From Promethearchaeia archaeon (lineage in GTDB: Archaea > Asgardarchaeota > Lokiarchaeia > Sigyniarchaeales > SOKP01), in the NCBI GenBank assembly GCA_029856085.1, contig JAHQWI010000064.1, positions 1-46,765 on the forward strand: a DNA stretch of 46,765 nucleotides. Direction: 5' to 3'. The notes beneath the pieces were generated by a model. That model did no database searches, was not told the DNA's origin, and saw only the letters and a list, made by a program, of their open reading frames with translations. A program made the translations under genes and the position numbers. Positions 1 to 46,765 of the stretch are shown piece after piece. How positions within the stretch are numbered: the first letter of the stretch is position 1; every line of letters starts with the position of its first letter.

Positions 1-67
1 GCATATTATAGAGAAAATGAAATTTTTTCCTTTTAAAACCAATATCGCTGTAAGATTTTTATAAAAT

Positions 68-1300
68 TTGTTTTTTAATAAGGAAATTCGAAATATTATC
101 AAAAAACCATTTACTTTCAAAGATATGTTACCAGCGTGGCTGAGTTTTGTCATCATTATTGGCATAGTCATAATTCTTTCTAAATATGAGTTAGGTGTTA
201 CACTTTCCTTAGGAGCTGTAGGCTTTGCTTTTTTAGCGGGTACTAATATCGTACAAGCATTAATCAATGTAGTCACAAACCCAACTGTTCTCTTATTGAT
301 GATAATTGTTACACTTATATCTATCTTAGGAGGGATTATGGAGGAATCTGGTTTAATGATAGAGATGATTCAAAAAATGCGAATTTCACGGAAGGCTTCT
401 CTCATGGTCATCCCTTCTTTATTTGGCTTATTACCCGTGGCAGGAGGAGCTTTGATGTCAGCTCCTATTGTAGAACAGATTGATTCTGAAGAAGAACCAA
501 GTAAAAAGGTATCAATCAATGTTTGGTATCGACATATGCTAATCTTGATTTATCCTTTATCTTCCTCATTGATTTTTGCAAGCAGTCTTATTGGTATTAA
601 TCTTTATATAATAGTAATTGGACTATTGCCTTGTATGATAATAATGTGGCTAGTGGGATATTTCACATTGATTAAGGATGTTTCTCCTTTTTTAGAACAA
701 GGAGAAAGAGATCTTAAGAGAGCATTTCATAACATGCTTCCAATTATTATTGCCCCCATAATAGATTTTATTGGAAGAACTTTTTTTAACCTGCGACTTC
801 CTGAAATTTTTCTTTTTGTTGCCCTTATTTTTAGTATTGGGTTAGCCTTAATATTTGGAAGCATGAAGTTCTCAAGCATTAAAAGTATATCGAAAAGAAT
901 GAAGATTTGGCGTTTTCCATTGATAATATTTGCCATGTTTATATTTTTAGAAGTATTTGATCTTTCTGGTGCTAGTGAGGAAATAGGCAGCTTAAATTTA
1001 TCAGTCTTTCTTTTAATATTAATTGGTTTTTTTCTAGGCTTTGGAATAGGACGGATTCTATTACCAGTTTCAATCTTAATCCCCATTTACGGCCTCACCA
1101 TTCCGCTATTAGATTTCATTTTTATCTACGTTTCAATTTTTTTAGGATATCTTATCACCCCAATCCATCCATGTGTTACCTACAGTGCAGATTATTTTGA
1201 GACTGATTTCAGAAAAGTTGTAAAGGTCTTAGGAAAACCGATTTTTATTTCTTTTATAATATTAATTGGTTTTTATTGGTTCTTCTTTTTATTAATATAA
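68..1300 (+). CDS. DUF401-family polytopic membrane protein (putative transporter)
   Basis: 410 aa, many hydrophobic segments; GGIMEESGLM and PSLFGLLPVAGGALMSAP(I) motifs resemble the DUF401 family. Confidence 0.7.
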   Translation: MFFNKEIRNIIKKPFTFKDMLPAWLSFVIIIGIVIILSKYELGVTLSLGAVGFAFLAGTNIVQALINVVTNPTVLLLMIIVTLISILGGIMEESGLMIEMIQKMRISRKASLMVIPSLFGLLPVAGGALMSAPIVEQIDSEEEPSKKVSINVWYRHMLILIYPLSSSLIFASSLIGINLYIIVIGLLPCMIIMWLVGYFTLIKDVSPFLEQGERDLKRAFHNMLPIIIAPIIDFIGRTFFNLRLPEIFLFVALIFSIGLALIFGSMKFSSIKSISKRMKIWRFPLIIFAMFIFLEVFDLSGASEEIGSLNLSVFLLILIGFFLGFGIGRILLPVSILIPIYGLTIPLLDFIFIYVSIFLGYLITPIHPCVTYSADYFETDFRKVVKVLGKPIFISFIILIGFYWFFFLLI

Positions 1301-1408
1301 TCTTTTGAGAAGGATATACCGTAAATCATCAATTTTTTATAAATAATAATCAACAATTCTATAAATTTAGATGTATTGTTTCAATGAATATTCATAAAGT
1401 AAGATGGG

Positions 1409-2311
1409 TTGTTAGACATTTCTGAAGAAAAAATTGGTATTCTTTTACTTATCCCGTGTTTTAATGAAGAAGAAAACATTGAACATATATTAGAACATCT
1501 CCGTGATGTAAAACAAAATTTGCAGAAAAGAAGCGAATTTAATTTGGAAATCCTTATCATCAATGATGGTTCTACTGATAGAACCCTGCAAATTTTGGAG
1601 AAAAACAATCAAGATTCCCTTTTTACTATTATTAACTTCAAAGAAAATAAAGGTTATGGTTATACGCTTATAAATGGTTTTAAATATGCCAAAGAAATGA
1701 AGTTTTCCTGGATAATATCGATTGATATGGATGGTCAACATGAACCAAAGTGTTTATACAAGTTTATTGAACTAATCCTTACAAACCCACCAGAACAAAT
1801 TATTTCTGGTTCGAGGTATAAAAATTCAGACCTATTCTGGCAAAATCCGTGGAAAGATAGATTTCTTGTTAATGCGATCATCACAGGGATTCTCAATACT
1901 ATCGGATTTTCTATTACAGATGCATTTTGCGGACTAAAGGCATATGAATGTAATGCAATTAATGATTTGGATTTACAAATAAATGGATATGAAATACCCA
2001 TCGAAATTTGGATTAAATCAATGAAAGATGGATATAAAATTGTTGAAATAGGAGTCCCTGTAATATATAAAGATAGAAATGCGGTTTTAAAAAATGCAAA
2101 AGATAGCTTTTTGTTTAAAAAAGGAGAAGAAAGAATTGAAAAATATATTCAAATAATTGAAACACTTCTGAATGCTCCTTTAAAAACAAATATTAATGTT
2201 TTTAAGTCAATTTTTTCAAATTATTTCAATAGTGTGGATGATATTAATAAATATAATTTTAAAAAAATACAAGATTCAATATATACACAAATTAGAGAAT
2301 TAGAAACTTAG
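1409..2311 (+). CDS. Family 2 glycosyltransferase (DPM1-like)
   Basis: LLIPCFNEEENIEHIL, INDGSTDRT, DMDGQHEPK (DxD) motifs; TTG start. Confidence 0.85.
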   Translation: MLDISEEKIGILLLIPCFNEEENIEHILEHLRDVKQNLQKRSEFNLEILIINDGSTDRTLQILEKNNQDSLFTIINFKENKGYGYTLINGFKYAKEMKFSWIISIDMDGQHEPKCLYKFIELILTNPPEQIISGSRYKNSDLFWQNPWKDRFLVNAIITGILNTIGFSITDAFCGLKAYECNAINDLDLQINGYEIPIEIWIKSMKDGYKIVEIGVPVIYKDRNAVLKNAKDSFLFKKGEERIEKYIQIIETLLNAPLKTNINVFKSIFSNYFNSVDDINKYNFKKIQDSIYTQIRELET

Positions 2312-2320
2312 TAGATTAAA

Positions 2321-3016
2321 ATGAACCTTGAACTAGATATTTTAGTGATCGGAGCCCATCCAGATGATGCAGAAATCGGATGTGGAGGAACAATTGCCCA
2401 TTATAAGAAAAGAGGTAAAAAAATAGGGGTTTTGGATTTATCAAATGGAGAACCCACTCCATTCGGTACTGTTGAAAAAAGAATGGCTGAGGCTAAAGCA
2501 GCTTCTGAAATTTTACATCTAGATATAAGAATTACTCTAGATATGACAAATAGATATATTGAAAATACAATAGAGAATAGAAAAAAAGTTTCTGAAGTGA
2601 TTAGAAAATATAAACCAAATATACTTATTACCCATCCCTCTAATGATTGGCACCCAGACCATATAGCTTGTCATCAGATTGTAAATGCTGCTAAATTTCA
2701 AGCAAAACTAACAAAAAGTGAATCTAAATATCCTGAGTATTCCCCAAAATATGTCTTTTATTTTGATCATTCGCATTTAAAGGATAAGAATCGAAAATTG
2801 GACTTTTTAATCGATATATCTGATTCTATCGAAGAAAAAATAAATGCCCTTAAAGTCTATAAATCACAATTTGTTGATAATAAAAAGTATTTAAGAATCT
2901 TTGATTATATAAGAGAACGTGCAGGATATTTAGGATATCAAATTGGTGTAAACTACGCTGAAGGATTCATTAATTCTGAATATTTATTGGTGGATTTTGA
3001 AAACTTTAAATTTTAG
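2321..3016 (+). CDS. PIG-L/LmbE-family deacetylase, BshB1-like
   Basis: GAHPDDAEIGCGGT zinc motif, HPDH second motif, C-terminal KVYKSQF as in BshB-type proteins; 9 nt after the GT2 stop. Confidence 0.88.
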   Translation: MNLELDILVIGAHPDDAEIGCGGTIAHYKKRGKKIGVLDLSNGEPTPFGTVEKRMAEAKAASEILHLDIRITLDMTNRYIENTIENRKKVSEVIRKYKPNILITHPSNDWHPDHIACHQIVNAAKFQAKLTKSESKYPEYSPKYVFYFDHSHLKDKNRKLDFLIDISDSIEEKINALKVYKSQFVDNKKYLRIFDYIRERAGYLGYQIGVNYAEGFINSEYLLVDFENFKF

Positions 3017-3026
3017 GTGAAAAGAA

Positions 3027-4736
3027 ATGTCAGACGATAAGCTCGAAGATCCATTAAAATATTACCTGTTATACGCTTTAGAAAGACAAGAATCTTGGAT
3101 TTCTGAAGGTATGAAAGATATTATACCCCAATCTATGAGTGATGCCATTTTTCTTGCCAAAAAAATAAACAGAGAAATGGAAAAGGATAGAAATAACAAT
3201 GAAATGAAATTAGCATTGGGGAAAATTTTTGAAAACACAAATAATAAATATAATCTACTGACTGACAAAGCTAAGAGACATTTAGAAAATTTTCTTACTG
3301 ATAATAATAGTATGAGTTTAGAAGTTTCACATCAACCTAAATTTTTAGGTGGAGAAAGGTTTCTTTTTAACAAAATGGCATGCGGAGCAGCTTTTGCGAA
3401 TCTTGATAATAATATAATTCCAATTTTTTATGTTGCTGATTATGATAAGGTCCATTCTGAATTAATAAAAACCAAATTTTCGCAAAGTGATTCACCTAAT
3501 GGATTTTCGATTTCAATAAAACCTGAAATAGAAAAGGAATTTCTTGATATGAGAATTAGAAATCTTCCGCTACCATCTCTGTCTTATCTCTTAGAACAGT
3601 TTCAAGAAATTAGAAAAAAATACATTAATTCTATTAACTCCTGCTTAGAGGATAATTGGCATAAAAAACTATTAGAAGAGCGGTTAGAGGAAGCGCTTCG
3701 GTTAATCAAAATCGCACATAATAATGCAGAAAACTATACAGACTGGTTTATCAACATAATTGGGACAATTTCTAATATTATCTTTGATCAAGGCTATCTT
3801 TTTATTTCTGCTTCAGATTTGGCATATAAGAAGCTATTAACACCATTTTATGAGACATTATTAGAAAATCAAAGTAAGTATGTTGATACATATTTAGATT
3901 TAAGAAATCAATTTATAGATCATCATATTCAACCTCCCTTAAGAGAGATTAGAGATGACTTTGTCCCTTTTTTTTATGAATGCACTAATGAACAGTGTAA
4001 CTGTAAGAGACTAGAATTATCCTGTCAAGATTATACATCAATGATCCATGTTAAATGTAAATGTGATCATTGCGGGGATTTAATAGATTTTAGTCTTGAA
4101 AAGGATAAGCCTGATCTTTCTGAGTATGCGTCTTTTTTCACTCCCAGAGTTGAATCCCGTCAATATTTAATCTCAAAAACCATCCAACCAGCAATACATA
4201 TTGCAGGTACAGGTGAAACTAGATATTATACGATGGGAATCCCTCTGATTAGACATTTTGATAAAGATATTTCTTTACCTGTTATTTATTTTTATAATAA
4301 AATAACAATGAATACATTTATCACGAGGAAGCTTGAGCAAGATTTAGTCAAATTAAATATGCCACAATTTTTGGAAAATATAAAAGGCCTGATGAAAAAT
4401 CTTGGGAAGTTTAATCGTTTAATCAATAAATCCGAGGTGTCTGCTATGGAAAGGGCAAAAATAATAGAAATTTTAAATAAGTTTCAACCATATATGATGC
4501 ATATCGAAAATATCTTATTAGAAAACCAATCAACCGATATAGCTTCAGAGGATAAAAATATTATTTCAAGTTATTTAAGTAATATGTTCGGAAAAATCTC
4601 TAAGGAAAAACACGGACAAGAGGCAGTATTTCATTGGTTGGATTTATGTTTAAAAAACGGGTTATCTAATTTCTTTAATGATTACTTTCGAATTTACAAA
4701 CCGTGGCTCCCTCCTGGAATAGAAATCTTTCTATAA
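3027..4736 (+). CDS. BshC-like protein (putative cysteine ligase/adding enzyme) with a Cys-rich insertion
   Basis: 569 aa; SHQPKFLGGERFLFNKM...IIPIFYVADYDKVHSEL and FTPRVESRQYLISKTIQPAIHIAGTGETRYYTMGIPLIRHF line up by eye with BshC GQQxGLxxGPLYxxYK...PVFWxAxEDHD and LxPxVxxRPVxQDxLLPTxAYVGGPxEIxYxxQL; 10 nt after the PIG-L gene. Confidence 0.75.
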   Translation: MSDDKLEDPLKYYLLYALERQESWISEGMKDIIPQSMSDAIFLAKKINREMEKDRNNNEMKLALGKIFENTNNKYNLLTDKAKRHLENFLTDNNSMSLEVSHQPKFLGGERFLFNKMACGAAFANLDNNIIPIFYVADYDKVHSELIKTKFSQSDSPNGFSISIKPEIEKEFLDMRIRNLPLPSLSYLLEQFQEIRKKYINSINSCLEDNWHKKLLEERLEEALRLIKIAHNNAENYTDWFINIIGTISNIIFDQGYLFISASDLAYKKLLTPFYETLLENQSKYVDTYLDLRNQFIDHHIQPPLREIRDDFVPFFYECTNEQCNCKRLELSCQDYTSMIHVKCKCDHCGDLIDFSLEKDKPDLSEYASFFTPRVESRQYLISKTIQPAIHIAGTGETRYYTMGIPLIRHFDKDISLPVIYFYNKITMNTFITRKLEQDLVKLNMPQFLENIKGLMKNLGKFNRLINKSEVSAMERAKIIEILNKFQPYMMHIENILLENQSTDIASEDKNIISSYLSNMFGKISKEKHGQEAVFHWLDLCLKNGLSNFFNDYFRIYKPWLPPGIEIFL

Positions 4737-4744
4737 TGTGTAGG

Positions 4745-5728
4745 TCACTTTAGTTTGAAGAACTTAATTGCATTTTCCCAATAAATCTTCTTTAAGACAT
4801 CAAGAGGAAGATCCAAGCCATTTATCTTTGTATTATTATCATTTTCTGGATCTGGAAAAGGTAATGGTATGTCCCGGCAAGGGGTTTCTAAAATTGCTTG
4901 GAAGGTAAAATAACGAGTCCGATAATAATCTGAAATTGGTTTGTTTCGATCTTGCACAAGATCTGTCCCAAAAAGAATTCTATCTGAATATTTAATAAAG
5001 AATTCTTTGGCTTTTTCTGGATACCTCCCAAGTTCTCGTGCCATCCATCTTGCTGAAGACGTATCAATATAGTAATTTGGATATGACTCAAACCATCTCG
5101 CAAGGTTTTCTAGATCTTCTGGTTGACCTCCAAAATGTGCTTGTTGTACCTTTAAATTAGGAAAACTTGATAAAATCTCCTCAAAATCATCTATGTGTTC
5201 TCTTTTAGTGCCATATTTACTAACTGGTTGATACACTTTCTCGTACCAAAGATCTGGATCGCTAACATGAATTAATAAAATAAGTCCTAATTCTTCTATC
5301 TTGGCAAATATTGACTTAAAAAAAGGATCAGATAATTTAATTTTTGGTGGATCAATTTTGAATTGTTCTCTTACAAAATCTCTTACTCTCGGTCCAAACC
5401 AAAATTTAACAACTGGAAATCCTTGTTGATAAATCTTCTCAATTGAATCTAACGTTAATTTAAGGTTTGGATTTACTTTAAAAAGCTCTCTACTTCTAAA
5501 ATACTTAGCCTGTACAAACTTATCAGGGAATTTTGTTTCTAATTCGTCATAACCATTCCCCCAGACGATACCAACTGATTTTTTGATGTTAAACTCTTCT
5601 CTGAACTTAATCAAATTATGAATGCCGCCTATACTCCCTAAATGAACATGGGCATCAAATTTCGGACCATAATATTTCGATTTAACCTGTGTATCATCAT
5701 TAACGTACTCTGAAATATATTTTTGCAC
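4745..5728 (-). CDS. Amidohydrolase-family TIM-barrel metal hydrolase
   Basis: FDAHVHLGS N-terminal metal motif, LLIHVSDP, QQAHFGGQPEDL, RILFGTDLVQD. Confidence 0.8.
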   Translation of the reverse strand: MQKYISEYVNDDTQVKSKYYGPKFDAHVHLGSIGGIHNLIKFREEFNIKKSVGIVWGNGYDELETKFPDKFVQAKYFRSRELFKVNPNLKLTLDSIEKIYQQGFPVVKFWFGPRVRDFVREQFKIDPPKIKLSDPFFKSIFAKIEELGLILLIHVSDPDLWYEKVYQPVSKYGTKREHIDDFEEILSSFPNLKVQQAHFGGQPEDLENLARWFESYPNYYIDTSSARWMARELGRYPEKAKEFFIKYSDRILFGTDLVQDRNKPISDYYRTRYFTFQAILETPCRDIPLPFPDPENDNNTKINGLDLPLDVLKKIYWENAIKFFKLK

Positions 5729-5846
5729 TTGTAATTCACACTTAAAATATTATTCTTTGTTAGCAATCGTTTGCTTTTCAAAAAACATCTATTCTTTGAA
5801 TAATTGATATTATGAATCTTAACCTAATTATTTTTTGAAAAGTTTA

Positions 5847-6821
5847 TTAGAGATTTTGAATAGTTTTTACTGCCACTTCTATTATAGGATCGCTTATAAA
5901 TTGGGGAATGACACAACCGGGCGCGATTATTAATCCCGAACCTTTGAAGTTTGTGTAAACAGATGAAATTCTTGAAGAAACTTCCGCGGGGTCGGATATA
6001 TCTTTCCATGATTCTGCGTTTAATCCTCCGAGAAGTCCCCCTTTAAAGATTTGCCTTGCCTCAGAAAGATTTGGTGTCGTTTGCTGATCATGCCAGTTAA
6101 TCGCGTCTATAGGTAATTTAGTTGCCAATTCGTAATCAGGTTTGTCACCATGGAGATGAAGGACTAGAAAATTATTCTTTTTTACAGTTTTTTCTATTAG
6201 GGATTTCATTGGTGTAAATGCTAATTCTAATCTCTCTTCATTGGTTAGTCTATTGTTAAAATGTTGTGTGGCTAAAAATATACCATCAGCACCCGCATCT
6301 AATGAAGCTTTTGAAAAATCTATCATAGCTGAAATAATTATCTTAAAATGCTCTCTAATTAGTTGAGGATCCTTTCTGTAATGCAGAATTATATCGGGAT
6401 CAATTTGGGATGCTACCATTAAAGGAGAAAATACAGTCATCATTGTCGGTACTTTTCCGTCAACTTCCCTATGAACTAATTTCATTGCTTTAATCTGATT
6501 CCCGAATTCACCCCCTGTTACATCAATCTTTTTAACATCCTCCCAATCTTCTATCTTTTCGATTGGATATTTCACACCAATTCTAGAACCCGATGCTGGA
6601 TCATATCCTCCCAATTCTGCTCCAAAATCAGAAGCAAAAGCACGACCTGAGATTGAGATTTTCATAATATCGGAATCGAATTTATCTTGAAAATCGATCT
6701 GAGCCTTTAGAAGTCCTTCAGGAGTTTTATCAAACTCTGGGAAATGTTTCCAAATTGCATATGGGACTCTCTCGGTGGGTTCGGCTTTAAAAGCTTTATT
6801 AATTAATTCGAATTTATCCAT
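5847..6821 (-). CDS. Uroporphyrinogen decarboxylase (URO-D) family protein, MtaA/CmuA-like
   Basis: 324 aa URO-D-like fold signatures (SISGRAFASDFGAELGGYDP, SLDAGADGIFLATQHF, LHLHGDKPDYELATKLPIDAINWHDQ, GGLNAESW, APGCVIPQF). Confidence 0.8.
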   Translation of the reverse strand: MDKFELINKAFKAEPTERVPYAIWKHFPEFDKTPEGLLKAQIDFQDKFDSDIMKISISGRAFASDFGAELGGYDPASGSRIGVKYPIEKIEDWEDVKKIDVTGGEFGNQIKAMKLVHREVDGKVPTMMTVFSPLMVASQIDPDIILHYRKDPQLIREHFKIIISAMIDFSKASLDAGADGIFLATQHFNNRLTNEERLELAFTPMKSLIEKTVKKNNFLVLHLHGDKPDYELATKLPIDAINWHDQQTTPNLSEARQIFKGGLLGGLNAESWKDISDPAEVSSRISSVYTNFKGSGLIIAPGCVIPQFISDPIIEVAVKTIQNL

Positions 6822-6942
6822 TATAATATCCTATTTCCTATTAATCTTAAAGTAAATGGCTTTAATCTTGTAATTGATCTCACTAGAATCTTTAAAAAAC
6901 TTTTCTAAAAATTTTTAAACTTAACATCCTATATTAAAAATT

Positions 6943-7404
6943 ATGCCAGAAAGTATCAAATCACTAAAGTTTGTATATGATTATGCAAAAAGTTTGTTTG
7001 AAAAGCGAAAAGATAATCATTTTGAAGAATCAATGAAAAATTCGTTGTTTGAAAAAGAGCAAACGGCTATTGATCTTTTTATACATGCTATCAGCCTACT
7101 AAATTGGGCATCGAGAAAAACTGTTGATCCTGATGTAGATAATAAGGAGATAGCAATAAAATTAGACCCCGAATCCACTGCACCTTTACACGAACAATTA
7201 TTAGACTTGTTTAATACCGCAATTGAAGCCTATGTAGAGGCAAGATCTAAATTTAAAGAAGAAGATCTTCAAAATACATTTAAATCCCCTTTTGGGAGAG
7301 AAATGACCTACGAAGATTGGTTTGGATTCATTATTCATCACACAATAGGTCATATTTATCAAGTCTTTAGATTACAAGCAATATATCTAAGACAAAGAGT
7401 CTAG
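6943..7404 (+). CDS. DinB-fold protein
   Basis: 153 aa helical; FIIHHTIGHIYQVFRLQAIYLRQ resembles the C-terminal DinB metal-binding helix. Confidence 0.6.
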   Translation: MPESIKSLKFVYDYAKSLFEKRKDNHFEESMKNSLFEKEQTAIDLFIHAISLLNWASRKTVDPDVDNKEIAIKLDPESTAPLHEQLLDLFNTAIEAYVEARSKFKEEDLQNTFKSPFGREMTYEDWFGFIIHHTIGHIYQVFRLQAIYLRQRV

Positions 7405-7471
7405 TTTATTTTTAACTTTAATTTTTTTTTCTTTAAGATATCAATTAAAAAGGAGTGTTCAAAATCAAAAT

Positions 7472-7978
7472 ATGACTTTGGAATTCATAAAAGGTGCTCT
7501 AAACGAGCAGTATGGTGCTGCTATCGGAATGATGGAGCAAAATTTAAAAAGTTGCCCAAAGGTAGTATGGGATGATAGAACCGGTGGACCCCCATTTTGG
7601 CATGTGGCTTATCACACGATGTGGTTTTTGGATTGGTATCTTTCGGATTCCAAAAAAACTCGCGAAAGTTTCAAATCGAAATTTGGTGAAGCATCATCGC
7701 ATCTTGAACAATTAAACACAACACCAGAAATAACATTGACACCTGAACAATTATTAGAGTATTTATCAGAAATTAAAAAAAAAGCTAAAAATCGGTTTGA
7801 TAATCTGACCATGGATGAATTAATCCGACCTTCTGTATTTGAATGGCACGGAAAAAGTTCTTTAAGCTCATTACTTTATAACCTTCGGCATATAATGCTA
7901 CATATAGGCGCTCTTAATTTAAGGCTACGTAGAAAAGGTGTAAAGTTAGACAACTGGGTTGCTCATCGAAAAATTTAA
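7472..7978 (+). CDS. DinB superfamily protein
   Basis: PPFWHVAYHTMWFLDWYL and YNLRHIMLHIGALNLRLRRKG match DinB His motifs. Confidence 0.82.
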   Translation: MTLEFIKGALNEQYGAAIGMMEQNLKSCPKVVWDDRTGGPPFWHVAYHTMWFLDWYLSDSKKTRESFKSKFGEASSHLEQLNTTPEITLTPEQLLEYLSEIKKKAKNRFDNLTMDELIRPSVFEWHGKSSLSSLLYNLRHIMLHIGALNLRLRRKGVKLDNWVAHRKI

Positions 7979-8193
7979 CCTAGTGATATATTCCAATTCC
8001 ATCTTTTTAATAGGTTAAAATGTTTATCCTTCGATCTTCAAAGGGGTATTTACTTCTAAACTATTTTTCGAAATAACTAGCTTTCATCCGCAAGCATCTA
8101 TCTTCTCATGGTAATAAGTAGTAGAATGAAAAGAAGAAAAAAAAACTTTTTTAGATTTGAAAGCTTCTCGTCCCTCTAAACTAAATATTTAAT

Positions 8194-8403
8194 TTAGAAG
8201 TATTTAATTGCTAGTAAGATGTCGTCCCGTGTTACTTTCTTTCTCTTTGAGTGTTTGGTTAATGTTAAAGCAGTTTTTGTAATTTTCTCTGCTGATTGAC
8301 CCATCCAATCAACTAATTCATTGACGGCATCACGTGCAACGATAACGGCTCCATTGTGTTTCATTAATCTTCGAATAGGACTCCAACTAATATATTCAGA
8401 CAT
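8194..8403 (-). CDS. Archaeal histone
   Basis: 69 aa histone fold: SWSPIRRLMKHNGAVIVARDAVNELVDWM...AKHSKRKKVTRDDILLAIKYF-type sequence. Confidence 0.92.
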   Translation of the reverse strand: MSEYISWSPIRRLMKHNGAVIVARDAVNELVDWMGQSAEKITKTALTLTKHSKRKKVTRDDILLAIKYF

Positions 8404-8996
8404 ATTTTTTCCTCCACTTTATAATTAATTCGGTTAATCTCCTTAAAGATAAACCAATAAAAATCTTTTTTTTTATTCTAAATTTTATTTTTAAAGAGTT
8501 TGTTATATATTGAAAGATCTTTTAGTTATTTAAAGATTTTGATGCAAACTTGATTTAATTAAGAAAAAAATAAAAAAAGTTTAACGACAAAATTCGGAAT
8601 TAAGAAGATGATCAATCTCGTGCAAGTTTAGAATATTTTATGTAAAAACGTATTTCGTTAAAAATCAGGATTTTTTTAATTGGTATGTGCCTTTTTTTCT
8701 TCAAATTACATTATTTTGAGTAAAAATTTAAAGAATTAATAAATTCGATCAAATATTGAGATGCTGGATTTGTAATTTTTACAACTTGTAAGAGATAATG
8801 ATTTTCCATAAACGATATCTAAACATGTTATTTGGAAGAAATGTCTGATAGATTGGAATTAAAAGGCTAAAAAAATGCAAGCTTTTTGAGCGTTCCGCTT
8901 ATATAATAGAAAAAAAGCAATCAAGATTACAGATTATTTGGTAGAACGCGATTATACTGTATTCTTGGCATTAAACCAATAGAAATAATTATATAT

Positions 8997-9986
8997 TCAC
9001 CATACCATTTGCTCATAATTACATTTACTACATACGATTTCTTCTCCTTTTTTAGGAAAATAAGGAAGTATAGCACCACAATACTTACATTCTAAATCGT
9101 AAATCTGTTCTTGGGAGGATACAAATTCTCTTATGAGAACATGCTCTTTAAACTCATTAGAAAATAATGTTAAAAATGAGATAAGTATATGATGGTTCTT
9201 AGAAGTAGCGATTATCTCTACCTTATCAGCCACTATTTGACCGATTACTAAAACATCATCTCTCGATTCTAATTCAGCTCCAAAATACCAGATAATTCTT
9301 TTATCTGGATCTTTTGCTATTAATTGGAGGTCGTTCCTTAAAAATATTTGTTCTAAAATATTGAAATATAAATCAGGATCACCCTTACCTAATATTCCAA
9401 CTCCAAGGCTTTTAATTGCTCTCTTCATACCTGGAATTTGAGAAAATTCTCTGATATAGGAACTAGGAATTATTTTAGGATTAATGGTTATTTTATCCAG
9501 CATGATTACTACTGGGTCTGAATCTATGACTCTAACAAAATCTTTATTATTAACATAAGTGACAATAGTTCTTATTTCTCCTTCATTACCTAATGATACG
9601 GGAGTAAAATGTAAATTTATCTGTTTTGAACTTCTTTCGTTTAATTCATCAAATTCAAGATTTATTTTTAACAAACCCGCTTCTTCAAAAGATCCAGGTA
9701 TGTATATAGTAGGAGGATAACTTCTGGTAAGTGTAAAAAACGTTGGAAAGCTAATTTTAATTTTTACTTCAGAAATGGGCGCTAAACTTTCATTTAATAA
9801 TTGAATTGAAAGAACGTAATGACTTCCATAGGGTTTAAAATCACTTAAAATTTTTACTTTATCTTCTTGGTCAATTGATTCAAATGTGAATTTATCAGGC
9901 TTTTTAATTTTAGCTGCTTCTTTACTTTTAAAAATTACGAGGTTTTGTGTTGAGTCCGGGTTTGTTTTTTCCTTTTTACCAGTCAT
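8997..9986 (-). CDS. Uncharacterised protein: beta-sandwich-like domain, second alpha/beta domain, C-terminal zinc ribbon
   Basis: 329 aa; ends LECKYCGAILPYFPKKGEEIVCSKCNYEQMVW (CxxC...CxxC); central beta-rich segment SHYVLSIQLLNESLAPISEVKIKISFP. Confidence 0.7.
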   Translation of the reverse strand: MTGKKEKTNPDSTQNLVIFKSKEAAKIKKPDKFTFESIDQEDKVKILSDFKPYGSHYVLSIQLLNESLAPISEVKIKISFPTFFTLTRSYPPTIYIPGSFEEAGLLKINLEFDELNERSSKQINLHFTPVSLGNEGEIRTIVTYVNNKDFVRVIDSDPVVIMLDKITINPKIIPSSYIREFSQIPGMKRAIKSLGVGILGKGDPDLYFNILEQIFLRNDLQLIAKDPDKRIIWYFGAELESRDDVLVIGQIVADKVEIIATSKNHHILISFLTLFSNEFKEHVLIREFVSSQEQIYDLECKYCGAILPYFPKKGEEIVCSKCNYEQMVW

Positions 9987-10122
9987 TTTGGTTTAAGAGA
10001 AATTAAGTTTGTAAAATGGATATTGAATTTCTTATTTTTTGATAAATAATAATACGACAATTTGATTTATATTTTTTAATATTAATTTTTTTACTTTAAT
10101 TACTTATTTATATTTAGATGTA

Positions 10123-10797
10123 GTGATGTTTGAAGAATTAGATACTCTATTTCAAAGCTCTACAATTAGACCAACATTTGAGAAAGTTCATGTTTTATTA
10201 GCTTTATTCATATTTGATGAAAATCGGGATGGTATTGGAAGATACCGGTTACAAAAAGAATTATTAATTGGCGAAGGAACCGCTAAATCTTTGATTAAGA
10301 AGTTAAATAAGAAAATCAAATTTATCAATGTAACCGATGAAAGAAAACGAAAGGGACATTTCTTAACAGAAGGAGGTATAGAATATTTAAATAAAATTAA
10401 AAAGGTTATACCAATTATTAAAGAAGGTAAATCATCAATACTTAAAGACATTATTATAGAAACTGAAAGATTATATACTTATTTCTGTTTAATAAAAAAC
10501 GCAGTTCACAAAATATCAAATGGTGTTTCCCAAAGAGATGCTGCTATTAAAATAAGCGGCTCTGGAGCAACGTGTTTGGTATTTAATGGTGAAGACTTAA
10601 TTTTTCCTTCAAAATCCCATTTAGAACGTATTGATAATGATATGGTTGTTAATAAAACCCTTCATACTTATTTTGAATCAGAATTATCTAAAGAAAACAT
10701 TAAATTAGAGAAGAACGATGTTATTGCTATCGGATCTGGTGATAGCCCTCAAAAAGCAAGGTTAGCAACACTTAATGCTGCTTTAACACTAATTTAA
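10123..10797 (+). CDS. Winged-helix protein, DUF4443-like
   Basis: N-terminal wHTH (GRYRLQKELLIGEGTAKSLIKKLNKK) and archaeal C-terminal domain (DVIAIGSGDSPQKARLATLNAALTLI). Confidence 0.65.
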   Translation: MMFEELDTLFQSSTIRPTFEKVHVLLALFIFDENRDGIGRYRLQKELLIGEGTAKSLIKKLNKKIKFINVTDERKRKGHFLTEGGIEYLNKIKKVIPIIKEGKSSILKDIIIETERLYTYFCLIKNAVHKISNGVSQRDAAIKISGSGATCLVFNGEDLIFPSKSHLERIDNDMVVNKTLHTYFESELSKENIKLEKNDVIAIGSGDSPQKARLATLNAALTLI

Positions 10798-10818
10798 ATA
10801 ATTTGATGAGATTAAAAG

Positions 10819-11316
10819 ATGAATGTTGAAAAAGATATAATTCTAGTTTTACCTGAAAAAATTGTTGCAGAACTAAAAGAATGTAATAGAAACGCAGCCC
10901 CTACTGAAGCTTGTGGACTCATTTTTGGAGATATAAAAAAGATTGAGACAGCAAAAGAAAATTTCCAAATTCATTATATCGGAAAACAATTCTATTGTTT
11001 AAAATCAAACATCGAATCATATGGTTCATTTGCTTTAATTGAAGATTCTGATAAGTATTTTGAAATACATCAGGATGCAGTTTATAATAGACAGTTAAGA
11101 ATGATAAGTATATTTCATTCACATCCCGTTCCTCCATACCCTAGTTCAATTGACATAGAAAATATGAGGTATCTTAATGAGGATATAGGAAAAAAAAGAA
11201 ATCCATTTAAAAATCAAATTTGGACGATTATGGATATGAATACAGAAGATATCAATGGATTTATTTATTACAATAAAGAATTATTACAAGTTGATTTGAA
11301 AATAATGAATGAGTAG
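10819..11316 (+). CDS. JAB1/MPN (JAMM) metalloprotease-like protein
   Basis: EACGLIFGD and HSHPVPPYPSSID motifs. Confidence 0.83.
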   Translation: MNVEKDIILVLPEKIVAELKECNRNAAPTEACGLIFGDIKKIETAKENFQIHYIGKQFYCLKSNIESYGSFALIEDSDKYFEIHQDAVYNRQLRMISIFHSHPVPPYPSSIDIENMRYLNEDIGKKRNPFKNQIWTIMDMNTEDINGFIYYNKELLQVDLKIMNE

Positions 11317-11333
11317 TTTAATGTATAGCTAAG

Positions 11334-12005
11334 TTATTGAGTCTGCTTGAAACCAGCCTTATCAATAGTACAGATTTGTAGTTCAAATCCTGAGCCGGCA
11401 TCCCTCACTCTTGAGCTTGTTATTGCCGTTTTTATGAGATCAATTCCCTTAGCTTTCGTCATATTTGGTTTCCAATCTGCTTCTAAGACTCCTAACGAAA
11501 ATGGTGAACCTGAACCGAAAGAAAGAAAGCTATCCTCTTTGTATAAGGTTCCTAACATGTCAATGCCGTAAAGATTACCAGATTTCTCAGTTAGGGAAAA
11601 ACCGCCCACGATCATCATACTAACGAAAAAACTGCGACCTGAGAAGAGTATATTACGGCAGATGCTAGCGATATATTTTGGTTCAGGAACAATTCCTTCA
11701 TCCACTTCTTTTAATCGAGATAGAGCTTTTAATTGATTGACAACGTATTGACAATCAGCCACTCCACCAGCGATCGTAGTAGCTGTGAAATCGTTTATTT
11801 GAAATAGTTTTTGAGCTTGTTTAGACGCGACCGTAAAACCTGCTGAGGCCTGGCTTTCGGTACCAATAACGACACCATCTTTAACAACTATTCCAACAGT
11901 GGTAGTACCTGTTTGAATCGCTTTTTCGAGTGCTTTCTCATCGTAAATACGGTGATCCATATTATTATTTAACATTTTTTTATAGGCAATTTCTACTATA
12001 ATCAA
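11334..12005 (-). CDS. psmB: Proteasome beta subunit
   Basis: TGTTTVGIVVKDGVVIGTESQASAG with N-terminal catalytic Thr region; KLFQINDFTATTIAGGVADCQYVVNQLK. Confidence 0.92.
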   Translation of the reverse strand: MIIVEIAYKKMLNNNMDHRIYDEKALEKAIQTGTTTVGIVVKDGVVIGTESQASAGFTVASKQAQKLFQINDFTATTIAGGVADCQYVVNQLKALSRLKEVDEGIVPEPKYIASICRNILFSGRSFFVSMMIVGGFSLTEKSGNLYGIDMLGTLYKEDSFLSFGSGSPFSLGVLEADWKPNMTKAKGIDLIKTAITSSRVRDAGSGFELQICTIDKAGFKQTQ

Positions 12006-12157
12006 TAACTTTTGATTGATATATTAAGTTAAATAAAAATTATTTCTATATTTATTTTTCCTTAATAAAACATAATTTAGTTCACTTTTTAAAAAAATTT
12101 TAAAGATATCCTTCTTTATCAATAATATTCAGTAATATTCTTTTTGGTAAATATTTT

Positions 12158-12541
12158 ATGGCAAGAAGTCACGCTCGAAGTAAAAGAAAATATACTGGTA
12201 AAAAATATAAACATTTTGGAAAGAAAAGGAAACGAGAACTTGCTCGTCCTACAATAGATACAGAAATAGATAATTATAAAGTTAAAAAACAACGTGTCTT
12301 AGGCGGGAATGCTAAGCTCAGATTATTTTCTACAAAATTTATTAATGTAACTGACCCAAATTTGAATAAAACCTCAAAGGTTAGGATTTTAGGATTCGAC
12401 AGTAATACTGCTTCAAAAGATTTGAATAGAAGACACGTCTTAACAAAAGGAGCGATAGTTGAGACTGAATTAGGTAATGCAAGAATAACAAGTCGTCCTG
12501 GTCAACATGGAGCACTTAATGGGGTTTTAATCCCAAGTTAA
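12158..12541 (+). CDS. rps8e: Ribosomal protein S8e
   Basis: KRKYTGKKYKHFGKKRKRELARPTIDT...GAIVETELGNARITSRPGQHGALNGVLI. Confidence 0.95.
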   Translation: MARSHARSKRKYTGKKYKHFGKKRKRELARPTIDTEIDNYKVKKQRVLGGNAKLRLFSTKFINVTDPNLNKTSKVRILGFDSNTASKDLNRRHVLTKGAIVETELGNARITSRPGQHGALNGVLIPS

Positions 12542-12604
12542 AATAAAGTTTTCTCTCATCTTAATTGGTTGCTACGTAATTTTCGATTTGTAGTACAATA
12601 ATAG

Positions 12605-12976
12605 TTATTCTTGAATTTTGATATTTTTTACATTTGCTTTTTTCCCTTCGATAATTTCAGTATTATTACTTCGACAGTGGGAGCATTCGAACAACTGTAA
12701 TCCTGTTAATTGGGCATCCCTAGTTAACGAAACTGCTGAAATTTTATTACAGTCTCGACATTTTATTTTCCCTGGCGTTATTGTAATTATTAATTTTGCT
12801 CCTTGAGCTATTGAACCAGTTGTGGCCATTTCAAAAGAACGTTGGAGTAATTCAGGGACAATAAGAGTTAATTCTCCTATTTCAAGAATAACTTCAGTAA
12901 TTTTTTTAGCGTTATATTTTAGGGCAGTAGCTTCGGCTACCTTGAAAATATTATACGCAAATGAGAATTCATGCAT
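12605..12976 (-). CDS. hypA: Hydrogenase/urease nickel incorporation protein HypA
   Basis: MHEFSFAYNIFKVAE N-terminus (MHE nickel motif), CRDC...CSHC zinc site. Confidence 0.9.
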   Translation of the reverse strand: MHEFSFAYNIFKVAEATALKYNAKKITEVILEIGELTLIVPELLQRSFEMATTGSIAQGAKLIITITPGKIKCRDCNKISAVSLTRDAQLTGLQLFECSHCRSNNTEIIEGKKANVKNIKIQE

Positions 12977-12986
12977 GTATTATCGT

Positions 12987-13283
12987 TTACTTTTTTGATT
13001 GTAATTTTCTAATTTCCTTAGCAACTTCAAGCATTACTTTGGATTTTTTTTTTCCTTTAGCATCTATTACTACTCTTCCAGGATCATCCCACCAAGATCT
13101 AGAATACTTATAATTTTGTTCAATTTCAGCGTTGTATCCTAGATTCCTGGCTGCTTTAGTAATATCACTGAGAGAAACTCTATCTATCGCAAATTTAATT
13201 GACAACCGTCTTCCCTTTGAACGGCTTCTCTTCGCATCAAAATATTGGGGCCAAAATATCAAGAAGGGCTTTCGAGGTCTCAT
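12987..13283 (-). CDS. srp19: Signal recognition particle 19 kDa protein
   Basis: FWPQYFDAKRSRSKGRRL...RSWWDDPGRVVIDAKGKKKSKVMLEVAKEIRKLQ. Confidence 0.93.
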   Translation of the reverse strand: MRPRKPFLIFWPQYFDAKRSRSKGRRLSIKFAIDRVSLSDITKAARNLGYNAEIEQNYKYSRSWWDDPGRVVIDAKGKKKSKVMLEVAKEIRKLQSKK

Positions 13284-13431
13284 AAAATGTTGAGTTTAAT
13301 AGAAAAAATAATAAGAATAAAAACTCTTTAAACAATATAAAAATTATTGGTTTAGATTATAGAATTCCTTAGAATAAATTTTAATTAGGAGGATATCTAT
13401 TTTTTAATATAAAATATATGAGGAAATCTAA

Positions 13432-14982
13432 ATGAATCTAAGAGAATTAGTAGAAAATCAAGCTGAAAAATATAAAGATAAAGAATTTTTGTATTGGAAA
13501 GATACAACAATATCTTATAAACAACTGAATGAATTTACAAATAGAGTAGCGAATTTATTATATGAATTGGGAATTAGAAAGGGAGATAAAGTCAGCGTTT
13601 ATCTACCAAACATGCTTGAATATGTATATTTATATTTAGGGATTCCAAAATTAGGGGCAGTAACAGGTGCAGTAAATGCTTTATTTAAAGCTCGCGAAGT
13701 TGAATTTGTTGTAGGGCATTCGGAAGCCAAAGCTATAGTCACCATACCACAATTCATGGAAATAGTTAATGAAATAAAGAAAGATTTACCTGATCTGAAA
13801 CATGTGATTGTTATAGGAGATCCGGTTGAAAATACGCTTAATTTCTGGGATTTAATGGAAAAGGCTTCAGCTGAGGCTCCTCCAAAGGTAAAAATTAAAG
13901 AAAAAAAAGATATCGCCGCTATATTATATACATCGGGCACTACTGGTAGTCCAAAAGGCGTATTGCAGACTCATTTTAATATACGTAGAAATGCAGAAAT
14001 GATACAAGAATTCCTAAAAGCTAGAGAAGATTTTCGGTTTATGCTCATTTTACCATTATTCCATGTCAATGCACAAATTGTAACTGTCATGGCACCCTTT
14101 TCGATAGGTGCTAGTTGTATTCTAACGCCTGGATTTTCAGCTCAAACCCATTGGGAAACTGTAGCAAAATATAAAGCCTCAACCTTCAGTGCTGTCCCAA
14201 CGATACTTTCTATCTTGCTTCGAATGCCACATGAGAATCTGGATCTTTCTTCCTTAGAATTTGTAATTTGTGGAGCAGCACCCTTACCTGTAGAGGTATT
14301 TAGGGAATTTGAAAAAACGTTTGATTGTAAAATTGTTGAAGGATATGGCCTTACAGAAGGGACATGTGCTTCTTCAGTAAATCCTTTGCCTACAGAAACA
14401 GAAGATAGACGCAAAGTAGGAAGTATTGGCATACCTTTACCGGGTAATGAAATGAAAATTGTTGATGATAAAGGTAATAATGTTCCTCCAAATACTAAAG
14501 GAGAAATCATTATTAAAGGAGACAATATCATGAAAGAGTATTTTAAAAACCCAGAAGCAAATGCTCAAACGCTTAAAGATGGATGGTTATATACGGGAGA
14601 TATTGGTCACATGGACGACGATGGTTTTTTCTTTATAACAGATCGTAAAAAAGATATGATAATTAGAGGCGGTGAAAATATATATCCAAGGGAAATAGAG
14701 GAAGTCCTCTATGCACATCCTGCTGTGTCGTTAGCAACTGTCATTGGAGTTCGAGATAAGATATATGGAGAACTCCCTAAAGCATTTATTGTATTGAAGG
14801 AAGGTGAAACTATAACTGCAGAAGAAATTATTGACTACTGTAAAAAAAATTTAGCGGATTTTAAAATCCCAAAATATGTAGAAGTTAGAGATAGTTTACT
14901 ACAAACACCTACAGGAAAAATAATGAAACAACCACTTCGCGAAGAAGAAGAAGCTAAAACTGGTAAATTATTCAATTCCTAA
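13432..14982 (+). CDS. AMP-dependent acyl-CoA synthetase/ligase
   Basis: ILYTSGTTGSPKGV, EGYGLTEGT, WLYTGDIGHMDDDGFFFITDRKKDMIIRGGENIYPREIE. Confidence 0.93.
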   Translation: MNLRELVENQAEKYKDKEFLYWKDTTISYKQLNEFTNRVANLLYELGIRKGDKVSVYLPNMLEYVYLYLGIPKLGAVTGAVNALFKAREVEFVVGHSEAKAIVTIPQFMEIVNEIKKDLPDLKHVIVIGDPVENTLNFWDLMEKASAEAPPKVKIKEKKDIAAILYTSGTTGSPKGVLQTHFNIRRNAEMIQEFLKAREDFRFMLILPLFHVNAQIVTVMAPFSIGASCILTPGFSAQTHWETVAKYKASTFSAVPTILSILLRMPHENLDLSSLEFVICGAAPLPVEVFREFEKTFDCKIVEGYGLTEGTCASSVNPLPTETEDRRKVGSIGIPLPGNEMKIVDDKGNNVPPNTKGEIIIKGDNIMKEYFKNPEANAQTLKDGWLYTGDIGHMDDDGFFFITDRKKDMIIRGGENIYPREIEEVLYAHPAVSLATVIGVRDKIYGELPKAFIVLKEGETITAEEIIDYCKKNLADFKIPKYVEVRDSLLQTPTGKIMKQPLREEEEAKTGKLFNS

Positions 14983-15096
14983 TTTTTTTTTTATTGATGA
15001 TTAAAAATAAATAGAATTCATGATTTTTCTTATTACAAGATTAAACTAGACCATTAACTATACCTATACGTTAGTTAGTTGTTCGCATTTTACAAA

Positions 15097-15200
15097 GGGA
15101 GGGTGGTCTAGCTTGGTATGATACTCGGCTGGGGGCCGAGAGATCGCTTAAGGTCTAAGCGATGAGGTAATGGTCGGGGGTTCAATTCCCCCCTCTCCCA
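15097..15200 (+). tRNA. tRNA-Pro(GGG) precursor with ~30 nt insertion after the anticodon stem
   Basis: Acceptor GGGAGGG/CTCTCCC; anticodon arm CTCGG-CTGGGGG-CCGAG; T arm GGGGG-TTCAATT-CCCCC; insertion holds 8-bp hairpin ATCGCTTA-AGGTC-TAAGCGAT. Confidence 0.85.
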
Positions 15201-15220
15201 TTCAATTTTTCATTTTATTC

Positions 15221-16732
15221 TTAGAGCATTGAAAAATTTTTATTAAGTTCTTTTATTTCATTAGGATAATCCTTGAAAAACCAATTAACCTCATTTTGAA
15301 AGAAAAATCTTTCCCTTAAAACATCATAGTGAGATTTTCCTCTTAGGCTTGTCAGTTTTGCGATATCCTCAGATTTAATTTTACCTTCTTCAACTAATTC
15401 CATTCGTGTTATGAACTGATCTTTAAGTTTTATATCTCTAAGGATTATAGAAACGGCTTCAGTTATTTTATATATAATATCTTTTAGTTCAGATTTGTAA
15501 TCCTGTTGAAATTCATCAATCTGATAAATAAAATTTCTTATTCTTCTTAAGATCAGATCTTTATCATAGTAGCTAATTAAGTTTTTAGGATTAAGTGTCT
15601 TGGATAGGTAGTTTATTACTTTCTTTCTAACATTATTTTTAATACCTAACTTCTCCATCTCTTTTTCTAATTTAGCTAAGAATTTTCTCTTTAAATATTG
15701 CTTAAATTTTATGATGATAGCTTCATTTTCTTTTTGATCTGAACAAATTTCAACGATCTCTCCTCTAGGGGTGGAATAGGTGAACCCTAAACCCTGTGGA
15801 CCTAAACCACCAAGAAGGACCATGGAGATGCTGTAAAATTTATAATTATCCTTTTCCAAAATTTTATCCTTATTTTTTAAAATGTTCTCTGGAGTCACAA
15901 AATGTTTTTTAATTTCATGAAATTCATGATCCTCATCATCGCCAAAATAGAAGGTTCGATATATGATCTCAAATTCTAGATCTTTCTTACTGCCATCATA
16001 ATTCTTTTCTAAGTTATCAATAAATTGTTGTATAGGACCTAAATTTCTCACACTTAATCCATACATAGAATACCAATCAGTCCAAGTTTTTAAATAATTT
16101 AAACTGTATATACCTCTCAATTCTGACCGATATTCACGGTTATTTAGAAAAACTCTTAATCTTTCTTCATTTGATAAAAGAAGGTCATAAGGTATGATTT
16201 TGCATGAGTAAAAAATTATTGAATCTGATACGTGGCCAAATAAATCTTTTAAATTAGCAATGAGAGCTTTATTATTCTTTTTAATTGTTTTAATTATTTC
16301 TAATTCGTCTTTAGAAAAATTTCTCTCAAATAAATTATATTTATTGAAAAATCGAATAAATACAAAAATCCTACCTATTAGTCCCTTTCGAATCCCATCT
16401 ATATGTAATTGAGCAATTATTTTAAATCTAAAGGGAATTTTTTTGACTTCAATAAATATCCCCATCTTATCAGATAAATTAATCAACTGGCTAAATTTAT
16501 TAAATATTACTACTTCATCACCTATACCTCTATATAAAGATAATAACGAAAGCAATTTAGAGAGTGCTAAATAATAACATTTTTCTCTATTATCACTGAT
16601 TTTTTCAAAATCTTCTGAATCATTCAAATTTAAGAAATCCATTTCTTTATAGTATAAGAAAAAGTCTTCAAATTGAGAGACATCTCCGGTTCTTATTGTT
16701 CTAAGCAGTACTTGAAATTGTTCTGAAAGCAT
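15221..16732 (-). CDS. Hypothetical helix-rich protein
   Basis: 503 aa uninterrupted ORF; no recognised domain. Confidence 0.6.
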   Translation of the reverse strand: MLSEQFQVLLRTIRTGDVSQFEDFFLYYKEMDFLNLNDSEDFEKISDNREKCYYLALSKLLSLLSLYRGIGDEVVIFNKFSQLINLSDKMGIFIEVKKIPFRFKIIAQLHIDGIRKGLIGRIFVFIRFFNKYNLFERNFSKDELEIIKTIKKNNKALIANLKDLFGHVSDSIIFYSCKIIPYDLLLSNEERLRVFLNNREYRSELRGIYSLNYLKTWTDWYSMYGLSVRNLGPIQQFIDNLEKNYDGSKKDLEFEIIYRTFYFGDDEDHEFHEIKKHFVTPENILKNKDKILEKDNYKFYSISMVLLGGLGPQGLGFTYSTPRGEIVEICSDQKENEAIIIKFKQYLKRKFLAKLEKEMEKLGIKNNVRKKVINYLSKTLNPKNLISYYDKDLILRRIRNFIYQIDEFQQDYKSELKDIIYKITEAVSIILRDIKLKDQFITRMELVEEGKIKSEDIAKLTSLRGKSHYDVLRERFFFQNEVNWFFKDYPNEIKELNKNFSML

Positions 16733-16919
16733 AATTAAACTATATTACAATAACAGAATATGTAATAAGATAAAGTGACTTTTAATTAATATAATTAAGT
16801 TCTTGTTGATTTTTATTTAATTTGATTAGACTTGAAAACTTGTTAATTCTTATAAATTTTTAAGTTTTGTTGATCTTCTTCTTAATTAAAAATTAATAAT
16901 AATATTTAGTGATCTTGAA

Positions 16920-17219
16920 ATGAGCGAAATACAAGAAACAGATAAAACAATGCGAGCTCTCGCAATGGTTGGAGGGATTGTAGCTATCATAGAATCTATA
17001 CTGCAATTTATGGGAACTCAAATACTATCATATGGATTCGGTATAATAGATGGCATTTTAGGTTTAATTTTCGCAGTTCTGGTTATTTTTTTAAGTATAC
17101 GGCCTATTCACTATACTCCTGCTTTTTTAGGTATCTTAGGAATAGCTTTGATAGTCTTCTCGATATTACTTGGTGGGATAATCGTCATTCTGGCTACTTT
17201 CCTTGGAGCAATAAGTTAA
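16920..17219 (+). CDS. Small membrane protein
   Basis: 99 aa with about three hydrophobic segments. Confidence 0.6.
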   Translation: MSEIQETDKTMRALAMVGGIVAIIESILQFMGTQILSYGFGIIDGILGLIFAVLVIFLSIRPIHYTPAFLGILGIALIVFSILLGGIIVILATFLGAIS

Positions 17220-17386
17220 GCCTAATTTATTAATTTTTATTATTTCTTTTTTTTAGTTTATCTTTGATAAGAAATGTTAAAAAATATAAATTTCAAGATC
17301 TATACCCTCTAATCCTTTAATACTTAAAAAATATTTAAGAAATGAAATTATACTAATGTAATATAGAATAATAAAATCAAATTAGA

Positions 17387-17953
17387 ATGAGTGAAATGGC
17401 TGATAAATTTAAAATAACCACTTGTGGATTAAGTTGTGATCTTTGCGATGCAAATACAACGAAGCTTCAAGATAATGCGAATTATTTTTTAAAAGTGCTT
17501 AAAGATCCTATGTTTAGTGGAATCATATCTATGATGAACCCAAAATCAAGCTTTTCCGAGGAGAACATTGCAATATTCAATAATATGCTTAAAGAAATAG
17601 GAAGCTTTCCACCTTGTCCAGGATGTGATAAGAGCGATCAATGTAGTATAAATCAATGTGCTAAAGAGAAGAAGGTTGAGACTTGCGCTAAATGTGAGAG
17701 TTTTGATGTTAATGAAGGTACTTGCACAGCGCCTCCAGTCCCTCAAAAATCAACCTTCACACCACCTGCACCTATATATTTTGGATTCCTCAGTAAAAGA
17801 TATCAAAATACGAATGTAAAAAATTTGCAAGCAATCGCTAAAGGAAAATCTAAAGATGTTAAGTTATGGATTGAAGGTATGATAAAAAAGGGAAAGACGA
17901 GTAGAGATTTAATTGATGTGTCTGTCAATTTATTTGAAATGATGAAGAAATAA
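17387..17953 (+). CDS. DUF3795-like cysteine-rich protein
   Basis: TTCGLSCDLCDANTTKL, PPCPGCDKSDQCSINQCAKEKKVETCAKCESF. Confidence 0.75.
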   Translation: MSEMADKFKITTCGLSCDLCDANTTKLQDNANYFLKVLKDPMFSGIISMMNPKSSFSEENIAIFNNMLKEIGSFPPCPGCDKSDQCSINQCAKEKKVETCAKCESFDVNEGTCTAPPVPQKSTFTPPAPIYFGFLSKRYQNTNVKNLQAIAKGKSKDVKLWIEGMIKKGKTSRDLIDVSVNLFEMMKK

Positions 17954-18026
17954 GCTTTAAGAATTAACAGGACAACGAAAAAGAATTACTCAACAAGATA
18001 AAAAATATTTCACTAAAATTAATAAT

Positions 18027-18881
18027 TTAAGATAAGGCGAGAGCTAAGAGAAGTGCACCTTGAATTTCAGATAATTCACCCACTCTCGATGTATCTATAA
18101 TGGTTTTTTCCAAATTCATGTATATAGCACCATAAGCTTTTCCTCCACCTAAATGAACCAATGTTCTATAAATTAAATTCCCTGAAATTCCATCAGGAGC
18201 AATGATTAAGTTAGATTTATTTTTAACAGCGTTCTCTATTAAAATTTCATCATGATTTATAACTAAATCTGGATATCGCTCTTTCATAAGCTCAACAGTT
18301 TTTTCTCCAATCCCGATTGATAAATCAATATTAGTATCCCTTCCTATATCTCCAAGCCGACCTCCACTCAAGATACTAATATTAGGTTCAATATTTAATA
18401 ATTCTAATTCTCTTTTTGCGTTTTCTAAAAATTCAATTTTATCTTCTACATTAGTACATTCATCTATACCAACAGGTCCATAAAAAAACTGATGGCCGTT
18501 AACTGTTTCGAGCAGTGCTAATCTATTGATTATTTCTGTATTTAAATGTTCTTTTAAATTTTCTAAGAATTTACTAGAACTTAATGAACCTCGAATTACG
18601 CTATTAATTGTATTGTTTTCAAGGAATTCAAAAATGTCCTTTTCAGGTACTTCGGAATGAATCAAAAATATACTAGACTTATATTTTGAATTAATTTGCT
18701 TACGTATATGATTTAAAGATTCTTTATTGCCAAAAATGTAAATCTTTGATGACTGTTCTTCTAAGAAATTGTGAATTGCCAATAAAATTTTACGATTATG
18801 AAATTCAGATGTTCCTAGACCGATTCCTATGTTCCCGCTTTTTCCTTTTGTTATTACTTCAAAATTCTGTAAAATTGTCAT
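18027..18881 (-). CDS. MtxX/methanogenesis-marker-4-like protein (phosphate acyltransferase-like fold)
   Basis: VNGHQFFYGPVGIDECTNVEDK, SGGRLGDIGRD, IAPDGISGNLIYRTLVHLGGGKAYGAIYMNL. Confidence 0.75.
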   Translation of the reverse strand: MTILQNFEVITKGKSGNIGIGLGTSEFHNRKILLAIHNFLEEQSSKIYIFGNKESLNHIRKQINSKYKSSIFLIHSEVPEKDIFEFLENNTINSVIRGSLSSSKFLENLKEHLNTEIINRLALLETVNGHQFFYGPVGIDECTNVEDKIEFLENAKRELELLNIEPNISILSGGRLGDIGRDTNIDLSIGIGEKTVELMKERYPDLVINHDEILIENAVKNKSNLIIAPDGISGNLIYRTLVHLGGGKAYGAIYMNLEKTIIDTSRVGELSEIQGALLLALALS

Positions 18882-18912
18882 AAGATTAATTTGTACAAAA
18901 ATTTAGTCTCTT

Positions 18913-20010
18913 TCAAAACACAATATAAAATATATAAGCTAAAATGATTGTTAAAGTATTATATACACCATGACAGATAACATTTGCTATCAAATTTTCA
19001 TTTCTCCAGTGGTAAAGAAGCCCCAGCATTAATGATATTGCGAAATAAGGGAGGAAAGACAAAAGAAAAGAAATTACAAAGAGAATTGGTGACTCTAAGG
19101 CAAAAAATAGGATACCAATTAGATGAATCATCGAAAATGAAAAAGCAGTTATTATAATCCCCCATTTACTACCTAAACTCCGTACTAACCCTTTTTGCAT
19201 AAATCCTCTGAACAGTATCTCTTCTGAAGTTCCGATTACTAATATCATAACTATACAAAAAACAATTAAGCTTGGTATATCCATTGGTAGAATATCACCT
19301 GTTAATTCACTAGTATCCTGAATTATTTCAACTTGAAAAAGTATTTCTATAATTAACTCTATAAGAATTGAGACCGTTAAAACTAGCAATACCCCTATTA
19401 TAGCAAAAATCAATCCTATTGAAACTTCTTTTAAGATACGTCTTCTATCATAACCCCTTGAAGTAAATCCTAATAGAATTAAACCATTTTTAACAGTTGG
19501 ATTCTTGAGATATTTACGTACATACATTACTGGAACAAATATAAAAATTAGTTCAAATATCGAAATTATGGAGATAAAATAGGAATTTGATATTAAATCA
19601 TAGAGGCTATCCAAATCAAGTGTAAGAAATGTTAAAAAAGCCAAGAATCCTCCTAGTATAAAGTTCATTAATAGAAAAGTACCCAAGGGCAATCCAATCG
19701 AAATTGATGGCCCCCATAATTTATGCTCTTTATTATTAATTAATTCTTCATCTGAAATTTTTGGAGGGCCATAATAATTGGAAGGTGGCTGATATTGAGG
19801 ATATGACACTTGAGATTTATAAGGGTTTAGGCTTTGAGAGGTTGGTAACCTTTTATGCTCTTTAATATATTTAATATTTGTCCCACACTTGGTACAAAAT
19901 TTAAAATTTTGAATTTTTAGTAGATTGTGTCCACATATGGGACAAAACTCCCAATCTGATTTAACAGGTTCTTGATCCATATCAATATTGTGAAGCTCTT
20001 TATCATTCAT
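18913..20010 (-). CDS. CPBP-family (CAAX-like) intramembrane metalloprotease with N-terminal zinc ribbon
   Basis: EEILFRGFMQKGLVRSLGSKWG...SMIHLIG; N-terminal FCPICGHNLL...FCTKCGTN. Confidence 0.85.
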   Translation of the reverse strand: MNDKELHNIDMDQEPVKSDWEFCPICGHNLLKIQNFKFCTKCGTNIKYIKEHKRLPTSQSLNPYKSQVSYPQYQPPSNYYGPPKISDEELINNKEHKLWGPSISIGLPLGTFLLMNFILGGFLAFLTFLTLDLDSLYDLISNSYFISIISIFELIFIFVPVMYVRKYLKNPTVKNGLILLGFTSRGYDRRRILKEVSIGLIFAIIGVLLVLTVSILIELIIEILFQVEIIQDTSELTGDILPMDIPSLIVFCIVMILVIGTSEEILFRGFMQKGLVRSLGSKWGIIITAFSFSMIHLIGILFFALESPILFVISFLLSFLPYFAISLMLGLLYHWRNENLIANVICHGVYNTLTIILAYIFYIVF

Positions 20011-20081
20011 TACTAAAATAAAAAAAGATTTCTAAATACTAAAAGCTTTACATTTCAAGTTTGTTGAGTAGAGTTAAATTC

Positions 20082-21983
20082 TTATATGTTGCCTCTTACA
20101 AATTTTAAAATATTAGAAGCTTGAACTTGATAAGAATCTCTATAGACTATTGGATAAAAACTAAACGTTCTAGTTTCCTCAACTTCTAATTTGAATTTTA
20201 TTGAAGGCATCCAAAAGGTTTTATTAAAATGTTGGTACTCAATCATTACTATAGAAGGAAAAATACCCTTTTCTTTAGGATTTATTCTTGATTTAACTTT
20301 CCTTCTCTCATTTGCTTTTAGCTTTTTTATACTAGTAAATTTCAATTTATTCTCAAATGAATCCGGTATGAAGAAATAAATTTTAATATTCTTAATATCA
20401 GTTATATTTGGGTTTTCAATAGTTAAAGTTAAAACTTCAGGATTATTTACCCTTAGTTTTTGATTAGGGATTTTAATATCAATAAAAAGTGGATAAGGTA
20501 GGATTTCCTCATTTAACGTAAAGCTTAAATCAATAAGTTTTTGAAGATTAGGCTTAATTTCTGAGATAAACTGCTTTCGTTGTTCTTCTAGAGATAAGAC
20601 CCTTTTACTTCTTATGTCTTCGAAATTCTTTAGCATTCGATTAATATATTTTAAGATATACTTATCAAATTCAGTGTGTTTACCAGAAATAATAGATATC
20701 AGTTTTTTATAATATTCTGACTCCAGATTTCTAAGTAGTGGCTTTTTAAATAAATTATTGACAAAATTTTTTAGTACTTCATCCATTTCAATTAAATCTT
20801 TATGCCCAATTTTAAATTTGTCAATAATATTTACATTATATATATTTTTTTGCATCAGATGACTTAAAGATTCTATTGCTTCAACAGTTTCGTAATTATA
20901 AGATTCTAAAGCCTTTTTTACCATTGATCCTAAAATCTGATCGAATTTTTCAGCATTTTTATTCTTATAAGTGATAAATTCTTCACGGTAAGAGCCTAAA
21001 TATTTAATTATTCTCCCAGAATGTAATTTTAAAAGATTATTTTGGTATTTCTGATATTTTTCAGAAAGACTTTTAATCCAATTTCTAACACGATTTAGTT
21101 CATTAAGATTTTCGTCAGTAGTGACTATTTGTTCTTCATTAGAAGGTTCTGTTAATAAAAAAGGATCATCTATTCGAATATTTTCTAATAGTATACATGT
21201 ATCTCGCTCTAATTGAATAATATCTTCGATTTGTTTGTATAAATTGTAGATGTGAATATCATTTTTATAGATTTTTTCTAATTCGTGAAGTAAATCTTCG
21301 AGTTTTTCTGAAAATAGTTTTGGGTTTTTATCTAAAATATTTTTTATGATAATAGTGAAATTAACTAATATAGAATAGAACTTACACGTCTTATTAAGAT
21401 GAGGATCGTAATTTTCCAAATTAGTAATATTGCAGTAATCTACAACATTTTGATAATTATTCGCAGCAAGTTGGTAAAATCTAAAACATTTAGAATATAC
21501 AGTAGAATTTTTAGCTAAATAGCTATAGTATAATCCTAATAGTGATTTATTAATCATATAGGCCTTATCCCTGAATTCCAGATACCTCTTTTTAGAAGCA
21601 TCCTCTTCTAAGTAATTAAGCAAGAATCTATCTATGATTATCTCAAAATTTCCTGAAGCGCGAATTAAATAAAATAATTTTACAGGGTCAACATTAATTG
21701 AGTCTAGTTTAGTTATTATTAAATGCCGATATTCCTTAAAACTAGACTTAATATTATTAAAATAAGACTCGATTAATATTTTCCTTCTCAAAATCTCTTT
21801 AGGCTTAACCTTTTTTGATTTATACAATGAGGAGATATTCAGTATATCTGACAGGTAATATTTTAAGGTGTAAAAAGATTCCATATAGAAATTCTTTGCC
21901 CCACAATAAGGACACTGAACTATAGATCCTTTCAAAATTGGTAACGAAGAACCGCACTTCTTACACGGGAGGTGAGCTATCAA
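20082..21983 (-). CDS. Large uncharacterised protein: N-terminal zinc ribbon, long helical region, C-terminal beta-sandwich-like domain
   Basis: 633 aa; LPCKKCGSSLPILKGSIVQCPYCGAKNF at N-terminus; C-terminal VNNPEVLTLTIENPNITDIKNIKIYFFIPDSF. Confidence 0.65.
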   Translation of the reverse strand: MIAHLPCKKCGSSLPILKGSIVQCPYCGAKNFYMESFYTLKYYLSDILNISSLYKSKKVKPKEILRRKILIESYFNNIKSSFKEYRHLIITKLDSINVDPVKLFYLIRASGNFEIIIDRFLLNYLEEDASKKRYLEFRDKAYMINKSLLGLYYSYLAKNSTVYSKCFRFYQLAANNYQNVVDYCNITNLENYDPHLNKTCKFYSILVNFTIIIKNILDKNPKLFSEKLEDLLHELEKIYKNDIHIYNLYKQIEDIIQLERDTCILLENIRIDDPFLLTEPSNEEQIVTTDENLNELNRVRNWIKSLSEKYQKYQNNLLKLHSGRIIKYLGSYREEFITYKNKNAEKFDQILGSMVKKALESYNYETVEAIESLSHLMQKNIYNVNIIDKFKIGHKDLIEMDEVLKNFVNNLFKKPLLRNLESEYYKKLISIISGKHTEFDKYILKYINRMLKNFEDIRSKRVLSLEEQRKQFISEIKPNLQKLIDLSFTLNEEILPYPLFIDIKIPNQKLRVNNPEVLTLTIENPNITDIKNIKIYFFIPDSFENKLKFTSIKKLKANERRKVKSRINPKEKGIFPSIVMIEYQHFNKTFWMPSIKFKLEVEETRTFSFYPIVYRDSYQVQASNILKFVRGNI

Positions 21984-22129
21984 ATTAAGTGTCCTTTAAA
22001 ATTTTAAGATCTAAAGAAAACTATTCTTATACCATTATAAATTTATGCTAGATTATTAAAATTTTATCACCTAATTACATAATATCATGATATTTTGATG
22101 TATTATTTGGAAACTAAAGATCGAAAGAT

Positions 22130-23890
22130 TTAATGAGAAAAATAACAGAAAAGACAATTCTCTTTTAATTCAATAGGATTCACAAAACCAAAACGCTCAA
22201 ATTGTATAGTTTTATTCATAGGAATTTTTAAAAGGTTCATTTCTCCTAAACCGTTTGATATAGAACCATCAGGTCTAACAATCAAAACTCTAATATTCTC
22301 ATTTTTAGGTAGCCAATGAATTATTGAAAATTGCCTATTAAGTTCCTTACTATGAAAAGAAGTATGAATAATTTTCTTACTTATATCAATAGATTTAATC
22401 TGAATATTTATTAAATCTTTTAACCGTATGATTTGGTTTTTTTTCACTTTCTCTGCATCTGAAGATGAGATTAACAATTTCAATTGATTATTTTTTGCAA
22501 CACATTTAATTTTTCTTTTCCCTCTTTTTGGATTTGAAGGGTGGAGTAAAGGTTCGGCAATATACTCATCAGAAGGAACGTCATTAACTATAACCGATAT
22601 TGGATCTTCGACAAAAAAGTATCTATCAGAAATAGCATCTATAATATCCTGATTTTTTGAATATAACCAGTTTACTGAAAAGGTTATTCCTGTTTGAGAC
22701 ATACCGAGATCTAGTAATGTTTTTCTTAGAGCCTCTGGTTTTATTCCTCGTTTCTTGAGAGATTGTAAACTCCAGGTTCTTGGATCATCCCATCCTTGGT
22801 ATATTCCCTTCTGAATATTGTTACGAGCATCAGTTTTACTTAACTTCAAATCTGCAAAATTCATTCTACCATAATAGAGTAATTTAGCTTTTTTCCAGCC
22901 GAAATGATCCCATACAAATTCTTCAATAATTCCTTCTTTTACTAGATCTATCCCTCTAAGTATGTGAGTAGCTCCTATTAAATGATCATCAATCGCCCAT
23001 GAAAATTCGAGCATTGGCCATACTATGTACTTTGTGCCAACTTTAGGATGTTCTGCTTCTGATATTCTCATAATAATTTGATCTCTTAAAGCAGGATCTT
23101 TTTGATCCATCCCGGTTTTTAATCTTACGACTACTTCACCTTCATGATATTGACCCTTGAGCATAGTTTGCCATTCAGTAAGATTCTTCTCTACTGTGTG
23201 TTGTCTATGAGGACAATTCTTACCCTGTTTTTTATAATTTTCCCTGAATTCATTAGCAGAGCAAAAACATACGTATGCCATATCATCGTTAATTAATTTT
23301 TCACAATATTCATAAAAGGTTTCTAATCGGTCACTCTTATAAAGAATCTTTGAATATTTCACATCCAACCATTTTAATCCTTCCTGAATCAAATCATATG
23401 CTTCTGGTAAAACGTACTTTGCTTTAGGGCTATCTCTTAGAGATTTAGGGCTCCCTATCGTATCATCATAAAATAAGATAAGTTCTCCATTATACTTTTT
23501 TACGTATTCATCATTCAATACAATCATTCTTGCATTTCCTATATGCAATGCACCACTGGGGTACGGGGCTAAGCGCATGACTACTTGCTTATACTTATCA
23601 ATATCTGGTAATGGAGGTAACTCCTTTTCCTCTTCTATAGTTTCTTTTTTTTCTAAAGCATGTGGGTCTAAATCTAACAATTTCTGTTTTTGTTCTTCTA
23701 AACTTAGACTCTCAATTTTCTGCATGATTTGATCTAATATAGGAATTATCTTTTTGGCTTGAGACCGTAGATCTTCTCTTTCAGCCATTAACTTACCCAT
23801 AACGGCTTTTTTATTTGGAGTTCCACCAAATTCTACCGCGTTTTTTAAACCGTTAATCCAAAGGATTGTTGTAATCTCTTTATCTTCCAT
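22130..23890 (-). CDS. gltX: Glutamyl-tRNA synthetase, archaeal type
   Basis: MRLAPYPSGALHIGNARMIVLNDEY, LSKTDAR motif region, WPMLEFSWAIDDHLIGATHILRG. Confidence 0.93.
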   Translation of the reverse strand: MEDKEITTILWINGLKNAVEFGGTPNKKAVMGKLMAEREDLRSQAKKIIPILDQIMQKIESLSLEEQKQKLLDLDPHALEKKETIEEEKELPPLPDIDKYKQVVMRLAPYPSGALHIGNARMIVLNDEYVKKYNGELILFYDDTIGSPKSLRDSPKAKYVLPEAYDLIQEGLKWLDVKYSKILYKSDRLETFYEYCEKLINDDMAYVCFCSANEFRENYKKQGKNCPHRQHTVEKNLTEWQTMLKGQYHEGEVVVRLKTGMDQKDPALRDQIIMRISEAEHPKVGTKYIVWPMLEFSWAIDDHLIGATHILRGIDLVKEGIIEEFVWDHFGWKKAKLLYYGRMNFADLKLSKTDARNNIQKGIYQGWDDPRTWSLQSLKKRGIKPEALRKTLLDLGMSQTGITFSVNWLYSKNQDIIDAISDRYFFVEDPISVIVNDVPSDEYIAEPLLHPSNPKRGKRKIKCVAKNNQLKLLISSSDAEKVKKNQIIRLKDLINIQIKSIDISKKIIHTSFHSKELNRQFSIIHWLPKNENIRVLIVRPDGSISNGLGEMNLLKIPMNKTIQFERFGFVNPIELKENCLFCYFSH

Positions 23891-24043
23891 GAGAACTGAA
23901 ATTTTAAAAAAACAAATACCACTTTTTTTTATTTCTAATTTAAAATTTTTTAAGTTTCACTTACTCTAGATTTTATTATATTTAACTATAAAGAACGATT
24001 AAATAAGTATTATAGAGAATTATTAATAATATATTTTCATTAT

Positions 24044-24144
24044 GGTCCGGTAGTCCAGCTTGGATAGGGCGCTGGCTTGCGGAGCCAGATATGTGGGATC
24101 TTGTTTCACACTGGAGATCGAGGGTTCAAATCCCCCCCGGACCA
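24044..24144 (+). tRNA. tRNA-Arg(GCG) precursor with predicted 26-nt intron in the variable loop
   Basis: Acceptor GGTCCGG/CCGGACC; D stem GTCC/GGGC; anticodon arm CTGGC-TTGCGGA-GCCAG; T loop TTCAAAT; predicted intron 24091-24116 flanked by BHB (CCAG/CTGG, bulges ATA and AGA). T stem GAGGG/CCCCC has one A-C mismatch. Confidence 0.87.
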
Positions 24145-24170
24145 TTCTAACTCATTTTTAACACATAGAA

Positions 24171-24941
24171 TTAATCCAAATGTTCCAAAATTTCAGAAAT
24201 ATTATCAATTCTTATTAAATCTGGTACATCAAGCTCTCTTTCAAAAGGAAATTTATATTTTCTTTCGCATAATATTGTTTGCATACCTGCTCTATCTCCT
24301 CCTACAACGTCAGCGTATTCGTCTCCACATACCATACATTCATTATTTTCTGTCAAACCCATTTTTTCTAGAGTATAATGAAAGATACCTGGATCAGGCT
24401 TTCTTTTACCAAATTCAGCAGAAGTAACAACAGCATCGAAATATGTAAAAAGACCATATTCTTTTAATGAATTTTCAACCATTTTATGGCTGGGGTGATT
24501 AGATAACACGGCCAGTTTAATATCTTCATACTTGGACAGTTTTTCTAATGTTTCTTTCGTTTTAGGAAAAGGTTTCCATTCTTCTTGCTCAAAAGAGTGA
24601 TATATTTCAGCCAATTTTTCATAGGTATCCGCATCTAGGTGATCAATTTTATTGACAAAATTCTCTTCTTGCAGCGATTCTAGCACCTCTCTATAAATTA
24701 AAGAGGTTGGAAATTCTGTTTTAGTTTTTCTACCCTCTCTCCAGTATTGCTCTCGCTTCTTAGAAAATTTCTGTAAAAATGATTCATCTGATATTTTACC
24801 ATTCCAAACTTGCTTTTCTTTTAACAATTCAATGGATTTCAATAGACCCTTTTTAAAACATTCATAATATCTCTCTACAGAAGGGTTATCAAAATGGAAA
24901 AGAGTAAAACCATAGTCAAATATAATTCCTTTAATCGACAT
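24171..24941 (-). CDS. HAD-superfamily hydrolase
   Basis: IFDYGFTLFHFDN, LAVLSNHPSHKM, FGKRKPDPGIF, CMVCGDEYADVVGGDRAGM. Confidence 0.88.
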   Translation of the reverse strand: MSIKGIIFDYGFTLFHFDNPSVERYYECFKKGLLKSIELLKEKQVWNGKISDESFLQKFSKKREQYWREGRKTKTEFPTSLIYREVLESLQEENFVNKIDHLDADTYEKLAEIYHSFEQEEWKPFPKTKETLEKLSKYEDIKLAVLSNHPSHKMVENSLKEYGLFTYFDAVVTSAEFGKRKPDPGIFHYTLEKMGLTENNECMVCGDEYADVVGGDRAGMQTILCERKYKFPFERELDVPDLIRIDNISEILEHLD

Positions 24942-25068
24942 TGTGTTAATTATATTAAAAATTGATTCTCAATTTTAATTTATCTAAATTCAATTGTAAG
25001 TATTGTATCTTTCGTTTCTGTTAAATACTTAATAAAAAACAAATTATTAACATAGAAATTTAATATTA

Positions 25069-25221
25069 ATGAGACAAGGTATGTCAATTGATAAATGGTT
25101 CTCTAAGAAAGATTCAAAAGAAGAGGAAAAGAGAAGAGAAAAAGCTTTTAAAAGCCTTTCTGAGGGTGAACTTAAGGAATTAAAGAAAAAAAAAATTCGA
25201 AATATTGTCGAAAAGAGATAA
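25069..25221 (+). CDS. Short ORF, probably 5' part of a frameshifted gene with the next ORF
   Basis: MRQGMSIDKWFSKKDSKEEEKRREKAFKSLSEGELKELKKKKIRNIVEKR*; ends just after a 10-A run. Confidence 0.45.
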   Translation: MRQGMSIDKWFSKKDSKEEEKRREKAFKSLSEGELKELKKKKIRNIVEKR

Positions 25222-25612
25222 AAAATCAGGAGAATCATTAGAGAGCGAAAAATTTATGCAAGATATCCTTGAATTTAAAAAATGGTTAAACCAGAGAACG
25301 TATTTAAAAGGAGATATAGATAAAATTGAAACTTGGATAACAAATTTGTATTCAAGTATTAAATATGAAGCTGAACATAAGTCAAAGTTAATGAATAGTA
25401 ATGAAAAGAGGAGTTTAATAGAAGATTACAAAAAAATTCCACCTAAATTTTTAGATGAGAAAACAAGAATTGCTATAAATAAAAAGATTCATGGAATAAA
25501 GAGGACCAATTCAGATAACTATTATTTAAGAAAATTAAAAAGCAATCTTAAGGAAAAACTAAAAGAAGCGGAGTATTACGAATCTTTAGATAAATTAATT
25601 AAGATATTATAA
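25205..25612 (+). CDS. Hypothetical charged helical protein, probable 3' part of the 25069 gene
   Basis: 135 aa; frame is open upstream from 25184, across the A10 run. Confidence 0.55.
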   Translation: MSKRDKKSGESLESEKFMQDILEFKKWLNQRTYLKGDIDKIETWITNLYSSIKYEAEHKSKLMNSNEKRSLIEDYKKIPPKFLDEKTRIAINKKIHGIKRTNSDNYYLRKLKSNLKEKLKEAEYYESLDKLIKIL

Positions 25613-25698
25613 AATTATAAAGAAAATTCGAAATACTTTTTATTTTATCGAGTTTTATATTTTCTATAGAAAAAATTAGACATCTCTTGAATTAACAA

Positions 25699-26787
25699 AT
25701 GCTTCTGATTTGCCCAATTGCCGGAACAGGACGGAGACTTCAGCCATTTACTTATTCTAAGCCCAAAGCTTTTTTAAAAGTTGCTGGAAAGCGTTTAATT
25801 GATCATGTATTAGATAAGTTGAAGAATTCTTTTCCAAAAGGAACTAATATATGTTTTATTGTTGGCTATAAGAAAAGGCAAATAACGGAATATCTTAAAA
25901 AAAATCATGCAGATTATTTTAATCTCCATTTTCTAGAACAAAAACCCCTCGGATATGAAGCAGATACACCCTTTTTTAGTGGCCTTGGTGATGCAATATT
26001 ACTAGCAAAGGATTTCACTGAGAATGATGACTGTTTCATATTTCTCAGTGATAGACTTCCTATGGAAGATTATTCACAAATTTTATTAAACTTTCATCGG
26101 GATATCTGTGATGGAGTAATAAATGTTAAACAAGTGGATAATCCCGAGTATTATGGTGTAATTGAATTAGATGAAAATGAAATTGTTAAAAATATTGTTG
26201 AAAAACCAAAAAAACCTAAGTCTAACTATGCGGTATCTGGAGCATATTTATTTGGTATGAGTATTACACCACGATTATTTGAATTACTAGAGGAACAAAA
26301 CAAAATTCCTTTAGAAAACGGTCAAGAACATACAATTACATCTGTAATTCAGCAACTTATTAAAGAAGGATTCAAGTTTAAAATCAACGAAATGAAAAGG
26401 GAGATTTTAGATTTTGGAAGACCAGAAAGTCTATTAGCTGGAAATAGACTTTTACTTTCTGAAATCAAAATACAAGATCCTACATATGAAAAATTAATCC
26501 AATCGGGAAATATTATTGATTCTAAAATTGTCCCTCCTGTATTTATAGGGAAAGGAATTGAAATCACTGATTCTGTTATAGGTCCAAATGTATCAATCGG
26601 AGACAATGTAGTATTGAAAAAATGCATTTTATCTGATTGCGTTATTGGTGATGGTGCGAACTTGAAAAAGATCATATCTTCAGAGAGTATTATAGGGGAT
26701 TATTCAATCTTGGAAGATCTAATTAAAAAAAGTATTACAATTGGAGATTCTTCTTATATCACTACTTCTAATATGAAATCTATTTGA
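25699..26787 (+). CDS. Sugar-phosphate nucleotidylyltransferase with C-terminal left-handed beta-helix repeats
   Basis: PIAGTGRRLQPFTYSKPKAFLKVAGKRLIDHVL; hexapeptide-like repeats (IGPNVSIGDNVVLKKCILSDCVIGDGANL). Confidence 0.88.
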   Translation: MLLICPIAGTGRRLQPFTYSKPKAFLKVAGKRLIDHVLDKLKNSFPKGTNICFIVGYKKRQITEYLKKNHADYFNLHFLEQKPLGYEADTPFFSGLGDAILLAKDFTENDDCFIFLSDRLPMEDYSQILLNFHRDICDGVINVKQVDNPEYYGVIELDENEIVKNIVEKPKKPKSNYAVSGAYLFGMSITPRLFELLEEQNKIPLENGQEHTITSVIQQLIKEGFKFKINEMKREILDFGRPESLLAGNRLLLSEIKIQDPTYEKLIQSGNIIDSKIVPPVFIGKGIEITDSVIGPNVSIGDNVVLKKCILSDCVIGDGANLKKIISSESIIGDYSILEDLIKKSITIGDSSYITTSNMKSI

Positions 26788-26824
26788 TTATAAAAAAAAG
26801 AAATAAATTTAGAAAAGTGATACT

Positions 26825-28255
26825 TTAGTTAAATTCTGGTCTTTTATCTTGCCAGGGTGCTATTTCTTCAAAAGCTTTAGAAACTTGAAGAACTGTTTTT
26901 TCGTCATAACGCTTACCGACAATCTGCATTCCAATTGGCAATCCAGAATTAGTCCAACCTGATGGAATTGAAGCAGCTGGTAAGCCTGTCATATTAAAAG
27001 GGTATGTATATGTCATCCAAGTCATAATACTCAATGATTTTTTGCCTATTGTTGGAAAAGTTGTCCCTGTATCTAACCATCCAGGTTTAAAAGCTGGACA
27101 TGGAATGGTCGGAGTAATCAGAATATCATATTCCATAAAAAATCGGGAAAGCGTTTCATACAGTTGTTTTCTTTTTTCTCTTGCTTTTCCAAAATTCATG
27201 GCGCTATTATTTAACCCTAATTTTATTGTAGCAATTAAATCTGGGCTAAGATCCTCAAGTCTATTCTTAAAATCTTTTTGGAAATCGTAGGCATAACCTA
27301 TGCTAACTTGGGTTTTAAATGCTGATTCAGGATTTCTTATTTTAATTTTTGCTTCTTCCACATCCCATTCAAATTGTTCAAACATTTGAACTTTATCAAG
27401 AATATTATTTTTAACCTCATCATCCAAAATCTTACCAAATCCTAAAGTCGTTGAATAACCTATTTTTAATATTTTAGGTTTTTCCTTTAGGATTTCTAAA
27501 TAATCAATATCATCATCTGGGAATGAATTGTTATCACCAGGATGATGTCCTTTCATAATATTCAGCATTAAGGCTGCATCCTTTACGTATCGAACAATTG
27601 GCCCATAATGATCCATTGTTATAAAATTAATACCGATACGTGGATAACTTGGAATACGTCCATAGGTAGGTTTTAACCCATAGACACCACAACAGCTGCT
27701 AGGAACCCTTATTGACCCTCCACCGTCAGAACCTAAAGCTAAAGGCCCTAAGCCACCGGCAACAGATGAAGCAGCACCACCACTAGAACCTCCAGAGTTC
27801 ATCTCAAAATTCCATGGATTTTTTGTTTCTCCAAAGATTTTATTGTTAGTAAGTGCAATATGACCAAATTCGGGTGTATTAGTTTTACCAAGCATAACAC
27901 AACCAGAATTTAATAACCTTTGAACGGCAATATCATTTTGTTCAGGGATATAATTTTCATATAATTTCGATCCATGTGTGGTTAAGATCCCCTTAGTATC
28001 CATCAAATCTTTAATTGAGGTGGGGATTCCATTCAGAAGCTCTAACTTCTCACCTTTTTTAACTCTATCATCAGCTTTTTTTGCCATTTCTCTTGCAAGA
28101 TCAAATGTAGTTGTACAATATGCGTTTAATATTGGGTTTATCTTTTCGATTCTTTCGATTATTGTTTCGGTAATCTCAAGGGATGTTAATTCTTGTGTTT
28201 TAATTTTTTCTGCCATTTCATAAGCAGGCATAAAACAAATATCTTCTTTATTCAT
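26825..28255 (-). CDS. Amidase (amidase signature family, GatA-like)
   Basis: GIPTSIKDLMDTKG and NSGGSSGGAASSVAGGLGPLALGSDGGGSIRVPSSCCGVYGLKPTYGR. Confidence 0.92.
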   Translation of the reverse strand: MNKEDICFMPAYEMAEKIKTQELTSLEITETIIERIEKINPILNAYCTTTFDLAREMAKKADDRVKKGEKLELLNGIPTSIKDLMDTKGILTTHGSKLYENYIPEQNDIAVQRLLNSGCVMLGKTNTPEFGHIALTNNKIFGETKNPWNFEMNSGGSSGGAASSVAGGLGPLALGSDGGGSIRVPSSCCGVYGLKPTYGRIPSYPRIGINFITMDHYGPIVRYVKDAALMLNIMKGHHPGDNNSFPDDDIDYLEILKEKPKILKIGYSTTLGFGKILDDEVKNNILDKVQMFEQFEWDVEEAKIKIRNPESAFKTQVSIGYAYDFQKDFKNRLEDLSPDLIATIKLGLNNSAMNFGKAREKRKQLYETLSRFFMEYDILITPTIPCPAFKPGWLDTGTTFPTIGKKSLSIMTWMTYTYPFNMTGLPAASIPSGWTNSGLPIGMQIVGKRYDEKTVLQVSKAFEEIAPWQDKRPEFN

Positions 28256-28369
28256 TATTCTCTACACTTTAGTTGTATTAGATCTAATTCAGTTGAGAAA
28301 AAATATAAATCTTGCTTTGTTTGTGATATATCAATATAACCTAATTATAACTAAAAAGGCACTTTTGTC

Positions 28370-29119
28370 ATGCGAGGGGTTTTTTTCGATCTTTTTGGTA
28401 CGTTATTGATATACACTAATAGCCGGAAAGCCTGGGAAGATTGGTTGTTAGTTCTGTATGAAAACTTCAAGGAGTTTGGCTTGAAAGAACCAAAAAAATC
28501 TTTTGCTATGCAATGTAATGGTTTTATGAATAAACCTAAACCAAATTATAGTAATCTAAATTTAACGATTTTTGAACAAAGAATTTATGCTTTAACTATT
28601 GAATTAAGTTTAGACTTAAAATATGAAGAAATAAGGAGAATTGCAAATGAAGCTATAAATGCTTGGCAAAAATACGTACCTTTAGATCCAGATGCAATAC
28701 CTGTATTAAATACTCTAAAAAAAAGTAAGACTCTTGCATTAATATCTAATTTTGATCACCCTCCTCATATTTATTCATTATTATCTACCCTTAAACTTAA
28801 ACATTTTTTCGATTCAATTATAATTTCTAGTGAAGTCGGTGTTAAAAAACCAAACCCATCGATTTTCTCATTTGCTCTTGAGCAAACCAATTTAAAACCT
28901 AATGAAGTATGTTATATTGGAGATACAAAAGATGATATGACAGCCGCGATTAAAGCAAAAATACTTCCTATTCTAATCCAACGTAAAATAAATGATGAAG
29001 ATGAATTATTATATGATTATAACACAGAGAAATCAATATTAGATATAAATAAATTAGATGACGACAACAAAAATGTAAATGTAATTGAGAGTTTAAAAGA
29101 TTTGATTGAAATAGTCTAG
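28370..29119 (+). CDS. HAD-superfamily hydrolase
   Basis: FFDLFGTLLIY, LALISNFDHP, GVKKPNPSIF, VCYIGDTKDDMTAA. Confidence 0.88.
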   Translation: MRGVFFDLFGTLLIYTNSRKAWEDWLLVLYENFKEFGLKEPKKSFAMQCNGFMNKPKPNYSNLNLTIFEQRIYALTIELSLDLKYEEIRRIANEAINAWQKYVPLDPDAIPVLNTLKKSKTLALISNFDHPPHIYSLLSTLKLKHFFDSIIISSEVGVKKPNPSIFSFALEQTNLKPNEVCYIGDTKDDMTAAIKAKILPILIQRKINDEDELLYDYNTEKSILDINKLDDDNKNVNVIESLKDLIEIV

Positions 29120-30615
29120 GAATTAAATAGTTGTTTTGCCATATTTGCTGAACCATTATATATTATCTTGGTTTGAACCATTTCTTGGGGGTAATACTTT
29201 ATCCCAGGAGGATAAGAACTATCTTTCCAGCCACCTAATGCTGTGCTAATATTAGCTTGCATAGGTTCTGAATTTATATATAGACTTCCTGCTTGTAATT
29301 CGGTAGAAAACTTTTCTACATGTTCAGGTGGAGTATATACTACAGCTCTCATACCATAATTGGAATGATTCGCAAGAAAAATAGCATCTTCAAGACTGTT
29401 TGCTTTCGTAATACTTCTAACTGGTCCAAAAGCTTCTTCACGCCATAAGAATGGAGCTTTATTAAAATCAAGGATATTTTCTCTTGGAATTTCTACCAAT
29501 GTTGGTTTGTAAAATAGTCCATAACTTTTTCCTGTGTCAATCTTTTCAGCACCACATAGAATTCTTACACCTTTATGTTCTTGCGCTTCTTTAACCATTA
29601 CTTCCATCATCATTAAAATTCGTCTAGAACCAAGAGGTCCTAAGTCAGTTTCAGGATCTCGAGGATCACCCATTTTCAATTTTTCGATCTCTCTTTGTAG
29701 TAATTCAATATACTCATCATAGATATCTTCATGTACTATTATTCTTTTCATTGAAAAGCATTGTTGTCCTGAATTTGTATAGGAAGCGATTATATTCCAC
29801 TTAGCTACTAACTCTAAATTGACACCAGGCATAACTATTCCAGCATCATTGCCTGCACATTCAAATACAAAATTTTTAAAAGGTTGAGTTATCATATTAA
29901 CGCCTAGGTATTTACGAATATTCTTTTTTAAAAAATCTGCATAATCAATTAAGATTTGCTTAGCAGTATGCGAAGCTGCTACACAGACAATGTTTTTAAC
30001 TAAATTTGATTCAATAAATACTTTTGTAGCAAAATCACCTGGACTAATAACTAAATCATAAGCATCATTAAAAGGGAAATCGCTTTCTTTAATTCTATCT
30101 ATGCAATATTTCATCGTTAATGGACATGCTGTAGAAGGTTTAATTATAGCAGGGTTTCCAGTTAAGAAACTCGCCCCCCAAAAATACATAGGTAAACTCA
30201 TTGGAGTGTTCCGGGGTGTTATTCCAATAGTCAATCCCATTGGTTGCTTTTTTATTATAGATACTCTATTTGTCTCAAGATCTGGAATAGTTTCATCATT
30301 GAGAGGAAAGATTCCACTTTCAAGCAACCAATCAATATTGTTGTATGCTTTTGTTATCATCTGGAATTCCCATTCAGAATATTTAAGGGGAAGACCTCCT
30401 TCTCCGACTATTATGTTTTTAATTTTTTCCTTGTCTTTAAGTAAAACTTTTGCGATATCTTTTATGGTATCAAGTCTTTCATCGAGAGTTGTATTTAATA
30501 GTTGATGTTCCCATTTTGCTGTTCTCCTTATCTTTTCTTTTATTGTTTCCTCTGTGTCGGCTTCAAGAGAATCTATCAATTCTCCAGTATATTTGTCTAA
30601 AATATCTAATTTCAT
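29116..30615 (-). CDS. Aldehyde dehydrogenase family protein
   Basis: GITPRNTPMSLPMYFWGASFLTGNPAIIKPS, FECAGNDAGIV, NSGQQCFSMKRIIV. Confidence 0.9.
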   Translation of the reverse strand: MKLDILDKYTGELIDSLEADTEETIKEKIRRTAKWEHQLLNTTLDERLDTIKDIAKVLLKDKEKIKNIIVGEGGLPLKYSEWEFQMITKAYNNIDWLLESGIFPLNDETIPDLETNRVSIIKKQPMGLTIGITPRNTPMSLPMYFWGASFLTGNPAIIKPSTACPLTMKYCIDRIKESDFPFNDAYDLVISPGDFATKVFIESNLVKNIVCVAASHTAKQILIDYADFLKKNIRKYLGVNMITQPFKNFVFECAGNDAGIVMPGVNLELVAKWNIIASYTNSGQQCFSMKRIIVHEDIYDEYIELLQREIEKLKMGDPRDPETDLGPLGSRRILMMMEVMVKEAQEHKGVRILCGAEKIDTGKSYGLFYKPTLVEIPRENILDFNKAPFLWREEAFGPVRSITKANSLEDAIFLANHSNYGMRAVVYTPPEHVEKFSTELQAGSLYINSEPMQANISTALGGWKDSSYPPGIKYYPQEMVQTKIIYNGSANMAKQLFNS

Positions 30616-30640
30616 ATTTATTTCAGCATTTTATATTGTT

Positions 30641-31642
30641 TTATTTTGATTTATTTTGAGATTCAGAATATTCTCTATACCAAGAAATAGTTTCTTGTAA
30701 GCCAACGTCTAATGGAGAAATTTTATAGTTTAACTTGTTTATGGCTTTATCAGAGGAAATAGACCAATTATGGTTAATCATTTTGACAGTAGGTCTGTTG
30801 ATATAGGGCATCTTTTTAGTTATTTTCGTTTTTACTTCACAAAGCCAGCCATAAAATTTAGCTAGGCTCATTGGAAAATGGCGAGGTTTTTTCTTATTTC
30901 CGGCGATCTCAGAAATTCTGTTAATCCAATCCCCAAATTTTATATTTACACCACCAAGAATGAATTCTTCGCCATTTAAGTCATCCCTTTCAATTACACT
31001 TACAAATCCATCAACAACGTCATTGATATAAACAAAGCTCCCTATAGCTTCACCTTTTCCAGGACAACCTAGAAATTTCTTTCTAGTAATATCTAGAATA
31101 GTTTGACCAAAAATATTAAAATCTCCTGGACCATAAATTATACCGGGATAAAAAATTATTGCATTTAATCCTTTATTAATATAGTTCTTAACTATTTTCT
31201 TAACTTGAAACTTGGTTTTTGCATAATCCAACAGTAAACCTTCTTCACTTTCAAACGTTTCATCAACTGGTTCGCTTGGAGTCGCACCGAGTGCGATAAA
31301 AGAGCTGATGTAGATAAGTCTAATTTCTTTCTCAAGTGCAATTTTAGCAATATTCGTTGTGCCCTTAATATTAGTATCCTCGAAGACTGATTTGTTTCTT
31401 GCCCACATCCGAGTATATGCAGCTAAATGATAGATTAAATCAACACCATTTATTGCCCTATATAAACTTTCTATATCTCTAACATCTCCTATAATATACT
31501 CAATATCATTTAAACCTTCAAAGGGAGTAATATCACTACTCTCTCTAACCAGTAATTTCAGCTTATGACCTAATTCATGAAGTTTTCTTACTAAAGGGAT
31601 ACCTATAAACCCTGTACCACCTGTTATTAAAATAGAAAACAT
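30641..31642 (-). CDS. NAD-dependent epimerase/dehydratase (extended SDR)
   Basis: ILITGGTGFIGIPLVRKL, DLIYHLAAYT, YAKTKFQVKKIV (YxxxK). Confidence 0.9.
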   Translation of the reverse strand: MFSILITGGTGFIGIPLVRKLHELGHKLKLLVRESSDITPFEGLNDIEYIIGDVRDIESLYRAINGVDLIYHLAAYTRMWARNKSVFEDTNIKGTTNIAKIALEKEIRLIYISSFIALGATPSEPVDETFESEEGLLLDYAKTKFQVKKIVKNYINKGLNAIIFYPGIIYGPGDFNIFGQTILDITRKKFLGCPGKGEAIGSFVYINDVVDGFVSVIERDDLNGEEFILGGVNIKFGDWINRISEIAGNKKKPRHFPMSLAKFYGWLCEVKTKITKKMPYINRPTVKMINHNWSISSDKAINKLNYKISPLDVGLQETISWYREYSESQNKSK

Positions 31643-31835
31643 AATAAAAATACAAAATTATCTAATGAAAATTATATATTTAAGAGTTACATTTAATGTT
31701 AAATCTTGCGGAATTCATAAAATATATTTTTTTAATGAGAACTCAACCTTTATTGCTAATCGAAAAACTTATTTTCTTCTTTTCTTTATTTAATTTAAAA
31801 GTATAATATCGAAATTATAAAGAGGATAAAGCTTT

Positions 31836-33674
31836 TTGAAAAGTCAGAGACTAAAAAGTCAAAGTGCTATTTTGAAAAACAACTCAGAATTTCATTTAGA
31901 GGAAGATGACTTTTTAGAAACTCGACACAAAGGAGTAAGATCTTGGATTCTAAGTCATATGTTTTATAGATCTAATAAATATCTAATGTTTATATTCTTC
32001 GCATTAATTGTATTTACTTCTTTCTTTGGGTCCTATATTTATATCATAATAGGAAAGGCAATTGATGTTTTCTCTGCAGGACAATCTGATCAAGTAGTTA
32101 GTTATACGTTCATTGTATTATTTATTGGATTGGGAACCCCAATCTTGGGATTATTGGGGAGGGCGTGCCGGGAAATTGTTGCGCAGAGAATAGAGAGAGA
32201 TGTGCGCAGAGAATTCTATTTAAGTTTGCTTGGTAAAAGCCAATCGTTTCATGACAGAGCTCCCGTTGGGGATACAATGGCAAGAGCGACGAACGATGTA
32301 AGATTTTTAAACTTTTTAATTTCTCCTGCGTTAGCAATGATTTTAAATGCTATTATCAATCTGATTGTTCCTATTTATTTAATTGGTTCTACTTACCGAC
32401 TTGAATTAATGTTAATTCCAATAATATTTAGTATCATTTTTATTCTATATCTTCGTAGATTTCTCCGTCGGCTTACCCCGCCGACTGTGTCTCGACGTAT
32501 TGCGTTCGGTTTTATGAACACCGTTTTAAATGAATCCTTGAGCGGAATTGAAGTTGTAAAATCTATGGCTCAAGAAGAGCATAGTGTTGAGAAATATAAG
32601 GATAGTGCTATGAGTTATCGAGATGCGGGTATTGAACAAGGCGATATACAAGCAAAATATCTTCCCCTATTACTTCTTTCAATAACAGTTACTTTGGGTT
32701 TAACAATCGCTGTGTTTTATAATAGAGCTGGCATTTTATCTGTTGGCGCTGTACTAGGTTTAGTAGGGTTATTATTACAATTACGATTTCCTGTTAATGC
32801 TTCAATCAGGTCTTTTTTAATGTTACAAGAAGCGGTTGTAGGTGCAGGAAGGCTGTTAGAAATTATGAATAAGAAATCAGAAATTTTCGATTCCCATGAT
32901 GCGGTGTCTAAAGAAATAGAGGGTAAAGTAAAATTTGAGAATGTTACCTTTGCTTATCCTGGTACCCAAAACAAAGTCCTAAAAAAAATAAATTTTGAAG
33001 TGTCAGCGGGACAGACTGTAGCAATAGTAGGAACAACAGGATCTGGAAAGACAACACTTACGAAATTGATATCACGGTTATATGATATTGATGATGGTCG
33101 AATTTTAATTGATGGGATTGACGTCAGAAATTTTTCTCTGCAATCTCTTCGTGACCAAATTGCCTATATTGAACAGGATATTTTTATCTTTTCAGATTCA
33201 ATTTTCGATAACATTTCTTTTGGACGGGATTCCTCTGAGGAACAAGTAATTTCTGTAGCTCAAGAAGCTCAGGCCCATGAATTTATAGAAAATTTACCAG
33301 ACCAGTATAATACAGAGGTTGGGGAAAGAGGAGTTCAATTAAGCGGAGGAGAACGTCAACGAATTGCAATTGCCCGTGCTTTCCTTACAGATCCAAAAAT
33401 ATTAATATTGGATGATTCTAGCTCCTCAATAGATTCAGAAACCGAAGAAAGAATTCAAAAGGCGATTTTCAAAATTTTACGTGGAAGAACTACCTTTATC
33501 ATAACTCATAGGCTTTCTCAGATTAGATGGGCAGATTTAATAATCGTGTTAAATCAAGGTGAGATTGTCAATCAAGGAACGCATGAGGACTTACTAAAAA
33601 ACTCAAAAGAGTATCAAAAAATCTTTATTAAGCGTTTTGATAAAACATTAGATGATCTTCTAGGAGGGGATTAA
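31836..33674 (+). CDS. ABC exporter half-transporter (TMD-NBD), degenerate-site subunit
   Basis: Walker A GTTGSGKTT, signature QLSGGERQR, Walker B ILILDDSSSSID (Asp at catalytic Glu position). Confidence 0.93.
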   Translation: MKSQRLKSQSAILKNNSEFHLEEDDFLETRHKGVRSWILSHMFYRSNKYLMFIFFALIVFTSFFGSYIYIIIGKAIDVFSAGQSDQVVSYTFIVLFIGLGTPILGLLGRACREIVAQRIERDVRREFYLSLLGKSQSFHDRAPVGDTMARATNDVRFLNFLISPALAMILNAIINLIVPIYLIGSTYRLELMLIPIIFSIIFILYLRRFLRRLTPPTVSRRIAFGFMNTVLNESLSGIEVVKSMAQEEHSVEKYKDSAMSYRDAGIEQGDIQAKYLPLLLLSITVTLGLTIAVFYNRAGILSVGAVLGLVGLLLQLRFPVNASIRSFLMLQEAVVGAGRLLEIMNKKSEIFDSHDAVSKEIEGKVKFENVTFAYPGTQNKVLKKINFEVSAGQTVAIVGTTGSGKTTLTKLISRLYDIDDGRILIDGIDVRNFSLQSLRDQIAYIEQDIFIFSDSIFDNISFGRDSSEEQVISVAQEAQAHEFIENLPDQYNTEVGERGVQLSGGERQRIAIARAFLTDPKILILDDSSSSIDSETEERIQKAIFKILRGRTTFIITHRLSQIRWADLIIVLNQGEIVNQGTHEDLLKNSKEYQKIFIKRFDKTLDDLLGGD

Positions 33675-33679
33675 TTAGA

Positions 33680-35509
33680 ATGTCTAGAAAAATGGGTTAT
33701 TTCGGACTAGATGAGGAAGGTTATGATAGAATCTATTCGGATAGAGAATTATTTTCTAGAGTTATAAAATTGTTTAAACCGTATAGGCGTTCTATGACAA
33801 TTGTAATTATATTTATTTGTCTTTCATCAGTTACTTATGGATTAACTCCTTTTTTAATGAGTTTAGTTATTAAACAATTAGAATTGGAATCAAATCCCTT
33901 AATTTTAATCTTTTTTATTATTAATATCTTAATCTTGAATTCATTAGGATACGTTTTTAATTATGTAAACAGGCGCACAGGGAATCGTATGGTATACGGT
34001 GTATGCTATAATTTACGTAGACAAACTAATTTAAGAGTTCTTGAGCAAGATTTATCTTTCTTCGATAAATATCCAACTGGCAGAATTGTGAGTAGAATCA
34101 ATTCAGATGGACAAAAGTTTGGTGGATCAGTTACTATGTTTACAGAATTAATTTCTTCATTTCTAATGTTAATTATCGTACTTATTCCTATGATCTTTAT
34201 AAGTCTCTTGTTAACTGGGGTATTCATGTTAATCGTACCGATTGTATTTGCTTTTACACTCTCTTTTCGTAAAGTTTCAAGAAGAAAATCAGTGTTAGGT
34301 CAACGTTCCTTAGCACAAGTAAATGCCTTTGTACAGGAATCAATGGCAGGAATTCAAATAATTAAAAGTTTTCGCCAAGAAGAGAGTCAATTTGAGAATT
34401 TTCAAGCAATTAATGACCAATCTTTTCGAGTAAACATGAGTAGAGCTTTATATTTATCCATCCTCTTTCCGAGCTTAGATATTCTCATCGCTGTTCTCTA
34501 TGCTTTACTTATATTCTTTGGAGGTAATTTTGTCACCCAAGGAGTGCTAAGTGGTTCAGATATTTATCTGTTTCTTCAAAGTTCGTTAATATTATTCGCA
34601 CCTTTACTTCAAATTGCTGGTTTTTGGCCCCAATTTCAAGAAGGGCTATCAGCTGCAGAAAGAATATTTGCTCTTCAAGACTCTCAATCCTATATAAAGC
34701 AGGGAGATTATATTTTAGATTCAATAAAAGGAAAAATAGAATTTGAAAATTTAGGATTTGAATATGTTCCTGAGAAACCTGTTTTCAAGGATTTTAATTT
34801 GGAAATCCAACCAGGTGAAACTGTCGCGATTGTAGGCCACACTGGAGCAGGTAAGTCAAGTTTAACTAAAATCTTACTTCGCTTATATGAATTTCAATCA
34901 GGGGATGTGCGAATAGATGGTCATAGTATACGAGATATTTCACTTACGGAATTTAGGAGATCTATAGGATTCATTCCTCAGGTACCATTCCTCTGGGCGG
35001 ACACAATTGAAAACAATGTGACCTATGGTGCTCCTGACGCTAAGCGAGAAGAAGTAATATGGGCTTTAGAACAAGCAGGAGGCACTGAATGGGTTGAAAG
35101 TCTTGACAATGGTTTAGAGACCTTTATTTTAGAAAGAGGAAAAGTACTATCAATGGGACAAAGGCAATTGATTGTATTTGCCAGAGTTTTATTGCAAAAC
35201 CCATCAATTTTAATATTGGATGAAGCTACTGCATCTGTTGACCCATTTACGGAACTTCAGATTCAAGAATCTATGGAAAGAGTAATGCAAGGAAGGACAA
35301 CTATTATTATTGCCCATAGGCTCACTACGGTAAGAAATGTCGATAGAATAATCGTTCTCGACCATGGAAAGATTGTTGAGGAAGGTAATCATGAGAATTT
35401 AATGCAAAAAAATGGATATTATGCGAGGCTCTATAACACATACTTTCGCCACCAATCTTATGAATTCATATCTTCTATTAAAAGTAAGATTTCTGAAACC
35501 AATCCTTGA
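33680..35509 (+). CDS. ABC exporter half-transporter (TMD-NBD), consensus Walker B subunit
   Basis: Walker A GHTGAGKSS, signature VLSMGQRQL, Walker B ILILDEATASVD; 5 nt after the partner stop. Confidence 0.93.
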   Translation: MSRKMGYFGLDEEGYDRIYSDRELFSRVIKLFKPYRRSMTIVIIFICLSSVTYGLTPFLMSLVIKQLELESNPLILIFFIINILILNSLGYVFNYVNRRTGNRMVYGVCYNLRRQTNLRVLEQDLSFFDKYPTGRIVSRINSDGQKFGGSVTMFTELISSFLMLIIVLIPMIFISLLLTGVFMLIVPIVFAFTLSFRKVSRRKSVLGQRSLAQVNAFVQESMAGIQIIKSFRQEESQFENFQAINDQSFRVNMSRALYLSILFPSLDILIAVLYALLIFFGGNFVTQGVLSGSDIYLFLQSSLILFAPLLQIAGFWPQFQEGLSAAERIFALQDSQSYIKQGDYILDSIKGKIEFENLGFEYVPEKPVFKDFNLEIQPGETVAIVGHTGAGKSSLTKILLRLYEFQSGDVRIDGHSIRDISLTEFRRSIGFIPQVPFLWADTIENNVTYGAPDAKREEVIWALEQAGGTEWVESLDNGLETFILERGKVLSMGQRQLIVFARVLLQNPSILILDEATASVDPFTELQIQESMERVMQGRTTIIIAHRLTTVRNVDRIIVLDHGKIVEEGNHENLMQKNGYYARLYNTYFRHQSYEFISSIKSKISETNP

Positions 35510-35662
35510 GATGTCTGTAATATTGGCGCCCTAATTCATTATTTGGCTAATTTTCTTTAAAAACAAAAATGCTAAGTAAAGAATTTTTTCATAAGATTTA
35601 ATTATGCTTAAATAATTCATGATTATGAAAAAATTAAGTTTTAAGATAATTGAAACTTCAAA

Positions 35663-36211
35663 ATGTACGAAAACAATTTTAGGAAGTTTTATTCTCAATT
35701 AGATTTACCATTCCAAGAAACTAAACAAGTCTTTCTAAAAAGGATATTTAAAACACTTGAGAGAGAATTTGATCTACGGAAAAATTCTAAACAAATTTTC
35801 ATAGATTTAGGTTCTGGAAATGGCCAAGTTATTATTTATTCTGCAATAAAATATGGAATAAGATCAATCGGGATTGAAATTGATCCAATCCTTATAAAAG
35901 AAGCTAAAAAATCCATTAGATTATTAAAACAAAGTAAAATTTTAGAAAAGAAAGTTCTACGTAGAATAACACTGATATGTGGGGATTTTTACACACATAG
36001 TTTAAAGAATTATGATTTTATCTATATTTATTCATTACCTACAATGCATAAATATCTGAAACATGTGTTCCAAACAGCAAAAAATGGTGCTATTATAATT
36101 TCTCATATGTATCCATTAAAAGGTCTTACTAAATATTTAGAATTTAAGTTCAAGTTGGATCATAGTAAGGAAATTCAAGAAATATCAACATTTTTTTATA
36201 GAAAAATTTGA
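35663..36211 (+). CDS. Class I SAM-dependent methyltransferase
   Basis: FIDLGSGNGQVIIYSAIKYGIRSIGIEIDPILIKEAKK. Confidence 0.8.
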   Translation: MYENNFRKFYSQLDLPFQETKQVFLKRIFKTLEREFDLRKNSKQIFIDLGSGNGQVIIYSAIKYGIRSIGIEIDPILIKEAKKSIRLLKQSKILEKKVLRRITLICGDFYTHSLKNYDFIYIYSLPTMHKYLKHVFQTAKNGAIIISHMYPLKGLTKYLEFKFKLDHSKEIQEISTFFYRKI

Positions 36212-36281
36212 TTTGATTAGAGATCCTTAAATATTAATAATTAAAAAACCATTAGACTTACAGCTTACAAACTTTATTATA

Positions 36282-36387
36282 TTTTATTACTCCAAAAAAT
36301 ATAATTATAAATAACAACAAAATAAATAAATATATAATTTCAAAAATAGAATGATATATTTATAGAAAATGGTGTAATAAATAAATG
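36282..36387 (+). repeat. Upstream direct repeat, copy 1
   Basis: TTTTATTACTCCAAAAAATATAATTATAAATAACAACAAAATAAATAAATATATAATTTCAAAAAT...TTTATAGAAAATGGTGTAA, near-identical to 37099-37203. Confidence 0.85.
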
Positions 36388-37089
36388 ACTATCGCGTTTG
36401 AAGGTTGGTTGGATGGATTAACTGCATCAGGTATTATATTATCATCTGCGTTTTTTGGTTTGTTATCTCTTTATAAATCAATTAAAATGAAAGCTAAACT
36501 CCTCTCAATTGCAGGTATAATGATATTTTTTGTTGGCTTCTTATGGCTTGGACCCACCATTGATTTTTTGTTTAAATTGATTGCAGATAATAATATTGAG
36601 CCTGTACAGGTGTATGTGCTTTTAAGTTATACGTCTGTAGCACCTGCACTCTTCTTTGCAATTTATTTAGGAAGCGAACTCCTAGTACCTAAATTGAAGT
36701 GGCTGTTTTTAGGAGTCTTCATAGTATTAGGTGTAATCTTTGAAATGTTTCTTTGGTTTAGCCCAATTCAATCATTTGAGTACCCCATTGAAGTTAAAGT
36801 AGCGGATGGTTTGATTGATGCAAGTTTTAACAGAACTCACCCTACATTTCTAATGGTTGCTGTATTCTTAGTTTCTGCTTTAATATTCTTAGGAATAGGA
36901 TTTGCAATAAAAGCGAAACAAGCTACAGGTTTGTTAAGGAAAAAATTCACATATCTATCGATTGCTAACATCATTTTTGTGTTATGTGGAGCTTTGGATT
37001 CAATCCTTACTTTACCTTTAGCTATTGGTTTTGTTCGAGTCGTTATGATGACTTTTGCCCTATGGATGTACCTAGGGTTGAAGACGTAA
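36385..37089 (+). CDS. 7-TM integral membrane protein, tandem paralog A
   Basis: About seven hydrophobic helices; MTIAFEGWLDGLTASGIILS. Confidence 0.75.
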   Translation: MTIAFEGWLDGLTASGIILSSAFFGLLSLYKSIKMKAKLLSIAGIMIFFVGFLWLGPTIDFLFKLIADNNIEPVQVYVLLSYTSVAPALFFAIYLGSELLVPKLKWLFLGVFIVLGVIFEMFLWFSPIQSFEYPIEVKVADGLIDASFNRTHPTFLMVAVFLVSALIFLGIGFAIKAKQATGLLRKKFTYLSIANIIFVLCGALDSILTLPLAIGFVRVVMMTFALWMYLGLKT

Positions 37090-37098
37090 GTTTCTACT

Positions 37099-37203
37099 TT
37101 TATTACTCCAAAAAATATAATTATAAATAAAAGCAAAATAAATAAATATATAATTTTAAAAATTGGATAATTCTTTTATAAAAAATGGTGTAAATTTAGA
37201 AAT
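37099..37203 (+). repeat. Upstream direct repeat, copy 2
   Basis: TTTTATTACTCCAAAAAATATAATTATAAATAAAAGCAAAATAAATAAATATATAATTTTAAAAAT...TTTATAAAAAATGGTGTAA. Confidence 0.85.
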
Positions 37204-37915
37204 GGCTATAAATGCAGAAGGATTGTTAGATGGTTTAACATCAGCAGGTATTGTTCTATCAGCAACTATTTTCGGGCTATTTACTTTATATAAAGCATTG
37301 AGATTAAAAGCTAAACTTCTTGGCGTTGCTGCTCTTACTATGTTTTTTGTGGGTCTTTTGTGGTTAGGACCTTTCGTTGACTTAATATTTTTGCTGATAA
37401 AAGAAGAGAATGTAGGACATCCTGGTCCATATGAAATCTATGCGCTCTTAAGCTATATGTGGGTCGCTCCAACTCTGGTTTTTGCTATGTATCTAGGTGG
37501 TGAACTCATATGGCCAAAAGGAAAATGGATCCTAGTGATTATTTACATAGCTTTAGGTGTTATCTTTGAGATGTTCCTATGGTTTAACACCAATACTTCA
37601 TTTGAAGAACTTGCTCCTGAAAAGGTAGGTGAAACTATAATAGCTGCGAGTTTTGATCGTACCCATCCAACATTTATATTAGTTGCTACATTTTTAGTTT
37701 CAGCACTAGTATTCTTAGGAATTGGATTTATAATTAAAGCTAAACAAGCAACGGGTGAATTAAGAAAGAAGTTTCTATTCTTAGCTATTGGATTTATTCT
37801 TTTTGTAGTTACTGGAGCTTCAGATTCTTTAATCGAACCTGGTCCCCTTTTAGGTATTATTAGAGGTGCTATGATGGCCTTTGGGTTGCTTATGTATTTA
37901 GGTTTAAAGTCTTAA
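37202..37915 (+). CDS. 7-TM integral membrane protein, tandem paralog B (start moved from 37163 to 37202)
   Basis: MAINAEGLLDGLTSAGIVLSATIFGLFTLYKAL aligns with paralog A from its first residue. Confidence 0.78.
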   Translation: MAINAEGLLDGLTSAGIVLSATIFGLFTLYKALRLKAKLLGVAALTMFFVGLLWLGPFVDLIFLLIKEENVGHPGPYEIYALLSYMWVAPTLVFAMYLGGELIWPKGKWILVIIYIALGVIFEMFLWFNTNTSFEELAPEKVGETIIAASFDRTHPTFILVATFLVSALVFLGIGFIIKAKQATGELRKKFLFLAIGFILFVVTGASDSLIEPGPLLGIIRGAMMAFGLLMYLGLKS

Positions 37916-37969
37916 ATAACTTTTCTTTTTTTTTTTAATTATTAATTTTTACTTGATTTATATCTATTG

Positions 37970-38453
37970 CTATTTTTCATTGATTTTAATTACCACTTCT
38001 TTCAGGTACATTTTCATGAAATATCTCTGGCTATTACAATAGTCTAGTTTTTGATTGCTTGATAAATCAGGACAACTAGATAATATCGAATGAATATCAT
38101 TTGAAATTGAAAGATATTCTGTTTGTGTATCAGAGATTTTTTGGTTAAAACTATTAATCTCTCCATTATGGTTTATATTTAGTGCCTTTTCCGGATTTAA
38201 TAAATCATTTTCAACTGAAAACTTTGTTTTATAAATACTTAAAGAAGTAACCAGTAAATCTGAAATGAAATCAAAAGATTCTTTTGACTCTATATGATTA
38301 AATAATTCTGAGACGAGTTCAGAAATAATGTTGTCTTCTTTCTTTGGAAGCTGTTGTTGATTAAAATTTTCTGAGATTATAGAACCCTGACTTTTCTTTG
38401 TATAAATTTCAGAAAAATCTTTATTAATAAGGCCTTTCGATATAATTTTTCAT
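37970..38453 (-). pseudogene. Unlisted ~160-codon open frame, probably frameshifted near its 5' end
   Basis: Minus strand reads KGLINKDFSEIYTKKSQGSIISENFNQQQLPKKEDNIISELVSELFNHIESKESFDFISDLLVTSLSIYKTKFSVEND...KMYLKEVVIKINEK*; the only well-placed ATG (38453) is out of frame by 1 nt across an A5 run. Confidence 0.5.
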
Positions 38454-38738
38454 CTCGGAGAAAATTTCAATTTGATATATAATACAGCAATTACATATTT
38501 AAAATGAAAGCCCCTAGTAGTTTAGTGTTAGTTCGACAAATATAGATTTTGAGGGCTGATTCTTTACCTTAATCAAAATTGTTGAAATTTACACAAGTTT
38601 GACAAAAAGTATATTTTTTTAATATCAACTACAAATTAATATTAATTCTACACAGACTTATTTACTAAAATGTGTACGAAATTTTATGACTGAAGAAAAG
38701 ATTAAGACTAATGAAGAAAATTCTAAAATCTAAGGATA

Positions 38739-40259
38739 TTAAATAGTTTTAATTTTGTACCCTCGATTTTTCAGATAATTTCCATAACTCCATAAACGAT
38801 AGATAGATCTAGCAGCTGCCTGAGCTGAATCATAAACGATTATTCCGTTTTCTCTTGTTTTTGAATAGAATTCATTTATTAGATCTATTGTTTCTTTCCG
38901 TGCTCTAGAGGAGTTATATATACTAATAATGTTTTTATTTGAATCTGGTGTTATGGTATTAGCGAAACTCTTAACGACCTCCTCCATATTTAATTTTGCT
39001 GAGTAATACCATTCAGGATTATTGGTAATCATTATAGAAGATATGTGGGGTTCTTTATCAAGAATTTTCATAACTTTAATCATATTTACATGACCACCAT
39101 TAGCTCCAAATTCTAATGGGTTTGACAAATTTGAATTTACTTGAGGAATAAATTCATTTATCTTCTTTTGGGCTTTTACTGTGATTCTTGGTACCTTAAG
39201 ACCATAAGCTTCACACTCATCTGTTAACTCCACAGCGGGTCCACCTCCTCCTGTGATTATGGCAGTACCGAGATTTTTAGGCATTTTATAAATTAGACAC
39301 GTTTTTATCATTTCAGTTAGCTCTTTGAAGTTATTTACAAGGATAACACCCGTTTGGCGTGCCATAGATTTCCATAATTTAATATTCCCTGCTAAACCAC
39401 CAGTGTGACTCTTTACTGCGTTATGTCCTGCTTCTAATTTGCCACCTTTCCATATTATCACAGGCTTTTCTTTAGTGGTTTCTTTTAGTAGTTGTACGAA
39501 TTCATTTCCGCCTCTCTTTAAATTTTCTACATACATAGAAATAACTTTAGTGTCTGGATCGGATCTAAAGTAATTTAAGAAATCAACGAGATCAAGATCT
39601 ATCTGATTTCCAAGAGAAATTATTTTTGAAAAGTTATAACCGTTTACTATTCCTGCAAACGCGTGTCTATGGGCATTTCCCCCTGATTGACTTACAAAAG
39701 CTACTGGTCCACTCACTAACGGAAGCCTATGCGTAAAACCGATACGACCTTTAGGATTGTATATCCCCATACAATTAGGACCAAGAATCCGTATATGGGA
39801 TTTTTTTGCCTTCTCTAAAAGTTGTTGCTCAAGTAGATTTCCTTCTTCACCAAGTTCTGAATATCCACTGGAAAATATATGCGCAAAAAGAACACCCTTT
39901 TGTCCTAATTCCTCAACTATTTGTGGCGTGATTTTAGCTGGAACTGCAATTATTCCAAGGTCGATTGGAATATCATCTGGTAAAGAAGAAATAGAACCAT
40001 ATACTTTGATTCCTTGAATTTCTTCTCCCTCGTATTTTGGATTAACGGGATAAATCGGCCCCGGATATTCATATTCTTTAAAAGTCTCCAAATAATGTGC
40101 TCCTCCCCAACCTCTTCCCTTACTAACACCAACTATAACTACAGCACGAGGATTAAATAATCGTTCAAAAGGGATGTTTTCTCTTTCAAAAGGTATATTT
40201 GCTTTTTTGACCTCTTTTTCTGAAATAAAATTTGCGTTCCTATCTTCACACGTCGTTAT
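38739..40259 (-). CDS. NDP-forming acyl-CoA synthetase, alpha-type subunit (CoA-binding plus ligase domains); extended upstream of the listed TTG
   Basis: Upstream frame encodes FERLFNPRAVVIVGVSKGRGWGGAHYL, the CoA-binding N-terminus; KSHTGGLAG phospho-His motif. Confidence 0.85.
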   Translation of the reverse strand: MTTCEDRNANFISEKEVKKANIPFERENIPFERLFNPRAVVIVGVSKGRGWGGAHYLETFKEYEYPGPIYPVNPKYEGEEIQGIKVYGSISSLPDDIPIDLGIIAVPAKITPQIVEELGQKGVLFAHIFSSGYSELGEEGNLLEQQLLEKAKKSHIRILGPNCMGIYNPKGRIGFTHRLPLVSGPVAFVSQSGGNAHRHAFAGIVNGYNFSKIISLGNQIDLDLVDFLNYFRSDPDTKVISMYVENLKRGGNEFVQLLKETTKEKPVIIWKGGKLEAGHNAVKSHTGGLAGNIKLWKSMARQTGVILVNNFKELTEMIKTCLIYKMPKNLGTAIITGGGGPAVELTDECEAYGLKVPRITVKAQKKINEFIPQVNSNLSNPLEFGANGGHVNMIKVMKILDKEPHISSIMITNNPEWYYSAKLNMEEVVKSFANTITPDSNKNIISIYNSSRARKETIDLINEFYSKTRENGIIVYDSAQAAARSIYRLWSYGNYLKNRGYKIKTI

Positions 40260-40341
40260 TTTTAATCACCACTAATTAAAAACCCTATTTCCTTTATAGT
40301 TAAATTAATGGTAAGTAAAAAATTTTATTGAAAAAAAAAAA

Positions 40342-40920
40342 TTAGAGATTTGATCCACAATTAGGACAATATTTCCCACTTGCCTCTATTTTATGACCAC
40401 AATAAACACAAAAATTCTTTCCTTCTGTAAGTAAGGGAGTTTCTAATTTTTTAGCAGGGGGAACATACTCGTTTGCCGGTGTGTATATAATTGCTTTACC
40501 TAAAACAATCTCACCTGTTTCTGAGCTAAAGCTATATTGAACTATTCCCTTAGCACGTAAATCTACCAAGACTCGCAATATATCTTTAGGCCTCATCCCA
40601 ATTTCCAATGCAATATGTTCGAGTTTGTGAGTTCCTTCAAAGTTTCTCTGGATAAGTGCATTTTTAACTACTTGTTGATACTTGTATTTTCTATAGAGCT
40701 GCTGGAATCCACCAATAAAGATAAAAAAAGCAGGAATAAAAAGCCAATAACCCCAATCTTTAAGTCCTATAAATTCTATATTAAAAGCTATAAAGAATAA
40801 TGATAAAATCGCAACAAAAAGAAATACTATAGCGGTTGCAAAGGTCCCTATAGCTGCTTCATAAGATTCCTTATAGTAATACCTGTGTTTATATTTATTT
40901 TCACTCAATTTTATCAACAA
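40342..40920 (-). CDS. Membrane protein with wHTH-like segment and C-terminal zinc ribbon
   Basis: Two N-terminal TM segments; HIALEIGMRPKDILRVLVDLRAKGIVQY; FCVYCGHKIEASGKYCPNCGSNL. Confidence 0.75.
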   Translation of the reverse strand: MLIKLSENKYKHRYYYKESYEAAIGTFATAIVFLFVAILSLFFIAFNIEFIGLKDWGYWLFIPAFFIFIGGFQQLYRKYKYQQVVKNALIQRNFEGTHKLEHIALEIGMRPKDILRVLVDLRAKGIVQYSFSSETGEIVLGKAIIYTPANEYVPPAKKLETPLLTEGKNFCVYCGHKIEASGKYCPNCGSNL

Positions 40921-41055
40921 TTATTTTTAAAATTGGTAAGTATTATGAAAAAAAGTTTTTCTCTATTTAAATTTTTTAAATAGTCCAGTTTTTAATAAAA
41001 GGAGATTTTTAAAAATAATAGTATGTAATGTTGCTTTAAGTAGACTAATAACATG

Positions 41056-41805
41056 TTAACTGAAACGATTGAGTTCTTCTACCCATTTAATGTCTTTATT
41101 CAACTGCTCATATTCTTTAAAATCCCCAAAATCTCCACGAAACTGATCTTTTTCCATTTTAATTATTCTGACCTTCCATTTTCTTTCTTTAATTCCATAG
41201 TTAATTCCATCAGTTAGTTCAATTTCTCCTCTTTCTGATGGTTTTAACCTTTTTATTATTTTAAAAATTTCCGTAGAAAAAATAAAAATCCCACAATTGT
41301 TAAGATTTGAATTTGGTTTGCCTTCAGGAGGTTTTTCTATTATACCTACACAATAATTTCCTTCATAATAAACAGCTGCTCCTTTATATGGATCATCTGT
41401 GAAGTTTGCTGTTAATATATAATCTTGTTCCTCTTTCTTGAATAAATCAATGACTTCTTTATATACATTATAAGAAACTAATATATCTCCCCAGGTTAAA
41501 AATAAATGGGTACTCTTTATTAAGTCTTCGCAAATTAGTAAAGCACCTCCAGTACCATTTATTTCTTTCTGTTCTTTATATTCTATTCTAACACCCCATT
41601 TTTCTCCGTCTTGAAAGTAATCCATAATCTGATCTTTTCGATATCCTACAACAATAATTAGATTCTTAAAACCAGCGAAAACTAGTCCATTTATAATGTA
41701 TTCTAATAATGGTTTTCCATGAATAGGGATCATGGATTTTTGGTGAATGTTAGTATATGGTTTCATTCGCTTCCCAAAGCCAGCACATAAAATAATAGCC
41801 TTCAA
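41056..41805 (-). CDS. Nucleotidyltransferase (sugar-phosphate NTP transferase family)
   Basis: MKAIILCAGFGKRMKPYTNIHQKSMIPIHGKPLLEYII. Confidence 0.88.
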   Translation of the reverse strand: MKAIILCAGFGKRMKPYTNIHQKSMIPIHGKPLLEYIINGLVFAGFKNLIIVVGYRKDQIMDYFQDGEKWGVRIEYKEQKEINGTGGALLICEDLIKSTHLFLTWGDILVSYNVYKEVIDLFKKEEQDYILTANFTDDPYKGAAVYYEGNYCVGIIEKPPEGKPNSNLNNCGIFIFSTEIFKIIKRLKPSERGEIELTDGINYGIKERKWKVRIIKMEKDQFRGDFGDFKEYEQLNKDIKWVEELNRFS

Positions 41806-41997
41806 TTTTGGTGTTCACCAAATAAGCTTATCCTAGCAGGAACTTTTAGTAGAATCATTTTTTTATGAATAATTATATTATTCTGATATCACTGAAGTAT
41901 TATAGTTAGATAATAGTTTCCATTTTTTAGATAATATTAGTTTATTTCGACCAGTTTTATTATTTTTAATTATATATGAGCTGTTTTACTGAGATTA

Positions 41998-42747
41998 ATG
42001 ATTTGCGACGTTCTAATTATTAAAGATGGATTACCGTTATTGTCTAAAAGGTTCTCTAAATCTTCTAATGTTAATAATATGTTTTCGGAAGTGGATAACC
42101 TAATAATGGTATCGGGGTTTTTTTCAGCTCTTAATTCTTTTTCTGATTCATTTGATAATTTAGGAACTATAAGTGAGTTGAAATTAGAAAATAATAATCT
42201 GAAGCTCTCTTTTTTAAAAGATCCTAACATCCCAGATTTAATTTTTCTCGCTACTTATGACAATAATTCAGAACTCGCGAATGTACAAAAGTTCTTAAAA
42301 ATAATTTCTAACCTTTTTCTTAAAAACTTTGATTATAATCAAATTATAAATTGGAATGGAAGATTAAACAGTTTTAAATCATTCGAAAGTGTCATTGAAC
42401 AATATATTGAAAAAGAGGAAGAAGTAAAGCAGGCTCAATATGATGTTAAAGTGTTTGACTGGCTGAAAAGTTTTGAAGATAACATTGATGATGGTGTAAG
42501 ACTAGAAAATGATCAAGAAATAGTTGAAACTCTTCCTGAATATTATGATTTTGTCCCGATTTTTACAACTGCAAAGAAAATCAATCCGAAATATTACTTA
42601 ACAGGAGAGATCTCATGTAAGGTGTACGAAAATATAGACGGGAAAAAAAATATTACCCAAATCACTAAGAAGCTTAATATAGAACAAAATAAGGTCTATA
42701 ACATTTGTAAAAATCTAGTTAAAATGGGTTTTGTTTCTTTTGCGTGA
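41998..42747 (+). CDS. Putative longin-like domain protein with C-terminal wHTH
   Basis: N-terminal VLIIKDGLPLLSKRF...LKLENNNLKLSFLKD...DLIFLATYDN pattern; C-terminal YENIDGKKNITQITKKLNIEQNKVYNICKNLVKMGFV. Confidence 0.55.
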   Translation: MICDVLIIKDGLPLLSKRFSKSSNVNNMFSEVDNLIMVSGFFSALNSFSDSFDNLGTISELKLENNNLKLSFLKDPNIPDLIFLATYDNNSELANVQKFLKIISNLFLKNFDYNQIINWNGRLNSFKSFESVIEQYIEKEEEVKQAQYDVKVFDWLKSFEDNIDDGVRLENDQEIVETLPEYYDFVPIFTTAKKINPKYYLTGEISCKVYENIDGKKNITQITKKLNIEQNKVYNICKNLVKMGFVSFA

Positions 42748-42939
42748 GGATGCTGTAATTTTTACCACAAAATGATACTTATCTTTCAAGTTTATTTTGT
42801 TACACTAACAATAACAAATTTTTCTTCCCAAAATTTTATTATCCATTAATTTATAATGCATTAGAAAAAATTCTAAAAAATTGATTATTTGGTGTAAAAA
42901 ATTACGCTACCAGCTCTCAATCCCAACTCAATAGATATC

Positions 42940-45108
42940 TTGATAACCGAATTAAAGAAAGCTACTGGAATGCAATTTGAACATTATCAAAGAAACTTTT
43001 TAGAGAAAAGAATTTATTACAGAATGAAACACCTTAACTTAGAGCATTATCAACAATATATAACATATATTAACTTGAATCCCGAAGAGGTTGATTTATT
43101 TTTAGATATATTCACAATTAATTACACTTACTTCTTTAGAAATTTAAATGTGTTTGAGAGTTTTGAGAAATTCTTAAAAATATATGTCAAAGATTTAAAA
43201 AGACCGCTTAAAATATGGTCAGCTCCGTGCGCTACAGGGGATGAACCTTATTCTATTGCCATGGTATTAGATCAATTTAGAAATCTAAGTAACAATTTTC
43301 CAGATTTTGAAATAACGGCTTCTGATATAGATAAAAATGCTTTGAAATTCGCAAAAGAAGGGGTTTATGGAGAATATGCGGTACATGAAACGCCCAAAAT
43401 TTTATTAAATACATATTTTTCGAAGAGAGATACCGACCTTGGACCAAAATACGTTATTAACCAAAAGATCAGAGATAAGGTTAGGTTTTTTCAAGAAGAT
43501 ATAATTAAGGGACAAAGCAATAATGAAAAATACGATGTAATTTTTTGTCGAAATTTCATTATCTATATTAATCAATATGCTCGAGAAAAATTAATGAGAG
43601 TTTTGGAATCTCGGCTACGTAATGGTGGTTTATTAATATTAGGGGGTTCAGAAACATTTTCTCCTAAAAATACATGTTTTAAAACAATTAGTATTAGGGA
43701 TCGATTTCACATTAAAAATTTATCATCCATGGATGAAAGTTTTAAACGAAAAATATATAATTCATTCCAAAGTCGAGAAGCAAGACATGAAAGAAAATCT
43801 TTAGATTATAAAAAACGAAGAATCTATAAAAAAGAAACAAATCAGTTTGAAACAATTGAAAAAGAAAATTTAATAGAATATAAGACCAAAAATCTTGAAG
43901 ATCAAGTTAGGAGTAAACCAGTTAAAGACCTTGTTGTTGTAAAAGAATTAGAAACAAGGAATCTGAATAAGAAAATAAGAGTAGAAACTCAAACTCAAGG
44001 TAATAGAAAATCTCAAAATGTTCCAAGAAATAAGAAAATGGAACCTGCTGAAGTTAGAATTACTGGTATTGTTGTTAATAATGGGTATGATACCACTTTA
44101 CCTAAAAAGAAAAAGAAACCAATTACTGCTACTAACACTAATCCTTTAGAGAAAAAAAAGATATCTCAATTTGAAAAAAGAGAAAATTTGTTAAAACTAA
44201 GAGAAGAAGAACTAAATAAAAGGGAATTAATTTTAGAGAAGCGAGAAGAAACACTTGAACAGAGATCTATTTTTCTAGAAAAAGAATTGGGAAAATTGGA
44301 CCAAAGAAGAAAAAACATACAGAAACTCTATAGAAATGCAAGAGAAAAAGAAATGGAAGTAAATGATAAGATAGAAACATTTGAGCGACTTAGGAAACGA
44401 TTAGAAAAGCGAGAACAAATAATAGAACAAAAGGAGAGACAATTGCAGGATCGATTAAATCAGGTAGGACAATACTCCAGACAGATAATTCAACGAGAAA
44501 TACAAATAAATATCCATTCGAAGGAAATTGAACTTAGAGAAGAAGGAGAGGAAATTATTGCTCCATTTGATGAAGAAAGGTATGATCGAGTTGAGAAAAC
44601 AAATAATAAGAAAGAATATATAATTCCGATGGGATATTATAGTTTAATTAATTCCTTTGATAAAGACATAAATGCTACAAAATTTGCTATTCAGGGATTG
44701 GGTTCAAGTATATGTCTTATTCTAAAGGATCCTATAAATAACATTTTTGCCATGTCACATATATCGCTGCCTGATTCATCAGCTTCAAAACAAGGTTATC
44801 ATTTATTATTTCCTCATACATTTGCTGATACTTCTGTAAAAGATTTATTTAATAATTTATTATATAATGGCGCAAAAAAATCAGATATTAGAGCTTTAAT
44901 TGTTGGTGGAGCTAAATTATTCTTAGATTATGATATGACTTATCAAGAAAACTTAGACGCAGTTAAGAAAGAATTAAAATCGTTAGATATTGAGATTGAA
45001 GCAGAAGATACAGGAGGATTAAGTGAAAGAGCCGTTGTTTATGATACTATAAATGATGCTCTATATATTCGGAAGACATGGGAATTCCAATATAGAAAAA
45101 TTGCCTAA
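42940..45108 (+). CDS. CheR-type methyltransferase, coiled-coil linker, CheD-like domain fusion
   Basis: CheR: IWSAPCATGDEPYSIAMVL, DVIFCRNFIIYINQ; coiled-coil KREELNKRELILEKREETLEQRSIFLEKEL; CheD-like IQGLGSSICLILKDP...MSHISLPDS...VGGAKLF...AEDTGGLSERAVVYD. Confidence 0.85.
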   Translation: MITELKKATGMQFEHYQRNFLEKRIYYRMKHLNLEHYQQYITYINLNPEEVDLFLDIFTINYTYFFRNLNVFESFEKFLKIYVKDLKRPLKIWSAPCATGDEPYSIAMVLDQFRNLSNNFPDFEITASDIDKNALKFAKEGVYGEYAVHETPKILLNTYFSKRDTDLGPKYVINQKIRDKVRFFQEDIIKGQSNNEKYDVIFCRNFIIYINQYAREKLMRVLESRLRNGGLLILGGSETFSPKNTCFKTISIRDRFHIKNLSSMDESFKRKIYNSFQSREARHERKSLDYKKRRIYKKETNQFETIEKENLIEYKTKNLEDQVRSKPVKDLVVVKELETRNLNKKIRVETQTQGNRKSQNVPRNKKMEPAEVRITGIVVNNGYDTTLPKKKKKPITATNTNPLEKKKISQFEKRENLLKLREEELNKRELILEKREETLEQRSIFLEKELGKLDQRRKNIQKLYRNAREKEMEVNDKIETFERLRKRLEKREQIIEQKERQLQDRLNQVGQYSRQIIQREIQINIHSKEIELREEGEEIIAPFDEERYDRVEKTNNKKEYIIPMGYYSLINSFDKDINATKFAIQGLGSSICLILKDPINNIFAMSHISLPDSSASKQGYHLLFPHTFADTSVKDLFNNLLYNGAKKSDIRALIVGGAKLFLDYDMTYQENLDAVKKELKSLDIEIEAEDTGGLSERAVVYDTINDALYIRKTWEFQYRKIA

Positions 45109-45125
45109 AAAATTAGCTTCTAATT

Positions 45126-46070
45126 CTAATATCGAAATATATCAAAAATCCAGGCTCTACCTCCTGCGCTATTAATGGCTTGAGCAACTTCTTTTTGTTT
45201 TCCAGGTGCTATTGCAATCATGCAACCACCTCCTCCAGCCCCCATTTGTTTAGCGCCTAAAGCACCTGCATCTTTTGCGGCATTACATAAATTAACAATT
45301 TTTTTTGTATCAGCTTTTATAATCGCTTCTTGTTCTTGTTGAATATCCATAAGACGTCCTAATTTCTTAAAATCTCCTTTTAAAAGAGCATCTTTAGCTT
45401 TGTATACACAATTTTCTATGATTTTGAAAGCCCTTAATGTCATAGAATCTTTCTCTTTCAGTTGTTTTTTAACTCTATTTAATGTCAAAGATGCTTTTCT
45501 TTCTTCCATGGAATCTCCAACAACTATAGGTAAATTATTTACATCTAAATATTCAACACTAGGATTTTCGTCAGTATGAATGAAAACGATCCCACCATAT
45601 GCCTCAGTATACTGATCTAATCTCCCACACGGAATACCAAGATCGTGATTTTCACCTAGATATGCCAATTCAGCAATTTCTTTATTTACCAAGTTCAAAT
45701 CGAGGGCTTGATTTAATGCTTTTATAAAACCAATTGATAACGCTGCGGATGTAGATAATCCCGCTCCGATTGGAATATCCGAATTTACATCAATATAAAA
45801 ACCTTTTTTAATATATTGTTTTAATCTCTCATACAAAACACTCCAATAAGCTAAATCGATGTCTCTGGGAGGAGACTCACCAATTTCGAATTGAATTCTT
45901 TCTTTTGTGTCGTGACTGTAGAACTCAATCACCTTATCTTCTCTTTCTTCATAATTAATTGTCATCATTAAATCAATAGCCATTCCTATAACTGGTTTAC
46001 CTAATAAATCAACTTTATCTCCCATTAGACAAATACGACCAGGGACATTTACAGAGACTTTGGTTTTCAT
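45126..46070 (-). CDS. GHMP-family sugar kinase
   Basis: VPGRICLMGDKVDLLG, DIPIGAGLSTSAALSIGFIKAL, GAKQMGAGGGGCMIAI. Confidence 0.88.
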   Translation of the reverse strand: MKTKVSVNVPGRICLMGDKVDLLGKPVIGMAIDLMMTINYEEREDKVIEFYSHDTKERIQFEIGESPPRDIDLAYWSVLYERLKQYIKKGFYIDVNSDIPIGAGLSTSAALSIGFIKALNQALDLNLVNKEIAELAYLGENHDLGIPCGRLDQYTEAYGGIVFIHTDENPSVEYLDVNNLPIVVGDSMEERKASLTLNRVKKQLKEKDSMTLRAFKIIENCVYKAKDALLKGDFKKLGRLMDIQQEQEAIIKADTKKIVNLCNAAKDAGALGAKQMGAGGGGCMIAIAPGKQKEVAQAINSAGGRAWIFDIFRY

Positions 46071-46143
46071 AATAATTGGACTTTGGTGACAAAATTATGG
46101 ATTATTTTAATAATTAAAAGTAGAAAAAAGAAAAACAAAATTT

Positions 46144-46449
46144 TTACTTCTGTTTTCTTTTTTGTTGGAGTTTCTTTCTCTTACGCTCAACGTCTTGAAT
46201 TTCTTCTTCTAATTCATACATCTTTGAATCAGTTTTGCCTTGTAGTTTAAATTGGCCGAAGATTTTACTTTCTTCTCGCTCACCGGTTTTTGAGATTTTT
46301 TCAAAAGACAATTCTATTGGTATATCTTGACTTAGAGCTAAATTTATGAAATTGATAAAACCAATATGCTTACTGGGCGCAATAGGGAACTTTATACTTA
46401 ATTCTTTGTTTTTCTTGGTTTTGGTTTTCAAAATCAAGCGTAATTTCAA
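46144..46449 (-). CDS. Hypothetical small basic protein with C-terminal coiled coil
   Basis: 101 aa ORF; EEEIQDVERKRKKLQQKRKQK C-terminus. Confidence 0.5.
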   Translation of the reverse strand: MKLRLILKTKTKKNKELSIKFPIAPSKHIGFINFINLALSQDIPIELSFEKISKTGEREESKIFGQFKLQGKTDSKMYELEEEIQDVERKRKKLQQKRKQK

Positions 46450-46572
46450 ATCGATCCAATCTCTTTGTTGTGTAAGTGAATATTTATATAGTTAAAATAA
46501 TCAAAATAAAAAAACTATGTTATTTTATAATGTGAAATATATTTTAATTTATCCCATAAAACAATTTAAAAC

Positions 46573-46765
46573 ATGGCTTCTAAATTTCGATTAAGATATA
46601 TTTTTAGACCATTGGTAAATCTAATAGCAAAAGGTTTAATTAGAATAGGTGTCACACCAAACTTAGCTACTATTATAATGCTCTCTTTTTCAGTCCTTAG
46701 CTTTATCTCTTTAGTATTTTTTCGAAATCTTTTATGTTTTTCTATTTTTGTGTTTATTACTGGAA
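46573..46765 (+). CDS. CDP-alcohol phosphatidyltransferase family protein (archaetidylinositol-phosphate synthase-like), truncated by window end
   Basis: MASKFRLRYIFRPLVNLIAKGLIRIGVTPNLATIIMLSFSVLSFISLVFF; typical N-terminus; partial. Confidence 0.65.
   Translation, partial: MASKFRLRYIFRPLVNLIAKGLIRIGVTPNLATIIMLSFSVLSFISLVFFRNLLCFSIFVFITG

Follow-up and report, generated by a model that had tools for sequence, protein, structure and literature searches.

A cluster of three genes in the window (the whole stretch of 46,765 nucleotides that was analysed) is predicted, with a probability of roughly two in three, to direct a bacillithiol-like pathway for a low-molecular-weight thiol in which a soluble GT2 glycosyltransferase replaces BshA, the GT4 enzyme in the synthesis of bacillithiol (BSH), a protective sulfur compound of bacteria. 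This reading is based on homologies, operon conservation, the absence of BshA and co-occurrence of the genes, from which we infer the enzyme activities, the acceptor (referred to as X) and the anomer. Judged from sequence, the cluster is real and conserved, and appears to be a form of cysteinyl-glucosamine thiol biosynthesis in which another enzyme has taken over the first step.

The GT2-BshB1-BshC cluster

The window is derived from a Lokiarchaeal MAG (G000; 3.26 Mb in 214 contigs, 79.7% complete), and Lokiarchaea are archaea near the ancestors of eukaryotes. The three genes are on the + strand, and encode a soluble GT2 glycosyltransferase of the DPMS/GtrB/ArnC type (coordinates 1409 to 2311; 300 aa, TTG start), a BshB1-type PIG-L N-acetylglucosaminyl deacetylase (2321 to 3016; 231 aa) and an archaeal-type BshC homologue of a Lokiarchaeal clade (3027 to 4736; 569 aa), predicted to ligate Cys to a GlcN moiety. 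The intergenic gaps of 9 nt and then 10 nt that had been reported in the preliminary description between three same-strand genes were borne out by the ORF coordinates, and every sequence motif quoted there was found letter for letter. Its assignment of the first protein to GT2 agrees with the match to PF00535 (6.8e-26), and its recognition of a BshB1-like deacetylase and a BshC-like third protein is upheld by the profile searches described below, which place the 569-aa protein inside the BshC superfamily. However, while its three assignments stood, it missed the previous reports of BshA and BshC homologues in Asgards, the divergence of the BshC homologue beyond the curated models, and the amidohydrolase gene.

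Distribution of the cluster and absence of BshA

In a survey of 231 Asgard genomes, an orthologue of the GT2 was found in 16, all Lokiarchaeal. Close relatives of the BshC homologue (at least ~45% identity; 38–48% for split pieces) were confined to the identical 16 genomes. Given this exact overlap between the GT2 and the Lokiarchaeal BshC subfamily, the cluster is not a product of chance. BshB1 scored above its cut-off in 15 of the 16, and the remaining genome (G145) has a short BshB1 frame of 109 aa in place. The gene order noted in the preliminary description was retained in related genomes wherever contigs permitted. Two Lokiarchaeal genomes assembled as single contigs, G091 (6,035,313 bases) and G095 (4,427,796 bases), both have the cluster, which is present in only 4 of 19 genomes of the genus that includes the window. 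A contig scan for related loci returned only close Lokiarchaeal relatives; the survey of the trio covered the Asgards. The 16 genomes may share one replacement event, and the counts would then indicate linkage and persistence, not repeated invention.

BshA, the presence of which was counted at E≤1e-60 (TIGR03999), was undetected at that level in all 16 genomes with the cluster, including two rated 99–100% complete. The search of the window genome for a GT4 BshA, suggested in the preliminary description, detected only distant GT4s, the best scoring 123.3 bits versus the BshA cut-off of 273.7. Among the 123 Asgard genomes scored as carrying BshC (114 with the archaeal type and 9 above the TIGR03998 cut-off), 91 carry BshA, 16 carry the GT2, none carries both and 16 carry neither (mainly families f15 and f16). 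BshA or the GT2 was present in only 4 of the 108 genomes scored as BshC-negative.

The equivalent loci in other Asgard families consist of genes for BshA, a PIG-L protein below the BshB1 cut-off and an archaeal-type BshC, hence the GT2 occupies the place of BshA, supporting the conclusion that a soluble GT2, similar in type to polyprenyl-phosphate glycosyltransferases, has taken over from the GT4 BshA. The Lokiarchaeal cluster is a mosaic. It shares the BshC superclade and its insert (see below) with the loci of families f13, f14, f18 and f28, but whereas those keep a GT4 BshA (above the TIGR03999 cut-off) together with the sub-cut-off PIG-L, the Lokiarchaeal cluster is the reverse mix, with BshB1 present and BshA absent.

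The deacetylase

The deacetylase matched PF02585 (3.4e-27) and passed the equivalog cut-off of TIGR04001 (202.7 bits against 182.5), and its matches in the PDB were 2ixd and 6p2t. The PIG-L metal and base residues (HPDD and HPDH motifs; H13, D15, D16 and H114) are invariant in 16 aligned homologues. Models for the mycothiol deacetylase MshB gave only weak matches in the cluster (NCBIfam). The BshB1s of the Lokiarchaeal clusters group with canonical BshB1s, apart from the PIG-L proteins that accompany Asgard BshA.

Both this grouping and the score above the cut-off of a model for GlcNAc-malate deacetylase, as well as the presence of a canonical bshCBA set in other Asgards, would fit synthesis of bacillithiol itself, the GT2 having converged on the BshA reaction to produce GlcNAc-malate, with BSH or its beta-anomer as the end product. 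This is a sub-case of the bacillithiol-like reading in which X is malate. However, GT2 enzymes of the DPMS type invert the anomeric configuration, BshA is a GT4 that retains it, and bacillithiol has an alpha-linkage; thus the linkage in the product, and perhaps the acceptor, should differ from those of bacillithiol. As, in addition, we know of no relative of this GT2 that uses malate, and the divergent partner in the cluster is the Lokiarchaeal BshC, bacillithiol or its beta-anomer is considered a rather unlikely product, though one to be kept in view.

The GT2 glycosyltransferase

A profile search of the PDB identified DPMS (5mlz; E=1.5e-17), and also GtrB and ArnC, as the nearest solved relatives of the GT2. 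The same three were the top Foldseek matches (E ~1e-5) of a predicted model (pLDDT 56, pTM 0.50), and the TM-scores of 0.31–0.37 give weak support for this likeness. AglJ and PpgS, the products of which are amino sugars linked to polyprenyl-P, were among the weaker matches in NCBIfam. The GT-A catalytic domain includes DxDGQH, in which the DxDxQH motif is kept, and GSRY, both motifs being shared with the DPMS/GtrB/ArnC/AglJ/PpgS group; the protein also has an invariant PWKDRFLVN block. The solved relatives use polyprenyl-phosphate and none is known to act on soluble acids, an observation that runs counter to a bacillithiol-like pathway.

Unlike members of that group, the Lokiarchaeal GT2 is encoded in an operon with BshB1 and BshC genes, and has a soluble, helical C-terminal extension of ~75 aa. 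Neither a TM segment nor a strongly hydrophobic stretch was found in the GT2 set, where the highest Kyte-Doolittle mean over 19 residues was ~1.6. Membrane-anchoring TM helices are usual, though not universal, in GT2s of the DPMS/GtrB type.

The identity of the solved relatives, the matches to the makers of polyprenyl-P-linked amino sugars and the retained DxDxQH motif raise the alternative that the GT2 forms polyprenyl-phosphate-GlcNAc, which is deacetylated by the PIG-L protein and capped on GlcN with Cys by BshC. The outcome would be a thiol in the membrane, or a glycan precursor that bears Cys, and not a soluble redox buffer. However, the lack of TM or strongly hydrophobic segments in the GT2 argues against this route, as does a BshB1 that passes the equivalog cut-off of an enzyme with a soluble substrate, and the conserved neighbouring genes included none recognisable as encoding a flippase or an oligosaccharyltransferase. 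A lipid-linked product is therefore judged to be improbable.

The BshC homologue

The 569-aa protein matched TIGR03998 over residues 46–527 (33.9 bits, E=1.6e-8), ~8-fold below the cut-off of 265.8, and PF10079 at 19.5 bits, also below the cut-off (27). No model matched at E≤0.001 in a Pfam search, and no match to the PDB was found by phmmer with the protein as a single sequence. Relatives were detected by sequence search in 114 of the 231 Asgard genomes. In a representative alignment, each of the 24 sequences matched TIGR03998 at E≤0.001, and no other NCBIfam family was matched.

A profile built from 22 Asgard relatives, from which two bacterial-type (canonical) Asgard BshCs were left out, had BshC of B. 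subtilis (4WBD; 4wbd_A) as its sole PDB match (E=1.3e-21). This profile was preferred to one that included canonical BshCs (E=1.3e-42), which was set aside as partly circular. With a profile of Lokiarchaeal sequences only, 4WBD was matched weakly (E=0.041), and an hhalign comparison of the Lokiarchaeal profile (8 rows) with two canonical Asgard BshCs was uninformative (E=0.071). Given the 8-fold shortfall and the weak match of the Lokiarchaeal profile to 4WBD, the substrate of this BshC could have changed. An AlphaFold2 model produced from a shallow alignment (8 close homologues) had a pLDDT of 36.9 and was not used.

Archaeal-type and bacterial-type BshC share 12 invariant alignment columns, among them Q103, G109, K116, D140, E145, R328, G394, E397 and Y400. 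The archaeal type has an insert with four cysteines (C319, C324, C346 and C349 in the Lokiarchaeal numbering) that is zinc ribbon-like, reduced in some families and missing from the canonical BshC rows. In a tree, the Lokiarchaeal BshC clade forms one group inside archaeal-type BshC (support 100/100) on a long stem branch. We conclude that the 569-aa protein is a remote homologue of BshC that is not an equivalog by the curated model.

Associated genes

A gene on the complementary strand (coordinates 4745 to 5728) that encodes an Amidohydro_2 metal-dependent hydrolase (PF04909) adjoins bshC in 15 of 16 Lokiarchaeal loci, being tail to tail with bshC in family f1 and codirectional on its 3' side in family f3. 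Orthologues (E≤1e-50) were found in 101 Asgard genomes, 96 of the 123 BshC-positive against 5 of the 108 BshC-negative genomes (Fisher p ~4e-33, uncorrected for shared ancestry), and these five belong to families that bear BshC. Outside these two families, for example in f17 and f28, the gene is on a separate contig or distant from bshC, and as it is unlinked there yet still co-occurs, the association is not merely physical. The amidohydrolase, which found no match in either the PDB or NCBIfam, is thus a probable fourth member of the cluster.

Mca accompanies mycothiol (MSH), and both Mca and the S-conjugate amidase Bca are PIG-L proteins. Bca accompanies bacillithiol (PMC4360819), and as S-conjugate amidases accompany both BSH and MSH, a similar role is proposed for the amidohydrolase: its substrate is probably the completed thiol or an S-conjugate of it, and it could, for instance, be an S-conjugate amidase.

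Two genes on the + strand for DinB_2-family proteins are candidates for thiol S-transferases, each with a weak association. Bacillithiol S-transferases belong to the DinB superfamily. They are the topic of an earlier paper (PMC5815605). The first gene (6943 to 7404; PF12867, 4e-07) adjoins the cluster in some loci of genus g1 and in that genus only. Of the Lokiarchaeal genomes tested, the second (7472 to 7978; PF12867, 1.8e-06) was present in five of the 16 with the cluster and in none of the 19 lacking it, a co-occurrence that is suggestive and rests on five genomes, four of which represent one linked locus.

No YpdA above the cut-off was found in the Lokiarchaeal genomes tested, with G042 (family f14) the only positive genome, and BrxA/BrxB (PF06491) were detected in 0 of 33 genomes. 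That these partners are missing from the Lokiarchaeal genomes tested is an observation against a bacillithiol-like pathway. YpdA and bacilliredoxin partners are not strictly required for the bacillithiol pathway.

That the trio modifies a GlcNAc-containing glycan or cofactor, with the BshC homologue ligating an amino acid other than cysteine, is very unlikely, because although BshC lies far under its cut-off on a long stem, the usual BSH-redox partners are absent and the BshC reaction was described in 2015 as never demonstrated biochemically in vitro (PMC4360819), the co-occurrence of the trio is strict and includes a true BshB1, and the archaeal-type BshC superclade adjoins a true BshA in other Asgards.

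Proposed pathway

In the bacillithiol-like pathway, the GT2 would transfer GlcNAc from UDP-GlcNAc to X to form GlcNAc-X, probably with a beta-linkage as the enzyme is predicted to be inverting, as opposed to the alpha-linkage in BSH. Candidates for X are a small hydroxy-acid such as malate or a phosphorylated small molecule, with polyprenyl-phosphate less likely. BshB1, for which the family evidence is strong, would then deacetylate GlcNAc-X to GlcN-X, and the archaeal-type BshC, on the basis of remote homology and co-occurrence, is predicted to attach Cys to the glucosamine nitrogen to produce Cys-GlcN-X. It can tentatively be suggested that Lokiarchaea, including two with closed genomes, make a previously undescribed Cys-GlcN-X thiol, the synthesis of which is started by a GT2 unrelated to BshA and MshA and completed by a BshC ligase of a new clade, and which is processed by the amidohydrolase.

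Relationship to known systems

The cluster resembles the BshA-BshB1-BshC system for bacillithiol (Bacillus, Thermus, Deinococcus and Asgard family f17) in having a BshB1 above the cut-off, a BshC homologue and a compact operon, but differs from it in that a GT2 is present instead of BshA, and BshC is of another clade, below the cut-off and with the four-cysteine insert. The MshA-MshB-MshC system for mycothiol has a common logic of sugar transfer, deacetylation and Cys ligation with a different acceptor; however, MshA is a GT4 and MshC is CysRS-like, whereas the Lokiarchaeal cluster gave no more than the weak MshB matches.

A 2020 review, drawing on InterPro, noted homologues of BshA and BshC in Asgards and stated that BSH was undetected in archaea (PMC7278568), and a 2025 BLAST survey found no archaea with a complete BSH pathway (PMC12719100). 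However, in family f17, BshC was above the cut-off in eight genomes, BshA in nine and BshB1 in seven, and in the loci read the genes are adjacent in the order bshC-bshB1-bshA, which contradicts the latter survey. No description of a GT2-based variant was found in the literature that was searched. The GT2 variant, the Lokiarchaeal BshC clade missed by the curated models, and the amidohydrolase are new here.

Three forms are thus present in one phylum. One family has the canonical bshCBA set, other families combine BshA with an archaeal-type BshC, and Lokiarchaea have the BshA-less GT2 form. This last form points toward a specific thiol that can be tested for and, if Lokiarchaea do make an undescribed Cys-GlcN-X compound, would represent both a different way of beginning the synthesis of a cysteinyl-glucosamine thiol and the first case of such a thiol in archaea.

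Canonical bsh operons in Asgard genomes

A bshC-bshB1-bshA operon of the canonical bacterial type was found in Asgard family f17 and in genome G170, at loci L069 (coordinates 7287-10684; genome G063), L070 (genome G058) and L071 (G170). The BshC and BshB1 proteins encoded by these operons exceed the curated NCBIfam cut-offs, as does BshA in f17; in G170, BshA is truncated by the contig end. According to a 2025 survey, no archaea hold a complete bacillithiol pathway (PMC12719100).

Archaeal-type BshC and its neighbours

The BshC homologue in the window (3027-4736) includes a zinc-ribbon-like Cys4 insert at residues 319-349, which is a feature of archaeal-type BshC that is absent from the bacterial type and is reduced to fewer Cys residues in families f11-f14. 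Among the Lokiarchaeal GT2 glycosyltransferases, those of family f3 (loci L082, L084 and L086) carry a Cys-rich C-terminal tail (TRCTCCGC or similar), whereas those of family f1 do not.

Families f15 and f16 (loci L058, L060, L073 and L067) have an archaeal-type BshC with neither BshA nor the Lokiarchaeal GT2. The BshC gene in f15 is adjoined by an aminotransferase gene (PF00155), and the same type of gene also flanks BshA-BshC in family f28.

The PF04909 amidohydrolase (window 4745-5728) co-occurs with BshC across Asgards, including cases where the two are unlinked. The f14 genome G042 encodes a YpdA-like (bacillithiol disulfide reductase) protein above the curated cut-off (G042:C2:342363-343331), in addition to BshA and BshC.

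Other features of the window

By eye, an ORF with a JAMM/MPN-type peptidase motif (10819-11316) adjoins a proteasome-beta-like ORF (11334-12005). Two Rfam tRNA matches of ~100 nt, at 15097-15200 (not called by ARAGORN) and 24044-24144 (also called by ARAGORN), exceed plain tRNA length and are probably intron-bearing.
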